Shown here: one piece after another, positions 1 to 64,000 of the stretch
How the letters are laid out: every line of letters starts with the position of its first letter
Numbering within the stretch: the stretch's first letter is position 1
From: Verrucomicrobiia bacterium
GTDB lineage: Bacteria; Verrucomicrobiota; Verrucomicrobiia; Palsa-1439
Length of the DNA: 64,000 nt
Assembly: GCA_022072455.1 (NCBI GenBank)
Contig: JAJVHY010000003.1
Coordinates: 62,001-126,000 of the forward strand
Reading direction: 5' to 3'
The notes under the pieces: generated by a model
What the model was told of the DNA's origin: nothing
Seen by the model: the letters and a program-made list of their open reading frames with translations, nothing else
Database searches by the model: none
Position numbers and translations under genes: made by a program

Positions 1-572
1 CCGATCCACAACCCGCGGTCCTGATAATCAATGAGGCTCATCCGAAAAGGTTTCGGCTCTTGCAGGCTGTATTGTTGCCAGATCGTTCCATTCAACGGCG
101 CGCCAAGCCACGTGGTTGGCATGAAGAACCGCGACATCTGATAGCCGATCACCGGGCCGTAACCGCCGGGGATGGCGCCTTTGAACTTGGGACAATCGAA
201 AATCGCCGCCGGCAAGTATTGATTGTCCACCAACAGATCGGCATACATCGGCGCGGAGGTGGCGGCCTGCGCGGGTGTGTTGCCGGAATGTTGCCAGCGG
301 CTATACGGCGGTGCCGCCGCCAGCGCCGTTGTGCTCAGGACGGGCGGCGGGGAGTAGTCCGAGTTGTCGCTGCTGTAGTGCGCCGTCGCCAGTCCGATCT
401 GTCGCAGATTGCTCTGGCAGACGACGGCGTAGGCCCGGTCGCGCGAACTGCGCAATGCCGGCAACAACAACGCCGCCAATACCGCGATGATCGCGATGAC
501 CACCAACAACTCGATCAGCGTGAATGCTATCTGCGATCTGGCAGCCCGCGAGCGTTGAAGCGTCGACTTCAC
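1..572 (-). CDS. Prepilin-like protein, 3' end outside window
   Basis: Read on the minus strand, the protein opens with a short basic leader and then [13 protein letters not shown], the prepilin peptidase cleavage/N-methylation site followed by a hydrophobic helix. The next stretch ([25 protein letters not shown]) fits the DUF1559-like pseudopilins that are abundant in Verrucomicrobia and Planctomycetes. The coding sequence runs off the left edge, so the C-terminus and length are unknown. I chose GTG at 572; an in-frame TTG at 584 with GGAG four bases upstream is a real alternative. It lies directly left of two related prepilin cassettes and may be the last member of a larger array. Function beyond being an exported filament-type or surface protein is unknown. 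Confidence 0.75.
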
Positions 573-819
573 TGTCGCCCGCAACCTACTCCGTTTCCGC
601 TGGCGTGACTTGGGTTATTTGGTTTCAATATGTCGTTTTTTCGGCGGAGCCAAACGAACTGGAAGTAAACCGCGATAGGCAACGTAGGTGGCACGGACGT
701 CCCGTCCGTGATTCGTCCGATGGATTCGCGGCGGCAGCGGGCGGGACGCCAGCTATCCTTGGGTGATCGCGGCTATCTCTTCGCTTGAGCTTGCCGGCGG
801 GCGGGACTATGAAAGGCGC
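573..819. other. Divergent intergenic region
   Basis: About 250 bases separate the prepilin gene on the minus strand from the membrane protein on the plus strand. I see one clear structure, a short perfect hairpin at 692-710 listed separately. An open frame continues upstream of 820 to an ATG at 763, but homology with the second cassette begins at the ATG at 820, so I treat 763-819 as non-coding. No convincing sigma-70 promoter could be assigned by eye. Confidence 0.5.
692..710. repeat. Perfect hairpin, possible REP-like unit
   Basis: The sequence CACGGACGTCCCGTCCGTG has an 8-bp perfect stem around a 3-base loop. It is not followed by a T run, so a terminator is unlikely. It sits in the divergent intergenic region, and its compact palindromic form is that of a dispersed repeat, but I see no second copy in this window. 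Confidence 0.4.
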
Positions 820-823
820 ATGA
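809..823 (+). other. Five-codon minicistron overlapping the start at 820
   Basis: ATG-AAA-GGC-GCA-TGA ends with its TGA overlapping the ATG at 820 by ATGA. The paralogous cassette carries the same arrangement (ATG-AAA-CGC-ACA-TGA at 3720-3734, overlapping the ATG at 3731). Conservation in both copies is seen directly. A role in translational coupling is inference, and chance retention after duplication is possible. Confidence 0.3.
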
Positions 824-1482
824 AATCCCGGCAAATGATTCTGGTGGTGGTGGCGGTGGTCTCACTCATTGTTGCGGGTGTCGTGATCGGCAAACGGTAT
901 CTTAAGCCGAGTGGACCGGGAAAATTTGGCATTGGAGTCGTTGGCGAGGTGGCGGCAGAGGAAATCGTGCGGCTATTGGGTGGCCGAGGGCAAGTCGTGG
1001 TGGTCTTTCTGAATCCCAAATCCACCGGTTTGAAGGGGCCGGAACGGATCGTTCAAAAGCTCGAGTCACGGTTGAAACGGGAGCCGGGGTTGCAATTGCT
1101 GCCGCGGGAGTCGGTTTCGGCAGTGGAGCCAAATTCATCGCGCCGGTGCGCCGAGTTGGTGCGGCAATACTCCAATGTGGACGCCGTGGTCTTGGTCGGC
1201 GGTGTGGGGCAGGTGTATGCGCACGATTTTGCGGAGTTGGCAGGTTCAAGTCGCAAACTGGTGAGCATTTTGGCGTTTGGTTTGGCGGAGAGCCGCGACT
1301 TGTTGCAACAGTCGGTTTTATCCTTGGCGATTGTTGATCATCCCGAGCCGCCGCCCGTCTTAGCTGACGGGCCGAGCGGTCAGGAATGGTTTGCGGCCCG
1401 GTACTTGGCGCTAACGCCGCAGACAGCCGGGCAAATCCAGATTCAACCGCCGCCGGCTACAAGGGATTCTGGACCGAATTAG
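820..1482 (+). CDS. Membrane-anchored protein of unknown function, cassette copy A
   Basis: A 220-residue protein with one N-terminal membrane helix (about residues 7-24, rich in Val, Ile and Leu) followed by GKRY and a soluble domain. It is paralogous to the product of 3731-4375: both open with MxSRQ, share VGEVAAxE shortly after the helix, and have alternating beta/alpha-looking stretches such as DAVVLVGG. The ATG at 820 was chosen because it aligns with the start of the paralogue; an upstream ATG at 763 lies in non-homologous sequence. The gene is convergent with a prepilin gene and their 3' ends overlap by 26 bases, as in the other cassette. I do not recognise the domain. The repeated linkage suggests a partner of the prepilin-like proteins. 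Confidence 0.7.
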
Positions 1483-2128
1483 TGATGGTGGTGCCGGCAA
1501 ACTCGACAGGGCCATTAAGGATGTTGGTAGTTAATGTGGTGTGCAACTCCACGCGCCCTCCGCCAAAGAGTATGTTTCCCGCACCGATGTGATTGCCGTT
1601 TGTCCAAGTGGCTCCTACCACTCCATCGGCCGGTTCGAGCAGTTCAAAACCATTGGTCGATGTGCCCACTCGGTCAAGGGTCACAATCGAATCCGTGAAG
1701 CCAGTTCCCCATTTCATTGTCCGAGCGTGGGAGTAACTGTTTGCGTTGGTGATGGTGACAAAGGAGGCAAAATTCGTGATGGACCGCACGGGCGTCCGTT
1801 GATCGCTTGGACATTTGAAAATGGCATAGGACTCATTGACGTAATTCGACAGCAGCCCAAATGAATGGTTGGAGCGGTCGAAGATGGGGCGAACAGCCAC
1901 AACATTGGTCGTCGCGTAAGGGGCTCTCTGATAGTAATCATCGGCGTACATTGCAACGCCTTGTCCAATTTGCCGGAGATTGTTGGCACAACTGAGCCGG
2001 CGACCCCGTTCGCGGGCCCGACCGATGACGGAGAGAAGCAGGGCGGCGAGTATGCCGATGATGGCGACAACAGTTAAGAGTTCGATGAGGGTAAACGCCC
2101 GGAAAACGGTACGGCGGTGGGCGCGCAT
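1457..2128 (-). CDS. Prepilin-like protein, cassette A, short H-X-D type
   Basis: A 223-residue protein with a class III prepilin signal: basic leader [11 protein letters not shown], then [15 protein letters not shown], with Glu at position +5 of the mature protein. The next segment ([19 protein letters not shown]) is the usual amphipathic part of the N-terminal helix. The C-terminal half contains NILFGGGRV, which corresponds to the LFxDGHV motif common in these DUF1559-like pseudopilins. It matches the product of 4353-5069 along its length, including the shared ending VQNPL. The upstream gene in the operon stops one base before its start codon. Its last 26 bases overlap the convergent gene at 820-1482. 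Expected location is a periplasm-spanning or surface filament; the substrate is unknown. Confidence 0.8.
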
Positions 2129-2129
2129 A

Positions 2130-2954
2130 TCATTCCGTCAACCAGCCTGAACTCGGGCCGCCGGGGCGGACACCGGTGTGAAGGTAGTAGCGCGCCGACT
2201 GCGCGCCGTAGCCGGTGGGCGCGGCGCCGTACACTGTCAAACCTTGCCAAACCCGCGGGATGAGTTCGGAGTGGGCATAGTTGCGGACGCTCCCGTCAAG
2301 GCGAAGCACGTTCGAGCGGCTGCGGTAACCCGGCTGAAACCAAGGTCCATGCAAGGGCCATGGAAAACCCGCCCCGCCTTCAAATGAAAAAATGAGCCGG
2401 GAGTAACCATTGCCGCCAGCGTTAAAGATGCTGCTCCAATTATACGGCAGGCGGCAGGTGAGCATCCACGTTGTGCTGGGGAAGGGGATTTCGGAAAGAT
2501 GAACAGGGCCCGCCATACCTCCGCTGGTAACCCCGATGCGGCCCAAGACGCCGCCCATGGAGTAGCCGGTTGGAATTTGGGGTGGAGCCGCTGGGTCGCG
2601 CCAAACATTCAGGCCAATATAGGGCGCGAGATAAATCTCCATGATATCGCGCGACCAATCCCAATAAAAATATCCGTTTTTGCCCGGTGCTTGCTCCGAC
2701 CGGCGATACCAGAACAAGGCGACCGGCCTGTCGCCCGCATCAAAACAGCGAAAGAAGCCACCCTGATCAGTGCAGTACTGATTGAAGCCGATGTTGATTT
2801 GTCGTTGGTTGCTTTGGCAAGCCACTGAATGAGCTTGGTCGCGGGCTGAGTCCAAGGCCGGCATGAGCAGCGCGAGTAATACGAGGAGGATCACCACGAC
2901 ACAGAGAAGTTCGATTAAGGTGAAGCCTGACCGGGAGTGGCGCATGCGTGACAT
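2130..2954 (-). CDS. Prepilin-like protein, cassette A, long type
   Basis: A 274-residue protein. The start at 2954 gives [10 protein letters not shown] followed by [31 protein letters not shown] lies 8 bases upstream and the previous gene ends four bases before it. A longer open frame reaches 3020 but would overlap the upstream gene and has no leader-like character. The mature region carries [15 protein letters not shown], and near the C-terminus [10 protein letters not shown], the DG motif of DUF1559-type pseudopilins. It is paralogous to the product of 5098-5967, sharing for example GPWFxPG near the C-terminus. It is the second of three tightly packed minus-strand prepilin genes. Confidence 0.8.
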
Positions 2955-2958
2955 GTGA

Positions 2959-3549
2959 TTATCTCTCCGGTTTCCAGTTGTTGATGTCGTCTGCCGTGTT
3001 GTCCGTCCGATCCGGTCCACGCGAAAATAAGTCGTAAGTGTTCAGATTATATTTGAGACCGCTGGAAGTTCCGTACCAGACCGGGTTGATGTTGGTCGTG
3101 TAAGTGGGGTTGAAATAGTTCCACGGACTTCCCCACGTGTCGAAGATGCCCACTAGATCATTGGCCACAACGATGGTGCCATAGGCGGCCGGTAGTTTGG
3201 CCGGCGATTGCAGCTGATCCGCGCGAAACCGGTGATACGGTGTCGGGCCGGTCGCGAGTTGCTGATAGAGCAAGGTGCAGTTGGTCCAGATTGTCCATTG
3301 ATAGGTTTCGTAGTAGGACAGGCGGGTGACGGAACTGGTTGGGTAACGACCTTGGTCGAGTTTGAAACTTTCAATGGCCATCTCCATGGCGGTGAGGTCG
3401 CCACGGGCGTTGGTGATGGCGGTTTTGCGCTGAACGTAGCCCGCCACCCGAATCGTCAGCCCCGCCAAGATCACCAACATTAGGATGACAGCCAACAACT
3501 CAACCAAAGTGAACCCATCTAAATCATGAACTGGTTTGGAGTTCTTCAT
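2959..3549 (-). CDS. GspG-like pseudopilin, cassette A
   Basis: A 196-residue protein with leader MKNSKPVHDLDG, then FTLVELLAVILMLVILAGL. The C-terminal part reads DTWGSPWNY and later YDLFSRGPD followed by a DDI..W ending. This resembles the calcium-binding C-terminal loop of type II secretion major pseudopilins (GspG: D.WG.PY.Y ... S.G.DG). It is the promoter-proximal gene of the three-gene minus-strand group and is paralogous to the product of 5971-6570. Because the usual GspC-F genes are not nearby, I call it GspG-like rather than gspG. The upstream region 3550-3730 is AT-rich and divergent with the second cassette's plus-strand gene. Confidence 0.8.
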   Translation of the reverse strand: MKNSKPVHDLDGFTLVELLAVILMLVILAGLTIRVAGYVQRKTAITNARGDLTAMEMAIESFKLDQGRYPTSSVTRLSYYETYQWTIWTNCTLLYQQLATGPTPYHRFRADQLQSPAKLPAAYGTIVVANDLVGIFDTWGSPWNYFNPTYTTNINPVWYGTSSGLKYNLNTYDLFSRGPDRTDNTADDINNWKPER

Positions 3550-3730
3550 GGCCCAAAATACAATAGCTTTACCGAGGCAAAATACTTCGGTTATTCGCGA
3601 AAATGATAGTGTTTTTTATTTATCGGCTTTTCGTGGGTTTTCGCCTTTGTAAGATTCTCAATTGGAATTCGCTATGGGATTTTTCACCTCCACGCTTGAG
3701 GTTGATGGCGAGTGAGATTATGAAACGCAC
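3550..3730. promoter_or_regulatory. AT-rich divergent intergenic region between cassettes
   Basis: This 181-base region is clearly richer in A and T than its surroundings and separates the start of the minus-strand cassette A prepilins from the plus-strand cassette B gene. It very probably holds promoters for both directions. I could not assign specific -35/-10 elements. The five-codon frame at 3720-3734 overlaps the ATG at 3731 in the same way as at 809-823. Confidence 0.4.
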
Positions 3731-4375
3731 ATGAATTCCCGGCAAAAAATTCTCGCAGTGGTGGCGGTGGCAACAATTATTGTCGCGGGTTTCTTGATAG
3801 GCAAGCGGTATGTTAACCCCGGTGTGAAAGACACGTTAGGGCTGAAAACTGTTGGTGAAGTGGCGGCGGATGAGACCAGCCGGTTGCTGGATGGTAAAGG
3901 ACGGATCGCGGTGATTAAGGTCGAGTCGGGGTTGGGGCAGCCAACGGAGTTGATTTGGCGCGGGTTTGCTGCGGCGTTGAAAAAGCAGACGGGGATTCAG
4001 GTGGTGGCCGAAGAAATCGTGCCGGGATCACCTGCGAATACCAGCGCGCATGTTCGCGAGGTGATTTTGAAGCATTCCGCGTTGGCGGCGGTGGTTCTCT
4101 TGGGGGGGAGTGGAGATGTCCAGTTCACCACCTTGAAGGATTTACCGGCACCGCAGCCGCGTTTAGTCAGTGTGTTGACCTTTGATTTGGGTCAGGCGGT
4201 TCACTTGTTCGAGGGAGGGATTCTTGTGCTTGGAATCGCTGAACGCCCCATCGGCAAGCGCGACCCCGCTTTGCTAAGCTCTTTTGAGACGCAGTATGCC
4301 GTCGTGACTGCGGAGACTGTCAAAAGCGTGAAAGAGGAGTTGGGGAAAAAGCCTACAGAGGATTTTGTACCGTGA
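3731..4375 (+). CDS. Membrane-anchored protein of unknown function, cassette copy B
   Basis: A 214-residue paralogue of the product of 820-1482. It has one N-terminal membrane helix (about residues 7-24), then GKRYVNPG, then VGEVAADETSRLLDGKG, and a soluble alpha/beta-looking domain with AAVVLLGGSGDV. The start aligns with that of copy A and the 5' flanks are also similar. Its 3' end overlaps the convergent prepilin gene by 23 bases, reproducing the 26-base overlap of copy A. I do not recognise the domain. Conservation of the whole layout supports a function linked to the neighbouring pseudopilins. Confidence 0.7.
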   Translation: MNSRQKILAVVAVATIIVAGFLIGKRYVNPGVKDTLGLKTVGEVAADETSRLLDGKGRIAVIKVESGLGQPTELIWRGFAAALKKQTGIQVVAEEIVPGSPANTSAHVREVILKHSALAAVVLLGGSGDVQFTTLKDLPAPQPRLVSVLTFDLGQAVHLFEGGILVLGIAERPIGKRDPALLSSFETQYAVVTAETVKSVKEELGKKPTEDFVP

Positions 4376-5069
4376 GTATAAACACGTTCGTGGGCTGTAC
4401 CCACCCCAAAATTGGACTGTAATAGGTGGGGAGGAGTTCGACGGGGCCATTCGTAATTCCGACCGGCAATTGTGGATGGGTCATCACGCGTCCATCACCA
4501 AAGAGAATATTGCCGGCTTGGTTGTGATTCCCATTTGTCCAAGTGGCGCCGACAGCCCCCGTGGTGGGGTTGAGCAAGTCGAACCCGTTGGTCGAGGTGC
4601 CAACCCGGTCGATGGAGACGATATAGTTTTCAAAACCTTGCCCCCAAGTCATGGTGCGCGCGTGGGAATAACTGCAGGCGTTCGTAATGGTGATGAACGC
4701 GCTAAAGTTGGTCACCGGGCTTGCCAGTTTGCGGGTGTCACTGGGACAACGAAAGATTGCAGCGGATTGATTGAGATAATTCGACAAAAGTCCGAAGGAG
4801 CGGTTCGACCGGTCGAAGACACCCGCGGCGGCTAAAACATTGGTAGTGGCATAGGGAACAAGACGGCTGTTGTCGGCGGCATAGAGGGCGATGGCCGTAC
4901 CGATTTGCCGCAGGTGGCTGGCGCAAGCCACGCGGCGGCCCTTTTCCCGTGCCCCGTTGATCGCCGGCAACAACAGGGCCGCAACCAAGGCGATGATGCC
5001 CACCACCGTAAGTACTTCAATGAGAGTAAACGCTCGACGAACCACTGGGAGCGAAGAGGTTTGAATCAT
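4353..5069 (-). CDS. Prepilin-like protein, cassette B, short H-X-D type
   Basis: A 238-residue protein starting MIQTSSLPVVRRA and followed by FTLIEVLTVVGIIALVAALLLPAI, a prepilin cleavage site with a hydrophobic helix. GNILFGDGRVMTHP near residue 190 is the LFxDG motif of DUF1559-like pseudopilins, better preserved than in copy A. Central blocks such as SYSHARTM and RVGTSTNGF are shared with the cassette A protein. It is the distal gene of a three-gene minus-strand group and ends inside the convergent plus-strand gene. Confidence 0.8.
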   Translation of the reverse strand: MIQTSSLPVVRRAFTLIEVLTVVGIIALVAALLLPAINGAREKGRRVACASHLRQIGTAIALYAADNSRLVPYATTNVLAAAGVFDRSNRSFGLLSNYLNQSAAIFRCPSDTRKLASPVTNFSAFITITNACSYSHARTMTWGQGFENYIVSIDRVGTSTNGFDLLNPTTGAVGATWTNGNHNQAGNILFGDGRVMTHPQLPVGITNGPVELLPTYYSPILGWVQPTNVFILTVQNPL

Positions 5070-5097
5070 GGGTAGTGCGGGGTGCGGATCGCTGATT

Positions 5098-5967
5098 TTA
5101 CTCTTTCAAGGTGCCGACCAGTTCGGGATCGGCTCCGGCAACATTTGGCGACCAACCCGTCCAAAGATAGTGGCGGAGGGAACTCAGCCAGTAGGGGGGG
5201 CCATACGGGATGCCGTAAACGGAGGGGCCGTTTAGGACGATTTCGCGAGTGTCATAGGTGCGGACGCTACCGTCGACCCGCGCCACATTGGTTTTGGTTC
5301 TCACCCCCGGCATAAACCAAGGGCCGTGCAAGGCCCACGCTTGACCGGCTTCGGGCCCCATCGTCAGTTGGCAACCACCACTTCCCCCGGCCGAGTAAAG
5401 GTTTTGCCCGGTGTACCCGATTTTGCAGGCGAAAATAGCGGTGGTTGCCGGACTCGGGAGTTCGGCGAGCGAAACCGGACCGTAGCCCTGATAGGAAGTA
5501 ATGGTCTTGCCAAACCGGTAGGATGAATTGCCGTACGCCCGCGAGAAGACTGAGGAAATACCATATCCGTAGGGTCGCGCTTTTTTGGCGGTCTCAGGCA
5601 TGCCAGGGTCAATCCACACATTGGTGCCGACAAACGGGGCCAAGTATTTGTCTTTGGCATACATGGACAGGTCAAGCCATGGGGCTTGAGTCCACCGTTT
5701 GTGCCAGGGCCAGAAAGTTGGCGCGCCGGGGGATTGCCACGGATCCTCGCAGGCAAAGGCCCCGTTGTTCTCGGTGCAATACATTTGAAAGCCAATCCAG
5801 AGTTGGCGTTGGTTGTTCTGACAGGAAGTTGTCACAGACCGGTCGCGCGCCGCATCCAAAGCCGGCAAGAAAAGGGCGATGAGTAGCAACAAGATTCCGG
5901 TGACACACAAAAGCTCAACGAGCGTGAATGCCTCTCGATGTCGCGCGGGATTCATCGTTGACTTCAT
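5098..5967 (-). CDS. Prepilin-like protein, cassette B, long type
   Basis: A 289-residue protein. The start at 5967 has GGAAG about six bases upstream and lies three bases after the preceding stop. Leader MKSTMNPARHREA is followed by FTLVELLCVTGILLLLIALFLPALD. Shared blocks with the product of 2130-2954 include CQNNQRQLWIGFQMYC and, near the end, NVARVDGSVRTY. It belongs to the DUF1559-like pseudopilin group. As in cassette A, it sits between the GspG-like gene and the short prepilin gene. Confidence 0.8.
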   Translation of the reverse strand: MKSTMNPARHREAFTLVELLCVTGILLLLIALFLPALDAARDRSVTTSCQNNQRQLWIGFQMYCTENNGAFACEDPWQSPGAPTFWPWHKRWTQAPWLDLSMYAKDKYLAPFVGTNVWIDPGMPETAKKARPYGYGISSVFSRAYGNSSYRFGKTITSYQGYGPVSLAELPSPATTAIFACKIGYTGQNLYSAGGSGGCQLTMGPEAGQAWALHGPWFMPGVRTKTNVARVDGSVRTYDTREIVLNGPSVYGIPYGPPYWLSSLRHYLWTGWSPNVAGADPELVGTLKE

Positions 5968-5970
5968 GTC

Positions 5971-6570
5971 TTACTTCCAATTCGTTACATCATCAAGTGC
6001 GAGCGCTGGGTTGTTAAAATACGCGTCCGCCGGCGGTGGCGGACAATACGTCCGTCCATCGGGACCATAGGAAAAGAGGTCAACCCCCATCCGGTTGACT
6101 TGGCCACCGGTCCAATTGTAGTCCTGCATGCTTCCGCCTGAGCCTTGAACGATGATGTTGGTCAGGAGCGGGGTCGTTGAATAGTAATTCAGAGCTCTGA
6201 AATATGGGTCAACGAAACAGTTGGTGCCGCCGAATGACCCGATGAGCCGCGGCGGCGGCTTTATATATGAGTTCTCGATCAATTGGGAGTACAGCAAGGC
6301 CGAGTTTTTCTTCTCGGCTGTATACCACTGCGAAACCCGGACCAGCGAACTCGTGGGATAAAATCCTTGATCTGACTTAAAACTTTCACAGGAGACTTCA
6401 AGCATGTTGATGTCAGCACGAGTCTGGGTCCGCTTGGTTGACTTCTGTGAATAGTTCACCATCCCCAAAGCCAGGATCGTAAGCAGTGCAATCACCAGCA
6501 TGACCGCCAGCAACTCAGTCAAGGTAAAGCCGCCTGTTGAGCTCACCGGTTTGGTTGAAGCGCTAGTCAC
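5971..6570 (-). CDS. GspG-like pseudopilin, cassette B
   Basis: A 199-residue protein starting at GTG 6570. The leader MTSASTKPVSSTGG precedes FTLTELLAVMLVIALLTILAL; the usual Ile at +4 is Thr, but the key Glu at +5 is kept. The C-terminal part has VDLFSYGPDGR followed by an ALDDVTNWK ending, like the GspG calcium-loop region and like the cassette A counterpart. It is the first gene of the minus-strand trio. Confidence 0.75.
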   Translation of the reverse strand: MTSASTKPVSSTGGFTLTELLAVMLVIALLTILALGMVNYSQKSTKRTQTRADINMLEVSCESFKSDQGFYPTSSLVRVSQWYTAEKKNSALLYSQLIENSYIKPPPRLIGSFGGTNCFVDPYFRALNYYSTTPLLTNIIVQGSGGSMQDYNWTGGQVNRMGVDLFSYGPDGRTYCPPPPADAYFNNPALALDDVTNWK

Positions 6571-6770
6571 ACCGGTTCAACCTACCCTTAATTGAGCGTG
6601 CCTGCTTGGGTTTTTCTTGGAATTTGCAACGGTTTTTTAACGGGCGGCTAGCGCGGGCTGATGCGCTGGACACAGCGCACGTTACACCGCGGCCGGTCAG
6701 CCCAAATACCCCTGCGCTTTGACCGGATTCCCCTAGTCGCCGCCGATGGCATTTGGCAGTGTCGCCGCTC
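6571..6770. other. Intergenic region between pseudopilin and glycosidase genes
   Basis: The part next to 6570 is T-rich and likely carries the promoter of the minus-strand pseudopilin trio. The centre holds a nested hairpin (6655-6703). No further gene was seen. Confidence 0.4.
6655..6703. repeat. Nested inverted repeat
   Basis: GGGCTGA at 6655-6661 pairs with TCAGCCC at 6697-6703, enclosing a perfect inner hairpin TGCGCTG-GACA-CAGCGCA at 6662-6679. No T run follows, so a dispersed structural repeat or a transcription-blocking element is more likely than a classical terminator. Confidence 0.4.
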
Positions 6771-8897
6771 ATGACTTCCACCATTTCTTGGGACAAGACC
6801 GGCTACATCATCAATGGCCAACGCCGCTTTCTCATCTCCGGCGAAATGCATTACTTCCGCTGCCCGCCCGCCGATTGGCGGCGCCGCTTGGAACTCTTCA
6901 AAGCCGCCGGCGGCAACGCCATCGGCACCTACGTCCCGTGGGCGTACCACGAACCGACCGAAGGCCAGTTCCTCTTCGGCGACAAACCCACCCGCGACCT
7001 CGAAGCCTTTCTCACGCTCTGCAAGGAACTTGACATCTTCGTCATTGCCCGGCCGGGGCCGTATCAATACTCCGAGATGGACTACGCGGGGTTACCGGCT
7101 TGGTTGTTGGCGAAATATCCCGAAGTCCGGTCCCGCGATCAGCAGGGAAAAGAGCACCGGTTTTTCGCTGTCTCCTACCTGCACCCGACGTTCTTGGAAA
7201 AGAGCCGGGCGTGGTTCGCGGCGGTCTGTCCGATTCTTGCCAAATACACCGTCGCCCGCGGCGGGCCGATCGCCTTTGCCCAATTCGACAATGAACTCGT
7301 CGGCATCCATGAATGGTTTGGCGGCTGGGATTACCACCCCGTCACCATGGGCTTCGGCCAACCTGCCGGCCGCTACCATCTCTTCCTGAAAAACCGGTAC
7401 GCCTCCATCGCCGCACTGAATCGCCGGTATGAAACGAACTTCCCTGACTTTACCGCCGTTGAGCCTTTCCGCGCCACTCCCGGCACGCCCGCCGAACGCA
7501 ACCGCGTCCGCGATTACCACGAGTTCTACCTCGCCACCGTCGCCGAATACAGTTCGACACTGGTGACATGGATGCGCGAGTTCGGCTTCGACTGCGACAC
7601 CTGCCAGAACGGCATCGCCCCCGCCAATCACCGCAATTTCCGCGACTGGCCGGCCTTGCGCGACCGCTGCATCGTTGGGGTGGATCATTATTACGCGCTC
7701 GGCCTCGGCTGGAAACAAAACAACCCGACGCCGCAATACACCATCGGCAGTTTCATCGAACTCGAGATGCTCCGCGCCTTGGGCTGGCCGCAGACCGTCT
7801 ATGAACTGCCCGCCGGCAGCCTCAGCGACTGGCCGCCGATCACCCCCGAGGATGCCCGGTGCTGCTATATGCTTCACGTCGCTTACGGAATGAAAGGGTT
7901 CAACTACTACATCTACACCGGCGGCGTGAATCCATCCGAACTCGCCCGCATGCTCACGGATTACGATTACCAGGCGCCCATCTCCGCCCACGGCGAAATC
8001 CGCCCGCTCTACCACATGCTGAAAAGCTTCCACCAGTTCCTCAACGACAACGCCTGGCTCGCCGGCAGCGAACGCGTCGCCGACCTGCGCGTCGGCTTGG
8101 ACTGGACGCACGCCCTCAGTAAGTCTGTCTTCCCGGCCCGCGCCGGTGATGATTTCTCCGACGGCGAAGCGTGGACAATGGTGGCGAACGGTCTGCTCCT
8201 GACTTCACTCTGTGCGTCGCGGTCGCCCGAACTGCAAGATTTGTCGAGCGACGTCCTCCTCCAGCGCACCGACTTGCCGTTGTTCGTGGCCGCGTCCGTC
8301 TGCATGGCGGCGGACATTCAACAACGCCTTATCAAATTCGTGCAAGCCGGCGGGCGGTTGTTCCTCGCCCCGGTCATTCCGCACCTCGACGAAAATTTTC
8401 AACCCTGCACCTTGCTCCGCGACTTCCTCGCCGCCGCCCCGGCCACGCTCCAACGCCGCGCTGACCATCCGGCGCTGTTGGCCATCGGCCCCATCCCGCC
8501 GCACTGGGCCATGGCGGATGTGTGGGTGACCGATGAATTACCGGCGCGCGCAACGCGGATCGGGACTGAAACCATTGCCGGGAAAACCATCGGCTGGAAA
8601 AAGACGTTGCCGACCGGTGGCGCGGTCATCTGGCTTGGTGTGCAAATGACGCACGTGTGGAAAGAGCATTGCCAATTGATTCAATGGCTCGCCGCCGAAT
8701 TGGGCGCGCCGGCCACAGTGGTGGAATGCAACAGCCAATACGTCTGGGCCACGCTCCGTTCCGACGGGAAACGATCCATGCTGTTCGCAATGAACCTGTT
8801 CTCAGCGCCGATGACCGCGCGCGTCAAAGTCAAAAACTTCGATACCGGCGACTTCACCCTCGCCCCAATGGAAGTCCGTACGTTTCTCGTGCCATGA
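6771..8897 (+). CDS. GH35-like beta-galactosidase family protein
   Basis: A 708-residue protein whose first 350 residues look like a glycoside hydrolase family 35 TIM barrel: NGQRRFLISGEMHYFR near the start, then GGNAIGTYVPWAYHEP, then ARPGPYQYSE, and FAQFDNELVG near residue 170, which corresponds to the QxENE acid/base segment of GH35. A probable nucleophile Glu lies in VYELPAGS near residue 344. The ATG at 6771 is preferred; the frame continues to a TTG at 6753. There is no obvious signal peptide, so a cytoplasmic enzyme is likely. It overlaps the next glycosidase-like gene by ATGA, suggesting joint breakdown of a galactose- or arabinose-containing substrate, which the sequence does not define. 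Confidence 0.8.
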   Translation: MTSTISWDKTGYIINGQRRFLISGEMHYFRCPPADWRRRLELFKAAGGNAIGTYVPWAYHEPTEGQFLFGDKPTRDLEAFLTLCKELDIFVIARPGPYQYSEMDYAGLPAWLLAKYPEVRSRDQQGKEHRFFAVSYLHPTFLEKSRAWFAAVCPILAKYTVARGGPIAFAQFDNELVGIHEWFGGWDYHPVTMGFGQPAGRYHLFLKNRYASIAALNRRYETNFPDFTAVEPFRATPGTPAERNRVRDYHEFYLATVAEYSSTLVTWMREFGFDCDTCQNGIAPANHRNFRDWPALRDRCIVGVDHYYALGLGWKQNNPTPQYTIGSFIELEMLRALGWPQTVYELPAGSLSDWPPITPEDARCCYMLHVAYGMKGFNYYIYTGGVNPSELARMLTDYDYQAPISAHGEIRPLYHMLKSFHQFLNDNAWLAGSERVADLRVGLDWTHALSKSVFPARAGDDFSDGEAWTMVANGLLLTSLCASRSPELQDLSSDVLLQRTDLPLFVAASVCMAADIQQRLIKFVQAGGRLFLAPVIPHLDENFQPCTLLRDFLAAAPATLQRRADHPALLAIGPIPPHWAMADVWVTDELPARATRIGTETIAGKTIGWKKTLPTGGAVIWLGVQMTHVWKEHCQLIQWLAAELGAPATVVECNSQYVWATLRSDGKRSMLFAMNLFSAPMTARVKVKNFDTGDFTLAPMEVRTFLVP

Positions 8898-10357
8898 TCA
8901 ACTCAACTCTCGCCCAACTGAACGCGTGGACCGGCACGTCTTCGCTCGTCCTTGAATTCGACCCCGCGCAGTGCCACGTCACGTTGCTCGGACGCTTGAA
9001 CGCCGACGGCAGCGTGAAGTTACCGGCCTTGATGCACTTTCCGGATCACGGGACGCTCCGCATTACCGGCAGCGGCTCGCTCGGCTACGACGCGACGCGG
9101 TTGAACAAGCCGTATGTGCGCGTCACGTTCCCGGCGGGGAAATACCGGTGGGAACCGGTGTGCATCCATCCCGACGTGCCCGGCATCGCGAGCGACCGGC
9201 GGTTCGACGGTTTCCGGCGCAACTGGCTGAACATTTTCCAGATCAACCCCAAGCTCCGCGTCCTCGCCAACCACGCCGCCAGCGACAACTGCACGCACCC
9301 GTTCTACAAGTACGCCGACATCGCCCGATACACACCGCCCTTGGCCGACGGCCTCACGGCGCTCGATCTGATCCGCGAATCGCTCGACCGGTATCTGAAC
9401 GGTTTGCTTTCCTACGGCATGCCGGGGTTCGTGATGTTCGAGTACGGCGGCCCGGCCTCGCACGAACCGCCGGCGCTCGATGTTTATCCCTCGCTGGTTA
9501 TCAGCGCCTGCATTGCCGGTGAAGATGATCCGGCTTGGTTCAAGCGTAATTATGCCGGTATCCGCGATTGGGCCGAGAAGATTCTCGCGATGGATGCCGA
9601 TGGCAACGGCTTGATCGAGTACAGCTTCACCGGCAACTCCGGCTCGTGGCCGGCGCTCGGCAAGGTACATCCGTCGAACTGGTGGGACTGCATCGGTTTT
9701 GGTCACGCGGATGCCTACGGCAACGCGCTCGCCTACCGGGCACTGCGGAGTCTGGCGAAGTTGGCCCCGGGCGCCGACGCGCCCCGGTATCAGGCCGCCG
9801 TCGACAAGTTGAAGGCCGTTTATTTCCCAACCTTCTTCAACCCCGCAACCGGTATTCTGGCTGGGTGGCGGAGTGCGGACGGGGAGTTGCACGATTATTG
9901 GTTTGTCTGGCTCAACAGCGCCGCGATTCATCTCGGCCTTGTTCCTCACGAACAGGCCAACGCGATCATGGATCGCCTCCTCGGGAAGATGCGGGAGGTC
10001 GGATTCCAGCGGTTCGATCTCGGGTTGCCCGGCAATCTCGTGGTCGTTCCGCAAGCCGACTATTGCAGCCCGGATCCGCGGTGGGGCGGGGCGGGGGCGT
10101 TCCAGGTGTACGAGAATGGGGGCGCGACGGCCTGTTTTACCTACTACACGTTGGCGGCCTTGTATGAACTGGGACGCCGCGAGGAGGCCGACCGGATTTT
10201 ATTTCCCATGCTTGAGTCGTATGCGCAGGGCGGTTTTTCCGGTGGCGGCACGAACGGAATGACGAACGATTGGAAAACCTGGGACGGCACGCCGTGGGGC
10301 TACGAAGGTTTTCTGGTGGACAATTACTACGCCCTGCTCGCCGTGTTGCGCCGGTAA
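8894..10357 (+). CDS. Six-hairpin glycosidase-like protein
   Basis: A 487-residue protein starting at ATG 8894, overlapping the stop of the upstream glycosidase by four bases. The central and C-terminal parts have the look of an (alpha/alpha)6 barrel, with repeated helical hairpins, DADGNGLIEY, SNWWDCIGFG and a GAFQVYENGGATACF segment. Acidic residues in these loops could be catalytic, but I cannot place a specific GH family (GH63-, GH78- or GH127-like folds are possible). No signal peptide is visible. The coupling to the GH35-like gene points to a two-enzyme saccharide degradation unit. Confidence 0.65.
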   Translation: MINSTLAQLNAWTGTSSLVLEFDPAQCHVTLLGRLNADGSVKLPALMHFPDHGTLRITGSGSLGYDATRLNKPYVRVTFPAGKYRWEPVCIHPDVPGIASDRRFDGFRRNWLNIFQINPKLRVLANHAASDNCTHPFYKYADIARYTPPLADGLTALDLIRESLDRYLNGLLSYGMPGFVMFEYGGPASHEPPALDVYPSLVISACIAGEDDPAWFKRNYAGIRDWAEKILAMDADGNGLIEYSFTGNSGSWPALGKVHPSNWWDCIGFGHADAYGNALAYRALRSLAKLAPGADAPRYQAAVDKLKAVYFPTFFNPATGILAGWRSADGELHDYWFVWLNSAAIHLGLVPHEQANAIMDRLLGKMREVGFQRFDLGLPGNLVVVPQADYCSPDPRWGGAGAFQVYENGGATACFTYYTLAALYELGRREEADRILFPMLESYAQGGFSGGGTNGMTNDWKTWDGTPWGYEGFLVDNYYALLAVLRR

Positions 10358-10358
10358 G

Positions 10359-11366
10359 TCAACGGGACGGGCGTTGGACGCCTTCGACCCATATCGGGAG
10401 TGTGGTGCCGTGAAGGGTGCCGTTGTGCTTGCCGGTTTCATCACGAATAGTCGCGCCTTCGCCTTCATTGAAACGCCAATAGGCAATCGTGTCCCCATCC
10501 AATGGGAAAGATGTTGTCGGGGTGAAATTACCGTCGTACCGGGCGACGCGGGAAATGCGGACTTCGTCGAAGGTACCGTCCGTATAGCAGTTGCCGTGAG
10601 TGGCCCGATAACCAATTCTCAACGGGCACTGTGCCCCGGTTGCACCAGCGGTGTACGGCTGGGAGCCTACTCGCACACCGTCAATATAGAATCGCATTTG
10701 ACCCTCGCTGACGACGCCAGCCCAATGATGCCATTGGCTGTCGAGGATATTCATTTTTGTTGTCACATCTTGCCCTTCTTCATGCCGATCACGTGCCCAA
10801 AACCGAACATTTTGCTGGAAGATGTCCATTTGGATGCCGGCTTGTTGACCACAATCGTCACCAAGCCGCATGATGGGGGAAAGCATCTCACCTTTTCCGC
10901 CGGAGATATTTGCCCAGAATTCAAGCGTCCATCCTGCCATAACATCAAAGGCGTCGCTGGCGGGAAATTCGACATAGTTCTTATTGGCGGATTGTAACCG
11001 GATGGCGTGTCCGCCGGCTTCGCCGCCGACTTGAAAGTCACGCACTTGTGCCAGCGGAATCTTGGCTTTGCCGAATACGGTTGTGAGTGTGATCTCAGGA
11101 AGATTGAGTGTGCCCTCCAATTTGTCGCCGTTCGACAGGCGGATGCTGACAGAACGGCGATCGGCGGCGAACCGGGCGGAGGAAATTTTTTCCACTGGAA
11201 TATTCAATTCACCAAGAGAGGCCGAATGAACTGCAACGGTTGTCAGTTCGGTGGTGCCGATGACGCGCGAGCCATCGTTCAAGTTTAACAGCAAGCGAGC
11301 CGGCGTGGCGAGCGCGAGAGTGAGACTGAACAGGTAAACCGTCGTTGCAGCCGGAAAAATGCGCAT
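10359..11366 (-). CDS. Secreted LamG-domain protein
   Basis: A 335-residue protein with an N-terminal signal peptide (hydrophobic segment YLFSLTLALA). An all-beta region follows (about residues 20-120) with repeated NDGSRVIG / NGDKLEG units. Residues about 130-325 form a concanavalin-like LamG domain: VEFPASDAFDVMAGWTLEFW, then WHHWAGVV, then FYIDGVRVG, FDEVRISR and IAYWRFNEG are hallmark strands. ATG 11366 is preferred to a GTG at 11372 because it starts the signal peptide cleanly. The gene is convergent with the glycosidase pair. Such proteins usually bind carbohydrate or surfaces; the ligand is unknown. Confidence 0.75.
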   Translation of the reverse strand: MRIFPAATTVYLFSLTLALATPARLLLNLNDGSRVIGTTELTTVAVHSASLGELNIPVEKISSARFAADRRSVSIRLSNGDKLEGTLNLPEITLTTVFGKAKIPLAQVRDFQVGGEAGGHAIRLQSANKNYVEFPASDAFDVMAGWTLEFWANISGGKGEMLSPIMRLGDDCGQQAGIQMDIFQQNVRFWARDRHEEGQDVTTKMNILDSQWHHWAGVVSEGQMRFYIDGVRVGSQPYTAGATGAQCPLRIGYRATHGNCYTDGTFDEVRISRVARYDGNFTPTTSFPLDGDTIAYWRFNEGEGATIRDETGKHNGTLHGTTLPIWVEGVQRPSR

Positions 11367-11454
11367 GGGCACTTACTAGCATCCGTCAGTCTCGGACACA
11401 AGCGTTGGAATGCTTGGCAGGATGCGCCCGGCAGCCTAGAATACCGGGCGCTGT

Positions 11455-13398
11455 ATGCCGGACCAAAATCTCCCCATCACACCGCCCAGCGGTGACTCGA
11501 CTTGGCTCGAACAGTACTACACGGCGAGCAAGACCCACGAGCGCGCCGATGGCGTGGATGATGCCGGCTATTCTGTCACCGCGCATATCGCGGCGGCAGA
11601 CAAATACGCCGTCGGCGAGGAAGTTGGCAGCGGCGGCATGAAATCCGTTCGCCGCGCCCGTGACCAAAACGCCAATCGCGACGTGGCGATGGCGGTGTTG
11701 TTGGACGAGAAACACAAGCCCCGTTTTCTCCGGCGCTTCGTCCGCGAAGCCCGCCTGACGGCCGCGCTCGAACATCCGAACATTGTCCCGGTCCACGAAG
11801 TCGGCATGGGCGACGATGGCCGGCCGTATTTCACGATGAAATTGTTGGGGGGCGAGTCGCTGCACAGTATTCTCCAAAAGCTCGATTCCGGCGAACCAGA
11901 CTACCGCCAGCGCTACAGTCTCGCGCGCCTGCTGCAGATCTTCCTCGGCGCCGGCAACGCGGTGGCGTTTGCGCATTCACGCGGGGTCATCCACCTCGAC
12001 CTCAAACCGGCCAACATCCAAGTCGGTGGCTTCGGCGAAGTGTTGGTGCTCGACTGGGGTTTGGCGAAAATCATGGAGCGCCCCGGCGCGCTGGAGTTGC
12101 CGGCGGAGTTGCGGGTGGTGCATACCGAAGGGGTGGTACGCGGCACGCCGGGGTTCATGGCGCCGGAACAGATCCGCGGCGAGTACTCGAAGTTCGACGA
12201 ACGCACGGATGTCTACGCGCTTGGGGTCGTGTTGAGCACCGTGCTGACCGGCAAGTTACCAGCGCCAAATGAACGGCCGGTCTTTGACCGCCGGGTGCCG
12301 GTCGCGCTGCAAGCGGTCGCGCTCAAGGCGCAGGCGGCTGCGCCGGCAGACCGGTATCAGTCGGTGCGCGATTTGTTGCGCGACGTGCAGGCGTTCCTCG
12401 GCGGGTATGCGACCTCGGCGCAACAGGCGTCGGCCTTGACGGTGTTGTGGTTGTTGATCAAGCGGCAAAAGCGCGCGGCGACGTTGGTGGCGGTCAGCGC
12501 GGTGGTGATTTTGACGATTGGCGTGGTGGCGTTCGTGCGCATCGCGCGCAGTGAACGCGTGGCGTTGGACGCGCTCGAACAGATTCGCCAGGAACAGGCG
12601 GCCAACCGGAAACTCGGCTTGCTGGCCGCGCCGCGGGTGTATCAGCGCGCGGGAGAGCTGTTCCGCGCGTATGATTATGACGGAGGAATGGAGCAATTGA
12701 ATTTTGCCGTCGCGCTGGACAAGACGCTGGCGCCGGCCTGGACGGTGAAGGCGTGGTTGCATCTCGGGCGGACGGAGTTCGATGAGGCGTTGACGGCCTT
12801 CGGGCGCGCCTCCGGCAAGCCGCTTGACCGGTCGTTACCCCCGCCGGAGAAACCCAAGACGCTGGAGGAGTTGGCGCTCAAATATCTGAACGTGCCGCCC
12901 CTGCTGACGAAGGAGCAACGGCTCGCGTTGGCTGGCGAGCTGTATCGGCTGGGGCGCGCGCAGGGGGAATGGATGCAGTGGATGCTGGGCCAGTTTTTCA
13001 CCCTGCAAAACCGGCGGACCGTGGACTTTGAAATCGTGAACGCGGAATTCAAAATCCTGAATCCCGACGCGAAGAATCTGGAGGTGGTCCCGTTGATGAC
13101 GGCGGATGGGCTGACGGTGGCGGTGCGCGGTGACAAGGTGGTGACGTTGCTGCCGTTGCTGGGGCTGTCGTTGACGGCGGTGGATGTGTCCGGCGCAATC
13201 GGCGCGGATCTGAATCCGTTGCGGGCGATGAGCCAGCTTCGGGAACTGCGGCTCGTGCGCTGGCCGCGGAATCTTTTCTCGCGGCTCTGGCCGTTGACGC
13301 AACTGACGCGCGTGGTGGTGGCGGCGCCGGACGTGGTGCCGCTGCAAAACGATCTCAAAGTGCGGATGCCAAAACCGCCGGAAGTGGTCGGCGAGTAA
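11455..13398 (+). CDS. Ser/Thr kinase-like receptor with WNK-like lysine rearrangement
   Basis: A 647-residue protein. Residues about 50-315 form a eukaryotic-type kinase domain; one membrane helix lies near 338-360; the remainder is a helical/TPR-like segment and a C-terminal region with leucine-rich spacing. Unusual residues: the glycine loop reads GSGGMKSV (Lys63 at the third Gly position), the VAxK lysine is Ala80 (VAMAVL), the catalytic loop is HLDLKPAN (HRD Arg replaced by Leu, Asp182 kept), and the DFG motif is DWG. The Glu98 of helix C is present. Lysine in the glycine loop with loss of the beta-3 lysine is the arrangement known from eukaryotic WNK kinases, so the protein may be active despite lacking the standard lysine. 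It sits next to an ECF sigma factor gene. Confidence 0.85.
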   Translation: MPDQNLPITPPSGDSTWLEQYYTASKTHERADGVDDAGYSVTAHIAAADKYAVGEEVGSGGMKSVRRARDQNANRDVAMAVLLDEKHKPRFLRRFVREARLTAALEHPNIVPVHEVGMGDDGRPYFTMKLLGGESLHSILQKLDSGEPDYRQRYSLARLLQIFLGAGNAVAFAHSRGVIHLDLKPANIQVGGFGEVLVLDWGLAKIMERPGALELPAELRVVHTEGVVRGTPGFMAPEQIRGEYSKFDERTDVYALGVVLSTVLTGKLPAPNERPVFDRRVPVALQAVALKAQAAAPADRYQSVRDLLRDVQAFLGGYATSAQQASALTVLWLLIKRQKRAATLVAVSAVVILTIGVVAFVRIARSERVALDALEQIRQEQAANRKLGLLAAPRVYQRAGELFRAYDYDGGMEQLNFAVALDKTLAPAWTVKAWLHLGRTEFDEALTAFGRASGKPLDRSLPPPEKPKTLEELALKYLNVPPLLTKEQRLALAGELYRLGRAQGEWMQWMLGQFFTLQNRRTVDFEIVNAEFKILNPDAKNLEVVPLMTADGLTVAVRGDKVVTLLPLLGLSLTAVDVSGAIGADLNPLRAMSQLRELRLVRWPRNLFSRLWPLTQLTRVVVAAPDVVPLQNDLKVRMPKPPEVVGE

Positions 13399-13404
13399 CC
13401 GGCG

Positions 13405-14019
13405 TCAATCGAGTTCGTTGTTCAGCCGGACGATTTCCTGGCGGAGCCGGTCGGTCACGCGTTTTTTGTAGACGTAAATGCTGCTCGGCGCCAGCCCGAG
13501 TTTCTTCGCGACCACGTCCACGTCGGCGCCTTTCGACATCTGTTCGAAGGCGGCTTTTTCGTTGTCGCTGAATTCGCCGGCAATGCGTTGCCACGCCAGC
13601 GTGCTGACGTAGGTGATCCATTCCCGGTCGGCGATGGCCTGGTTGGGTTCGGGTTGGACGCGATGGAGGTATTGCCGGAGTTCGTGTTGTTCGTCGGCGG
13701 TGAGGCGGTTGAGTTTGGTGGCGCGACTGCGGAGGAGCATTTTCACTTCATTGCCGGTGACGGTGCAGAGCCAGCCGCGGAACCGGCCTTTGGTTTCGTC
13801 GTAGACAAATTCCGGCAGGGTTTTCCAGAGTTTGAGCATGACCGTCTGGACGATTTCTTCGGCATCGTGGTGCGTCAGGCCCATGCGGCGGCCGATATTG
13901 TACACGTAGCCCCGGTAATAGTAGACAAACTCCTCCCACGCGGCCTGATCGCGTTGCCGGCGGACGCGCTTGATCAACGTCTCGCGCGTCACCCACGCAT
14001 CTTGCTCTCGTCCACTCAT
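13405..14019 (-). CDS. ECF-type RNA polymerase sigma factor
   Basis: A 204-residue protein. Region 2 is visible in EEFVYYYRGYVYNIGRRMG, HHDAEEIVQTVMLKLWKTLP and the RFRGWLCTVTGNEV stretch; region 4 with a helix-turn-helix is in VDVVAKKLGLAPSSIYVYKKRV near the C-terminus. The start at 14019 (MSGREQ) was chosen because the upstream extension of the frame is not sigma-like. It lies between two Ser/Thr kinase genes, convergent with the first and divergent from the second; ECF factors linked to Ser/Thr kinases are common in the PVC group. Target promoters are unknown. Confidence 0.85.
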   Translation of the reverse strand: MSGREQDAWVTRETLIKRVRRQRDQAAWEEFVYYYRGYVYNIGRRMGLTHHDAEEIVQTVMLKLWKTLPEFVYDETKGRFRGWLCTVTGNEVKMLLRSRATKLNRLTADEQHELRQYLHRVQPEPNQAIADREWITYVSTLAWQRIAGEFSDNEKAAFEQMSKGADVDVVAKKLGLAPSSIYVYKKRVTDRLRQEIVRLNNELD

Positions 14020-14107
14020 GGCGGGCAGTGTAGATAAGCCGGGGCACGAGGGCAAAGGAATTGCTGTTCTTTTCAGACAAATCCGGTAGCATTTGCGCGA
14101 CAACATC

Positions 14108-16828
14108 ATGAGCGAGATTCCCGCCATCAATCTTGGCGATAAACTCGGCCAGTTTAAGCTGGTCGAGTTGATTGCTGTTGGCGGCATGGGCATCGTTTAT
14201 CGCGGGTATGACACCGCGCTGGACCGGTATGTGGCCGTCAAGGTTTTGGCGCCGGCATTGGCCAAGGATCCGGCCGTGGCGGGGCGCTTTCTCGATGAAG
14301 CCCGCGCCGCCGCCACGCTCAACCACAACAACGTCGTCCACATCTACAGTGCCGGCGAACAAGCCGGCGCCGTGTACTTCGTGATGGAACTGGTCAACGG
14401 CCAGCACCTCGAAGCCGTCTTGAACAATCAGGCGCCGCTGGTCGTCCGCGAAGCCGTCGAGTACATCCGCCAAGCCACGCTCGGCCTCCAGCACGCCCAC
14501 GAACACGGCATCATCCATGGGGACGTCAAACCCGGCAATTTCTTGATCTCGGAGACCGGCGTTCTCAAGGTCACCGACTTTGGGCTGGCGCGCCGTGTCA
14601 AGGCGGCGTCCGCTACGAGCGATGGCGGGAGTGTGTTCGGCACCCCGGGCTACGTCAGCCCCGAGGTCATTCAGGGCAATGCGCCTGACCATCGCAGCGA
14701 CATCTACTCACTCGGTGCGACGTTCTTTCACGCGCTGGCGGGGCGCGCGCCATTTGTTGGCGCGACGCCCGAAGACACCTTGCGGCGGCAAATCCGGGAC
14801 CCGGCCCCGCCGATCCAAAAGTTCAATGACGCCGTGCCACCGGCGATCGGTCAGATCATTGCCCGCATGTTGGCCCGTGAACCGTCCGGCCGGTATCAGA
14901 GCTATGCCGAATTGCTGCAAGCCCTCAATCGGTCCAGCGGCGAACCCAAACCGCCCACGACCAGTCCCCGGCCCGGCCCGCGTTTGGCCAAGGCAGCGAG
15001 CGCGCCGGCCACCCCGCCGGTGGCCCCGCCGCCCCCGAAGAAAAAGGACAACTGGTTCACGTTTGCATTCACATTCATCGCCTTCATTGGGAGTCTGATG
15101 ATTTTGTATCTGGTGTACCGGCACCTCTTAACGCCCAAGCCGCCGCCGGCGGTGGCGCCGGTCACCAATGTGTTGAGCGCGCCGGTTTCCCCGGTGGTGC
15201 CGGCCCCGCCGGTTCCCGCCCCGACGGATGCGGAAGCCCAAGTGGAATATCGCGCTCTCAAATCGCAGGCCGACGCGGCGCTGGCCGAGCGGCGGTGGGG
15301 GCGCGCGTATGCGATCTATCAGAAATGGCCGGCCACAAAGTATGGCGGCACGCCGACGCACCAGATCGTGGCCGGCGAACTCCACCGCATCACCGAGGCC
15401 GCCCGGCAAGCGTGGCAGGAATTGCAGCCGCAGATTGCGAGCCGGCGGGACGAACAAAAATACCGGGAAGCCCTCACCCTGGTGGATCAATTTGCAGAAC
15501 AGTGCGGGGGCTTGAAAAGTTTATTGGCCGAGATAACCGCCGCCCGCCAGCCGCTGGCCGATGCTGAACGTGAACTCGCTCTTGCGCAAGCCGCCGCCAT
15601 CCGCACGAAGCTGAGCCAGTTGCGCCCGCAATATGACGCCCTCATCCTGAATTACCAATGGGAGAAAGGCCAGCAGGAGGTGCAACGCGCCATCACCGAA
15701 GCCGGTGCCGCGAGTGAACTGGGACAGGCTTTGAGCCAGTGGCAGACGGTCTTTACCAGCTTAATTGCCTTGCGGACCGGGGTGGCCCAACGGGTGCAAG
15801 ACAAACCGCCGGGCCTCATTCCGTTGGCGACGAAGCGGGGCGAGCAAAACGTCCAAATCACCGCGGTTGATGCCGGCGGCATCGGCGTGCGACAGACTTT
15901 CGGCGCCGCCGGGTTTGCGGAAACTAAAATCCCCTGGACAGAGCTGACGGCGGGCGGGGTCGGGCGGGTCTTGATGTTGAATCTGGAGGCCAACAATGCC
16001 GACGAGCTGTTGGGCTACGCGCTGTTGCTGGCACATCAAGCCTTGGCCAAACAGGCGCGGATCGAGGATGCGCGGCGGATCTTGCAAGTGATGCTGCAAC
16101 GCGATCCAACCCGCACTGCCCTCCTCGATGACTATCTCCAGCGGTTGCAGGAACTCGAAATTCAGTTGACCCCGCCGCGCCCGGCCACTCCCGAGCCGGC
16201 CCCCGCCGCGCCGGCTGCCGAAGTCCCGGTTGCCAAAGGGTTCGTTGCCCTCGAGATCGGCGACGGTTGCAACGCCGGTTTTTTTGAATCCGATGACAAC
16301 CCCGGTGAGTTCAGCCGCAAAGCCGGTTACCACGGTTTGCCGGAAGACGGCCGCATCGCGGTGCCGGGGGAGATTGGCGGCGGCGAGTTTCGGCTCCGCA
16401 CCGGCGTCAACCCCGACTCCATCGGCATCACTTGGGCGTCGGGGCGTTTTCCCAACTCTGTGACCATCAAGCTGCCGGCTGCGCAACAACGCCGGTATTC
16501 GCGGTTGGCGATCCTCAGCGCTTCCAGCACCAGCACGGCCACGATTCGCGCCCGGTTGTCGTATGAGACCGGCGACCAGACCGACACCCGCTTCAAAGTT
16601 TACGATTGGTCGCTCACCAAATTGCCCCAGAACGCCAACCCGCTGGTCGAAGTGACGTTGCCCAATTCGACCGTCGTCCGCCGCATGTTTCTGGATGTCG
16701 TGGACGCGGACCCGAAACGGCGGCTGACGGCCATCACGTTGATGTGGGTTTCGACCAACACGGAACATCCGCAACATTGCGTCGGCATCTTCGCCGTCAG
16801 CGGGCTGCCGGCCGACGGCGCGCGGTGA
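14108..16828 (+). CDS. Membrane Ser/Thr protein kinase with large extracytoplasmic region
   Basis: A 906-residue protein. The kinase domain (about residues 15-280) keeps the glycine loop VGGMGIVY, Lys45 in VAVKVL, the catalytic loop HGDVKPGN (HGD instead of HRD) and an intact DFG followed by a GTPGYVSPE activation segment, so activity is expected. A Pro-rich linker precedes one membrane helix (about 318-340). The extracytoplasmic part starts with a coiled-coil/helical region (about 380-560) and ends in a beta-rich domain after another Pro/Ala linker. ATG 14108 is preferred to the TTG at 14093. The stop overlaps the start of the MeaB-like gene by one base. It is divergent from the ECF sigma factor gene. 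Confidence 0.88.
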   Translation: MSEIPAINLGDKLGQFKLVELIAVGGMGIVYRGYDTALDRYVAVKVLAPALAKDPAVAGRFLDEARAAATLNHNNVVHIYSAGEQAGAVYFVMELVNGQHLEAVLNNQAPLVVREAVEYIRQATLGLQHAHEHGIIHGDVKPGNFLISETGVLKVTDFGLARRVKAASATSDGGSVFGTPGYVSPEVIQGNAPDHRSDIYSLGATFFHALAGRAPFVGATPEDTLRRQIRDPAPPIQKFNDAVPPAIGQIIARMLAREPSGRYQSYAELLQALNRSSGEPKPPTTSPRPGPRLAKAASAPATPPVAPPPPKKKDNWFTFAFTFIAFIGSLMILYLVYRHLLTPKPPPAVAPVTNVLSAPVSPVVPAPPVPAPTDAEAQVEYRALKSQADAALAERRWGRAYAIYQKWPATKYGGTPTHQIVAGELHRITEAARQAWQELQPQIASRRDEQKYREALTLVDQFAEQCGGLKSLLAEITAARQPLADAERELALAQAAAIRTKLSQLRPQYDALILNYQWEKGQQEVQRAITEAGAASELGQALSQWQTVFTSLIALRTGVAQRVQDKPPGLIPLATKRGEQNVQITAVDAGGIGVRQTFGAAGFAETKIPWTELTAGGVGRVLMLNLEANNADELLGYALLLAHQALAKQARIEDARRILQVMLQRDPTRTALLDDYLQRLQELEIQLTPPRPATPEPAPAAPAAEVPVAKGFVALEIGDGCNAGFFESDDNPGEFSRKAGYHGLPEDGRIAVPGEIGGGEFRLRTGVNPDSIGITWASGRFPNSVTIKLPAAQQRRYSRLAILSASSTSTATIRARLSYETGDQTDTRFKVYDWSLTKLPQNANPLVEVTLPNSTVVRRMFLDVVDADPKRRLTAITLMWVSTNTEHPQHCVGIFAVSGLPADGAR

Positions 16829-17460
16829 TGAAAGAGCTGACGAAACTCATATCGCGGCTCGAAAGCGGCGCTCCCCTGCCGGCGGCGCTCTGCCACCAAC
16901 CCCGGCGCGCGCATGTCCTCGGCATTACCGGGCCGCCGGGCGTTGGAAAAAGCACATTGATTGACCGGCTGGTGGCGTCGTACCGGCGCGCGCAGAAGAC
17001 GGTGGCGGTGCTCGCGATTGATCCGAGCAGTCCGGTCAGTGGCGGCGCATTGTTGGGCGACCGGTTGCGGATGCAGCGGCATAGTGGTGATTCCGGGGTA
17101 TTCATCCGCAGTCTGGCCACGCGCCGGCATTACGGCGGGTTGACGAAGGAAACGCCGGTCATCATCCAGGCGCTGGCCGGGACGTTTGATGTCGTGATTG
17201 TCGAAACCGTCGGGGCCGGGCAGAACGATGTGGAGATTGCCACTGTGGCGGACACGGTGGTGGTGGTGCTGATGCCGGACTTGGGCGATGAAATCCAGCG
17301 CGCCAAATCCGGTTTGATGGAGATTGCCGACATCGTGGTCACGAACAAATGCGATCTCCGGGAAGTCACGACTGGTCTCGCTGTTTCGGCCAAGACCGGC
17401 GCGGGAGTGGACGAACTGCTGAAACGGATTTTACAGCACGCCAACGACCGCGCCGCCTGA
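16828..17460 (+). CDS. MeaB/ArgK-family G protein, short form
   Basis: A 210-residue P-loop GTPase of the MeaB/ArgK family, which protects and reloads methylmalonyl-CoA mutase. Walker A is GPPGVGKST near residue 33, the following DPSSPVSGGALLGDR is the family signature, VETVGAGQND is the switch II equivalent, and NKCD is the base-specificity motif. Family members usually have about 310-330 residues; here the N-terminal helices are short and the C-terminal dimerisation arm is missing after a SAKTGAGVDEL segment. The gene overlaps the kinase stop by one base, while the mutase genes are about 32 kb away (49526-51815). The product could still be a working chaperone domain. Confidence 0.85.
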   Translation: MKELTKLISRLESGAPLPAALCHQPRRAHVLGITGPPGVGKSTLIDRLVASYRRAQKTVAVLAIDPSSPVSGGALLGDRLRMQRHSGDSGVFIRSLATRRHYGGLTKETPVIIQALAGTFDVVIVETVGAGQNDVEIATVADTVVVVLMPDLGDEIQRAKSGLMEIADIVVTNKCDLREVTTGLAVSAKTGAGVDELLKRILQHANDRAA

Positions 17461-17469
17461 TGCCCGACG

Positions 17470-17488
17470 TGCGGGCGAGTCACCCGCA
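17470..17488. terminator. Weak hairpin after the MeaB-like gene
   Basis: TGCGGG and CCCGCA form a 6-bp stem around a 7-base loop ten bases after the MeaB-like stop. There is no T run, so termination would have to be factor-dependent. The remaining 134 bases up to the convergent aminotransferase gene show nothing else. Confidence 0.25.
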
Positions 17489-17622
17489 AAACTCACGCGG
17501 CGACGAATGGCCCAACCTAAATGACGAAGGATACAATGTCCTCCTGTTTCGAATCGTCGGCTGCAATAACACAAATCGTGGAACGGATTCGCGCCTGGAA
17601 CGCGTTGACTATCGGGTGGATT

Positions 17623-18909
17623 TCACTTCGTCGCGCCGGCAACCTTCCCCACCGCATCGCTGACCACGTCACAGATCCGGTCAGCCTCGGCAGCCGTGAG
17701 CACCAGCGGCGGCTGGATGCGGATGACGTTGGCGAATGTGCCGCCGGCACCGACAAGCACACCGGCTTCGCGACACAAGCGTCGCACCTCTTTAGTCTCG
17801 GCTACCGCCGGTGTCTTCGCTTTATCTTTCACCAGCTCAACCCCGATCATCAGGCCTTTGCCGCGGACTTCGCCGATCAATGGCGACTTCACAGCCTGCA
17901 ACCGTTTCAGAATCTGCGCGCCCCGAGCGGCTGAGTTTTCCGGTAACTTCTCGTCGAGTAGGACTTCGACGTTGGCCAGCGCGGCGGCGCAACTGACCGG
18001 GTTGCCGCCGAACGTGGAGAGATGGTCGCCGGGCTTGAATGCTTCAGCCACATCCGGTCGGGCGGTGAACGCGCCGAGCGGGAAGCCGTCGGCGATGCCT
18101 TTGGCGGTGGTCATGATGTCGGGCTCGACGCCGTAGTGTTCGATGGCGAACATCTTCCCGCAGCGTCCGAAGCCGCTCTGGACTTCGTCGCAGATGAACA
18201 GGATGCCGTGTTTGTCGCAGATGGCTTTGGCGTATTTGAAATAGTTGTCCGGCGGCACAAGGATGCCGCCTTCGCCCCAGACTGACTCGGATATGAACGC
18301 CGCCACATCGCCGGAGGTTTGGCCGCGAATCGCGTCTTCGATGGCTTCCGCGCAAGCGGCGGCGCAATCGTCGGGTGTACTGGTCTTGAACGGACACCGG
18401 TAGGTGTAGGGGACCGGCGCCCAGGCGATACCGGAAAGGTACGGACCGGAGCGTTGTTTGCGGGCATAGTTGCCGGTCACGGAGAGCGTGCCGGCGGTGC
18501 GACCGTGGAAGCTCTGCGTCAGCGCGATGAGTTCTTTCTTGCCGGTAAACTGTTTGGCGAGGCGCATTGCGCCTTCGACGGCTTCGGCGCCGCTGTTACC
18601 AAAAAAGGTTTTCTGGAGTCTGCCCGGCGTGATCTCGGCGAGGCGCTTGGCCAGCTTGCCGGCGGGCGGGTTGTAGTAAACGTAGGTGCAGCAGTGGACG
18701 AGTTTGTCCATTTGGGCTTTGGCGGCAGCGATGACTTTGGGGTGACCGTGGCCGGCGTTGACAACGGAGATGCCACTGAAGCAATCGAGGTATTTCTTGC
18801 CGTCGCTGCCGGTTATGGTTGTGCCGTGGGCGTGTTCGACTTCGACCGGCTCGAAGCCGGCGACCATGCTGGTGATCAGGTATTGGTCGTAGAGTTCTTT
18901 CGTCGTCAT
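17623..18909 (-). CDS. Class III PLP-dependent aminotransferase
   Basis: A 428-residue protein of the class III aminotransferase family (4-aminobutyrate, ornithine or alanine-glyoxylate type). Seen motifs: FSGISVVNAGHGHP near residue 43, FFGNSGAEAVEGAMRLA, the ESVWGEGGILVPP segment, ICDEVQSGFGR with the PLP-ring Asp, and TTAKGIADGFPLGA with the PLP-binding Lys. Length is normal for the family. The amino donor cannot be read from sequence. It is monocistronic here, divergent from the sigma factor gene at 19004. Confidence 0.9.
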   Translation of the reverse strand: MTTKELYDQYLITSMVAGFEPVEVEHAHGTTITGSDGKKYLDCFSGISVVNAGHGHPKVIAAAKAQMDKLVHCCTYVYYNPPAGKLAKRLAEITPGRLQKTFFGNSGAEAVEGAMRLAKQFTGKKELIALTQSFHGRTAGTLSVTGNYARKQRSGPYLSGIAWAPVPYTYRCPFKTSTPDDCAAACAEAIEDAIRGQTSGDVAAFISESVWGEGGILVPPDNYFKYAKAICDKHGILFICDEVQSGFGRCGKMFAIEHYGVEPDIMTTAKGIADGFPLGAFTARPDVAEAFKPGDHLSTFGGNPVSCAAALANVEVLLDEKLPENSAARGAQILKRLQAVKSPLIGEVRGKGLMIGVELVKDKAKTPAVAETKEVRRLCREAGVLVGAGGTFANVIRIQPPLVLTAAEADRICDVVSDAVGKVAGATK

Positions 18910-19003
18910 GGCGTAATCCTAGCACTTTTGGGGGTTGGATTGAACCAAATTGCAGGTGCTGGCATCTAAGGGGTGTCGCAGTCGCCAACAGACGAGGCCC
19001 ATC

Positions 19004-19846
19004 ATGGTTATCAATCAAGAATATCGCGAAGCCGATGCCCTGCAATTGTACTTGCGAGAGATGGCGGAGACGCCGTTGTTGACGCCGCAAGAGGAGATCG
19101 CACTTTCGCGGCGCGTCAAGAAGGGAGACGCACAGGCGCGAACGCGGATGATCAAGGCGAACCTCCGGCTTGTCGTCAAAATCTCGCGCGACTACGCGAA
19201 TTATGGCCTGCCGTTGCTCGATTTGATCAATGAAGGCAATCTTGGTTTGATGAAGGCAGTGGATCGGTTCGACCCCAAGAAAGGCGCGAAATTGTCGACG
19301 TATTCGGCGCTCTGGATCAAGCAATCCATTCGCCGGGCATTATCGAATCACTCGCGCACGGTGCGGTTGCCGGTGCATATGGCGGACCGGCTGGCGAAGT
19401 TAAACCAAGTCAGCCACAAGCTCACCGAGCTGCTCGGGCGTGAGCCGAACACGGCAGAACTGGCGGAGGAGTTGGGGATGACTCCCGCCAAGGCGGCGCA
19501 GTTGCGGACGATGGGGTTGCGGCCGACGAGTTTGGACGCGCCTTTGACCGATGAGGCGGACGCCCGGTTTGGGGACATCATTGAAGATGAAAGCGCAGTG
19601 AATCCGTACGAGTGGTTGCGCGCCAAAACCACGCGGGAGGAGATCCGCGATCACCTCAAAAGTTTGCCGGCGCGCGAGGCGGAGATTTTGAAGCTGCGGT
19701 TTGGCTTGGATGGCCGGCCGCCGTTGACGTTGGAGCAAGTGGGGGCGCGGTTCAAGGTGACGAGGGAGCGGATCCGGCAGTTGCAGGAGTTGGCCTTGGG
19801 CAAACTCCGCCGGCGGCTGAACGCGTTGGAGTTCGGTTCGTCCTGA
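19004..19846 (+). CDS. RNA polymerase sigma-70 family factor, group 2 type
   Basis: A 280-residue sigma factor. Region 1.2/2 starts with ALQLYLREMAETPLLTPQEE, followed by the core-binding and -10 recognition block (DLINEGNLGLMKAVDRFD, then STYSALWIKQSIRRAL). Region 3 is in LTELLGREPNTAELAEELG and region 4.2 in LTLEQVGARFKVTRERIRQ. Lack of the long N-terminal region 1.1 and non-conserved domain indicates an RpoS/RpoH-like alternative factor rather than the housekeeping sigma. ATG 19004 gives the natural start; the frame continues upstream only as non-conserved sequence. It is convergent with the DUF2934 gene. Confidence 0.88.
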   Translation: MVINQEYREADALQLYLREMAETPLLTPQEEIALSRRVKKGDAQARTRMIKANLRLVVKISRDYANYGLPLLDLINEGNLGLMKAVDRFDPKKGAKLSTYSALWIKQSIRRALSNHSRTVRLPVHMADRLAKLNQVSHKLTELLGREPNTAELAEELGMTPAKAAQLRTMGLRPTSLDAPLTDEADARFGDIIEDESAVNPYEWLRAKTTREEIRDHLKSLPAREAEILKLRFGLDGRPPLTLEQVGARFKVTRERIRQLQELALGKLRRRLNALEFGSS

Positions 19847-19857
19847 CGCGGGGTGGG

Positions 19858-20103
19858 TTAGCGGGTCAAGCGCGGGAGAGCGGTGCTGAGGATGACGGCG
19901 GCTTGGACAAAGCTGATGAGCGCACTGGAGCGTTGGCTTTTCTTCAGTTGGGAATCCGCCAGTTTGCGAACGGGTAATTGGAGCAACTCGTACTCCGCTT
20001 GCAGCCAATCATCCTGTTCCCGCCCGGGCTGGCTTCCGCGTTGCCGGAAAATCTCCATGGCTCGTGCCGCAATCTGATCGTGTGTGGGATGACCAGTTTT
20101 CAT
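19858..20103 (-). CDS. DUF2934-like small protein
   Basis: An 81-residue protein. Residues about 5-42 (HPTHDQIAARAMEIFR, then a DDWLQAEYEL segment) match the pattern of DUF2934 proteins: IA.RA, a short loop with Gly, then a W-x-x-AE core. The tail is basic and ends in a hydrophobic stretch. Start ATG 20103 was chosen because the upstream frame is not similar to the family. A sigma-54 type promoter match lies directly upstream (20115-20131, minus strand) and would give a transcript with almost no leader. Function of DUF2934 is unknown. Confidence 0.7.
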   Translation of the reverse strand: MKTGHPTHDQIAARAMEIFRQRGSQPGREQDDWLQAEYELLQLPVRKLADSQLKKSQRSSALISFVQAAVILSTALPRLTR

Positions 20104-20114
20104 GCGAGCGGATT

Positions 20115-20131
20115 CTGCAGCGGGTATGCCA
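20115..20131 (-). promoter_or_regulatory. Sigma-54 -24/-12 promoter match (minus)
   Basis: The minus strand reads TGGCATACCCGCTGCAG, with GG and GC separated by exactly 10 bases. The predicted transcription start lies about two bases before the ATG at 20103, implying a leaderless or nearly leaderless message. The match is weaker than those of the cytochrome genes, and without a transcript end it stays a candidate. Confidence 0.4.
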
Positions 20132-20406
20132 CAGCGGTGTGACAACCGCGTCGAATTTCTGTAACAGCTTGCCGGGTCGTTGGATGTTGAGATGGGTTGC
20201 TGGTAGGCGACACCGCTATTTTGGCACCGGAATGTCCACGCTGCGCGAAAGACGACAGTGATTGAATTCCGCAAGTCTGAGACTATGTGCGACCGGTTCT
20301 CAACGTTGGCATGGATGGGATGAAAGGGGGCCGGCGGGCGCAGCTTCCTGCATTGGCGATACTTGCCGCGATGATTGCAGTGTTTGGTGGTGGTGGCGCG
20401 CAGCAC
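20132..20406. other. Divergent intergenic region
   Basis: This stretch lies between the DUF2934 promoter match and the promoter of the receiver gene. I see a single TGACA half-site at about 20140 but no clear paired activator site, hairpin or further gene. Confidence 0.4.
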
Positions 20407-20424
20407 TGGCACTGGCATTGCTAA
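20407..20424 (+). promoter_or_regulatory. Sigma-54 -24/-12 promoter match, near-perfect
   Basis: TGGCACTGGCATTGCTAA matches the sigma-54 consensus TGGCAC-N5-TTGCW at every fixed position, with GG at 20408-20409 and GC at 20420-20421. The predicted start site near 20433 excludes an in-frame ATG at 20425 and favours ATG 20479 for the receiver gene. No paired upstream activator site was found here. Confidence 0.75.
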
Positions 20425-20478
20425 TTGTGGCATTGCCCCCCGTCGCGGCGTGTTCTTAACCAGTTTTATCCCAAAATT

Positions 20479-21006
20479 ATGCACCCAACCAGAGTTTATC
20501 CAGTTGAACAACCGTCCACGCGTGAGGCGGCACATCCCGGCGTGGCTCGGTCGATTTCCGATGTGATTCCGCGTGGAAACGAAACGATTCTCTTTGTCAC
20601 CAGCGAACGCTCCCAGCGCGATTATGCCGCATGGATTTTGCGGGAGTTGGGGTATCGGGTGATTGAAGCGGCGGATGGGCAAGAGGCAATTTGTCTGTTG
20701 CACAACTGTCCCGGACGACGCGTGGATTTGGTGATTGCTGATGCCATGATGCCGCGGGTGTGTGGCAAATCCCTGGCCCACCGGATTGCCGCCATTCTGC
20801 CTAAATCGCGCATCTTGCTGACATCCCATCACTCGCCGGAACTGATCTCCCAACACGACACCCTCAACGCGGAGCTCGCTTACATACAGAAATCCGCCAC
20901 CCGCACGGCGTTCGCGAAAAAAGTCCGCGAAATTCTCGACAACGCCCAGCGGGAGGAGCTTCTGTTCACCCCTGCTGAAGAGCTGGAAACGGTCGAAGTC
21001 GCGTAG
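20479..21006 (+). CDS. Single-domain response-regulator-like protein, degenerate acidic pocket
   Basis: A 175-residue protein. After an N-terminal tail of about 35 residues comes a receiver fold: ILFVTSERS (strand 1), DLVIADAMMP with phospho-acceptor Asp88, RILLTSHHS with the conserved Thr, and YIQKSATRTAF with the conserved Lys. The acidic pair usually seen as DDE at the end of strand 1 is TSE here, so magnesium binding and phosphorylation may be impaired or altered. There is no output domain. Its sigma-54 promoter and its position just before the hemA-cytochrome operon suggest it belongs to the same regulon. Confidence 0.75.
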   Translation: MHPTRVYPVEQPSTREAAHPGVARSISDVIPRGNETILFVTSERSQRDYAAWILRELGYRVIEAADGQEAICLLHNCPGRRVDLVIADAMMPRVCGKSLAHRIAAILPKSRILLTSHHSPELISQHDTLNAELAYIQKSATRTAFAKKVREILDNAQREELLFTPAEELETVEVA

Positions 21007-21027
21007 CCAGACCGGCGCGTGTTCGTC

Positions 21028-21040
21028 TGACAAGCTGTCA
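21028..21040. promoter_or_regulatory. Putative activator site TGACA-N3-TGTCA, hemA operon
   Basis: TGACAAGCTGTCA is a perfect dyad centred at 21034, 154 bases upstream of the -12 C of the hemA-operon sigma-54 promoter. A weaker partner (CGCCA-ATA-TGTCG, 21057-21069) follows 29 bases later. The same motif occurs in pairs upstream of ahbD and ahbC, so it is a candidate binding site for the NtrC-type activator at 28630-30030. Confidence 0.5.
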
Positions 21041-21173
21041 TCTTCGGCGCGATTCTCGCCAATATGTCGCCCGCATCCGTTGGGCTTACCGGCGGCTAGT
21101 ACGCGATTTCGCTCACACTATCTTATTTGAAATAAGTTAGTTATGACGAATCGAGTGTCTGACTGGATTCTCA

Positions 21174-21192
21174 TGGCAAGACCAGTGCTAAA
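21174..21192 (+). promoter_or_regulatory. Sigma-54 -24/-12 promoter match, hemA-cytochrome operon
   Basis: TGGCAAGACCAGTGCTAAA has GG at 21175-21176 and GC at 21187-21188, exactly 10 bases apart. The predicted start near 21200 gives a leader of about 22 bases before hemA. The TGCTAAA tail is shared with the promoters at 35761 and 43329. Confidence 0.7.
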
Positions 21193-21221
21193 CCGACGAG
21201 TGCAATGGGGAGTAACTCACA

Positions 21222-22322
21222 ATGAGTGTGTTCGTGGCCGGGCTCAGTTACAAAACGGCACCGGTGGAGGTGCGCGAGCAACTCGCCGTCTTGCCGTCGA
21301 AAGTCGGTTGTCACGCCTGCCGGCTGAAAGTCGTGGGTGGGTTGGACGAAGTCGTCCTGCTTTCCACATGCAACCGTGTTGAAATCTACGGCGTCGCGCC
21401 CGAAGTCAACGGCAACATCAAATCCATTTTCCAATTGCTGGCCAAATTTCCCTGCGACCTCCGCCGGCATCTGTACGTCCACGAGGGCGCGGCCGCCTTG
21501 CAGCATTTGTTCACCGTGGCCAGCGGCTTGGACTCGATGGTGCTCGGGGAGACGGAGATTACCGGGCAGGTCAAGGACGCGTACGAGAAGGCGCAAGCGG
21601 CGCGGCTGACCGGCGGCGTGTTGAATCGGGTGTTCCAAAAAGCGTTTCACGCGGCCAAGGAAATCCGCACCCAAAGCAAAATCCAACGCGGCGCGACATC
21701 GGTTGGGAGCGTGGCGGTGGAACTCGCGGAGAAGATCTTTCGGCAGGATTTATCCCAGCAGACCACGATCATCCTCGGGGCTGGGCAAATGGGCGAGACA
21801 GTGCTCCGGCATCTGGCGAAGAAAGGCGCGAAATCCATTCTCGTGTCGAACCGGAGCTTTGACCGGGCCGAGGCGCTGGCCCGCGCATTCGGTGGGCGGG
21901 CGATCCGGTTTGATGACCGGCTGGCGGCGATGGCCAATGCCGACATCGTCGTCGCCTCGACCGGCTGTCCCCAAGTGCTGTTAAGCCGGGATGAGGTGGA
22001 GGAATTGCTGCGCCGCCGCCGACAGCGGCCGTTGTTCCTGATTGATATTTCGGTACCACGCAACATTGACCCCGAGGCGCAGAATGTGGCCGGCGCGTAC
22101 CTCTACAACATTGACGACCTCGAAGCGATTGTCCGGCAGAACGTGCGCCTGCGCGAGCAGGACCTGGCGTTGTGCCGCGCGATCATCGACCGGCAATCCG
22201 CCGCGTTAATGAACAAACTCACGGGCGGTAAGGAAAAACAACATGACCTTGGTCTTCAAACTCAGCCGGGTTGGCTTCCTGGGCGCGCGTTGGCGCTCGG
22301 CGGCCAATCAGTGCTTCAATAG
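21222..22322 (+). CDS. hemA: Glutamyl-tRNA reductase, C-terminally short
   Basis: A 366-residue GluTR, which reduces Glu-tRNA to glutamate-1-semialdehyde, the first committed step of tetrapyrrole synthesis by the C5 route. Visible are AGLSYKTAPVEVREQLA at the N-terminus, catalytic Cys50 in LLSTCNRVE, GLDSMVLGETEITGQVK, and the NADPH-binding domain beginning near ILGAGQMGE. The linker DLEAIVRQNV is present, but the dimerisation domain is nearly absent: the family is usually about 420-450 residues. The last 27 codons overlap the next gene (22243) in another frame. It is the first gene of the multihaem cytochrome operon under a sigma-54 promoter, pointing to dedicated haem supply. Confidence 0.88.
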   Translation: MSVFVAGLSYKTAPVEVREQLAVLPSKVGCHACRLKVVGGLDEVVLLSTCNRVEIYGVAPEVNGNIKSIFQLLAKFPCDLRRHLYVHEGAAALQHLFTVASGLDSMVLGETEITGQVKDAYEKAQAARLTGGVLNRVFQKAFHAAKEIRTQSKIQRGATSVGSVAVELAEKIFRQDLSQQTTIILGAGQMGETVLRHLAKKGAKSILVSNRSFDRAEALARAFGGRAIRFDDRLAAMANADIVVASTGCPQVLLSRDEVEELLRRRRQRPLFLIDISVPRNIDPEAQNVAGAYLYNIDDLEAIVRQNVRLREQDLALCRAIIDRQSAALMNKLTGGKEKQHDLGLQTQPGWLPGRALALGGQSVLQ

Positions 22323-24210
22323 CCGCCGGTCCGGGATTGCGGCGGTGGCTGGCCTGGCGATTTGGATCCTGGGCTGGGCCGGCCAGGCGAATGGCGCGGA
22401 CAATACCGAGTGTCTGGCGTGTCATGGCGACAAGGATGGAGCTAAATTCATCCACGAAGAGAAGTTTACCGGCTCGATCCACGGCAAGTTGCTTTGCACC
22501 GCGTGTCATGCCGACATCAAGGAGTTGCCGCACGCGGACAAGCTTAAACCGGTTAGTTGCGCGCAATGTCACCGGATTGAAACCGACATCTACCTCAAGA
22601 GCGATCACGGCAGGGCGTTGTCGAAGGGCATCACGGAAGCGGCGACCTGTCAGGCGTGTCACGGGAATCCGCACGAACTGTTGAACTACCGGAACCCCGC
22701 TTCGCCTGTGCATCGCAACAACGTGCCGGCGACCTGCGCCAATTGTCACGCCAACGTCAAGGAAATGGAGAAGTACAATCTCCGGCAACGCGCCGTGGTG
22801 GTGACCTACGACAAGAGCGTCCACGGCATTGCGCATGCCAAGGGCGTCGCGAACTCCGCGGTCTGTTCCGACTGTCACGGCACCCATGATTTGCACCGCA
22901 GTTCCAATCCCGAGTCCAAACTGAACTGGCAAAAAATTCCCGAGACCTGCGGCAAGTGCCACGACAACGTCCGGCAAACCTACAATCGCAGCATTCACGG
23001 CAAGGCGGTGGCCAGTGGCATTCGCGACGCGCCGACCTGCACCGACTGCCATGGCGAACATACGATCCTCGCGATGGCTGATTCGTCCTCCAAGGTCGCG
23101 CCCGCCCATGTCGCGGAAACCTGCGCGCAATGTCACGGGGCCGAGCGCATCGCGACCCGGTACCAATTGTCGCCGACGGTCGTGGACACCTACATGAAGA
23201 GTTTTCATGGCCTCGCGATGCAATTCGGCGGCTTGGCCGTCGCCAACTGCTCTTCCTGCCATGGTTTCCACGACATCTTGCCGTCGAGCGATCCGCTCTC
23301 ATCGGTCAACAAAGCCAATCTCCCCCAGACGTGTGGCAAGTGTCATCCCGGCATTGGGACGCGGCTGGCGCAGACTGATTTTCGCATCCACGATTTGCCG
23401 GGGGGAGGGAAGGGGAAGCCGTGGCTGGTGAATTTTGTGGCGCGGTTTTATATCGTCATCATCTTCTTGACGATCGGCGGCATGGGATTGTTTGTCGGGC
23501 TGGATTACGCGGCCAAAGTCCGCGCGCACATCCAGGTGGTCAAGGCCAGTCCTCACGCCGAAGAGCGGTTGACGAAATGGATGCGGGTGCAGCATTTTGC
23601 GTTGATCTTCCTGTTCGCCATGCTGGCGTACACCGGCTTCGTCCACAAATTCCCGGACGCGTGGTGGAGCTGGCCGTTCAAGGCGTTGGAGAATGGCGGC
23701 TATGTGCGCGGGATGATTCACCGGATCTGCGGTTGGGCGTTCTCCGGCTTGTTCCTCATCCATCTCATCGCCCTTGTTGTCACGCCGCGCGGGCACAAGT
23801 ACCTGCTGGAACTCGGCCCACGGATGCACGACGTAAAAGATTGCTTCGCCACGCTGCGGTACAACCTCGGCCTCGGCGGGGCGCTTCCGCCGCCGCGTCG
23901 GTTCAACTACGCCGAGAAAGCTGAGTACTGGGCGTTGGTGTGGGGTTCGCTGGTTATGATCGTGACCGGCGCAATGCTGATTTTCACTGAAACCGTCCTG
24001 CGGCTGTGGCCGAAGGTCTGGCACGATGTGGCCCAGGTCATCCACTACTACGAAGCGGTGCTTGCGACGTTGGCGATCATCGTCTGGCATTTCTACTGGG
24101 TGATTTTCGATCCGAAAGAGTCTCCGATGAATCCGGCGTGGCTCATCGGGAAAAAAGCAGGTCATCAGGAGTCGCAGCAAAAGGGAGAAAAACCCGATGT
24201 TCCCCATTAG
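22243..24210 (+). CDS. Undecahaem cytochrome c fused to a cytochrome b-type membrane domain (CbcL-like)
   Basis: A 655-residue protein. A signal sequence or anchor (hydrophobic segment ending QANGA near residue 51) precedes a periplasmic domain with eleven CXXCH motifs (about residues 57-375), the last being CGKCHPG. From about 395 onward there are four to five membrane helices with conserved His residues (e.g. VQHFALIFLFAML, MIHRICGWAFSGLFLIHLIAL, VIHYYEAVLATLAIIVWHFYW), a cytochrome b561/HydC-like di-haem b domain. This fusion resembles CbcL of Geobacter, an inner-membrane quinol oxidase for extracellular electron transfer. The start overlaps the hemA end by 80 bases; AAGGAA lies upstream of the ATG. 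It overlaps the next cytochrome gene by 14 bases. Confidence 0.9.
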   Translation: MTLVFKLSRVGFLGARWRSAANQCFNSRRSGIAAVAGLAIWILGWAGQANGADNTECLACHGDKDGAKFIHEEKFTGSIHGKLLCTACHADIKELPHADKLKPVSCAQCHRIETDIYLKSDHGRALSKGITEAATCQACHGNPHELLNYRNPASPVHRNNVPATCANCHANVKEMEKYNLRQRAVVVTYDKSVHGIAHAKGVANSAVCSDCHGTHDLHRSSNPESKLNWQKIPETCGKCHDNVRQTYNRSIHGKAVASGIRDAPTCTDCHGEHTILAMADSSSKVAPAHVAETCAQCHGAERIATRYQLSPTVVDTYMKSFHGLAMQFGGLAVANCSSCHGFHDILPSSDPLSSVNKANLPQTCGKCHPGIGTRLAQTDFRIHDLPGGGKGKPWLVNFVARFYIVIIFLTIGGMGLFVGLDYAAKVRAHIQVVKASPHAEERLTKWMRVQHFALIFLFAMLAYTGFVHKFPDAWWSWPFKALENGGYVRGMIHRICGWAFSGLFLIHLIALVVTPRGHKYLLELGPRMHDVKDCFATLRYNLGLGGALPPPRRFNYAEKAEYWALVWGSLVMIVTGAMLIFTETVLRLWPKVWHDVAQVIHYYEAVLATLAIIVWHFYWVIFDPKESPMNPAWLIGKKAGHQESQQKGEKPDVPH

Positions 24211-25099
24211 ACAGGTTGTGGTTGCCGTCATCCTCAGCACGGCGGTTTGGGCCGAAGAAGACAAGGCTTCCGACCGGTGCGCGTTGTGCCATGAACAAGC
24301 GGTGAAAGATTGGGCGGCCTCGCCCCACGCGCGCACGATGGACGACGCGTTCCTCAACGTCTGGACGAAGCAAGGCAAGCAATTCGAGTGTCTGGTCTGT
24401 CACACGAGCCAATTCGACCGCAAGGACGGCACCTACTCGCACGAGGGCGTTTCGTGCGCATCCTGCCACGGCGCGATGAAGGAAGACCATCCCGACAAGG
24501 AAAAAATGGTTTTACCGGTGACGAGTGAGGTTTGCCAAAGTTGCCACTCGATCACCTATGGCGAATGGCGCGTCAGCCGGCATGGCCAGAAAAACATCCG
24601 CTGCTTCGACTGTCACAAGATGCATTCGATGGCGCAGCGCAAGGACAAGCCGGATGAAATGTGCGGCACCTGCCACACGGAACGGCTCAAGGATTTTTCC
24701 CACGCCACGCATTCGGTGGCCGGGTTGCATTGCTTGAGTTGTCACATGCCGGAAGTCAAGGGTTCCGTCATGAAAATCCGCGGCCTCGGCGTGCGCGGGC
24801 ATACGTTTGGCGTCGGGGCCGAAACGTGCGCCAACTGTCACCGGGAAATGGTGCATGCCAGCCACGAACGCGCTTCGCTGGAAGAGGAAGTCCACAAGTT
24901 GAAAGCCGCGACGCCGGAAAAATTGGAGGCGCGCAACGCCGAACTCGAGCAGGAAAGCAGCAAGCTGCGTGAAACCGTCAAAGCCAACAAGCGGGTCTTC
25001 CCGGCGGTGGTGGGCTTGGCGTTCCTGCTCGGCATATTTGCCGGCTACGCGTTGCCGCATTTCCGGTCGAAGAAACCGGTGGAGGATGAGATTCGATGA
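24197..25099 (+). CDS. Octahaem cytochrome c with coiled coil and C-terminal anchor
   Basis: A 300-residue protein with a cleavable-looking signal (MFPIRQVVVAVILSTAVWA) and eight CXXCH motifs: CALCH, CLVCH, CASCH, CQSCH, CFDCH, CGTCH, CLSCH and CANCH, between about residues 28 and 215. A Glu/Lys-rich coiled coil follows (about 225-262) and then one membrane helix (about 267-285) with a basic cytoplasmic end. This places the haems in the periplasm on a stalk. Neighbours with four-base (ATGA) and 14-base overlaps make it a subunit of the same inner-membrane complex as the Fe-S and NrfD proteins. It may carry electrons from the membrane module to the periplasmic cytochrome. Confidence 0.88.
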   Translation: MFPIRQVVVAVILSTAVWAEEDKASDRCALCHEQAVKDWAASPHARTMDDAFLNVWTKQGKQFECLVCHTSQFDRKDGTYSHEGVSCASCHGAMKEDHPDKEKMVLPVTSEVCQSCHSITYGEWRVSRHGQKNIRCFDCHKMHSMAQRKDKPDEMCGTCHTERLKDFSHATHSVAGLHCLSCHMPEVKGSVMKIRGLGVRGHTFGVGAETCANCHREMVHASHERASLEEEVHKLKAATPEKLEARNAELEQESSKLRETVKANKRVFPAVVGLAFLLGIFAGYALPHFRSKKPVEDEIR

Positions 25100-25947
25100 T
25101 CTCGCGCCGACGATTTCTGCAAGCCAGCGCGACCGGTGCGCTGACCGTGCTCGGCGCGCGCGGGGTGTTCGCGAAAACGAAAGCCGATCCTGCTGACGCC
25201 GCGGCCGTGTTGGTGGATCTGACCCGCTGCATCGGTTGTCGGGCGTGCGAGAACGCCTGCCGGGTGCGGGCCGGGTTCCCCGGGTTGCCGACCGCACCGA
25301 TCGGGTACGGGGCCGGCGATGGCCAACTGACGTTTCGCACGCGAACGTTTATTGATTTCCGCAACGGCAACTCCAAACAGCATCAGCCGGTCAAACGCCA
25401 GTGCATGCACTGCCTTGAACCGGCCTGCGTGTCGGTATGTCCGGTGGCGGCGCTGGAAAAAACGGCGACGGGGCCGGTGGTGTACCACGAGAACGTCTGC
25501 ATCGGGTGCCGGTACTGCATTCTCGCCTGTCCGTTCGGTGTGGCAAAATATGAATGGGATAACGCCCTGATGCCGCGCGTTGGCAAGTGCGATTTCTGCG
25601 CCGACCGGCAAGCTGAGGGGCGTCCGCCGGCCTGCGTGGCGGCATGTCCGACCGGGACGTTGAAGTTTGGGACGCGCGGGGTGTTGCTGCAAGAGGCGCG
25701 GGCGCGGATGAGTGCGCAGCCGAACCGCTACGTGGCCATCTATGGGGACGAAGTGGTTGGGGGTACCTCGTGGATTTATCTGTCGGCGACGCCGCCGGAG
25801 GAACTGGGTTTCCCCAAAGGTTTGCCGCCGGGAGCCTTGCCGCAGTTGACTTGGAAGGCGATTGCCAAACTACCCTTCGTGGTGATCGGGGTTGGCTTGT
25901 TGCTCAGCTTGGTGGTGCGCTGGCGGACGAGGAGCGGTCATGCATGA
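25096..25947 (+). CDS. Four-cluster [4Fe-4S] ferredoxin subunit, HybA/DsrO-like, Tat-exported
   Basis: A 283-residue protein. The N-terminus SRRRFLQASATGAL is a twin-arginine signal, indicating folding with clusters before export. Cysteine groups follow: CIGCRACENAC, CMHCLEPAC..C, CIGCRYCILAC, and CDFC...C..AC, enough for four [4Fe-4S] clusters, in the order typical of HybA, NrfC and PsrB families. A C-terminal membrane helix (about 258-276) anchors it, as in HybA. It sits between the octahaem cytochrome and the NrfD protein with four- and eight-base overlaps. No molybdopterin catalytic subunit is present, so it likely relays electrons between the NrfD subunit and the cytochromes. Confidence 0.9.
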   Translation: MISRRRFLQASATGALTVLGARGVFAKTKADPADAAAVLVDLTRCIGCRACENACRVRAGFPGLPTAPIGYGAGDGQLTFRTRTFIDFRNGNSKQHQPVKRQCMHCLEPACVSVCPVAALEKTATGPVVYHENVCIGCRYCILACPFGVAKYEWDNALMPRVGKCDFCADRQAEGRPPACVAACPTGTLKFGTRGVLLQEARARMSAQPNRYVAIYGDEVVGGTSWIYLSATPPEELGFPKGLPPGALPQLTWKAIAKLPFVVIGVGLLLSLVVRWRTRSGHA

Positions 25948-27193
25948 CTTCACCTGGCTGTTGATCTTGTTCCGCATCGTCGGCGTTCTGGTCGGCGTGA
26001 GTGCCGCGATATTTGTGTGCTGGCTGTTGGCGGGCCGGAAATTCCCGCAGCATCTGACGAGCGCGGTGTTCGGATGGCTGCTGCTCATCGTGTTGTGGGG
26101 CGTGGGTGGGTACGCGTTGACGACCCGGTATGCGCTGGGCCTCGGGGCGGTGACAAATCTGAGTGACCAATTTCCGTGGGGCATCTGGAAGGCGCTCGTC
26201 CTGTGCGGGATTTCGTTTGCGGCTGGGGGTTTTCTCACGGCCTGCATGGTCTATATCTTCCGGATTCGGACGTTCTATCCGATTCTGCGGCCGGTCGTGC
26301 TTGCGGCATATCTTGGCTACATGCTCTCGGCGTCCGGTTCGTTGCTGGTCGATCTCGGCCGGTATCATCAGATCTGGCGCCCGATATTCTTCTGGCAACA
26401 TCACTCGGTGCTCTTCGAGGTGTCATGGTGTGTGATGTTGTATACCGGTGTGTTGACGGTGGAATTCGCGCCGATTCTCCTCGATAAACTCGGCTGGCAC
26501 AAACTCGCGCATGTTGTCCATTCGATCACGGTGCCGTTCGTGATCTGCGGCGTGGTCCTGTCCACGTTGCACCAATCCTCACTCGGCTCGCTGTTTCTCA
26601 TCGTGCCGAACAAGCTGCTGCCGCTGTGGTACACCCCCCAGTTGCCGATTCTATTTTTCATCAGCGCACTGGCTTCGGGGTTTGCGATGGCGATTTTTGT
26701 GTCGGCGTTGGCGTTTTGGACGTTCCGGCGACCGCTGGAACCGCGCGTCTTGACGGCGCTGGCGAAGGGCATGACGCCGGTGTTGCTGGTGTATCTGTTC
26801 TTGCGGGTCGTGGATCTGACGGCGCGCAATGCGTGGCGGTATATCTTCGAGAATCCACTGCAAGGCGCCAGTTTCACGGTGGAGATGGTGCTGTTGACGG
26901 CGCCGCTGTTTGTGGTGTTGCGGACGCGGTGGTCGGGCCGGCGGCGCTGGGCGTTTGCGGCGGCGATCCCGGTGATTGTCGGCGTGATTCTGAACCGGCT
27001 CAATGTGGCGTGGATTGGGCTGTTGCCGGCGACGGGGGCGGATTATGTGCCGTCGTGGATCGAGACGGTGGTGACGTTGAATTTGGTATCGGTGGGCGTC
27101 GTGATCTTCGGACTCGCGGCCCGGTATTTGCCGCTGTTCGAGCACGCGACTCCGGGGGAACACGCGGAGGTTCCGGCGCATGTTCCGGCGTAG
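25940..27193 (+). CDS. NrfD/PsrC/HybB-family integral membrane protein
   Basis: A 417-residue polytopic protein with about ten membrane helices. FPWGIWKALVLCG near residue 75 and the following helices match NrfD/HybB-type subunits, which bind a quinone near the periplasmic face and work with a HybA-like Fe-S partner. The start at 25940 overlaps the Fe-S gene by eight bases and has GAGGAG upstream; a longer frame from 25892 lies inside the upstream gene and is not membrane-like. It completes a cytochrome/Fe-S/NrfD module like the Cbc complexes of metal-reducing bacteria. The direction (quinol oxidation or reverse) cannot be read from sequence. Confidence 0.88.
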   Translation: MHDFTWLLILFRIVGVLVGVSAAIFVCWLLAGRKFPQHLTSAVFGWLLLIVLWGVGGYALTTRYALGLGAVTNLSDQFPWGIWKALVLCGISFAAGGFLTACMVYIFRIRTFYPILRPVVLAAYLGYMLSASGSLLVDLGRYHQIWRPIFFWQHHSVLFEVSWCVMLYTGVLTVEFAPILLDKLGWHKLAHVVHSITVPFVICGVVLSTLHQSSLGSLFLIVPNKLLPLWYTPQLPILFFISALASGFAMAIFVSALAFWTFRRPLEPRVLTALAKGMTPVLLVYLFLRVVDLTARNAWRYIFENPLQGASFTVEMVLLTAPLFVVLRTRWSGRRRWAFAAAIPVIVGVILNRLNVAWIGLLPATGADYVPSWIETVVTLNLVSVGVVIFGLAARYLPLFEHATPGEHAEVPAHVPA

Positions 27194-28637
27194 TCTCACG
27201 GCGAAAGTGTTGGTGGCAGTCGGCGTCACTGTGGCGGTGGTGATCGCGATCTACACCTTCTTCGTCATCCGCGTCCAAAGTGTCTGGTGGCATGAACGGA
27301 CCCAGGCGCAGACGGTTATTGCGGCGACGCTGGTGCATGAATACCTCAACGGCGTCATGCTCAGTGACCGGCACGAAGAGGTGCAACGATTTTTGCTCGA
27401 ACTGCGCAAGTCCGACGAAATCTGGCGGGGCCGGATCGTCCGGCCGGATGGGTTGGTGATTTTTTCGACGGTGACACAGGAGGTCAACTGCAGTGTGGTG
27501 ACCCTGCCGGAGGGGTTGTTCAAGGAGGGACAAATTTTGCAGGGCGAACGAGTCGAAGCGGGGCAGCGGTACGCGGTGGCGATGCGCCCGATTCTTAATG
27601 GCCCGAGTTGTCAGCAATGCCACGATGCCCGGCAGCCGTACAACGGCGCGATCATCGCGGAGCGTTCGCTCGCGCCCGCCGAGGCCAACATCGCCACCAA
27701 CCGGAATCTGCTCATCGTCTATGGCGTGCTGATCTTCGCGTTGGTGGGCGTGGTGATCTGGTTGTTGATCGTGCGATTGGTCAGCCAGCCGGTCCGCGAG
27801 CTCCTCGCACAAATGCGCCGGGTCGAACGCGGCGATCTCACGGCGCACGCCGAGGCGCAGCGGCCGGATGAAATCGGCGAGCTGGCGCGGGACTTCAACG
27901 CAATGGTGCGGAGCCTGCAAACCGCCAAGCAGGAACTCCACGAGTCGCACGCGAAACAGATTCAGCAGACCAGCAAGCTCGCGACGATCGGCGAACTCGC
28001 GGCCGGGATCGCGCATGAGATTCGCAATCCGCTCGCCGGCATTGGCGCGGCGGTGGAAGTGGTGGCTGACGGGCGCGACCCCGAAGTGGTGGGCGAGATT
28101 CGCCGGCAAATCAACCGGTTGAACAATACCTTGCGCGACCTGCTGAACTTTTCCCGGCAACGCGAGCCGGAAGTGGCGCCGTGTCAGATTCCCGACTTGA
28201 TCCGGCCGATGCTGGCGCTCGTGCGTCCGGACGCGCAGAAACAACGGGTGCAGATCGTCGAAGACATCCCGGCGGACTTGCCAGCGATTGAGGTGGATGC
28301 GGGGCAGGTGCAGCAGGCAGTCTTGAATATTTTGCTCAATGCGATTCAGGCGATGCCGGCGGGCGGGACGTTGTTTGTGCGCGCTGCGGCAACCGCCGGC
28401 AAGGTCAAAATCGTGATCGCGGATACCGGTCCGGGTATTGCGGAGGAGAATCTGCCTAAAATCTTTTCACCGTTTTTCACGACGAAACATCAAGGAACCG
28501 GGTTGGGGCTGGCCATCACGCGGTCCATTGTCGAGAAAAACCAGGGAGTCATTACAGTTGCCAGTCAAGTGGGCCACGGCACGACGTTCACAATGGAGTT
28601 TGCCGTATGCGCCCGGGAGGTCGCGGTTTATGCCTAG
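27180..28637 (+). CDS. Sensor histidine kinase with a periplasmic c-haem site
   Basis: A 485-residue kinase. Membrane helices at about 10-30 and 177-199 enclose a periplasmic domain that contains one CXXCH motif, CQQCH at residues 144-148, directly before the second helix; this should bind a covalent haem c. HAMP (about 200-250), HisKA with His279 in GIAHEIRNPLAG, and a HATPase domain with GPGIAEENLP and GTGLGLAI follow. The gene overlaps nrfD-like by 14 and the response regulator by 8 bases, so it is co-transcribed with the cytochromes. I infer it senses redox state, a ligand such as NO or O2, or haem loading, and signals to the sigma-54 activator encoded next. Confidence 0.92.
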   Translation: MFRRSLTAKVLVAVGVTVAVVIAIYTFFVIRVQSVWWHERTQAQTVIAATLVHEYLNGVMLSDRHEEVQRFLLELRKSDEIWRGRIVRPDGLVIFSTVTQEVNCSVVTLPEGLFKEGQILQGERVEAGQRYAVAMRPILNGPSCQQCHDARQPYNGAIIAERSLAPAEANIATNRNLLIVYGVLIFALVGVVIWLLIVRLVSQPVRELLAQMRRVERGDLTAHAEAQRPDEIGELARDFNAMVRSLQTAKQELHESHAKQIQQTSKLATIGELAAGIAHEIRNPLAGIGAAVEVVADGRDPEVVGEIRRQINRLNNTLRDLLNFSRQREPEVAPCQIPDLIRPMLALVRPDAQKQRVQIVEDIPADLPAIEVDAGQVQQAVLNILLNAIQAMPAGGTLFVRAAATAGKVKIVIADTGPGIAEENLPKIFSPFFTTKHQGTGLGLAITRSIVEKNQGVITVASQVGHGTTFTMEFAVCAREVAVYA

Positions 28638-30030
28638 AACCAAAGTCTTGATCATTGACGACGAAAAGCTCGTGCGCTGGTCGTTGCAGCAAAAACTCAC
28701 TCGCGAAGGTTACGAGGTGGAGTCCGCGCCGACCGGCGAGGAAGGGCTGAACCTGATACGCGAGGACGGCTACGATCTCGTGCTGCTCGATTTGCGGCTG
28801 CCCGGCATGGACGGCGTGGAAGTGCTGCAGGAGATCCGGAAACTCGAAAAGGAAATCGGCGTGGTCATGCTCACGGCGGATACCGGGTTGGCGAAGGCGG
28901 TCGAGTGCGTCCGCTTGGGGGCGCACAATTATCTGACAAAACCGTTTGAGTTCGATCAGGTCAAAGTGGCGTTGGAGAAGGCGCGCGAGGACACGAAGCT
29001 GCGCCGGGAAGTCACGCGTCTCCGCCGGCAACAGCGCCGGCAGTTTTCCCTCGAAAATCTCGTGGGCCAAAGTCCGGCGCTGCGCGCGTTGCGGGAGATG
29101 CTCGGAAAAATCGCGGAGAGCGACGCGACGAGCGTGTTGATCGAGGGCGAGAACGGCACCGGCAAGGAGCTGGCGGCGCAGGCGATTCACTATGGAAGCG
29201 CGCGGGCAAATCAGCCGTTCATGGCGATCAATTGCTCGGCGATCCCGGAAAACCTGATCGAGAGCGAATTGTTTGGACATGAGCGCGGCGCATTTACGGA
29301 TGCGAAGACGACGAAGAAAGGATTGTTCGAGTTGGCCGATGGCGGGACGGTGTTGCTGGATGAGATCGGCGACATGCAGCCGATTTTACAGGCGAAGCTG
29401 CTGCGGGTGTTGGAATCCCGGCAGTTTTACCGGATTGGCGGGACGCAGCCGATCACGGTGGACGTGCGCGTGATTGCGGCGACGAACAAGAATCTTGAGG
29501 ACGCGGTGAATCACGGGGAGTTCCGGCAGGATTTGTATTACCGGCTGAAGGTGATTGCGGTGCGGATGCCGGAGTTGCGGAGTCTGGCGGAGGATATTCC
29601 GATCTTGGCGCGGCATTATCTCCGGCAGTTTGCGGAGGAGTACGGCAAGCCGGTCAAGCAGTTGGCGGAAGATGCGGCGAAGGTGTTGGCGGCGTATGCG
29701 TGGCCGGGGAATGTGCGCGAGTTGCGGAATGTGATTGAACGCTTGGTGATTCTGGAACAGGCACCGGTGATCGGCGCGGAGCAGTTGCCGGCGGATTTGC
29801 GGCGGCCCGGTAAGCCGGCGAGCCGGTCGTTGATCGAGTTGCCGGCGACGGGGGTGGCGTTGGTGGATGTGGAACGAGAGCTGGTCCGGCAGGCAATGGA
29901 GCGGGCGGGCGAGAATCAAAGTCACGCGGCGGCGTTGCTGGGGTTGGAACGGGACGCGTTGCGGCGGCGGTTGATCAAGTATGGCTATCTGACCAGTCAC
30001 GCACCGGAGGTCAGTGTGGCGCGGTGCTGA
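28630..30030 (+). CDS. NtrC-family sigma-54-dependent response regulator
   Basis: A 466-residue activator. Receiver: acidic pair Asp10-Asp11, phospho-acceptor Asp54 in LLDLRLPG, Thr in MLTADTG and Lys in LTKPFEF. AAA+ domain: Walker A GENGTGKE, sigma-54 contact loop GAFTDA (a variant of GAFTGA shared by many response regulators that continue with a KKGLFE block), Walker B LLDEIGDM, and an arginine-finger region. A Fis-type helix-turn-helix closes the C-terminus (HAAALLGLERDALRRRL). The start at 28630 overlaps the kinase by ATGCCTAG. It is the only sigma-54 activator in the window, and seven -24/-12 promoter matches lie around it, making it the probable regulator of the cytochrome and haem genes. 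Confidence 0.93.
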   Translation: MPRTKVLIIDDEKLVRWSLQQKLTREGYEVESAPTGEEGLNLIREDGYDLVLLDLRLPGMDGVEVLQEIRKLEKEIGVVMLTADTGLAKAVECVRLGAHNYLTKPFEFDQVKVALEKAREDTKLRREVTRLRRQQRRQFSLENLVGQSPALRALREMLGKIAESDATSVLIEGENGTGKELAAQAIHYGSARANQPFMAINCSAIPENLIESELFGHERGAFTDAKTTKKGLFELADGGTVLLDEIGDMQPILQAKLLRVLESRQFYRIGGTQPITVDVRVIAATNKNLEDAVNHGEFRQDLYYRLKVIAVRMPELRSLAEDIPILARHYLRQFAEEYGKPVKQLAEDAAKVLAAYAWPGNVRELRNVIERLVILEQAPVIGAEQLPADLRRPGKPASRSLIELPATGVALVDVERELVRQAMERAGENQSHAAALLGLERDALRRRLIKYGYLTSHAPEVSVARC

Positions 30031-30112
30031 TGACGATGACGAGGGCGGAGAGGATGATCACGATCAAGCCAATCAGGGCGAGCCAAAACGCGAGCTGTTT
30101 ACTGGTCAGCAT
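30011..30112 (-). CDS. Putative 33-residue membrane peptide
   Basis: A minus-strand frame encodes MLTSKQLAFWLALIG followed by an uninterrupted hydrophobic stretch and the ending STAPH, i.e. one membrane helix with a short polar tail. Its 3' end overlaps the response regulator gene by 20 bases. It has no Shine-Dalgarno sequence, but a sigma-54 promoter match (30125-30143, minus) would start transcription about five bases before its ATG. Expression is unproven. Small single-helix peptides next to respiratory complexes are often accessory subunits, but that is inference. Confidence 0.4.
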   Translation of the reverse strand: MLTSKQLAFWLALIGLIVIILSALVIVISTAPH

Positions 30113-30335
30113 TTGTTTGTTGGGTCAAGCACTGGTTGTGCCTTTGGCGTTGAGTTCGGCGGGATTACTCGATAAGATGAACGGTGTTGGGTCCGGAGAG
30201 TTAGCCGTGGTGCGCGGAAGTACGCGTGATTCTGCGCGATAGCGCGCAGCCGCTGGGGAACAAACCTGCGGCAGTAGTCGTGAAGAATGTGTATACGGCT
30301 GACAATGTGATGGTTGTGTTGGGAAGGGTGAACGG
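30113..30335. other. Regulatory intergenic region upstream of the nonahaem cytochrome
   Basis: This region carries the minus-strand sigma-54 match, a perfect 7-bp dyad CTGCGCG-ATAG-CGCGCAG at 30232-30249 centred about 110 bases upstream of the -12 element of the next promoter, and a half-conserved TGACA-ATG-TGATG at 30300-30312. The dyad could be an activator site different from the TGACA-type. No further gene was seen. Confidence 0.4.
30125..30143 (-). promoter_or_regulatory. Sigma-54 -24/-12 promoter match (minus), small peptide
   Basis: The minus strand reads AGGCACAACCAGTGCTTGA, with GG and GC 10 bases apart. The predicted start near 30117 lies only about five bases before the ATG at 30112. 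Its core ACCAGTGCT is identical to that of the hemA promoter. As the target gene is itself uncertain, this is a moderate candidate. Confidence 0.45.
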
Positions 30336-30350
30336 TGGCACATCGGTTGC
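30336..30350 (+). promoter_or_regulatory. Sigma-54 -24/-12 promoter match, outer cytochrome operon
   Basis: TGGCACATCGGTTGC fits TGGCAC-N5-TTGC exactly, with GG at 30337-30338 and GC at 30349-30350. The predicted start near 30362 is followed by GGAGGA (30364-30369) and ATG 30380. This excludes an in-frame upstream start at 30335 that would read through the promoter. Confidence 0.75.
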
Positions 30351-30379
30351 CATATGAACTAACGGAGGAAGATAAACAC

Positions 30380-32830
30380 ATGTTCTCAATCAAACATCTC
30401 GGGCGGTTCAGCGCGCTGGTCAGCGTGGCGGCATTTCTGGCAAGCACGGCAATCAACCTCAACGCGGCGACACCGCCGGCACAGGTTGGAATTATCACCA
30501 TCGGCGGGAGCCCCGTTTCGGGTGGCGAAATTTATTATCAATTTGTTTTGGAAGCGACCGACCCCGGCACATTAGTCGTGAAGGCAAAGATCAAGGGCAA
30601 GAAGTTGAAAGCCACATTGCCGGATCTGACTCAGAATGTCGCGGCGGGCCTCAGCCCGGTGACCGGGCCGGTTTATCAGCTCCCTTCCGACTTTGTCGGC
30701 ACGGCCAAACTCCAAACCAAGATCAGTTTGAATGGCAAAAAGCTGTCCACGAAGACGGTGGAATTTGCCGTGACCGCGCCCCCGCCGCCGCCCGCGGCGC
30801 CGACGGCCGTGACGTTGCGGGATGTTGGGTTTGAGAATCTGGTGACGTTGGACGGCAGCGCTGTTCCCGCCGGGTCGCTCGGCGTAAGTCCAACCTATGA
30901 GTGGACGCAACTCGCCGGGATGCCGGCCGTGTTGAGTTCGACCACCGCGGTGGCGCCGACGTTTACGACCGGGCACCTGACGAACTTTGTGGACATGGCG
31001 GAGAAGTTTGGCGGCATTGACGGCGTTGGGTTCGACGCCGAGCAGGTGAAGGAGAGCACGTACCAATTTCAATTGGTCGTTTCCGGCAATGGCCAATCGC
31101 GGACGGGAGTTTTCACGGTGGTCTGCACCAGTATTGCACCCAAACAACCCAATACGCCGATTGGTGCGCTCGCATATTTCAAAGCCGAAACCAACAGCAC
31201 GGACTGGGTGTTGGTGTCCAAGCCGATCGGCTCAACCTCCACGCTGATCAATCCGAATTCCTTGACCCCTGCTCTGCGGCCTGACCTCGAGGGTACTTAC
31301 ATCATTCAGGACAATGTGTCCGGCGCGATCCGCACGAATACCGGCGCGAGTTGGACGGGCGTCGAATTCTGCGCGATCTGCCACGGGCCCGGCAACACCG
31401 TCGGCTTGCCCGACCTGGTTACGCCGTGGGAGAAGACCGGGCATGCGACCTTCTTCAAAGAGATGATCACCAGCGGGCCGGCGTACTACAATGAGAGCTG
31501 CATCGGCTGCCACACGGTTGGGTACGACAAGACGCCAACGGCGGTGAACAATGGTTTTGATGACGTCGCCAAGGATCTCGGTTGGAAGTTCCCATCCTCA
31601 ATCAATTCCAACAACTGGAATAACATGCCGGTGCAGTTGCAACGCTTGTCCAACATCCAATGCGAAAGCTGTCACGGCCCCGGCAGCCGACATCCTGGTG
31701 CCACCTCGGTCAGCTTGAACGTGGCGGTCTGCGCGCAATGCCACCAAGATGGGCACTATCATACCCGCGTCGAACAATGGGAACGTTCCCCGCACTTCAA
31801 GGGCTTCAAGGAACTTTCCGAGGAAGAAGGCGAACGCTCCACTTGCTCCCGGTGTCACGCGCCAGATGGTTATGTTGATGTTGCCAAACGGATCGCCAGC
31901 GGTCAGGACGTCGTCACGGCTTCCAAGACGAATAACTACGCGACCGGTATCGGCGAACTGATCTGTCAGGGCTGCCATGATCCGCATCACACCTTCGACG
32001 ATCCCGAGCGTCATCAGCTCCGCATCTTCGACGAAGTCGTGATCGGCGCGCCGGCGGCGGCGGGCAGCATTGTCCTATCGAACCAAGGCGCGTCGGCGAC
32101 CTGCATGTACTGCCATAACTCGCGCAACTTGCCCGAGCAGTTGAGCGGCGGAAATCCATACTATCGGAGCACTCGCAGCGGGCAGATCTCCGGGCCGCAC
32201 CTGAGTCCGGTTTCGGAAGTGCTTAACGGATTGGGCGCGTTGACGTACGGCGTGCCGATGGGCAATACGTTCCACACCTATGGCGCGAACTGCATCTCTT
32301 GTCACATGTATCCCAATCCCGCGATTGGCGCGGCCGGGCATAACCAAGTTGGCGACCACACCTTCAAGATGTACTACATGGATGGCGACACGAAGGTGGA
32401 GAATCTCGCGGCGTGTAACCAATGCCATGCCGGGTCGTTCGCGGTCGATAAGTTCGACTTCAAGTCACTGGCCGCCAAAGACTGGGACGGCAACGGCAAC
32501 GTGGATGGGATTCAAACCGAAACCTTGGGTCTGCTCGGCTCCTTGGAGACCATGCTGAACACGACCGGACTGCAATCCATCACCAATGAGCTTGGTGACA
32601 CAACAGGCTTCCGTACCAACGGCCTCTCCGCGGTCTTTGAAGTCCGCGAAGCCCAGCTCAAAGCCACATGGAACTGGATGCTGATCACGCGCGACAACAG
32701 CAAGGGCGTGCATAATCCACTATTCACGCTCCGCTTGTTGCAGAACACGTATACAGACCTTAGCACGAACTATTACGGGGACGTGAGTCAGACGTTCCAA
32801 AACGCGTTCCCAAGCGCCGTCCTCCGGTAA
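30380..32830 (+). CDS. Secreted nonahaem cytochrome c with Ig-like N-terminal region
   Basis: An 816-residue protein with a signal peptide (about residues 1-32, ending NLNAA). Residues 33-260 are beta-rich; the part near 145-255 (after a Pro-rich spacer) resembles a PKD/Ig-like repeat with PTYEWTQLAG. Nine CXXCH motifs then occur between about residues 340 and 705: CAICH, CIGCH, CESCH, CAQCH, CSRCH, CQGCH, CMYCH, CISCH and CNQCH. There is no lipobox or membrane anchor. With the following DmsE-like cytochrome and beta-barrel it has the position of the extracellular or terminal cytochrome of a porin-cytochrome conduit. The ATG has GGAGGA at a good distance and a sigma-54 promoter directly upstream. 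Confidence 0.88.
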   Translation: MFSIKHLGRFSALVSVAAFLASTAINLNAATPPAQVGIITIGGSPVSGGEIYYQFVLEATDPGTLVVKAKIKGKKLKATLPDLTQNVAAGLSPVTGPVYQLPSDFVGTAKLQTKISLNGKKLSTKTVEFAVTAPPPPPAAPTAVTLRDVGFENLVTLDGSAVPAGSLGVSPTYEWTQLAGMPAVLSSTTAVAPTFTTGHLTNFVDMAEKFGGIDGVGFDAEQVKESTYQFQLVVSGNGQSRTGVFTVVCTSIAPKQPNTPIGALAYFKAETNSTDWVLVSKPIGSTSTLINPNSLTPALRPDLEGTYIIQDNVSGAIRTNTGASWTGVEFCAICHGPGNTVGLPDLVTPWEKTGHATFFKEMITSGPAYYNESCIGCHTVGYDKTPTAVNNGFDDVAKDLGWKFPSSINSNNWNNMPVQLQRLSNIQCESCHGPGSRHPGATSVSLNVAVCAQCHQDGHYHTRVEQWERSPHFKGFKELSEEEGERSTCSRCHAPDGYVDVAKRIASGQDVVTASKTNNYATGIGELICQGCHDPHHTFDDPERHQLRIFDEVVIGAPAAAGSIVLSNQGASATCMYCHNSRNLPEQLSGGNPYYRSTRSGQISGPHLSPVSEVLNGLGALTYGVPMGNTFHTYGANCISCHMYPNPAIGAAGHNQVGDHTFKMYYMDGDTKVENLAACNQCHAGSFAVDKFDFKSLAAKDWDGNGNVDGIQTETLGLLGSLETMLNTTGLQSITNELGDTTGFRTNGLSAVFEVREAQLKATWNWMLITRDNSKGVHNPLFTLRLLQNTYTDLSTNYYGDVSQTFQNAFPSAVLR

Positions 32831-32854
32831 GCCGGAGCCGGTCGGGAAGTCTTG

Positions 32855-32883
32855 CCGGGCGGCGCGCGATCCGCGCCGCCCGG
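32855..32883. terminator. Strong hairpin between cytochrome genes
   Basis: A 12-bp GC-only stem (CCGGGCGGCGCG with its complement) around a 5-base loop lies between the nonahaem cytochrome and the DmsE-like gene. It lacks a T run, so it may act as partial attenuator or protect the 3' end of the upstream message, letting the extracellular cytochrome be made in excess. A smaller hairpin (CTCCGG-TAAG-CCGGAG) at 32822-32837 covers the stop codon. Confidence 0.5.
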
Positions 32884-32893
32884 TTGCAGTAAA

Positions 32894-33718
32894 ATGAGGT
32901 GCGCCTTGAAGAAACAATACTTCACCAATCCGGTTGTGATCGGCACGATTAGCGGTCTGGCGTTGATCGCGTTGGCTATCTCCTGCGCCACCGTCAACCG
33001 CGTCGTCGTTGTCCCGCCGATGATTGCCGGCGCCAAATACGTCGGGATGGATTCCTGCGCGCTCTGCCACGAGAAAGAAGTCAAAAACTTCACCCGCACC
33101 CAGCATTCCCGGATCGAACTCCGCGAAGTCGTCGATAAAGAAGAAGTGGCCGGCCTCGGCTGCGAGGCGTGTCACGGCCCCGGCAGTCTCCACGTCGAAG
33201 CTGGCGGCGGCAAAGGCAAATTCATCCTTTCCGGCAAGGAAGCCGACAGTTGTTTCCAGTGTCACCTCGACAAACGCGCGGAATTCAGCCTCGCCTCGCA
33301 TCATCCCGTCCGCGAAGGGAAAATGCACTGCACCGCGTGTCACAACCCGCACGGTGACGACATCAACCAGCCGGCTGGCGCCCTTCACCATCGTGCCGAC
33401 GCGGTTTGCGCGCAGTGCCACAAAGAACAAGCCCGCCCGCGTGTCTTTGAACACGAAGCCATGCGCGAAGGTTGCACCACCTGTCACAACCCCCACGGCT
33501 CGATCAATGCGAATCTCCTCGTCCAACGTGACAACAATCTCTGTCTCAAATGTCACGCCCAAGTCGCTGCGCCCAACACGGCCGGCACGGTGATGATCGG
33601 CAAGGTCCCCCACGCCGGTTTCGCCGGCAACAGCCTCCTCCAACAAGGCACCTGCTTCAGTGCCGGCTGTCATACCGCCGTCCACGGCTCAGACGTCAAC
33701 TCCCACTTGAGGTACTGA
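32894..33718 (+). CDS. DmsE/MtrA-like periplasmic multihaem cytochrome c
   Basis: A 274-residue protein with an N-terminal hydrophobic segment ending in IALAISC, possibly a lipobox, otherwise an uncleaved anchor. Seven CXXCH motifs (CALCH, CEACH, CFQCH, CTACH, CAQCH, CTTCH, CLKCH) and one CX4CH (CFSAGCH) near the end give up to eight haems. Repeats such as CHNPHG and the ending CH..VHGS are typical of the DmsE family, whose members thread outer-membrane barrels as MtrA does; canonical MtrA has ten haems. The barrel gene follows two bases after the stop. The ATG at 32894 has no clear Shine-Dalgarno sequence. Confidence 0.88.
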   Translation: MRCALKKQYFTNPVVIGTISGLALIALAISCATVNRVVVVPPMIAGAKYVGMDSCALCHEKEVKNFTRTQHSRIELREVVDKEEVAGLGCEACHGPGSLHVEAGGGKGKFILSGKEADSCFQCHLDKRAEFSLASHHPVREGKMHCTACHNPHGDDINQPAGALHHRADAVCAQCHKEQARPRVFEHEAMREGCTTCHNPHGSINANLLVQRDNNLCLKCHAQVAAPNTAGTVMIGKVPHAGFAGNSLLQQGTCFSAGCHTAVHGSDVNSHLRY

Positions 33719-33719
33719 G

Positions 33720-35651
33720 ATGAAACGCGTTGCGCTAATCCTGTTGTTCGCCGCCACCCTCAGCCGCGCTGCTGCGCCCGAAATCACGGTCACGCCCGGC
33801 GTGAATTTCGCCACCGTCAGTGGCAACGACGACAAGTTCCGCGCGGACTTCGGTCGTGACGACGGTTGGATGGGCGGCATCGGCGAAGCCACCTGGCACC
33901 AAGATCTCGGCAACGAAACCACGTTTGATTTTGCCGCCCGCGGCGCATTCCAACTCCAACTCGACCTCACCAAAAAAGAAGTCGGCTACCTGCGCGCCGG
34001 TTTCAGCCAGTTCCGCAAATACTCGGATACCACCGGCGGCTTCTATCAACCGTTCACCACGCCGTCTTTCCAACTCGCCGGTGACCCGCATCTCGATATC
34101 GGCAACATCACTGTCGAAGTTGGCCTGACTCTGCCCAAACTGCCCCTCATCACCCTCGGCTACGAGCGGCAATACCGGACTGGCCAGAAATCACTCCTCG
34201 AATGGGGCGGCGTCACCGAAGCCGGTGTCACCCGCAAAATCTATCCGTCGGTGAAAAATGTGGATGAACAGGCCGATATTTTCAAAATCGGCGTGGCGTA
34301 TGAAATCAAAAACATCCAACTCGACAACCAATTCCGTTATGAGCGCTACGAGACGGACACGAAACGTGTGACCCTTGAAGAGGGCAAATCGGTGACCGTC
34401 CGCGAGACCTACCAGCACGACGCGTTCTTCAACGCCTTCCGCCTCGATAGTCGCCTCAACGAACAGGTTTACTGGTCCGTCGGCTACCTCTACACGACGT
34501 TGAGCGGCGATGGCGGAATGAGCGTCAACACCGCACTGCCGGTCACGGCTTTCGACCGCAACTGGGTTGCCCGAGTGTTGGACCTCGGTACCGAATCGCA
34601 TGTACTCAACGCCAACCTCATGTTCGGCCCGTTCAAAGGCCTGACCCTCTACACTGGCGTCCAGGCCGAGCAAACGGATGCCGACGGTCTGACCGACGCA
34701 CTGCTCACCACCGGTTTGTCCCCGACCACGACCAACCAACTCCAATCCACCACCGACAAAACCAGCCTCACCGAAACCTTCGGTGCGCGCTACACCAAGA
34801 TCCCCCACACCACCCTCTACGCGGAAGCCCGGCTGACCCAACAACAAATCGACCTCGACGAAGTCCAAACCGGCACCGCCGCCGATAATTTTGTCAGCCA
34901 AACCGATACCGAAATCTTCCGCCAAGATTACCGGGCCGGCTTCAATACCGCGCCGTGGCGCATCGTCACCTTCTCTGGCCGGTATCGCTATGCGCTGTAC
35001 CAAAACGACTACGACGCCAGCATCGACACCGCCGCCGGTTATCCCGCCTACATCACTATGCAGGATTTCACGACTGACGAAGTGATGCTGAAACTCACCG
35101 TGCGCCCCTGCACCTATTTCTCCGCGTCCCTGCAATACCAGCTTGTCGCCACCGACATCCAAACTGGCACCGCTGGCGTTCCCGCCCTGGCGCCGAAAGG
35201 CACGCGGATTTCCGGTGAATACAACGCGAATATCTATAGTGTCAGCGCGACTCTGACCCCGATTTCCCGCCTCTACCTGATGGGACTTGTTTCCTACCAA
35301 GACACGTGCACCAAGGCATTTGATAACCAAGCCGCTGCCGTCACTGCCTACAACGGCGATGTCTATACCGTTCTTGGCACGGCCGGCTTTGTGATTGATG
35401 ACAAAACCGATGCGACCCTGGAATGCAGCTATTCCTTCTCTGACAACTTCAAAAACAATGCCGCGGCCGGTCTCCCGCTGGGCTTGGACAACCAACGCAC
35501 CAGTCTGATCGCCGGCCTGAGCCGCAAGTTCACCGACAAAGTCAGCGCCCGTCTCCGGTACGGCTGGTATCAATACAACGAAACCAGCAACGGCGGTCTC
35601 AACGACTACACCTCCCAACTCGTCAGCGCCGCCTGCACCGTGCGGTTTTGA
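33720..35651 (+). CDS. Outer-membrane beta-barrel, MtrB/PioB-like
   Basis: A 643-residue protein with a signal peptide (MKRVALILLFAATLSRAAA). The rest is a long series of amphipathic beta strands with alternating aromatic and polar residues (e.g. YLRAGFSQFRKYS, ITLGYERQYR, RYRYALYQNDY) and ends SAACTVRF with C-terminal Phe, the usual barrel-assembly signature. Its place directly after a DmsE-like cytochrome and the length suit an MtrB/PioB-type porin that sheathes the cytochrome through the outer membrane. The N-terminal CXXC found in Shewanella MtrB is not present. The stop codon TGA overlaps the first activator-site copy of the ahbD promoter. Confidence 0.85.
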   Translation: MKRVALILLFAATLSRAAAPEITVTPGVNFATVSGNDDKFRADFGRDDGWMGGIGEATWHQDLGNETTFDFAARGAFQLQLDLTKKEVGYLRAGFSQFRKYSDTTGGFYQPFTTPSFQLAGDPHLDIGNITVEVGLTLPKLPLITLGYERQYRTGQKSLLEWGGVTEAGVTRKIYPSVKNVDEQADIFKIGVAYEIKNIQLDNQFRYERYETDTKRVTLEEGKSVTVRETYQHDAFFNAFRLDSRLNEQVYWSVGYLYTTLSGDGGMSVNTALPVTAFDRNWVARVLDLGTESHVLNANLMFGPFKGLTLYTGVQAEQTDADGLTDALLTTGLSPTTTNQLQSTTDKTSLTETFGARYTKIPHTTLYAEARLTQQQIDLDEVQTGTAADNFVSQTDTEIFRQDYRAGFNTAPWRIVTFSGRYRYALYQNDYDASIDTAAGYPAYITMQDFTTDEVMLKLTVRPCTYFSASLQYQLVATDIQTGTAGVPALAPKGTRISGEYNANIYSVSATLTPISRLYLMGLVSYQDTCTKAFDNQAAAVTAYNGDVYTVLGTAGFVIDDKTDATLECSYSFSDNFKNNAAAGLPLGLDNQRTSLIAGLSRKFTDKVSARLRYGWYQYNETSNGGLNDYTSQLVSAACTVRF

Positions 35652-35661
35652 CATTTTGTCC
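35649..35661. promoter_or_regulatory. Putative activator site 1 of ahbD promoter
   Basis: TGACATTTTGTCC is a near-dyad centred at 35655, exactly 120 bases before the -12 C of the ahbD promoter. The site at 43217-43229 has the same sequence pattern at the same distance from the ahbC promoter. Confidence 0.6.
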
Positions 35662-35678
35662 TAATCGCTTGGCGAACC

Positions 35679-35691
35679 CGTCAAGTTGTCA
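35679..35691. promoter_or_regulatory. Putative activator site 2 of ahbD promoter
   Basis: CGTCA-AGT-TGTCA has one perfect half-site and is centred 30 bases downstream of site 1, about three helical turns. The ahbC promoter has a second, similarly degenerate site with the same 30-base spacing. Confidence 0.5.
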
Positions 35692-35760
35692 CGGCTGCTC
35701 CTTTTTGCTGAATTCCCTAACTGCTTAACAGGCAATCTCTTGCCTTGTTGTTGTTACCCG

Positions 35761-35779
35761 TGGCATTGCCACTGCTAAA
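35761..35779 (+). promoter_or_regulatory. Sigma-54 -24/-12 promoter match, ahbD
   Basis: TGGCATTGCCACTGCTAAA has GG at 35762-35763 and GC at 35774-35775. The predicted start near 35787 lies only about five bases before the ATG at 35792. Since the radical SAM cysteines begin at residue 21 with no ATG between, the message appears to be nearly leaderless. Confidence 0.7.
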
Positions 35780-35791
35780 CCGTCAGTCAAC

Positions 35792-36925
35792 ATGGTGGCA
35801 CCTCTCAATCAGAACGAACTCCGGTTGGTCTTCTGGGAGACAACTGCGGGTTGCAACCTCGAATGTGTCCATTGCCGGCGGCTCGACGTCAGCAAGCAAC
35901 TCATGCAAAGCGACATGACGTTTGATCAGTCACTCCGCTTTGTCGAACACCTCGCCGCATTCGCCAAACCGATTCTCGTCCTCTCCGGTGGCGAACCGCT
36001 CTTCCGCCCCGACATCTTCGACATCGCCAAACATGCCCATGATTGCGGGTTGACCGTCGCGCTCGCCACCAACGGCACGCTCATCACTCCGGACGTTGCG
36101 CGAAAAATCGTGGATGCCGGCATCCGCCGCGTCGCCATCAGCATTGACGGCGCCGACGAAGTCACGCACGACGCATTTCGCCGGCAAGCTGGCTCGCTCG
36201 CCGCCGCGATCAACGGCTTCAAGAATCTTCGCGCGCTCAACATGAGCATGCAGATCAACTGCACCATCACCAAACACAACGTCCACCAGATTGACCTGCT
36301 CTACGCCAAAGCCCTTGAACTCGGTGCCGACGCGCTCCATCTCTTCATGCTCGTGCCGGTCGGCTGCGGCGTCCAGATCGCCGAATCAAACGCCTTGCCG
36401 GCGGAGGAGTATGAACGCGTCCTGAATTGGATGTACGACAAATCGAAACTCCGGCAACTCCACCTCAAAGCCACCTGCGCGCCACACTATTTCCGCATCC
36501 TGCGCCAACGCGCCGCCAAGGAACACGTCCGCATCGAAGCGACGCACAGCCACGGCAAGCCCCACGGCCCCGGGCACAATCACGACATGTCCGCGATGAC
36601 CAAAGGCTGTCTGGCCGGCAGCGCGATCTGTTTTGTCTCCCATACCGGCGAAGTCTTCCCGTGCGGCTACCTCCCCGTCTCCGCCGGCAACGTGAAAAAA
36701 CAAGCCATGCGCGACATCTGGGAAAGCGCTGCCGTCTTCCAACGGCTCCGCAACGTGGACGAACTCGAAGGCAAATGCGGGGTCTGCGAATTCAAGAAAG
36801 TCTGTCTCGGTTGCCGGGCGCGGGCGTTCTACGAAGCCAACGGCAATTACATGGCCGAAGAACCCTACTGCGTCTACGAACCCAAACGGCTGCGCCGGGA
36901 TGAGGAGTTGACTGAGGCATTGTGA
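35792..36925 (+). CDS. ahbD: AhbD-type radical SAM haem synthase
   Basis: A 377-residue radical SAM/SPASM protein. WETTAGCNLECVHCRR carries the CX3CX2C cluster motif at residues 21-28, LSGGEPL is the SAM-binding GGE motif, and the C-terminal SPASM region has C..G...CFVSHTGEVFPCG, CGVCEFKKVCLGC and a final C in the PYC segment. The sequence fits AhbD, which converts the two propionates of Fe-coproporphyrin III to vinyl groups to give haem b in the sirohaem-dependent pathway; NirJ-type haem d1 enzymes are the main alternative. A His-rich insert (HSHGKPHGPGHNH) lies near residue 253. AhbC is encoded at 43386. The gene overlaps the PocR-AraC regulator by GTGA. Confidence 0.82.
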   Translation: MVAPLNQNELRLVFWETTAGCNLECVHCRRLDVSKQLMQSDMTFDQSLRFVEHLAAFAKPILVLSGGEPLFRPDIFDIAKHAHDCGLTVALATNGTLITPDVARKIVDAGIRRVAISIDGADEVTHDAFRRQAGSLAAAINGFKNLRALNMSMQINCTITKHNVHQIDLLYAKALELGADALHLFMLVPVGCGVQIAESNALPAEEYERVLNWMYDKSKLRQLHLKATCAPHYFRILRQRAAKEHVRIEATHSHGKPHGPGHNHDMSAMTKGCLAGSAICFVSHTGEVFPCGYLPVSAGNVKKQAMRDIWESAAVFQRLRNVDELEGKCGVCEFKKVCLGCRARAFYEANGNYMAEEPYCVYEPKRLRRDEELTEAL

Positions 36926-37875
36926 ACGTCTCGACACCGGACAGCCCTACTTCTGACCAACGCCATGCCGAAGCCATTTGGCCGCGCTTGATTGAACTGC
37001 CGGTTGCCAAGGATTACCGCGTTGCCTTTCAAACCGCGACCGGCTTGGCCGTGCGCTACTTGCCGGCCCAGGGCTTGAGCGAACTGGAACGCGTCAGCGG
37101 CCCGTTTTGCGCGATGATCGGTGCCTGCGGCATGACGGCCATTGGCTGTCCCCGTAAAGCGCGGATCGTCCGCCGGGAAGACAGCGCCAACGGCAGCGTG
37201 ACCTGTGTCTGCTGCGTGGCCGACGTGACCGAAGTCGTCGTCCCCATCTTCATCGGCACCGTCCACGCCGGCAATCTGGTGGTCGGCCCATTCACCTTGC
37301 GATCGCCGACGGCGCGCGACATTACCGCGATGGAACGGATGGTCTGGCGGCGCGATCCCTCCGCCACGCCCAACCGGTTTGCGCATTTGCGTTCCGATCT
37401 CGAAAACCTCCCGGTCATCACGCCGGCAAAGTACAAAGCCGCTGCGACACTGGCCGGTCTTTTCGCCCAACACCTGAGCGAATCCGGTAACCGCCTCCTC
37501 CTCGAAGCCGCCGGCAAGGAGTCGCCATTGTTACAGAAAGTTCAACACGCCCTCAAACAGCACGACACCGACGCCATGCCGTTGGGGACGTTGTCTCGCG
37601 AGGTCGGCCTCAGTCCGTCGCAGTTGTGTAAACAGTTCAAGAAAGAAACCGGCCTGACTCTCAGCGAATACCGGCTCCGGCAGCGCATTGAGCGGTCGAA
37701 GGCGTTATTGCTCAACCACCGGGTCCGCGTCTGCGAAGCGGCGTTCGAGGCCGGTTTTGGCTCGATCCCGCACTTCAACCGCGCGTTTCGGAAGATGGTC
37801 GGCTGTGCCCCCTCCGAATACCGCCGGCAAAGCGCCGTGGCAAATCAGGCTAAAGATTTGCCAATCCACGCGTAG
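36922..37875 (+). CDS. PocR-domain AraC-family transcription regulator
   Basis: A 317-residue protein starting at GTG 36922, overlapping the ahbD stop by four bases. The N-terminal half is a PocR-type sensory domain with a cysteine set (C in GPFCAMIGACG, then GCPRKAR and CVCCVADVTEVVVPI), often linked to ligand or metal-cofactor sensing. The C-terminal 100 residues are an AraC double helix-turn-helix: LSREVGLSPSQLCKQFKKETG and AAFEAGFGSIPHFNRAFRKM. The coupling to ahbD suggests control by a tetrapyrrole-related or redox signal. Effector and targets are not visible. A strong terminator follows. Confidence 0.82.
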   Translation: MNVSTPDSPTSDQRHAEAIWPRLIELPVAKDYRVAFQTATGLAVRYLPAQGLSELERVSGPFCAMIGACGMTAIGCPRKARIVRREDSANGSVTCVCCVADVTEVVVPIFIGTVHAGNLVVGPFTLRSPTARDITAMERMVWRRDPSATPNRFAHLRSDLENLPVITPAKYKAAATLAGLFAQHLSESGNRLLLEAAGKESPLLQKVQHALKQHDTDAMPLGTLSREVGLSPSQLCKQFKKETGLTLSEYRLRQRIERSKALLLNHRVRVCEAAFEAGFGSIPHFNRAFRKMVGCAPSEYRRQSAVANQAKDLPIHA

Positions 37876-38066
37876 CTGGGCCGGTTGGCGCGTGTTACTT
37901 TCGACCCACGATTTGGCTACTGTTGGGTCAACCCGTTGGTGATTGAAGGGCGGCTGTGTGAGACAGCCGCCCTTTCATTTTCTCCAATTCCCGCCCGGCA
38001 ATCCACGCTAAGAAATTGGCAATCCGGGCGTAGCTGCCCGGTGGCCGAATTGTTACACCGCTGGCC
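37876..38066. other. Intergenic region with imperfect direct repeat
   Basis: Besides the terminator, two similar blocks, CAATCCACGCGTAGCTG near 37862 (inside the end of the upstream gene) and CAATCCGGGCGTAGCTG near 38021, flank the region. The second runs into a short inverted repeat (CCGGGC ... GCCCGG). The region must hold the promoter of the oxidase operon, but no sigma-54 match with correct spacing was found. Confidence 0.45.
37948..37980 (+). terminator. Rho-independent terminator after the PocR-AraC gene
   Basis: GGGCGGCTGT and ACAGCCGCCC form a perfect 10-bp stem around GTGAG, followed by TTTCATTTT. It separates the ahbD unit from the oxidase operon. Confidence 0.8.
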
Positions 38067-38876
38067 ATGAAACGGAGTCCGATCACGGCGTTGTTGCTGA
38101 CGGTTTTTTCACTGCTCGTGCCGGTGTATGGCTATTTCTTGTGGTCGAAGAAAATCCTGCCGGCGCCGGCCTCACTGCACGGCACCGGCATTGATGCGAT
38201 GATCAAGTATTCGATGGTGTGCACGGGTTTGATGTTGTTGGCCGGGCACGTCGTGTTGGCGGTGTTCATCTGGAAATACAGCCGGCAAGACCGCGCCACC
38301 ATCGGCCGCGTCGCCGGCAAGACGGAATGGCGCTGGGCGTTGTTGCCGTTGATTTTGATGACAGTTGTGGCGGAAGGCGGCGTGTTGGTGATCGGGTTGC
38401 CGGTGTGGAAACAACTGCACGTCACCGGCAAACCGGGCGAGGCCGTGGTCATCGAAGTGGTCGCCCAACAGTTTCAGTGGAGCTTCCGGTATCCGGGGCC
38501 GGACGGCAAATTTGGGGAGACGGGCCTGAAGTATGCCACGGACTACGATTTGATTGGGGTGAACCGCAAGGATCCCGCCGGCAAGGATGATTTGGTGCAG
38601 ACGGCGGTGTTGACGGTGCCGGCGGGCAAGTTGATTCATCTGAAGATGAAATCGAAGGACGTGATTCACAGTTTGTTTCTGCCGGTGCAGCGGGTGAAGC
38701 AGGATGTCGTGCCCGGCATGGTGATCAGCACGATGTTTACGCCGACCAAGACCGGGAAGTACGACATTTTGTGCACCGAACTGTGCGGGTTGGGCCATTA
38801 CAAGATGCGCGGCGTGCTCAATGTGCTGGAACCTGCCGCCTATGAGGAATGGTTGAAGGAGGAAGCCGAGGAATGA
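38067..38876 (+). CDS. Cytochrome c oxidase subunit II
   Basis: A 269-residue protein with two N-terminal membrane helices (about 8-25 and 48-70; a further hydrophobic stretch near 90-108) and a periplasmic cupredoxin domain. The binuclear copper CuA site is visible as CTELCGLGHYKM near residue 238, with the upstream His in the DVIHSLFLP segment. QFQWSFRYPG is the conserved aromatic docking segment. There is no fused cytochrome c domain. It is the first gene of a tightly overlapping oxidase operon reaching 43172. Confidence 0.93.
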   Translation: MKRSPITALLLTVFSLLVPVYGYFLWSKKILPAPASLHGTGIDAMIKYSMVCTGLMLLAGHVVLAVFIWKYSRQDRATIGRVAGKTEWRWALLPLILMTVVAEGGVLVIGLPVWKQLHVTGKPGEAVVIEVVAQQFQWSFRYPGPDGKFGETGLKYATDYDLIGVNRKDPAGKDDLVQTAVLTVPAGKLIHLKMKSKDVIHSLFLPVQRVKQDVVPGMVISTMFTPTKTGKYDILCTELCGLGHYKMRGVLNVLEPAAYEEWLKEEAEE

Positions 38877-40633
38877 GCAATCACGAACAGCACGCGCCGC
38901 TGGGATTCTGGCGCAAATACGTTTTCAGTCTCGACCACAAGGTCATCGGCCTCCAATACATCGGCATGGCTGTGGTGATGGCGTTGCTGGGGTCGGGTCT
39001 GGCGATGATCATGCGCATCCAGTTGGCGTGGCCGGGGGCGAAGTTGTCGTGGCTTGGTAAACTATTTCCCAATGCTTTCCCGGAGGGATTGCTGGCCCCG
39101 GAGCACTATCTTTCGATCATCACCATGCACGGGACGGTGATGGTGTTTTTCGTTATCTCGCTGGCGCTGGTGAGCGGGTTCGGCAATTACCTGATCCCCA
39201 TCCAAATCGGCGCGCGTGACATGGCGTATCCGTTTCTGAATGCGTTGTCGTTTTGGGTGATGGTGCCGGCCTGTCTGGTGATGATTGCGTCGTTTTTCGT
39301 CGAAGGCGGGGCGGCGGCTTCCGGTTGGACGGCGTATCCGCCACTGAGCGCGCTCAAGAATGCGGTGCCTGGTTCGCAATGGGGGCAGACGCTGTGGTTG
39401 CTCGCGATGGCGCTGTTCATCGTGTCGTTCACGATGGGAGGGTTGAATTATGTGACGACCGTTCTCAATCTCCGCGCAAAAGGCATGTCGCTGATGCGAA
39501 TGCCGCTGACGATCTGGACGATGTTCATTGCGGCAATCATCGGTTTGGTCTCGTTCCCGCCACTGACGGCGGCGGCGATTATGTTGTTGTTTGACCGGCA
39601 TGGGGGCACGAGTTTCTTCGTGCCGGCCGGTCTCTCGATTGCCGGCAAGCCGGTCATGCACGACGGCGGGACGCCCTTGCTGTGGCAGCATCTGTTTTGG
39701 TTTCTCGGCCATCCGGAAGTGTACGTTTTGATTCTGCCGGGACTTGGGATCACCTTTGAGATCCTCGCCACTCATGCGCGTAAAACTGTGTTCGGTTACA
39801 AGATGATCGTGTGGTGCTTGATCGTCATTGCCGTCCTCGGCTGCGTTGTCTGGGGGCATCACATGTTCGTCTCCGGGATGAATCCGTGGCTTGGTGAATT
39901 CTTCACCATCGGCACCCTCATCATCACGATTCCGTCGGCGATCATCGGGCTGTGCATGCTCGCGACGCTGTACGGCGGCAGTCTGCGCTTGAACGCGGCG
40001 CTGCTGTTTGCGCTCGGCACGTTGGCGTTGTTCGGCACCGGCGGATTCGGCGGCGTGTTCCTCGGCAACGCGACCTCCGATATTTTTCTGCACGACAGTT
40101 ATTTCGTTGTCGGGCACTTCCATTTCATGATCGGGGGGGTGACGTTGTTTGCGACACTGGCCGGCTTGTATCACTGGTTCCCAAAAATGTTTGGCCGGCA
40201 CCTCAACGAAGGCCTCGGCAAAATTCATTTCTGGCTCAGCATCCTCGGCTTCTACGGCATGTTCCTGACCATGCATTTCGTCGGCATCAATGGCGCCCCG
40301 CGTCGGTACTACGACTTCAAAGCGTACAAGATGCTGGAAGGTCTGCAGACGTATCACCTGTGCATCACCATCAGCGCCTTCACGTTTGCCGTGGCCTCGA
40401 TCATCTTCCTGCTCAACGTCACATGGAGTCTCTGGCGCGGTAAAAAAGCCGAACGCAATCCGTGGGACGCCACCACACTCGAATGGGTCGCCCCCAGTCC
40501 GCCGCCGCACGGCAACTGGGATGGCCCCGACCCGGTCGTCCACCGGTGGCCGTATGACCTCTCAACCCATGCCGGCGCGAAGGATTTCGCGATGCAAACG
40601 GAGGGACCGGACAAAGCGCCGGTCACGAGCTAG
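38873..40633 (+). CDS. Cytochrome c oxidase subunit I
   Basis: A 586-residue haem-copper oxidase catalytic subunit with twelve or so membrane helices. Ligand motifs are present: TMHGTVMVFF (low-spin haem His), GHPEVYVLILPG (CuB His and cross-linked Tyr), GHHMFVSGM (two CuB His) and SYFVVGHFHFMIGG (high-spin and low-spin haem His). The HPEVY motif marks an A-type proton-pumping enzyme. The start at 38873 overlaps the subunit II stop by ATGA. Terminal O2 reduction in this organism therefore coexists with the multihaem conduit. Confidence 0.95.
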   Translation: MSNHEQHAPLGFWRKYVFSLDHKVIGLQYIGMAVVMALLGSGLAMIMRIQLAWPGAKLSWLGKLFPNAFPEGLLAPEHYLSIITMHGTVMVFFVISLALVSGFGNYLIPIQIGARDMAYPFLNALSFWVMVPACLVMIASFFVEGGAAASGWTAYPPLSALKNAVPGSQWGQTLWLLAMALFIVSFTMGGLNYVTTVLNLRAKGMSLMRMPLTIWTMFIAAIIGLVSFPPLTAAAIMLLFDRHGGTSFFVPAGLSIAGKPVMHDGGTPLLWQHLFWFLGHPEVYVLILPGLGITFEILATHARKTVFGYKMIVWCLIVIAVLGCVVWGHHMFVSGMNPWLGEFFTIGTLIITIPSAIIGLCMLATLYGGSLRLNAALLFALGTLALFGTGGFGGVFLGNATSDIFLHDSYFVVGHFHFMIGGVTLFATLAGLYHWFPKMFGRHLNEGLGKIHFWLSILGFYGMFLTMHFVGINGAPRRYYDFKAYKMLEGLQTYHLCITISAFTFAVASIIFLLNVTWSLWRGKKAERNPWDATTLEWVAPSPPPHGNWDGPDPVVHRWPYDLSTHAGAKDFAMQTEGPDKAPVTS

Positions 40634-40635
40634 CG

Positions 40636-41223
40636 ATGGCAGCCACCTACTTCGAGCCCGCGCGCGAAGTCCGCGCCTTGCCGGTCAGTAACTCACAGAT
40701 CGTGCTTTACGGTGTGCTCGCGACGGTGACGATGCTGTTTGCCGCTTTTGCCAGCGCCTACATGGTCCGGCAGGGCAGCGGCGGCTGGCAGCCGGTCGCG
40801 CTGCCCGGCGTCCTGTGGTTGAACACGCTCCTCCTCGCCGGCAGCAGCGCGACAATCGAGTTGGCCCGCCGCCAGAGTCGGACTGTTGGCGGCACGGATG
40901 GTCTTGCCAATCGGGCGCGGTTGGATGCTGCGCCCACAAGATGGCTCATCGGCAGCAACCTCCTCGCTTTTGCATTTCTAGCCGGGCAACTGCTGTCATG
41001 GCAGCAACTCGCCGCTGCCGGTATTTATCTGCCGACGAATCCGCACGCCTCGTTTTTTTACATCATGACCGGTCTGCACGGGTTGCATTTGCTCGGTGGA
41101 CTCGTCTTGCTCGCGGTGGCGTGGATCACACGGCGCGAAACGACCATGAGTTGCGCGGCGACGTACTGGCATTTTCTCGGCCTCGTCTGGCTGGGGGTGC
41201 TCGCGCTGCTGAAATATGCCTGA
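40636..41223 (+). CDS. Cytochrome c oxidase subunit III (first copy)
   Basis: A 195-residue membrane protein with about five helices. FYIMTGLHGLHLLGGLVLL near residue 138 is the subunit III signature, and the ending AATYWHFLGLVWLGV is the conserved YWHF.D.VW region with Gly/Leu in place of Asp. It is shorter than mitochondrial-type subunit III and resembles the five-helix CoxO/CyoC-like form. It starts two bases after the subunit I stop and is followed by a second subunit III-like gene. Confidence 0.88.
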   Translation: MAATYFEPAREVRALPVSNSQIVLYGVLATVTMLFAAFASAYMVRQGSGGWQPVALPGVLWLNTLLLAGSSATIELARRQSRTVGGTDGLANRARLDAAPTRWLIGSNLLAFAFLAGQLLSWQQLAAAGIYLPTNPHASFFYIMTGLHGLHLLGGLVLLAVAWITRRETTMSCAATYWHFLGLVWLGVLALLKYA

Positions 41224-41236
41224 AGGAGGATTGATC

Positions 41237-41836
41237 ATGAGCCATTCAACGACAACCACGTGGGACGGCGGCGGACTGCCGTTCGGCGTGAGTTGGCAAA
41301 AGCTGATGATGTGGCTGTTCATTGTCGGCGATGCGATTCTGTTTGCGAGTTTCCTGGCGGGGTACGGCTTCTTGCGGTTGGCCAACCCGAACTGGCCGGA
41401 CTCGGGACAGATTTTTCACATGTCGCTCATCGGGACGATGACGTTCGTGCTGATTTCGAGCAGCGCAACGATGGCGGCGGCGGTGGGCGCGTCGCGGGCC
41501 GGCCAACGTGAGAAAGCCACGCGACTTGTTTGGCTTACCGCCCTCGGCGGCGCGATTTTCCTCGGCATGCAAGCGTACGAGTGGAGCACGTTCATCCACG
41601 CCGGCGCGCGGCTCTCGACGAATCCATGGGGCGTGCCGTTGTTCAGCTCCTGCTTCTTCGTGATCACCGGCTTTCATGGCACGCATGTCGCCAGCGGCGT
41701 GTTGATTCTGGCGCTGACCGCGTGGCGGAACTCCACCGGTAAAGCATCGGCGGAGGGCGTGGAGTTGGCTGGTTTGTATTGGCATTTCGTGGACCTCGTG
41801 TGGGTCTTCATTTTCACGTTTTTCTATTTGGTCTAA
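41237..41836 (+). CDS. Cytochrome c oxidase subunit III (second copy)
   Basis: A 199-residue protein with about five membrane helices; CFFVITGFHGTHVASGVLIL and LYWHFVDLVWVFIFTFFY are the subunit III signatures and are better conserved than in the first copy. The ATG at 41237 has AAGGAGG about ten bases upstream. Tandem CoxP/CoxO-like subunits of this size occur in several oxidase operons. Confidence 0.9.
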   Translation: MSHSTTTTWDGGGLPFGVSWQKLMMWLFIVGDAILFASFLAGYGFLRLANPNWPDSGQIFHMSLIGTMTFVLISSSATMAAAVGASRAGQREKATRLVWLTALGGAIFLGMQAYEWSTFIHAGARLSTNPWGVPLFSSCFFVITGFHGTHVASGVLILALTAWRNSTGKASAEGVELAGLYWHFVDLVWVFIFTFFYLV

Positions 41837-41847
41837 CCGGAGGAGTT

Positions 41848-42135
41848 ATGAATCATTCGCGAACGTATTGGTTGACTTGGTTGGCGTTGCTCGGGCTGAC
41901 CTTGGTGATGATCCTGATCGGCTCGGCGCCGCTGCCGAAAAGCGCGATGTTGGTGTTGATCTTGTGTGGGATGACCGTGAAGGCGGGTTTGATCAGTGCC
42001 AACTTCATGCACTTGCGTTTCGAGCGCCTTTCCCTCGTGGCCACGGTCGTGGCGAGCACGGTGTTTGTCGTGGTGTTTTTGTATTTCCTGATTGCGATTG
42101 ACGGGCAATGGGTGCAGCTCAGCACGGTGCGGTGA
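41848..42135 (+). CDS. Cytochrome c oxidase subunit IV-like protein
   Basis: A 95-residue protein with three hydrophobic helices (about 8-25, 31-50 and 62-84), matching the prokaryotic CoxF/subunit IV family. KAGLISANFMHLRFE is the typical central motif. GGAGGAG lies about six bases before the ATG. The stop overlaps the GTG of the CtaB fusion by four bases. Confidence 0.85.
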   Translation: MNHSRTYWLTWLALLGLTLVMILIGSAPLPKSAMLVLILCGMTVKAGLISANFMHLRFERLSLVATVVASTVFVVVFLYFLIAIDGQWVQLSTVR

Positions 42136-43172
42136 AAAAACTTTTTTCCATTCTGACCGGCTGGTTTCTGTTCGGGGCGGCGGCCTTTGCGCAATGCGCG
42201 ATGTGCAAGGAAGCCCTTGTCCGCTCCGAGGAAGGCCGCCGGCTCGTGGCCGGCTTGAACAACGGCATCCTCTTTTTGCTCGCCGTCCCGTTTGTCATTG
42301 TCGGCTTGGTGGGGCTGAAGTTCTTCCGCGCTTACCGCCCGGGGATTCTGGAAGCGTATCTCGAAATGACCAAGCCGCGGATTGTGGTGTTCGAACTGAT
42401 CACGACCGCGATTGGTTGTTACCTGGCCGGCGGCTTCGTGTCTGTGCCGGCTTTGGTCGGAGTCGCCCTCGCCGCCGGTGGCGCGGCCGTATTGAACAAT
42501 TACCTCGAACGCGAAGAAGACGCGAAGATGGAACGCACCCGGCAGCGCGCTTTGCCGGCGGGGAAGATTCTACCGAGTCGGGCCTTGGCGTTCGGCGTCG
42601 GATTGATTCTGGCCGGGGTGGTGGTGTTGAGCAGTGTGAACTTGCTGACCAGCTTCTTGGGATTGCTCGCGGCTTTTCTCTACGTGCTGGTGTACACGCC
42701 GTTGAAACGCGTGACGTGGTGGAATACGACCATCGGGGCGATCCCGGGCGCATTGCCGCCGTTGTGTGGCTGGGCGGCGGCGACCGGCAGTCTGGCGCCC
42801 GGGGCGTGGGCGTTATTCGCGATCATGGTCGCGTGGCAGCATCCGCATTTTTATGCGTTGGCTTGGTTGTACCGGGAGGATTACCGGCGGGCGGGGTTTC
42901 GGATGTTGTCGGTGATTGACGAGACCGGTCAGCGAACGTTCCGGCAGATTGTGATATTCAGTGTGGTCTTAATCGGCGTGTCATTGTGGCCGGTCATGTT
43001 GGGGATGACGGGTTGGGTTTACTTCATCGGCGCGCTGCTGATGGGGGTCGTGATGTTGGTGAGTGCGGTGCGGTTGTGGCTCAATCCATCGCGGGTCAGT
43101 GCCCGGCAAGTCTTCTTCGAGTCGTTGATTTATTTGCCGCTTCTTTGCGGACTGCTGGTCTTTCGCCGGTAG
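42132..43172 (+). CDS. ctaB: Haem o synthase (CtaB) with fused N-terminal CXXC membrane domain
   Basis: A 346-residue protein. Residues 1-70 form a separate module: signal-like helix MKKLFSILTGWFLFGAAAFA, CAMC, then NNGILFLLAVPFVIVGLVGL, a second helix. From about residue 76 (EMTKPRIVVFELITTAIG) it is a UbiA-type prenyltransferase: NNYLEREEDAKMERTRQRALPAG is the first Asp-rich region (with Glu substitutions) and YREDYRRAGFRML the second. It transfers farnesyl to haem b to make haem o for the oxidase. The GTG at 42132 overlaps the subunit IV stop. The N-terminal CXXC module may be a copper or thiol-redox assembly helper; that is inference. Confidence 0.88.
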   Translation: MKKLFSILTGWFLFGAAAFAQCAMCKEALVRSEEGRRLVAGLNNGILFLLAVPFVIVGLVGLKFFRAYRPGILEAYLEMTKPRIVVFELITTAIGCYLAGGFVSVPALVGVALAAGGAAVLNNYLEREEDAKMERTRQRALPAGKILPSRALAFGVGLILAGVVVLSSVNLLTSFLGLLAAFLYVLVYTPLKRVTWWNTTIGAIPGALPPLCGWAAATGSLAPGAWALFAIMVAWQHPHFYALAWLYREDYRRAGFRMLSVIDETGQRTFRQIVIFSVVLIGVSLWPVMLGMTGWVYFIGALLMGVVMLVSAVRLWLNPSRVSARQVFFESLIYLPLLCGLLVFRR

Positions 43173-43216
43173 GGTGCGGTTTCCCCACGGTCGGTGGTGC
43201 GCAATAGCGCACCCTA
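43170..43216. repeat. Compound inverted repeat after ctaB
   Basis: TAGGGTGCG at 43170-43178 (including the ctaB stop) is complementary to CGCACCCTA at 43208-43216, and the latter can alternatively form a tight hairpin GGTGCGC-AATA-GCGCACC. The layout is that of a dispersed REP-like element. It directly abuts the first activator site of the ahbC promoter. Confidence 0.5.
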
Positions 43217-43229
43217 TGACATCTTGTCA
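43217..43229. promoter_or_regulatory. Putative activator site 1 of ahbC promoter
   Basis: TGACATCTTGTCA is a perfect dyad (extended to CTATGACA-TCT-TGTCATAG), centred at 43223, exactly 120 bases before the -12 C of the ahbC promoter, the same distance as at ahbD. Confidence 0.65.
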
Positions 43230-43246
43230 TAGAGGGTGGTCTTCCT

Positions 43247-43259
43247 TGACAGATTGACG
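43247..43259. promoter_or_regulatory. Putative activator site 2 of ahbC promoter
   Basis: TGACA-GAT-TGACG has one perfect half-site and is centred 30 bases downstream of site 1, matching the two-site geometry of the ahbD promoter. Confidence 0.5.
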
Positions 43260-43328
43260 AGTCGGCTTCTTCGCCTGCCTTTCAGCAACTAACTTATTCA
43301 TAGCGACTTACCGTATTTTCATGGGTCG

Positions 43329-43347
43329 GGGCATAGCCGTTGCTAAA
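43329..43347 (+). promoter_or_regulatory. Sigma-54 -24/-12 promoter match, ahbC
   Basis: GGGGCATAGCCGTTGCTAA has GG at 43330-43331 and GC at 43342-43343, 10 bases apart. The predicted start near 43355 gives a leader of about 30 bases containing AAAGGA before ATG 43386. Confidence 0.7.
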
Positions 43348-43385
43348 GCTTTAGGCGTTAGGGTCACAGACTGACGAAAGGATTT

Positions 43386-44582
43386 ATGGTTAACATCACC
43401 AAACTCTACTGCGGCGAAGATCAACCAGCCGACGCGCTCCGCTATGGCCACGGCCATGGAGCGACGAAGACGGCCGCCGAACGCAAACCCATAGTCGTTT
43501 GGAATGTCACGCGTACGTGCAATCTGCGCTGTGTCCACTGTTACTCCGACAGCTTCGCGCAGAAGTATCCGGGTGAACTGACGCACGAGCAGGCGCTGGC
43601 GAACATTGATGACATCGCGGCGTTCAAGGCGCCGGCGTTGCTGTTTTCCGGCGGTGAACCGCTGGTGCGACCGGATACGCTCGATTTGATGGAGTATGCG
43701 ACGACGAAGGGGCTGCGTGTCACCCTCTCGACGAATGGAACGTTGATTGACGAAACGGCTGCCGCCCGACTCAAACAGATTGGTACGACCTATGTCGGGA
43801 TTTCGTTGGACGGCATCGGTGAGACGAATGATCTGTTTCGCGGCAAGAAAGGCGCGTTCGACGGGGCGGTGCGCGGGATGCGGAATTGCCGGGCTGTTGG
43901 GCAGAAGGTTGGGTTGCGGTTGACGTTGACCCGGCGCAACTGCATGGACCTGCACGATATCTTTGATTTCATTGAGGCCGAGGGCATTCAGCGGGCCTGC
44001 TTCTATCATCTTGTCTATTCGGGCCGTGGCAATGCGGCGGATGAATTGACGCCAGGCGAAGTGCGGCGCGCGATGGACATCATCCTCGAACGCGTCCGCA
44101 GTTACCACGACCGCGGAGTGGCGAAGGAGATTCTCACCGTCGATCATCACGCGGACAACGCGTATCTGTATCTCAAACTGCGCGAACAGAATCCGGCGCG
44201 CGCAGCGGCAGTTTACGAATTGATGAAATGGAACGGCGGCGGTGCGAACTCCTCCGGCATCGGCATCGCCAACATTGATACGCAAGGCAATGTCCATCCC
44301 GACCAATTCTGGCAGGCCGCCACGCTCGGGAATGTGAAACAACGACCGTTCAGTCAAATCTGGTCGGACAACTCCATTCCGCTCCTCGCGCAATTGCGCA
44401 ACCGGCTGCCCTTGCTCAAGGGCCGCTGTGGCAGTTGCCGGTTCAAAGAGATTTGTGGCGGGAGTTTCCGCGTGCGCGCGTTGCAAGTCCACGGTGATCC
44501 GTGGGCTGAAGACCCGGCCTGTTATCTCTCGGATGATGAGATCGGCTACCGGCAGGCGGAAACCCTGGCGCAGGCAATGTGA
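43386..44582 (+). CDS. ahbC: AhbC-type 12,18-didecarboxysirohaem deacetylase
   Basis: A 398-residue radical SAM/SPASM protein. The N-terminus (ISKLYCG-like ITKLYCGEDQPADALRYG) is characteristic of AhbC. The cluster motif is CNLRCVHC near residues 43-50, then FSGGEPL, SLDG, and a C-terminal SPASM-like region CGSCRFKEICGG ... DPACYL. AhbC removes the two acetate side chains of 12,18-didecarboxysirohaem as methyl groups, giving Fe-coproporphyrin III, the substrate of AhbD (35792-36925). NirJ of haem d1 synthesis is a close relative and the main alternative; the pairing with AhbD favours AhbC. It overlaps the next radical SAM gene by GTGA. Confidence 0.85.
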   Translation: MVNITKLYCGEDQPADALRYGHGHGATKTAAERKPIVVWNVTRTCNLRCVHCYSDSFAQKYPGELTHEQALANIDDIAAFKAPALLFSGGEPLVRPDTLDLMEYATTKGLRVTLSTNGTLIDETAAARLKQIGTTYVGISLDGIGETNDLFRGKKGAFDGAVRGMRNCRAVGQKVGLRLTLTRRNCMDLHDIFDFIEAEGIQRACFYHLVYSGRGNAADELTPGEVRRAMDIILERVRSYHDRGVAKEILTVDHHADNAYLYLKLREQNPARAAAVYELMKWNGGGANSSGIGIANIDTQGNVHPDQFWQAATLGNVKQRPFSQIWSDNSIPLLAQLRNRLPLLKGRCGSCRFKEICGGSFRVRALQVHGDPWAEDPACYLSDDEIGYRQAETLAQAM

Positions 44583-45952
44583 CTGACGAGACTCCATCGG
44601 CTGACGCGCTTCGCTATCAAGACCACCGCGGTCTTGATCAAGTGCCGGCGTATCCGACGGGGTTGCAGTTGCAGATCGGGGCGGATCTTCGGGTCTATGT
44701 CGCGTTATCGGCGACGGAATTGACTCTCTACTTCGAGCCGCAGTTGGCGTTGCACTATGACCTCGAAGGTCGGTTGGTCAAAGTCGCTGAGGCAGCGCAG
44801 TTCTGGCGGCGGAGCCTCTCCGGGCGTTTCCTGCTGACGCGCAAGTTGACGGCCGAAGAAGGCGGCGGGGTTGTCCGCGACCTCGTGCCAGTTCCGACGG
44901 CGCTCGAGATCATCGCGACCGCGCAACGGCGGACCCAGGAGGTTCATGCCGCCTTCAGCGACGGGCGGGCGGTCGCCGAACTCGGCCGGCCTTCGATCCC
45001 TGAGGCGGCACAACGGATTGCGCCCTTGTTGGCGTTGGCGGCCGGTTTTGATGCGTTGGTGTCGGCGCATGAAGCCGAGGAGTTTCAACGCATTTATGGC
45101 CGGGTCGCGGTCTTGCCTCCGGATCAATACAACGCGCTGGTTCTCCAAGTCACCGAAGGCTGCGCCTATGCTGGGTGTACGTTTTGTGATTTGTACAAGG
45201 GCGTTGTTTTTCGGCGCAAATCCTTGGAGGAATTCCGCCAGCATATCCGCGCGGCGGTGCAATTCCACGGCGAATCGCTGCGGGCGCGCCGGTCCATCTT
45301 CCTCGGCGAAGCCAATGCGCTGACGCAGCCGGCCTCGGTGCTCAAAGATTTCTTTCACGTCCTGAACGAGTATTTCGAGTTGCCGGCGCCTGAGACGCCG
45401 ACGGCCGGTGTGAGCGCAAGTTGGTGGTTGGGGAGTCCCCACCGGTTTGATGGCGTCAGTTCGTTCATGGATGCGTTCACCAATCCGAATCGAACCGTCG
45501 GCGAATATTTTGATCTGCGCCGGTTGGGCTTGCGGCGGGTTTACATCGGTCTGGAAAGCGGGGATGCCGGCTTGCTGAAATGGTTGAAGAAGCCGGCCAC
45601 GGTGGACGGCGTGCGCCGGTGCGTGCAAATGTTGAAGGAGTGCGACATCCTCGTCGGCGTGATTGTCTTGCTCGGTGCCGGCGGCAAGGAGTTTGCCGCG
45701 GCCCACGTGCGCGAGACGGCGCGGGTCCTCAACGAATTGCCGTTGGCGCGCAACGATTACATTTTCTTCTCCCCGCTACACGTCTACCCCGGCAGCCAGT
45801 ACAACGTCCAAGCCATGACCGACGCCATCACGCCGCTGACCCGCGACGAGCAATTCCATCAGGAGCAGGAAATCCGACTCGCCTTGCGGTTTGACCCGCG
45901 GCGCGGGAAGCCCTATTTGAGCCAGTACGAACTCGAAACGTTCGTCTACTGA
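44579..45952 (+). CDS. Radical SAM protein with CX4CX2C motif, coupled to ahbC
   Basis: A 457-residue protein starting at GTG 44579, overlapping the ahbC stop by four bases. Residues 1-180 show no domain I recognise. The radical SAM core begins with VTEGCAYAGCTFCDLYKG: three cysteines spaced CX4CX2C rather than CX3CX2C, a spacing used by some COG1032-like proteins that read C..N.CTFC. FLGEANAL and YIGLESGD are the expected SAM and strand motifs. No B12-binding domain is evident. Tight coupling suggests a role in or next to haem synthesis, for example an oxygen-independent step, but the reaction is unknown. Confidence 0.75.
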   Translation: MTDETPSADALRYQDHRGLDQVPAYPTGLQLQIGADLRVYVALSATELTLYFEPQLALHYDLEGRLVKVAEAAQFWRRSLSGRFLLTRKLTAEEGGGVVRDLVPVPTALEIIATAQRRTQEVHAAFSDGRAVAELGRPSIPEAAQRIAPLLALAAGFDALVSAHEAEEFQRIYGRVAVLPPDQYNALVLQVTEGCAYAGCTFCDLYKGVVFRRKSLEEFRQHIRAAVQFHGESLRARRSIFLGEANALTQPASVLKDFFHVLNEYFELPAPETPTAGVSASWWLGSPHRFDGVSSFMDAFTNPNRTVGEYFDLRRLGLRRVYIGLESGDAGLLKWLKKPATVDGVRRCVQMLKECDILVGVIVLLGAGGKEFAAAHVRETARVLNELPLARNDYIFFSPLHVYPGSQYNVQAMTDAITPLTRDEQFHQEQEIRLALRFDPRRGKPYLSQYELETFVY

Positions 45953-45964
45953 CCGGCGACTTTT

Positions 45965-46828
45965 TTACCCCTTCAATCCCGTCGTCGCGATGCCCCGGAT
46001 GAAAGTCTTTTGGGCGAAGAAAAAGAGGATGATGATCGGCAGAATCACCACGGCGCTGGCCGCCATCAACAGATGCCACTGCACCCCGCCAGCCTGACTC
46101 TGAAAATTCTGCAGTGCCACCGCCAGTGTCAAGGTGTTCCGCCGCGTCAGAAACAGCAGCGGCCCCATGAAATCGTTCCATGCCCACAAGAAATGGAACA
46201 ATGCCACCACCGCCAAGACCGGTTTGCTCAACGGCAAAATGATCTGCCAAAAAATTTGCCACTCGCTGCACCCGTCAATGCGTGCGGCTTCCGAAAGCTC
46301 CTCCGGGATCGTGCGGAAAAACTGGCGCATCAAAAACACATTGAATGCACTCGCGAAAAACGCCGGCGCCCACAACGGCGTCAACGTTCCGATCCAACCC
46401 AGTTCCCGGTACACGCCATACAGCGGCACCATCAACACCGGAAACGGCACCATCATCGTCGCCAACGTCACGGCGAACAGCTTGTCGCGTCCCGGCCATT
46501 TCACCTTCGCGAAACTGTACGCGACGAGCGCATTCGACAGTACCGCGCCGATCACGCCGAGCACGCACACCATCAGCGTGTTGCCGAGAAACACCGCGAA
46601 CGGGACGCGCGCCGCGCCCTGGCCACCCATCGAAGTCAGCGCCTCCCGGTAATTCTCCCAGCGCGGTTGAATCGTGCCGTCCGCCGCGCGCGGCAACCAG
46701 GTCGGGGGCAGACTCATCGTCTGCTCGACCGGCTTCAGCGACGTGCTCACCAACCACGCCAGCGGCATCAGAAACACTGCTGACAATCCCACGAGCAACC
46801 CGTAACTGACGAGGCGGTTAACTCGCAT
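45965..46828 (-). CDS. Carbohydrate ABC transporter permease (MalG-like)
   Basis: A 287-residue permease with six membrane helices. EAARIDGCSEWQIFWQIILP near residue 195 is the EAA loop that contacts the ATPase; the N-terminal helix followed by SLKP is typical of MalG/UgpE proteins of the CUT1 family. It is the last gene of a four-gene minus-strand operon and overlaps the other permease gene by 11 bases. No ATPase gene is present, so a shared ATPase such as MsmK is probably encoded elsewhere. Confidence 0.9.
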   Translation of the reverse strand: MRVNRLVSYGLLVGLSAVFLMPLAWLVSTSLKPVEQTMSLPPTWLPRAADGTIQPRWENYREALTSMGGQGAARVPFAVFLGNTLMVCVLGVIGAVLSNALVAYSFAKVKWPGRDKLFAVTLATMMVPFPVLMVPLYGVYRELGWIGTLTPLWAPAFFASAFNVFLMRQFFRTIPEELSEAARIDGCSEWQIFWQIILPLSKPVLAVVALFHFLWAWNDFMGPLLFLTRRNTLTLAVALQNFQSQAGGVQWHLLMAASAVVILPIIILFFFAQKTFIRGIATTGLKG

Positions 46829-47708
46829 AATGCACCCGTTTCTCCATCAACTTCGTGGCCACGACCGTCAGCACCACGATCACCACGAACAACACCCAAG
46901 CCATCGCGCACGCATACCCCATCCGCAGATCGTAAAACGCCGTGCTGAACAGATACAACGCATAGAACAGAGTGGACCGCGCGGGATTTCCATCCGCGCC
47001 GCCGGTCATCGCGAATACCGTCGTGAACACCTGCAACGATCCGATGATGCCCATGATCAAATTGAAATAAATCACCGGCGAAATCAGCGGCAACGTCACG
47101 TGCCAGAATTTCCGCCACACCCCGGCCCCGTCAATCGCCGCCGCTTCGTACAACTCCCCTGGCACGTTCTGCAACCCGGCCAGATAAATCACCATCGAAT
47201 TGCCGACACCCCAGAGACTCATCAACACCAAGGCCGGCTTCGCCCACTGCGGATCCGCCAGCCAAGCCGGCGTCGCGCTGCCCAACACCGGTCGCAAAAA
47301 CGAATTCAGCAACCCGAACTGCCCGTTGAAAATCCACAACCACAACATCGAGCTGGCGACAATCGGCACGATGGACGGCAGATAAAAAATCGTCCGAAAT
47401 ACCGGCAACCCCCGCACGCCGGTATTCAGCAACAGCGCCAACGCCAGCGCCACTGCCATCCCCAGTGGCAACGACAACCCGGCAAAGAACAAGGTATTCT
47501 TGAGCGACAACCAGAACACCTTGTCCCCCCACATCCGCCGGTAATTCTCCGTCCCGCTCCAGACCGGTGCTTGCAGCACCGAGTAGTCGCAAAAACTGTA
47601 GAACAACGACGCGACCACCGGGTACAGCGTAAACACGCTGAGTCCGATCAACCACGGCAGGCAAAACAGCAGCCCATTGCGCAAGTTCGCGCGCTCAAAG
47701 GTCGTCAT
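46818..47708 (-). CDS. Carbohydrate ABC transporter permease (MalF-like)
   Basis: A 296-residue permease with six helices: NGLLFCLPWLIGLSVFTLYP at the N-terminus, and the EAA loop in YEAAAIDGAGVWRKFWHVTLP near residue 185. It pairs with the MalG-like protein in CUT1-type sugar importers. The start at 47708 overlaps the stop of the binding-protein gene by ATGA; a longer upstream frame was rejected for that reason. Confidence 0.9.
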   Translation of the reverse strand: MTTFERANLRNGLLFCLPWLIGLSVFTLYPVVASLFYSFCDYSVLQAPVWSGTENYRRMWGDKVFWLSLKNTLFFAGLSLPLGMAVALALALLLNTGVRGLPVFRTIFYLPSIVPIVASSMLWLWIFNGQFGLLNSFLRPVLGSATPAWLADPQWAKPALVLMSLWGVGNSMVIYLAGLQNVPGELYEAAAIDGAGVWRKFWHVTLPLISPVIYFNLIMGIIGSLQVFTTVFAMTGGADGNPARSTLFYALYLFSTAFYDLRMGYACAMAWVLFVVIVVLTVVATKLMEKRVHYAS

Positions 47709-48994
47709 CGGCGCCGCTCCAGACTGCGGCGATGCAGTTCCCAACTCGCGCGCATGCGTTCATCGGCAAACGCCACCGCCTCCTCCGGCGTCCGCGTCAA
47801 CAACCGCACCGCATCAAACGCCATCAACAACTCCCGCCGGTACTCCTCCCAAATCCCGAGCTTCGGGATGTGGATCGCATTCGGACTCTCGGCCAGTTGC
47901 CGGAAGACGCGGATGTGCGGATGCGGATGTTGCGTGGTGAAAAACGGACTCCAGTCGCGCAACGGCGAGTTTTTCTGCTGGAGAAAACACAGCAATTCGC
48001 CGCCGCGCAATTCGTCCCGGCTTTTCGCGTGCGGATTGTGCGAGGCGACAAACTGGATGAACTCCCAGGCTTCCCGCGGATGTTTCGCGCCGCGCGGAAT
48101 GACGAGCAGATCGGCGTCGGCCATGGCGAACCCCGGTTGCTCTGCTGGCCACGCGGCCACACCGTACTCCAGCCCCGGCGCGAAGCGTTCGATGAAGCTG
48201 TTCATCCACACGCCCTGCACCACCATCGCCACCTTGCCGGCAAGGAATGGGTTTTGCGGCGAGTTGAAATTGCCGAACCCGCTGCTGAATGTCTTGATCT
48301 GTTCCAAGCCATACCGGCGCGAGTAGCTTTCCACCCAACGCAACCACTCCGTCTGCCCGGCCAACGTGATCGCCTGCCCGTCCCAATACCGGCCGCCAAA
48401 CCATTGCGGGTACGCCCAGACAAACCAGTTCGGCTCCTGCGGCAGAAAACCGAGTTGCGTGATTGCGCCGGTCTGCGGGTCGCGTTTCGTCAGCTTCGCG
48501 GCGTACTCGTCGAGTTCCGCCCGCGTGCGCGGGGGCCGGTCAGGATCGAGACCGGCTTCCCGGAACAACCGTTTATTCCAATGCAAGCCGGTCACCGCCG
48601 CCGCGCTCACCACCGCCCACGTCCGGTCGCGATACCGGCACATGTCGGCGTAAACGGGCACGTACCGGGCGAGCCAGTTCGTGTCGGCCATGAACTCGTC
48701 GAGTGGCGTCAACGCGTTCCGGTCGGCAAACGAGTACACATTATTCAACCACAACCCCGCCACGTCCGGCGGATCGCCGCCCGCCGTCGCCACGATGGTC
48801 TTGCGATCCACGTTCGACAGCGAGAGAAATTCGACGACGATCCGGTCTTGCGATTGGTTGAACTGGTCCACCACCGCCTGCATCGCCGCCGCTTCCGTCC
48901 CTGACCATTTCTCCCAGTAGGTGACGCGCACCGGGCTGTCCGCCGGCGGCCGGCAGCCGGCCAGCAGCGTGATGAGCAGGACAAGCGACCTCAT
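47705..48994 (-). CDS. Sugar ABC transporter substrate-binding lipoprotein
   Basis: A 429-residue extracytoplasmic solute-binding protein of the family 1 (MalE/UgpB) type. A lipoprotein signal (LLITLLAGC) gives Cys at about residue 14. ITYWEKW-like VTYWEKWSG, a DVAGLWLNN segment and FLAGKVAMVVQGVW are typical of the fold. The ligand is probably an oligosaccharide or glycerol-phosphate-type compound but cannot be read. It overlaps mobA upstream by ATGA and the MalF-like gene downstream by ATGA. Confidence 0.88.
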   Translation of the reverse strand: MRSLVLLITLLAGCRPPADSPVRVTYWEKWSGTEAAAMQAVVDQFNQSQDRIVVEFLSLSNVDRKTIVATAGGDPPDVAGLWLNNVYSFADRNALTPLDEFMADTNWLARYVPVYADMCRYRDRTWAVVSAAAVTGLHWNKRLFREAGLDPDRPPRTRAELDEYAAKLTKRDPQTGAITQLGFLPQEPNWFVWAYPQWFGGRYWDGQAITLAGQTEWLRWVESYSRRYGLEQIKTFSSGFGNFNSPQNPFLAGKVAMVVQGVWMNSFIERFAPGLEYGVAAWPAEQPGFAMADADLLVIPRGAKHPREAWEFIQFVASHNPHAKSRDELRGGELLCFLQQKNSPLRDWSPFFTTQHPHPHIRVFRQLAESPNAIHIPKLGIWEEYRRELLMAFDAVRLLTRTPEEAVAFADERMRASWELHRRSLERRR

Positions 48995-49473
48995 ACCTTG
49001 GCGAGATCGTCCGGTGTGTTCACGTTAAAGAAGACGCGCTCGGGAAACTCGGTGACATAGTGCGTCCGCAATTTTTCCAACCACCGGCGCGCCGAACAGT
49101 CGCCGGTGGCAAGCTGACACTCCGCTGCCGGTAACGCGCTCTGTGCATACGCCGCATGCAACGGCTCACCGGCCACCGCCACCGCATCGTAGCCCGGCAA
49201 TTTCGCCGCCATCTCGCGAATGAATCCCGCATCCAAAAACGGCATGTCGCACGCCACGACGAAGATGGCCGGCCAACGGCGCAAGGCCGTCACGATCCCG
49301 CCCAACGGTCCCAGTCCCGGCAAGTCGTCCGGCAAATCGCGGCCCACAACGACAGTTGTGGGGAAGCACTGCCGGAGGACCGCGAGGGTGTGATCGCGAA
49401 ACAAGGGAAATTTGTCAGCGCCCATGCGCGAGCTGCGTCCACCCGCCAGGACCACACCGGTTACTGATTTCAT
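48991..49473 (-). CDS. mobA: MobA-like molybdenum cofactor guanylyltransferase
   Basis: A 160-residue nucleotidyltransferase. [16 protein letters not shown] at the N-terminus is the GTP-binding signature, GPLGGI and [10 protein letters not shown] are the metal- and MPT-binding motifs. MobA attaches GMP to molybdopterin. Family length is about 190-200 residues, so this is a compact member. ATG 49473 was chosen over an upstream extension that overlaps the divergent mutase gene. It is translationally linked to the sugar-importer genes, an unexpected partnership. No molybdoenzyme is encoded in the window. Confidence 0.85.
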
Positions 49474-49525
49474 TGGGCGCACTCTAGGCTTGGCAGTTTC
49501 AACAGGCAATGCCAGACTGCCGGGC

Positions 49526-51010
49526 ATGGAAGTTCCGGGGCAGTTTCCATTTACACGCGGGATTTATCCGACCGGCTATCGCGGCAAACTCTGGACGATG
49601 CGTCAGTATGCCGGGTTCGGGACCGCCCGCGAAACCAACCATCGCTACCGGTACTTGCTTGCGCAAGGCCAGACCGGCTTGTCCATGGCCTTCGACCTGC
49701 CGACGCAAATCGGCTACGACAGCGATGACGCGTTGGCGCTTGGCGAAGTCGGCCGCGTCGGCGTTGCTATTTCGTCCCTTGCCGACATGGAACAAGTTTT
49801 CGCCGGCATCCCACTCGATAAAGTCAGCACTTCGATGACGATCAATGCGACCGCGCCGGTCTTGCTGGCGCTCTATCTCGTCGTCGCGGAAAAGCAGGGC
49901 GTGCCGTGGAGCGAACTTACCGGCACGGTGCAAAACGACATTCTCAAAGAGTACATCGCGCGCGGCACCTACATCTTTCCGCCGGCCCCGTCCTTGCGGC
50001 TCATCGCGGATGTGATGGAGTTTTGCGCCAAAGAAGTGCCGGGTTGGAATACGATCAGTGTTGGCGGTTATCACATGCGTGAAGCCGGTTGCACGGCGGC
50101 ACAGGAGATCGCGTTTACGCTGGCCAATGGGCTGACGTACATTCAGACTGGCCTCGACCGCGGGCTGGCGGTGGATGACTTCGCGCCGCGCATCGCTTTT
50201 TTCTTCAACTGTCACCTGAACTTTTTTGAGGAGATCGCGAAGTTTCGCGCGGCGCGCCGGCTATGGGCCAAGCTGATGCGGGAACGGTTTCGGCCCAAGA
50301 ACGAGCGATCGCTCATGTTGCGCTTTCACACGCAAACGGCTGGTTCGACCCTCACCGCGCAGCAGCCGGACAACAACGTGGTGCGGACGACGCTTGAAGC
50401 GCTCGCGGCGGTTTTGGGTGGCACGCAGAGTTTACACACCAACGCGAAAGACGAAGCCCTCGCGTTGCCGACGGAGGAATCGGCGTTGCTCGCGTTGCGG
50501 ACGCAGCAGATCATCGCCCACGAATCCGGCGTTACGGCCGAACCCGACCCGCTCGGCGGCAGCCGGTACGTTGAGGCGTTGACTGACCGGCTCGAAAGGG
50601 AAGCGCGCAACTATCTTACGAAAATTGACGGCTTGGGTGGGATGCTCAAAGCCATCGAGAGCGGTTACGTCTACAAAGAGATTTACCGGGCCGCTTACGA
50701 GCATCAGAAGGCGGTCGAAGCGAAAGCAAAGGTCATCGTCGGTGTGAATGAATTTCTCAGCGGTCAGCCGCCAAAATTGAAGACGCAGAAAATTGACGCG
50801 CAGCTGGAGCCCCGGCGGCGCCGGGAGTTGGCGGCGTTGCGGAAAAAGCGCGGTCCGGTAGATTTGACGCGGTTGGAGCAAACCGCGCGCGGGACCGAGA
50901 ATTTGATGCCGGTGATCGTCGATTGCGTCCGCCGGCAAGTCACCGTCGGCGAGATTTGCCGGGTGTTGCGAGGAGTGTTTGGCGAACATCGCACAAATTT
51001 TTCAATATGA
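49526..51010 (+). CDS. Methylmalonyl-CoA mutase, catalytic (large) subunit without B12 domain
   Basis: A 494-residue protein matching the TIM-barrel half of methylmalonyl-CoA mutase: [24 protein letters not shown] at the start is the CoA-binding entry, followed by [16 protein letters not shown] and [17 protein letters not shown], then [17 protein letters not shown]. The B12-binding domain is supplied by a separate gene at 51429. This split form occurs in archaea and several bacteria. ATG 49526 begins the conserved sequence. The MeaB-like partner lies far away at 16828-17460. Isobutyryl- or ethylmalonyl-type mutases are less likely but not excluded. Confidence 0.9.
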
Positions 51011-51021
51011 AGGGCGAGGAG

Positions 51022-51423
51022 TCAGAAGTCAGGAGTCAGGAGCCAGAATGAACCGGTTGCCGGCGAAGACATTTCGTGACTTGATCGTCTGGCAAAAGGC
51101 GCACCAATTAGTTTTGGAGGTCTACCGCTGGAGCGAAGCGTTTCCAAAATCAGAAACATATGGTTTAACGTCACAATTGCGGCGTGCGGCAGTTTCGATT
51201 CCCGCCAACATCGCCGAAGGATTCAAGAAGTCTGGCCGCGCCGACAAGGCCCGCTTCATGAATATTTCGCAGGGTTCGCTGGAGGAGTGCCGGTACTATC
51301 TGATTCTTGCCAAGGATTTGAGTTACGGCGACAATACCCCCGTGATGTCACGACTCGAAGAGGTGAGCCGATTGCTGGAAGCGTACGCCGCGGCGATTCT
51401 GAATTCTGGATCCTGACTTCTGA
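51022..51423. mobile_element. Four-helix-bundle cassette bounded by 13-bp inverted repeats
   Basis: TCAGAAGTCAGGA at 51022-51034 and its exact complement TCCTGACTTCTGA at 51411-51423 bracket the four-helix-bundle gene. The left end contains further GGAGTCAGGAG repeats. The unit separates the two subunit genes of methylmalonyl-CoA mutase, which are otherwise expected to be adjacent. There is no transposase, so it would have been moved by an enzyme acting in trans. Confidence 0.6.
51048..51416 (+). CDS. Four-helix bundle protein (23S rRNA intervening-sequence type)
   Basis: A 122-residue protein of the family first found in 23S rRNA intervening sequences: FRDLIVWQKAHQLVLEVYRW at the N-terminus, LTSQLRRAAVSIPANIAEG in the middle, and a tail with SLEECRYYLILA. 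The function is unknown. The inverted repeats around it and its position inside a metabolic operon indicate an inserted cassette. Being in the same orientation as the mutase genes, it would be transcribed with them. Confidence 0.9.
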   Translation: MNRLPAKTFRDLIVWQKAHQLVLEVYRWSEAFPKSETYGLTSQLRRAAVSIPANIAEGFKKSGRADKARFMNISQGSLEECRYYLILAKDLSYGDNTPVMSRLEEVSRLLEAYAAAILNSGS

Positions 51424-51428
51424 ATTCT

Positions 51429-51815
51429 ATGTCTGATCCCCTCAAAGTCCTCCTCGCCAAAGCCGGCCTCGACGGCCATGAACGCGGCGCGCTCGTCGTC
51501 GCGATGGGGTTGCGCGATGCCGGGATGGAAGTCGTTTATACTGGGATTCGGAACACCCCGGAACAAATCGTGGCCGCAGCGATCCAGGAAGACGTGGACG
51601 CGATTGGGCTGAGTTCGCTGTCCGGCGGACACGCGGCGCAGTTTGCGCGGGTGATGAAGTTGTTGAAACGCGACAAGTGCCGGGTTTTGGTTTTTGCCGG
51701 CGGCATCATTCCCGACGCCGATGTCCCAAAGTTGAAGAAGCTCGGGATCAAAGCCGTCTTCGGTCCCGGCAGTTCGATTGCCAGTATCGTCGAGTTTCTG
51801 AAAAAGAATGTTTGA
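51429..51815 (+). CDS. Methylmalonyl-CoA mutase small (B12-binding) subunit
   Basis: A 128-residue cobalamin-binding domain: LDGHERGA is the DxHxxG motif that supplies the lower axial His, followed by IGLSSLSGGH (SxL loop) and FAGGIIPDADV (GG motif). It completes the split mutase with the product of 49526-51010. The ending is normal for the family. Confidence 0.93.
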   Translation: MSDPLKVLLAKAGLDGHERGALVVAMGLRDAGMEVVYTGIRNTPEQIVAAAIQEDVDAIGLSSLSGGHAAQFARVMKLLKRDKCRVLVFAGGIIPDADVPKLKKLGIKAVFGPGSSIASIVEFLKKNV

Positions 51816-51849
51816 ATTTCGGCGACGTCCGCCGCACCTTACGCCCATC

Positions 51850-52368
51850 ATGTTAATCAGCAAAAAGATCAACGACGCCATTAGTCAGCAAATCGGCAAC
51901 GAATTCGGTGCGGCGCTACAGTACGTCGCGATCGCCGCTCACTTTGACAGCGAAGCCCTGCCGCAACTGGCCGCGCATTTCTACGGGCAGGCTGCCGAAG
52001 AGCGCGACCACGCGATGAAGTTCGTGAAATTCCTCGTGGACACCGACGGCAAGGTCGCCATCCCGGCCATTGCCGCGCCGAAGTGCACATTCAAAACGGC
52101 GGAAGAAGCGGTGCAGTTGTCGTTGAACTGGGAAGTCGAAGTCACCCAGCAGATTCACGCCTTGGTGGACCTCGCCAAGAAAGAGACGAATTACACGACC
52201 GACAATTTCCTGCAATGGTTCGTCAAAGAACAATTGGAGGAAGTCTCCTCGATGGATCAATTGCTGAAGGTGCTCCAACGCGCCGGTGAAGGTGGCTTGC
52301 TGCGCGTGGAAGAATATCTTGCCCGGCATGCTGGCGCCAAACCCAGCACCCCCGACACGGCAAGCTAA
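51850..52368 (+). CDS. Ferritin-like iron storage protein
   Basis: A 172-residue non-haem ferritin. Ferroxidase residues are in place: Glu in GNEFGAALQY, Glu and His in AAEERDHAM, Glu in NWEVEVTQQ and in KEQLEEVSSM. It stores and detoxifies iron in the cytoplasm. A start at ATG 51850 fits the family better than an extension from 51808 that overlaps the mutase gene. Iron storage is relevant to an organism making many haem proteins, but no shared regulation is visible. Confidence 0.92.
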   Translation: MLISKKINDAISQQIGNEFGAALQYVAIAAHFDSEALPQLAAHFYGQAAEERDHAMKFVKFLVDTDGKVAIPAIAAPKCTFKTAEEAVQLSLNWEVEVTQQIHALVDLAKKETNYTTDNFLQWFVKEQLEEVSSMDQLLKVLQRAGEGGLLRVEEYLARHAGAKPSTPDTAS

Positions 52369-52371
52369 TCG

Positions 52372-54297
52372 CTAGAGCCCGGAATCCAAGATCGAACGGA
52401 CAGCGGCGCAGAGTTGTTCCCCGTTGTAGGGCTTCTGCAAGAATCCGAGGCAGCCGTGCTGCAACATCCGCTGGCCTTCCTGGTCGTGGCTATACCCGCT
52501 CGACACGATCACGCGCACGCCGGGATTGATCTGTTTCATGCGGTCGAATAATTCCGGCCCGCTCAACCGCGGCATGGCCATGTCGGCAATCACCATGTCG
52601 ATCTTATCGTGGTTTTCCCGGTACCGCGCCAGCGCCGCAGCGCCATCCGCCGCAGCCAGCACCTTGTAGCCTTTTGCTTCCAACGTCAGTTGCGCCATCT
52701 CGCGGATGACGTCCTCGTCCTCCGCCAGCAAAATGCACTCAACTCCGCCGCGTGCCATGGCGGGCTGGGCGGGGGCGGCTTGCGGCAACGGTTTCGCTGA
52801 AGCCGGCAAGTAAATCTCGAAGGCCGTCCCGACGCCGACCTTCGACTCGACGCGAATCTCGCCGCCGAGGTTTTGCACGATGTCCAGAATCAGCGACAAG
52901 CCCAACCCTGTGCCCTTGCCGGGGCGTTTCGTGGTGAAGAACGGCTCGAAGATCCGTTTTAACGTCGTCTCATCCATCCCGCAGCCGGTATCGCGGAAGC
53001 CAAGTACCACGTAATCGCCATCCGGCAACGAGACCGGCGGCCGGTAGGGGTTCTCTTTATGCAAGCCGATGTTCTTTGTGGTGACTGTGAAAAACCCGCC
53101 GTTCGGCATTGCGTCGCGCGCGTTGACGGTAAGATTGAGGATGACCTGTTCGAGCATGGACGGGTCGACCTCAATGGGCCGGATGTTGTTGGTGAAGTGC
53201 CGGAGAATCAGGATGGATTTATCGAGGCTGCGTTCGAGCATTTTGAGCGTGCGGTCAATTTGCTCGTTGGGATGCACGACTTGCCGGCGGGGTTCTTCAC
53301 GACGGACGAAGGAGAGCAATTGATTGGTCAACGCCGCGCCCCGGTGCGCGCTGGCTTCCGTGGCTTCGAGATACCGGAAAATCGGATGACCGGGATCGGT
53401 GTGTTGTTTGCAGTACGTCGCACAGGACAAAATCGCGGCCAGCACGTTGTTGAAGTCATGCGCGATCCCGCTCGCCAGGGTGCCGACCGATTCGATTTTC
53501 TGCATCCGCACGAGATCGTGATACAACTCCTCAGCTTGCATTGCGACGCCGATGGCGTTGGTCACGGTGTCCATCTGTTCCGTCAACGCCGCCGGCAATT
53601 CGACAGGATGCCGGAAAAACACGCCGATGATCCCGGTCAGTTTCTCGCGGCGCACGACCGGGTTCAACACCAGCGCTTGGATGCCTTCCTTTTCGCAGAA
53701 AGTGAGGTGGGTGGCTGAAGTCAGCTCCGTCGCCGGTGACGCGCTGACGAACGGCGTGTGCGCCGGTTGGTCGGCGAATTGTGGAAATGTCCACGGCACG
53801 CCCGCGATGGCTTCGGGTTTGTGGGCCGACAAACCAAAGACGCCCCGGCAGATGAACTGCCCCGGTTTTTGTTTGTCGCTCACCCAGATGACCACGAGAT
53901 CGGCGGCGAACAGGCTCGCGATGTTCTGAAGCACGTCGGCGGGGATTTGGTTCAGGTTCAGCGTGTCGAGCAGGGTGCGGAGGATTTGATTGAGCGTGTG
54001 GTGGCGTTGGGCTGTTATTTGTTCCTGCATCTGCTGTTCGCGCTGCCGGACGGCGGCGAGTTCCACGCGATGCTGGCGCACCCGGCCGGTCAGCAGGAAA
54101 ATCTCCGCCGCAGCCAGACTCAGCAGCAGCACCACGAGACAGCACAACGCCAGATTCATCTCCACCAATGGACTGGCGCCGAAATTCATCCGTGCCAGAT
54201 AAAAGTAGCAGGCAACCACAGCCAGTGCGCACGCGTATAATTTCGCGCGCAACGCCCCGGCCGCGGGGTTGAGGTTGAATTTGGCGGTCTTGTCCAT
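52372..54297 (-). CDS. Hybrid histidine kinase with GAF and C-terminal receiver domains
   Basis: A 641-residue protein. Two N-terminal membrane helices (about 17-35 and 46-69) are followed by a coiled coil, a GAF-like domain (about 105-255), HisKA with His in GIAHDFNNVLAAI (about residue 280), a HATPase domain with NLTVNARDAMPNGG and GKGTGLGLS, and a receiver (about 520-640) with phospho-Asp in DMVIADMAMP and Lys in LQKPYNG. It has no adjacent DNA-binding regulator. The gene is convergent with the ferritin gene, three bases apart. Confidence 0.9.
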   Translation of the reverse strand: MDKTAKFNLNPAAGALRAKLYACALAVVACYFYLARMNFGASPLVEMNLALCCLVVLLLSLAAAEIFLLTGRVRQHRVELAAVRQREQQMQEQITAQRHHTLNQILRTLLDTLNLNQIPADVLQNIASLFAADLVVIWVSDKQKPGQFICRGVFGLSAHKPEAIAGVPWTFPQFADQPAHTPFVSASPATELTSATHLTFCEKEGIQALVLNPVVRREKLTGIIGVFFRHPVELPAALTEQMDTVTNAIGVAMQAEELYHDLVRMQKIESVGTLASGIAHDFNNVLAAILSCATYCKQHTDPGHPIFRYLEATEASAHRGAALTNQLLSFVRREEPRRQVVHPNEQIDRTLKMLERSLDKSILILRHFTNNIRPIEVDPSMLEQVILNLTVNARDAMPNGGFFTVTTKNIGLHKENPYRPPVSLPDGDYVVLGFRDTGCGMDETTLKRIFEPFFTTKRPGKGTGLGLSLILDIVQNLGGEIRVESKVGVGTAFEIYLPASAKPLPQAAPAQPAMARGGVECILLAEDEDVIREMAQLTLEAKGYKVLAAADGAAALARYRENHDKIDMVIADMAMPRLSGPELFDRMKQINPGVRVIVSSGYSHDQEGQRMLQHGCLGFLQKPYNGEQLCAAVRSILDSGL

Positions 54298-54352
54298 GCC
54301 CGGCGGAGGATAAACCTCCCCCTCCTAAGCAGGGAAAGTGCCCGGCCCAAGA

Positions 54353-54508
54353 TCAGTCAAAATCAGAGCAACTCATGAAATAGCCGCACTTTGGGCAGAC
54401 AAATTTGCACTTCTGATTCACAAGTTCGTGGCGACAGCGCGGACACCACCGCCACGGCTCGACCGGCGGCTCGTCGTCTGGCGGTGGCTGGGGTTTTTCC
54501 GGTTGCAT
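54353..54508 (-). CDS. Small zinc-ribbon protein
   Basis: A 51-residue protein. After a Pro-rich start, CPRCRHELVNQ...CPKCG forms two CXXC knuckles expected to bind one zinc ion, and the sequence ends YFMSCSDFD. ATG 54508 is preferred over a TTG at 54544. It lies between the hybrid kinase and the S55-like gene on the opposite strand. The role is unknown; nucleic-acid or protein binding is possible. Confidence 0.65.
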   Translation of the reverse strand: MQPEKPQPPPDDEPPVEPWRWCPRCRHELVNQKCKFVCPKCGYFMSCSDFD

Positions 54509-54552
54509 GGCCCGGTGAATACCATTAAGAACATTCCGAGCCAAGTCGCCCG

Positions 54553-56217
54553 ATGACCCGATTATTGCTTACCATTTTCCTCGGTTTTGCCGTTCTCCCG
54601 GCTCACGCGCTGGAAACCCTCCGCCCCGACCAACTCGCCGCCGGCATGAAAGGCTATGGTCTCTCCGTCTTCAAAGGCACGAAACCCGAGCGGTTCGAAG
54701 TCGAAATCCTCGGCGTCCTCAAAAACGCCATGCCGAAACAGGACATGATCCTCATCCGCACCACCGGCATGGATCTCGAAAAACACAAAGTCATTGCCGG
54801 CATGAGCGGCAGCCCGATCTACATTGATGGCAAACTCATCGGCGCCCTCGCGTACGGCTGGGCGTTTGAAAATGAGCCGATTGCCGGCGTCACCCCGATC
54901 CACAACATGCTTGCGGAACTCGGTAAGCAACCGGCCGCCGCGCCAGCGACCGGTAACTACGGCACACCGCGGCCGTTGCTCACGCCGCTGGCGCTGGGCG
55001 GCTTCAGTGCGCGCACGATTGAACTGTTCGCCGACAAACTGGCCGGCTTTGGATTCGTCCCGGCGGCCACGGGGGGCAGCGGCGGGACGCGGCGCGGCAC
55101 CGGACAGTATGAAGCCGGCGGCGCGATCGGAGTGCAATTGATTCGGGGCGACCTCAACGCGACCGGCGTCGGCACAGTCACGCATGTGGACGGCCGGCGG
55201 ATCCTCGCGTTTGGGCATCCGATGTTCCACAGCGGCCAGATTCTCGCACCGACTTGTGAAGCGGAAGTTCACACGATCCTGTCGAGCATGGAGCGCTCCT
55301 TCAAAATGGCCTCGCCGGTCGCCGAACTCGGTGCGCTCGTGGGCGACTGGCAAAGTTGCATCGTGGCCGATACCCAGGCGAAAGCGCCGATGATCCCCAT
55401 TCAGATCGAAGCCGCCAACCGCGCGACCGGCGATCAGGCAACGTACCGGTTGGAGATCGTGGACAACCCGACCTTCAGCCCGATCCTCGCGCAGATGGCG
55501 GTGGTGGAAACCGTCAGCGCCGCCAGCGGCTCGTCGCGCGACACGACGGTCCGCCTCACGCTCGAAGCGCAACTCACGCTCGATCAAACCGACCGAACCG
55601 TCACGATCACCGACACCTATTTCAATCCGAGCGGAGGCTTGTTGTCACCGGCGATGCTTCAGCCGATTGCCGCGTTGTTTCAATCGCCCTTCGGCAATCC
55701 GTCAGTCAAACAGCTGACCGTCAAAGTCAGCGCCGACCAAACCCGGCAAACCGCCGAAATCCGCCGCGCGTTCTTCAGCAAAACTGAGGTCGACAGGGGC
55801 GAACGCGTCACCCTCAGCCTCGTCCTGAAACCGTTCGGCCAACCGGAACTCATCAAGACCGTCCCCATCGCGATTCCCGCCGTCAACGGGACCGAGAAAA
55901 TATTTTCGCTCGTCGTCATGGCTGGGGCCGCCGCGCCGGCTGATCTCGCGCCGCCCGACAGTTTGGCTGACCATCTCACGGCCCTCGAAAAACAACACCA
56001 CTCCACCGACGCCGTGCTCCTCGTCCAAACGCCCTCGCAAGGGTTGCAATACCGCGGCAAACTCCTGAAGAACCTGCCGGCGAGTGTCCTCAATGTGCTC
56101 GATGATGACAGTCGGCGTGACATCCGCGCTGCTGCTGACCTGCACCAGATCGTGGTTCCCACTGACTGGGTACTGACCGGTCAAGCCACCGCCCAAATCT
56201 CCATCCGCTCCGAATGA
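54553..56217 (+). CDS. Exported SpoIVB/S55-like peptidase-family protein
   Basis: A 554-residue protein with a signal peptide (MTRLLLTIFLGFAVLPAHA). IAGMSGSPIYIDGKLIGAL near residue 82 is the serine motif of peptidase family S55 (SpoIVB), with Ser85 as likely nucleophile, and ILAFGHPMF near residue 218 carries a conserved His. The serine motif lies early in the chain, unlike SpoIVB of Bacillus where it is near the end, so the catalytic layout may differ or the protein may be non-peptidolytic. It starts a four-gene operon (overlaps ATGA and GTGA) with a beta-propeller protein and an ABC ATPase/FtsX pair. Confidence 0.75.
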   Translation: MTRLLLTIFLGFAVLPAHALETLRPDQLAAGMKGYGLSVFKGTKPERFEVEILGVLKNAMPKQDMILIRTTGMDLEKHKVIAGMSGSPIYIDGKLIGALAYGWAFENEPIAGVTPIHNMLAELGKQPAAAPATGNYGTPRPLLTPLALGGFSARTIELFADKLAGFGFVPAATGGSGGTRRGTGQYEAGGAIGVQLIRGDLNATGVGTVTHVDGRRILAFGHPMFHSGQILAPTCEAEVHTILSSMERSFKMASPVAELGALVGDWQSCIVADTQAKAPMIPIQIEAANRATGDQATYRLEIVDNPTFSPILAQMAVVETVSAASGSSRDTTVRLTLEAQLTLDQTDRTVTITDTYFNPSGGLLSPAMLQPIAALFQSPFGNPSVKQLTVKVSADQTRQTAEIRRAFFSKTEVDRGERVTLSLVLKPFGQPELIKTVPIAIPAVNGTEKIFSLVVMAGAAAPADLAPPDSLADHLTALEKQHHSTDAVLLVQTPSQGLQYRGKLLKNLPASVLNVLDDDSRRDIRAAADLHQIVVPTDWVLTGQATAQISIRSE

Positions 56218-58325
56218 AAACACTCCTGCTCTTCATCCTCCTTGTTCCCACTGCCACTTTTGCCGTGAAGACCGAGCGTTGGGAAATCAACACCACGGAA
56301 GATTTTCTCCGTGGCAAACTCAATTCCCTGACTGTCTCGAGCGCCGGTGACCTGCAACTCGGCTATGGCGTCACCAAAGCCGGCGAGTTCGCCAAAGAGA
56401 TTTGGTGTTCGGTGGTCGGCCGCGACGGCACGATCTATTTCGGCACCGGTTCGCCCGCCGATGTCTACACCCTCGACAAAGCCGGCAACGCCACGCGTCT
56501 TTTCGAGACCGATGCGATCGCGGTGACGGCGCTCGCGCTGGATTCGCAGGGCAACCTCTTCGCCGCCACGCTGGCCGAAGGAAAAATCTTCAAGCTCCCC
56601 GCCGGTAAGAAAGAAGCCGCCGAGTTCTGCCGGCTCCGCGCGCCCTATGTCTGGTCCTTGGCAGTGGACAAGTCCGACCGGCTTTTTGCCGGCACAGGCC
56701 CGGACGGCAAGCTCTACCGGATCAGTCCCGACGGCAAAGCCGAGGAGTGGTTTGCCGCCGAAGAATCCAATTTGTTATGTCTGGCCGTGGATGCGGACGA
56801 AACCGTGTTGGCCGGCGGCGGCGACCGCGGGTTGCTGTACCGGATCACCGCCAAGGGCCAAGGGATCGTGCTGCATGAATTTGCCGAGGACGAAGTCAAG
56901 GCGCTCATCCTCAATGGCGGCGACATCTATGTCGCGGTCAACAAACAGAAAGTCCGGCGCCCGCGCGGTCCCGGCGCCCGCCGGCCGAGTGCGGCGGAGT
57001 TTGAAGACCTGACAATGCAACTCACCAGCCAGTATGGCATGCGCGCTCCCGTCGAGACCGGCGACATGGCGCGGACGACTCCGCCGGAAACCCGTGTCGG
57101 CAACGTCCTTGCCGGCACGCTCTACGTCCGCAACGCGGCCGGCCGTGTGGACCGGCTCAATTCGCGCGAGAACGAAGCGATCCTCTGTCTGGCGCGCGAC
57201 GCGCAAGGCCGCCTCCTGGTCGGCACCGCCGGCCAAGGTCGTGTCTACCGGGTGCGTGACAACAATCATTGGGAATTACTCTTCGACCTCGACGAACAGC
57301 AAGTCCTCACCCTCGCCCTGCGCGCTGACCAACTGGCCTTCGTCGGCACCGGCAACATCGGCAACGGGTATCTGGTGGACCCCCAGCCGGCCGCGACGGG
57401 CGAGTACACCAGCGAAGTTCGCGACTGCAAATTCCTCACCACGTGGGGCAACCTCGCCTGGCAAGGCACCGGCACCGTGACAATCGCGACGCGCACCGGC
57501 AATACGGCGTTACCGGATAGCACGTGGTCGCCGTGGAGTGAACCGCTCCGCACTGCCGGTAAGGTGCCGAGTCCGCGCGGGCGGTTCATCCAAGTCCGCG
57601 CGAAGCTGGCCGGGGCGTCCGCACCGGTCTTGGAGTCGGTCAGTCTCTATTACCAAATGCAGAATCAGAAACCTGAAATGTTGACCGTCGAGATTGGCGA
57701 GAAACCGAAAGCGGAAAAGCCCAAACCTGATACCGAAGAAAAGCCCGCCGAGCCGAAGGTCGAAGAAGCGCGACCGAAGCCGGCATTGATCATCAAGAAA
57801 GTCACGTGGCGCGCCGATGCTCGCGATGGCGATGCGTTGGTGTACCGGGTGTTCTATCAAACGGAAGGCGACACCGTGTGGGTGCCGGTGGCCTTGGACA
57901 AGCCGTTGAAGAAACTGGAATATTTCTGGGACACCGAATCGATACCCGACGGTTGGTATCGGCTCAAAGTCGTCGCCAGCGACGAAGAATCGAACTCGGC
58001 CGGCGAAGCCTTGACCGGCGAAGCGATCAGCCCACCAGTCAAGGTGGACAACCGGCGGCCTGAAGTTCTCAACCTGGCGTTCACCGGTGACACGTTGACT
58101 GGTAGCGTCCGCGACAATCTGAGTCTGATCCGTTATCTCGAATACGCCGTGGACGGCGGCGAGTGGAAATTCTTCGCGCCAAACGATGGCGTGTTTGACG
58201 ACCGCACGGAAGCGTTCGCAGTCAAACTCGGCGGTCTCACCCCCGGCCCGCATTCGGTGGCTGTCCGGGCGACGGACGACGAAGGCAACATCGGCGTCGA
58301 GAAAACCACCGTGCAAGTGAAGTGA
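56214..58325 (+). CDS. Exported beta-propeller protein
   Basis: A 703-residue protein with a signal peptide (MKTLLLFILLVPTATFA). Residues about 60-430 contain repeated blade-like units such as DGTIYFGTGSPADVYTLD, DKSDRLFAGTGPDGKLYRI, and DETVLAGGGDRGLLYRIT, typical of a WD40/NHL-like propeller. A Glu/Lys/Pro-rich spacer (about 495-525) precedes a C-terminal region with fibronectin- or Ig-like strands (e.g. GWYRLKVVASD, SVAVRATDDEGNIG). It overlaps the S55-like gene by four bases. A periplasmic binding or scaffolding role is likely. Confidence 0.75.
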   Translation: MKTLLLFILLVPTATFAVKTERWEINTTEDFLRGKLNSLTVSSAGDLQLGYGVTKAGEFAKEIWCSVVGRDGTIYFGTGSPADVYTLDKAGNATRLFETDAIAVTALALDSQGNLFAATLAEGKIFKLPAGKKEAAEFCRLRAPYVWSLAVDKSDRLFAGTGPDGKLYRISPDGKAEEWFAAEESNLLCLAVDADETVLAGGGDRGLLYRITAKGQGIVLHEFAEDEVKALILNGGDIYVAVNKQKVRRPRGPGARRPSAAEFEDLTMQLTSQYGMRAPVETGDMARTTPPETRVGNVLAGTLYVRNAAGRVDRLNSRENEAILCLARDAQGRLLVGTAGQGRVYRVRDNNHWELLFDLDEQQVLTLALRADQLAFVGTGNIGNGYLVDPQPAATGEYTSEVRDCKFLTTWGNLAWQGTGTVTIATRTGNTALPDSTWSPWSEPLRTAGKVPSPRGRFIQVRAKLAGASAPVLESVSLYYQMQNQKPEMLTVEIGEKPKAEKPKPDTEEKPAEPKVEEARPKPALIIKKVTWRADARDGDALVYRVFYQTEGDTVWVPVALDKPLKKLEYFWDTESIPDGWYRLKVVASDEESNSAGEALTGEAISPPVKVDNRRPEVLNLAFTGDTLTGSVRDNLSLIRYLEYAVDGGEWKFFAPNDGVFDDRTEAFAVKLGGLTPGPHSVAVRATDDEGNIGVEKTTVQVK

Positions 58326-58984
58326 TCCGCCTCGAAAATATCAGCGTCGAGTATCGGCTCAAGGCCGAGCGGGTGCAGGCGTTGCGCAATGTGAACCTCG
58401 AGATCACCGAGGGGAGTTTCGACGCGATCATGGGCGCGAGCGGCTCCGGCAAGACGACGCTGATTCAGTTGATTGCCGGCTTGCTCACGCCGACGGCGGG
58501 GAATGTCGTCGTCTCGGGGCAAAATCTCCGCGAGTTGAACGACCGGGCAATATCGGAATTCCGGAATCGGACGATTGGGTTCGTGTTCCAGTTTTTCAAT
58601 CTACCGAGCTATTACACCGCGCTTGAAAATGTCGCATTGCCACTGGTCTTTGCCGGGGTGGGGGAGAGCGAACGGCGGGCGCGCGCCCGGCAGTTGTTGG
58701 GCGAGTTTGGGTTGGAAGCGCGCATGCATCACAAGCCGGACCAGCTTTCCGGCGGCGAGGCCCAGCGGGTCGCGATTGCGCGGGCGTTGATCGGTAATCC
58801 CAAAGTCATTCTCGCCGATGAACCGACCGGCAATCTGGATCGCGAGACCGGCACGCACGTGCTTGAACTTCTGCAGCGGGTCAGCCGGGAACGCGGGGTG
58901 ACGGTGTTGCTGGTTACACACGACGAGAAGGCGGCCACATTCGCGCAACGGATCATTTTGATCGAGAAGGGTGAACTCGCGTGA
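58322..58984 (+). CDS. ABC transporter ATPase, LolD/MacB type
   Basis: A 220-residue ATPase starting at GTG 58322. Walker A GASGSGKTT, Q-loop FQFFNLPSYYTALENV, signature LSGGEAQRVAIARAL, Walker B VILADEPTGNLD and the H-loop LLVTHD are all intact. Sequence type and the FtsX-like partner encoded next indicate a mechanotransmission ABC system of the LolD/MacB/FtsE class. The overlap with the propeller gene is GTGA. Confidence 0.93.
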   Translation: MIRLENISVEYRLKAERVQALRNVNLEITEGSFDAIMGASGSGKTTLIQLIAGLLTPTAGNVVVSGQNLRELNDRAISEFRNRTIGFVFQFFNLPSYYTALENVALPLVFAGVGESERRARARQLLGEFGLEARMHHKPDQLSGGEAQRVAIARALIGNPKVILADEPTGNLDRETGTHVLELLQRVSRERGVTVLLVTHDEKAATFAQRIILIEKGELA

Positions 58985-60501
58985 TACGGCGGCGCGACCA
59001 GATCCGGTTGTGCGTCCAGAAGCTCGGACTGCGAAAGAAACGGGCGGCCTTTGCGGTGGTGTCGGTCGCGCTGGGGGTGATTGTGGTGGTGGCGGTGAGT
59101 TCATTGGTCGAGAATTTGCGCGATCTGATCGTGCGGACGCAGTTTACGGAGGACATTGATCAGAACGTCGTGCGGATTTTTGTCTTGGATAATCCGTATG
59201 AGTTTTTCGCGCCGCGGGCGAAAAAGGACCAAGCGGAACGGACGAAAAAGCGGTACCACTTTTTGACCGAGGCGGCATTTGCCGAGATGCGGGCGTGGCC
59301 GGAGGTGGCGGCGGCCGACAGCCCGGTAACGGTCGAGAGTGTGACGGTGACGGCGTTGACGAATCGGCCGACTAACGCGTCGCGCGCGGAAGGAGTGCCG
59401 CTGGAGTTGCTCCGGCAATATGTGCGCGACCCGGCAGAGCTGGTGGCGGCCAGTAATGCGATTCCGGTGGTGCTCGGGGAGCGGAATGTGCGGTTGGAGT
59501 ACCGGGCGGATCAGAAGAAGTTTACAGTCGCGGCGACCAACGAGCTGGCGGCGTGGGTGGGCCGGGAGGTGACGCTAATAGTGGGGGATCATTTTGCGGA
59601 GGTGAGCCGGTTTACGTTTGACGATGAACAGAGGGAATGGCGCCCGTTGGGCGAGGAGGAGATTTTGCAGCAACGGGAGACAGTGCTGCGCAGCCTGCGC
59701 TACCGGCGGGAGGCGACGATTTATAGTACGACGTTGGCGTTGCGCGGGCGGGTGGTGGGTTTGTGTCCGGGGAATCGTGTGCTCATCCCGTTGCCGCGGG
59801 CGCAGGAGTTCGCGCGCTGGTTGAATCAACGGCATGAGTTGTCGCGGTTAGTGGCGAGCAGTGAGCCGGAGGAAATTGAATATGGCGTGCGCGGCCGGTT
59901 GACGCCGCGGGCGGGCGAGTTTCGCGAGGGAATCGTGGTCGTGAAGAAGGGCGCGAGTCTGGAGGCGGTCGCCGAAAAAGTGCGGGAGCTGGGATTTCAG
60001 GCAACGACGCGCGGGACGGCATTTGAAGAGTTGGTGAAGGAGTTGGATGGGGCGGTGCGGGTGGTCAAGAAGATCGCGTTCGGGTTCGGCGCGGTGATTC
60101 TCGGTTTGGCGTGCGGGTTGTTGTGGAGCACGACCTCGCGATTGGTGTCGGATAGCCGGATGGACATTGGGTTGTTTCGGGCGTTGGGGGCGACGAAAGG
60201 TGATATCCGGCGGTTGTTTTTGAGCGAGGCGGTTTTGTTGGGAATGCTGGGGACGCTGTTCGGGATGTTGATCGGGTGGGGGGTGGCGTTCCACATCAGC
60301 CGTTGGGCCATTGCCGCGGCGCGGGCCGCGGTGGCGGATCCCGAACAGATGTTGGTGATGCCGGACTCGGTTTTCAGCGTCAATCTACCGTTCTGTTTGC
60401 TGCTGTTGGCGGGGGCGGCGGTGGTTTCGATTCTGGCCGGGTTGTTGCCGGCGAATCGGGCGGCCAATGTGGATCCGGTCAAGGCGCTGCGCCGCGAGTG
60501 A
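58981..60501 (+). CDS. FtsX-like ABC permease
   Basis: A 506-residue permease starting at GTG 58981. One membrane helix near residues 25-42 is followed by a large periplasmic domain (about 45-365) and three helices in the C-terminal 130 residues: IAFGFGAVILGLACGLLW, LLGMLGTLFGMLIGW and LLLLAGAAVVSILAGLL, then PANRAANVDPVKALR, the conserved MacB/LolC ending. It forms a complex with the ATPase upstream. The exported S55-like and propeller proteins of the operon may be its periplasmic partners. Confidence 0.9.
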   Translation: MIRRRDQIRLCVQKLGLRKKRAAFAVVSVALGVIVVVAVSSLVENLRDLIVRTQFTEDIDQNVVRIFVLDNPYEFFAPRAKKDQAERTKKRYHFLTEAAFAEMRAWPEVAAADSPVTVESVTVTALTNRPTNASRAEGVPLELLRQYVRDPAELVAASNAIPVVLGERNVRLEYRADQKKFTVAATNELAAWVGREVTLIVGDHFAEVSRFTFDDEQREWRPLGEEEILQQRETVLRSLRYRREATIYSTTLALRGRVVGLCPGNRVLIPLPRAQEFARWLNQRHELSRLVASSEPEEIEYGVRGRLTPRAGEFREGIVVVKKGASLEAVAEKVRELGFQATTRGTAFEELVKELDGAVRVVKKIAFGFGAVILGLACGLLWSTTSRLVSDSRMDIGLFRALGATKGDIRRLFLSEAVLLGMLGTLFGMLIGWGVAFHISRWAIAAARAAVADPEQMLVMPDSVFSVNLPFCLLLLAGAAVVSILAGLLPANRAANVDPVKALRRE

Positions 60502-62529
60502 TCAGACGCGGGTTTGCAGCACGGCGCGCGCCTGTGCGATCTGGTCGCGCGTGCCGAGCAGGAAGAGCCGGTCACCGGCGCGCAATTCCTCGTCGGGGCC
60601 GGGATTGACGAGATTCGTCCCGGCGCGTTCGATGGCGACGATGCTGGCGCCGGTCGTGGTGCGCAATTCCAGTTCGCGAATCAACCGGCCGACACTGCGG
60701 GAGCCGTCCGCGATGACGCTGACTTCGAGCTGCGCGTTCTGCAGAATCGTCGAAAGCGGTTGCGCCGTTTCTTCCGGTAGCGCGGGCGATTGGGCCAGTG
60801 TTTCACGCAAGGAGAATTGGGCCTTGGCGTGAATCTGGATGAAGCGCCGCCAGAAGACCACCGTCAGCAACGCCACGATGGCGAGTGGAACCAGCAACCA
60901 CGGCCACGGTGGCAGAATCGGCGCACTGACCACCAGCAACCACAGCACCAGCACCGCCGTGCCGGCAATGAGGACGACATTGGTAATCAGCCCGCGAATT
61001 GCGGTCGTGTTTTTGCCGGCCAAGGCTGGGGTGACGCTGATCTCTGCCAAAAGCATTGCCAGCGCCTGCAATTTCCGGACTGTGGCGATCAAGCAAGGCA
61101 AGGCCAACAGACCGATGCCGATCCACATCACGCCGCGGGCCCCGCCGATCCACGTCGGCGCGCTGGGCCACCAACTCGTCACCCGGTCCGCCAGCGCCGT
61201 TGCGACCAGAAACAAGCCGGTCACCAAGGCGATATTCAAACCCATTTGCCAGACCCATTTGCGGGCCAGTTGCCGGGCCAGATTGCTCGATTGTCCAGCG
61301 GCCAAACGTTGCGTCCAGCGGCCATACAGTTCCAAATAGTCCGTGACCCGCGCCGGCAGGATGCGCTCCACCCAGTTGATCAAGCTGTCCGAATGACGAA
61401 TCAAGTACGGCGTCGCCAGCATGGTGATGGCCGATACACAGACGGCAATCGGATACAGAAAATCGCTGGTGACATTCAGGCTGACGCCCAATGCCGCGAT
61501 GATCAGCGACAATTCGCCGATGGGGAGAAGACTGGTGCCGACGCGGAGGGAATTACGGAGACTGTTGCCGGCAGCGAGGGTGCCGAACGTGAATGACAAC
61601 ATTTTGCCAGCAATGACGGCAGCGGAGACGACCAGCGTGGGGACAAGGTAATCCAACAGCAGCCGTGGATTGATCATCAAGCCAACCGAAACGAAGAACA
61701 CGGCAATGAACATGTCGCGGAGTGGTTCCATCAACACGTTAAGTTGACCGGATTCGCGCGCTTCGCCGATGATGACGCCGATCAGAAAGGCGCCGAGTGC
61801 GATGCTGAAGCCGAGATTCAACGCGAGCAGCGATGTTCCGAAACATAAACCCAGCGCGACGACCAACAACGTTTCCGCGCTCTTGAACCGGGCGATGTAG
61901 CGAAACAGCGGCGGCACGAACAGCAAGCCAACCACCAGCACGGTGCTCAGGAAAATCACGGCCTTGCCGGCGGTCTGACCGACGGCATGCAGTTCGAGGG
62001 TGCCGGTCATCGCGATGCCGGACAGCACGGCGGTCAGTGTGATGCCGATCATGTCTTCCATCAACGAAATGCCGGTGACCATTTTCGCGAACGGTTCTTT
62101 CAGCAGACCGAGTTCGCCGAAGGTCTTGATGATGATCGTGGTCGAGGTGATGCAGAGCATTGCGCCGAGAAACAGCGCATCCATCTTCGACCAGCCGAAC
62201 AACCGGCCGATCTGGTAGCCGAGCCACACCATCGTCAGGATCTCGATGGACGCGGCCACGAACGCAGTCGCGCCGAGGTTGCGAAGGGTGCGCAGGTTGA
62301 ATTGCAGGCCGAGGGTGAACATCAACAGGATGACGCCAAGATCGGCGAGGGTGCGGATCGAGTTCTGGTCGTGAATCAACGCAAACGGCGGCGTGTGCGG
62401 GCCGATGATCAAGCCGGCCAGGATGTAGCCGAGCACAACCGGCTGCTTGAACTGGTGCAGGATCACCGTCACCAGTCCCGCCACCATCATGACCACCGCG
62501 AGGTCTTGGAGAAAGGTGTTGGAGTTCAT
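60502..62529 (-). CDS. KefB-type cation:proton antiporter with TrkA-C domain
   Basis: A 675-residue protein. The first 380 residues form a Na+/H+ exchanger domain with about twelve helices (e.g. VILLMFTLGLQFNLRTLR, GAMLCITSTTIIIKTFGE, GEARESGQLN). Further helices lie near 430-550. The C-terminal 75 residues are a TrkA-C/RCK-C regulatory domain (GRLIRELELRTTTGASIVAIER, ELRAGDRLFLLG). The NAD-binding TrkA-N domain found in KefB and KefC is missing. It is convergent with the permease gene with no spacing, and divergent from the ClC gene. Confidence 0.9.
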   Translation of the reverse strand: MNSNTFLQDLAVVMMVAGLVTVILHQFKQPVVLGYILAGLIIGPHTPPFALIHDQNSIRTLADLGVILLMFTLGLQFNLRTLRNLGATAFVAASIEILTMVWLGYQIGRLFGWSKMDALFLGAMLCITSTTIIIKTFGELGLLKEPFAKMVTGISLMEDMIGITLTAVLSGIAMTGTLELHAVGQTAGKAVIFLSTVLVVGLLFVPPLFRYIARFKSAETLLVVALGLCFGTSLLALNLGFSIALGAFLIGVIIGEARESGQLNVLMEPLRDMFIAVFFVSVGLMINPRLLLDYLVPTLVVSAAVIAGKMLSFTFGTLAAGNSLRNSLRVGTSLLPIGELSLIIAALGVSLNVTSDFLYPIAVCVSAITMLATPYLIRHSDSLINWVERILPARVTDYLELYGRWTQRLAAGQSSNLARQLARKWVWQMGLNIALVTGLFLVATALADRVTSWWPSAPTWIGGARGVMWIGIGLLALPCLIATVRKLQALAMLLAEISVTPALAGKNTTAIRGLITNVVLIAGTAVLVLWLLVVSAPILPPWPWLLVPLAIVALLTVVFWRRFIQIHAKAQFSLRETLAQSPALPEETAQPLSTILQNAQLEVSVIADGSRSVGRLIRELELRTTTGASIVAIERAGTNLVNPGPDEELRAGDRLFLLGTRDQIAQARAVLQTRV

Positions 62530-62647
62530 CAGGCCGACAGGCTGCCGCTATTGATACCGGCAACCGCGCGCGCGTTCAATGCAAACCCGGTCAGAATGTC
62601 CATTGGGTGCTTGTCAGGCGCGGGCCACGTCCGTACTATGCGCGCCG
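62530..62647. promoter_or_regulatory. Divergent promoter region of antiporter and ClC genes
   Basis: This 118-base region separates two divergently transcribed ion-transport genes and should hold both promoters. An open frame extending the ClC protein upstream to 62579 was rejected because the added residues are not hydrophobic or conserved. I could not place promoter boxes. Confidence 0.35.
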
Positions 62648-63979
62648 ATGAAGCGTCGGGTCCTTGAGCAACTTGTCCTGTTTGGCAGTGTTCTGAAATG
62701 GACATTCTACGCGGCAATCGTCGGCGCCGCAGTGGGGTTGAGTACGACGGTTTTTCTGCGGACCTTGACGTGGGCTACGGACGTGGCGGCTGGGGTGCCG
62801 TCAGCGTATCTCGGGTTGCCGGTCGTGTTGTTTGTCAGCGCGGTGCTGGTCCGTTGGTTGGCGCCCGAAGCGGAAGGGCATGGAACGGAGCGGGTGCTGG
62901 CGGCGTTGCACGAACGCATGGGACGCATTCCACTAGCCGTCGTGCCGGTGAAACTGGTGGCGACGGTCATTACGTTGGCGGGGGGAGGTTCGGCCGGCAA
63001 GGAAGGTCCCTGCGCTCAGATTGGCGCGGGGATTGCCTCGGGATTGGCCAGCTTGGGACGCATTCGCGATGTTGATCGTCGGAAACTGGTCATTTGTGGT
63101 GTGTCGGCCGGCTACGCGGCGGTCTTTGGCACGCCCATCGCGGGGGCGCTGTTTGGGGTGGAGGTTTTGTTCCTGGGGCAGATCCTTTACGACGTGTTGC
63201 TCCCCTCGTTTGTGGCCGGGATCACGGCCTATCATGTCGCCAGCGCCTTGGGGGTGACGTATTTTCATTTTACGCTCGAAGTGTTTCCGATCTTCACGAG
63301 CCGTGTGTTTGGACAGATCTTGTTACTTGGGGTTTGGTGTGGTCTCGGGGCGTTGTTGTTGATCGAAGCGTTGAAGTTGGGACATCGGTTGTTCCAGCAT
63401 CTCCGCTGGTGGAAGCCGGTTAATGCGGTGTTGGGCGGTGCGCTCTTGAGTGGTGTTGGCGGGCTGGTGTCCACCCGTTATCTGGGACTGGGACTGGAAA
63501 CGATCGAAGACGGATTGCGCGGCCAAGTCCTGGAGAAGTCGGCGTTTTTCTGGAAACTGATGGCCACGGCAATCACCTTGAGCTGTGGTGGCAGCGGCGG
63601 AATTGTGACGCCGATTTTTTTCCTCGGTACGGCAGCGGGAAACCTTTTTAGTGTGCTGTTCCACACGGGAAATATCGCGACGTACTCCGCCATTGGCATG
63701 GTCGCCTTGTTGGCGGGTGCGGCCAACACCCCCATCGCCGCTTCGGTCATGGCCATCGAACTCTTCGGCTCCAGCATCGCTCCGTATGCGGCGATTGCCT
63801 GTATCGTCGCCTTCCTGATGTCGGGACATCGGAGCGTTTATCCGAGTCAGGTCTTGAGCATGTTGAAAAGCGGATCGCTGAATGCCACGACCGGCAAAGC
63901 CTTGAGTCAGCTCGAAGATGAGGTCGGGAGCGCGCGCGTCACTCTTCCCCGATTCCTCGACCGCTATTGGCGAAAGTGA
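62648..63979 (+). CDS. ClC-family chloride channel/transporter
   Basis: A 443-residue membrane protein. GGGSAGKEGPCAQIGAG near residue 116 contains the GK/REGP motif with the gating Glu, FGTPIAGALFGVEVLF follows, and CGGSGGIVTPIFFLGTAAGN near residue 320 is the second anion-binding loop. The usual first loop GSGIP is not evident. No CBS domains are present. The start at 62648 gives a short cytoplasmic tail MKRRVLEQL before the first helix. Whether it is a channel or a Cl-/H+ exchanger cannot be decided from the motifs I can see. Confidence 0.9.
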   Translation: MKRRVLEQLVLFGSVLKWTFYAAIVGAAVGLSTTVFLRTLTWATDVAAGVPSAYLGLPVVLFVSAVLVRWLAPEAEGHGTERVLAALHERMGRIPLAVVPVKLVATVITLAGGGSAGKEGPCAQIGAGIASGLASLGRIRDVDRRKLVICGVSAGYAAVFGTPIAGALFGVEVLFLGQILYDVLLPSFVAGITAYHVASALGVTYFHFTLEVFPIFTSRVFGQILLLGVWCGLGALLLIEALKLGHRLFQHLRWWKPVNAVLGGALLSGVGGLVSTRYLGLGLETIEDGLRGQVLEKSAFFWKLMATAITLSCGGSGGIVTPIFFLGTAAGNLFSVLFHTGNIATYSAIGMVALLAGAANTPIAASVMAIELFGSSIAPYAAIACIVAFLMSGHRSVYPSQVLSMLKSGSLNATTGKALSQLEDEVGSARVTLPRFLDRYWRK

Positions 63980-64000
63980 GTGGCGCTGCTTTTCTCAATG

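Follow-up and report, generated by a model that had tools for sequence, protein, structure and literature searches.

The gene at positions 11455-13398 of the window (the whole 64,000-nucleotide stretch of DNA analysed here) probably has as its product a catalytically competent membrane Ser/Thr kinase whose ATP-anchoring lysine would have moved from strand beta-3 to the glycine loop, with both its activity and its ATP geometry read from sequence. The same exchange is found in 125 distinct homologues, here called K-loop kinases, and it appears to have arisen separately in a second group of bacteria.

The K-loop kinase gene and its surroundings

The product of the rightwards transcribed gene matches the Pfam Pkinase profile (PF00069, E=1.4e-33), as expected of Hanks-type Ser/Thr kinases, and its sequence is that of a PknB-type membrane Ser/Thr kinase with a putatively relocated lysine. 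Its features, together with the adjacent ECF sigma factor gene, are as follows.

11455..13398, + strand: K-loop kinase gene, 647 aa (translation and Pfam Pkinase match)
Residues ~50-315 of the 647-aa protein: cytoplasmic kinase domain
11626..11649, + strand: glycine loop GSGGMKSV, residues 58-65
11641..11643, + strand: Lys63, putative relocated catalytic lysine at the third-glycine position, opening strand beta-2 in the model
11692..11694, + strand: Ala80 at the beta-3 VAxK lysine site (V77-A78-M79-A80, VAMA)
11746..11748, + strand: Glu98 of helix alpha-C, conserved among all K-loop homologues
11992..12000, + strand: HLD 180-182, Leu for Arg, catalytic Asp182 retained
12019..12021, + strand: Gln189, equivalent of PKA Leu173, beneath the adenine
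12052..12060, + strand: DWG 200-202, metal-binding Asp200 retained
12472..12552, + strand: predicted TM helix, residues ~340-366 (hydropathy)
12547..13395, + strand: C-terminal sensor-like region with a long helix, TPR-like helices and an LRR-like end
13405..14019, - strand: ECF sigma factor gene, tail-to-tail with the kinase gene (sigma-70 region 2, PF04542, E=1.6e-12; TIGR02937)

The translation bears out the placement of Ala80 at the VAxK lysine and of Lys63 at the third glycine proposed in the initial annotation, and the HLD and DWG that it read in place of HRD and DFG are both present, as is Asn187 of the catalytic loop. When the protein is aligned with human WNK1, Lys63 falls on the WNK1 loop lysine (GRGSFK) and Ala80 on the WNK1 cysteine (VAWC). 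A second kinase gene (14108-16828), divergent from the ECF gene, encodes a canonical PknB-like protein with GGMG, VAVK, HGD and DFG motifs, so that the normal lysine ascribed to this neighbour was correctly read. To the left, a LamG-domain gene (10359-11372, - strand) adjoins the K-loop kinase gene, and in the segment at 6753-10357 a gene for a GH35-type beta-galactosidase precedes a glycosidase-like gene with a weak rhamnosidase match.

An AlphaFold2 model of the kinase domain is a confident bilobal kinase fold (pLDDT 94.6, pTM 0.92) whose best PDB matches are to Mycobacterium tuberculosis PknB (TM 0.80); in this model Lys63 starts strand beta-2, Ala80 lies within beta-3 and Glu98 within alpha-C. 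The C-terminal part is modelled (pLDDT 95.1) as a long helix, helical hairpins and an end of repeated strand/helix units, and a fold search with it gave weak TPR matches alone (E 0.03 or worse). The corresponding sequences of relatives contain TPR-like and LRR-like repeats, and a TM helix is predicted in 53 of 56 relatives.

Exchange of the lysine among homologues

The homologues come from three sources: GTDB genomes, whole-genome searches that covered the phylum, the class and other phyla, and fetched regions. Among 327 distinct kinase domains, sites 63 and 80 are occupied by Lys and Ala in 124, by Lys and Thr in one, by Gly, Ala, Ser or Cys and Lys in 195, and by neither lysine in seven; no domain has both. 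The co-variation of loop lysine and beta-3 lysine loss, put forward as a check in the initial annotation, is thus seen throughout, with the beta-3 lysine absent from 125/125 K63 sequences and K63 absent from 195/195 canonical ones. A Fisher test of K63 against the beta-3 lysine gives p 9e-83, a value that is too strong since the sequences are related; the weight of the co-variation lies in its being free of exceptions across 38–50% identity and in its separate origins rather than in a simple p-value, and these independent origins are few (two bacterial, plus WNK). The single member with Thr at site 80 (L349, VALT) has its remaining catalytic residues intact.

All 125 K-loop sequences keep the alpha-C Glu98, the catalytic Asp, Asn187 and the DWG Asp, and in a 56-sequence alignment K63 and the catalytic-loop lysine are the sole invariant Lys/Arg columns. 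The codons for K63 are mixed (AAA in 70, AAG in 55) and Ala80 uses all four GCN codons, which argues that the pair is maintained at the protein level. HLD is found in 117/125 K-loop sequences and DWG in 125/125. These residues had been taken as part of a combined swap, and although they are correctly identified they do not belong to it: DWG is present in 113 canonical kinases and HLD in five canonical relatives.

Sites that changed along with the lysine were sought by comparing the 125 K-loop sequences with the 113 canonical DWG sequences. After 80 and 63, the most distinct sites are 189, 181, 233, 73 and 199. Site 189 is Gln, His, Asn, Arg or Lys in 110/125 K-loop sequences and Met or Leu in 110/113 canonical DWG sequences, with Leu or Met retained in about nine of the 125.

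Distribution and origin of the K-loop family

Within the genomes searched, the K-loop family is confined to Verrucomicrobiota-type bacteria, and some genomes carry dozens of copies. In a tree built without the trait columns DWG changes once, and a single 75-tip clade (SH-aLRT 95) holds every K63 sequence together with a canonical gene (L097/L196) and a degenerate kinase (L161); in a local tree the same canonical gene is a poorly supported neighbour of the window protein, a placement that tells against the favoured reading. A quick free tree that split the family was discarded, being 43 log-likelihood units worse than the tree holding it together, and a single K63 clade remained acceptable in a dedicated test. 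Read most simply, the exchange arose once in Verrucomicrobiota-type bacteria, from an ancestor that had DWG and a normal lysine. As judged from the 113 canonical kinases that carry it, DWG is older than the lysine swap, and HLD probably is too, because canonical relatives with HLD exist (L097, L157, L233 and L239).

Several observations bear on particular genomes. The Planctomycetota DWG kinases sampled are canonical, and spread into that phylum was dismissed because the best matches there are canonical too, with the exception of the bin nwagbin3 (G383; L010, L013, L236, L246 and L248), which is labelled Planctomycetota and contains many K-loop kinases; the label may be wrong. Large paralogue expansions are seen in Pontiella sulfatireligans (G385), where the best 23 matches were checked and all 23 are K-loop kinases, and in Lentisphaeraceae S10.bin.24 (G384), where 17/17 top-scoring matches are K-loop kinases and the scores suggest several dozen. 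The degenerate kinase near the K-loop clade (L161:2119, a - strand ORF) has NLN for HLD, EWG for DWG and a beta-3 lysine, and is probably a true pseudokinase. ORFs at L177, L185 and L188, paired with canonical HCD/DWG kinases, are pseudokinases in which Tyr occupies site 63 as well as site 80, accompanied by HAN or HSN and by GWG. A plasmid search returned no K-loop relatives recognisable by name.

A second K-loop clade in Actinomycetota

A pattern search based on kinases with an ALIKTEG motif identified one actinobacterial genome, and 397 genomes of Actinomycetota were then searched at the protein level. The resulting clade (L278, L279, L282 and L297-L303) has the form GxG(G/A)xK with VAxA or VAxS, such that the loop lysine is accompanied by Ala in seven and Ser in three of the ten members; 37 canonical relatives keep the beta-3 lysine. 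HRD and DFG are normal in this clade and its open frames are about 1000–1550 aa long. At the adenine-floor site all ten have Trp, where canonical relatives have Met, Leu or Ile, and in all ten Gly precedes DFG; WNK1 has Phe at the floor and Gly before its DxG motif.

A tree joining the Verrucomicrobiota-type and Actinomycetota K-loop groups is rejected (p-AU 0.002), and the placement of WNK1 relative to the actinobacterial clade is weak (support 26). The exchange would thus appear, from these sequences, to have arisen separately in Actinomycetota, with bacteria having invented the relocation at least twice. All three lineages combine a small residue where the lysine used to be with an unusual adenine floor, a pattern that we tentatively read in structural terms.

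Linkage to ECF sigma factor genes

Relatives of the ECF sigma factor adjoin 51/92 K-loop loci, compared to 2/115 canonical DWG loci and 6/71 others. The linkage follows kinase type, being present for 44/49 of the CDWG-type kinases of about 560–790 aa and absent from the K-loop kinases of about 370–430 aa; the window kinase counts among the long, linked members. Three layouts are seen: the ECF gene may overlap the kinase gene from upstream in the same orientation, converge on it from downstream (as at the window locus), or follow it downstream on the same strand; in Pontiella an ECF gene is within 200 bp of 20/23 top-scoring members. The likely start of the window ECF gene is MSGREQ at 14019, within a longer ORF extending to 14193, and the gene may belong with either of the two kinase genes (11455-13398 and 14108-16828).

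This proximity suggests that a K-loop kinase and its adjacent ECF form a signalling pair, in which the sigma factor would be a substrate or a partner. Other Ser/Thr kinase genes are known beside ECF genes, as with ECF43/PknT and EcfK/PknS, and in ECF43 phosphorylation restores a lost charge of the sigma factor (PMC8103513). The acidic DAED motif is, however, lost in the ECF43 type (PMC8103513) and retained in ECFs of the window type: the window ECF reads DAEE there and most relatives keep D/E, so the ECFs of K-loop kinases are not of the ECF43 kind, and its phosphorylation-driven activation does not carry over to them in that form. Coupling could possibly take the form of sigma phosphorylation at another site, or of shared control of an upstream step. 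A link to sulfatase or glycan genes was also considered, with 16/68 flanking ORFs being sulfatases, and was set aside, because in Pontiella proximity to the top 150 sulfatases is at chance level (3/23 within 5 kb against an expectation of 4.1; p 0.82).

Proposed mechanism and alternative explanations

We propose that the lysine anchoring the alpha and beta phosphates of ATP would have passed from beta-3 (the Ala80 site) to the third-glycine position with which beta-2 opens (Lys63). There it would be able to form a pair with Glu98 and extend to the phosphates in the manner of WNK1 Lys233. The small residue at the old site would provide space for Lys63, with the adenine-floor residue changing alongside. 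ATP binding and catalysis look preserved, because the alpha-C Glu and the catalytic Asp, Asn and DWG Asp are kept without exception. The loss of the HRD Arg together with a polar adenine floor could reflect a changed nucleotide preference. The C-terminal TM/TPR/LRR part probably serves as a sensor, picking up a signal across the membrane, with the adjacent ECF sigma factor as the likely downstream partner.

The proteins might instead be pseudokinases that bind nucleotide and act as scaffolds or allosteric regulators, for example of the ECF, with K63 serving solely to bind ATP for stability. One catalytic-triad residue is formally missing, which is how pseudokinases are usually defined (PMC12599244), and the HRD Arg is missing as well; however, the HxD Asp, Asn187 and DWG Asp, which are required for transfer beyond binding, are the very residues that all 125 sequences keep, and L161, in the same region of the tree, exemplifies a real loss of catalysis, so that we regard this explanation as unlikely. 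We are somewhat more doubtful that these are active enzymes with another co-substrate, the polar site 189 and the Cys before DWG marking the use of another nucleotide, such as GTP, or a different transfer reaction. The rank of site 189 directly behind 63 and 80, and the strong difference at site 199, would agree with this, but the members that retain Leu or Met at 189 and the Hanks-type character of the remaining pocket speak against it.

Acquisition of a eukaryotic WNK by horizontal transfer is most improbable. The lysine occupies the same position, and the HPNIV and GTPxFMAPE segments are alike, though these are common among Hanks kinases; yet there is no WNK among the 60 sequence and 50 fold matches listed, of which the best are PknB and PknA, the K-loop family is nested in the bacterial DWG clade, and it has HLD and DWG compared to HRD and DLG in the WNKs. 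There is just as little to recommend a chance substitution, a sequencing error or a decaying gene, as the 647-aa frame is intact in the assembly and 125 distinct sequences have the pattern, in mixed codons.

Comparison with known kinases

The preferred reading, that of a working kinase with a relocated lysine, recalls human WNK1-4, which share the Lys at the third-glycine/beta-2 position, a small beta-3 residue (Cys in WNK), the alpha-C Glu and an altered adenine floor, and which Kannan et al. (2007; PMC1821047) regarded as unique among functional ePK families in lacking K72, the beta-3 lysine. There are several departures. The K-loop family has Ala (124) or Thr (1) at beta-3 but never Cys; it has HLD for HRD, and the Trp of DWG replaces the DLG Leu of the WNK chloride site; the window kinase has a membrane sensor architecture and an ECF partner; and the relation is limited to the kinase superfamily, with WNK1 falling outside the bacterial DWG clade. 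The WNK1 substitution L369F is chloride-insensitive (PMC13397483), and chloride sensing by K-loop kinases is unlikely because the DLG Leu is replaced by Trp. We infer that the K-loop active site works in a WNK-like manner; the family itself is no WNK and arose independently.

PknB and PknA resemble the window kinase in fold, in sequence and in the order of N-terminal kinase, TM helix and C-terminal extracytoplasmic part, but their VAxK lysine, HRD and DFG are canonical, and PknB has PASTA repeats where the window kinase has TPR/LRR-like ones. The CAK-chloro family is also a bacterial kinase-like group in which the K72 charge has apparently moved to glycine-loop position 55, although it has Arg in the loop, Met at K72 and has lost the alpha-C Glu, and is distant and small-molecule-kinase-like (PMC1821047). 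A 2025 review describes seven bacterial pseudokinase families (DYD, DLHK, GLW, CP1 and ActPs1-3), which are likewise Hanks-type without the beta-3 Lys and some of which are proposed to bind ATP via other basic residues; in the descriptions of these seven, the exchange to loop Lys and Ala beside an intact HxD/N/DxG set does not occur (PMC12599244). We found no bacterial WNK-like family in the open-access literature.

Significance

On balance we favour, with some reserve, the view that moving the lysine into the glycine loop is a solution that evolution can repeat, reached separately in at least two bacterial lineages and in WNK, each time joined by a small residue in the former place of the lysine and an altered adenine floor, and that in Verrucomicrobiota-type bacteria it founded an expanded set of ECF-paired sensor kinases. 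A bacterial family with well over 100 members, and tens of copies in some genomes, offers independent replicates of a rare active-site rewiring and a source of soluble bacterial proteins suited to structural studies. The co-changing sites 63, 80, 189 and 199 form a set that is testable through residue swaps. For kinases lacking VAxK, the motif alone is no ground for calling them dead. The tight pairing with ECF sigma factors points towards a signalling system in bacteria that have been little studied.
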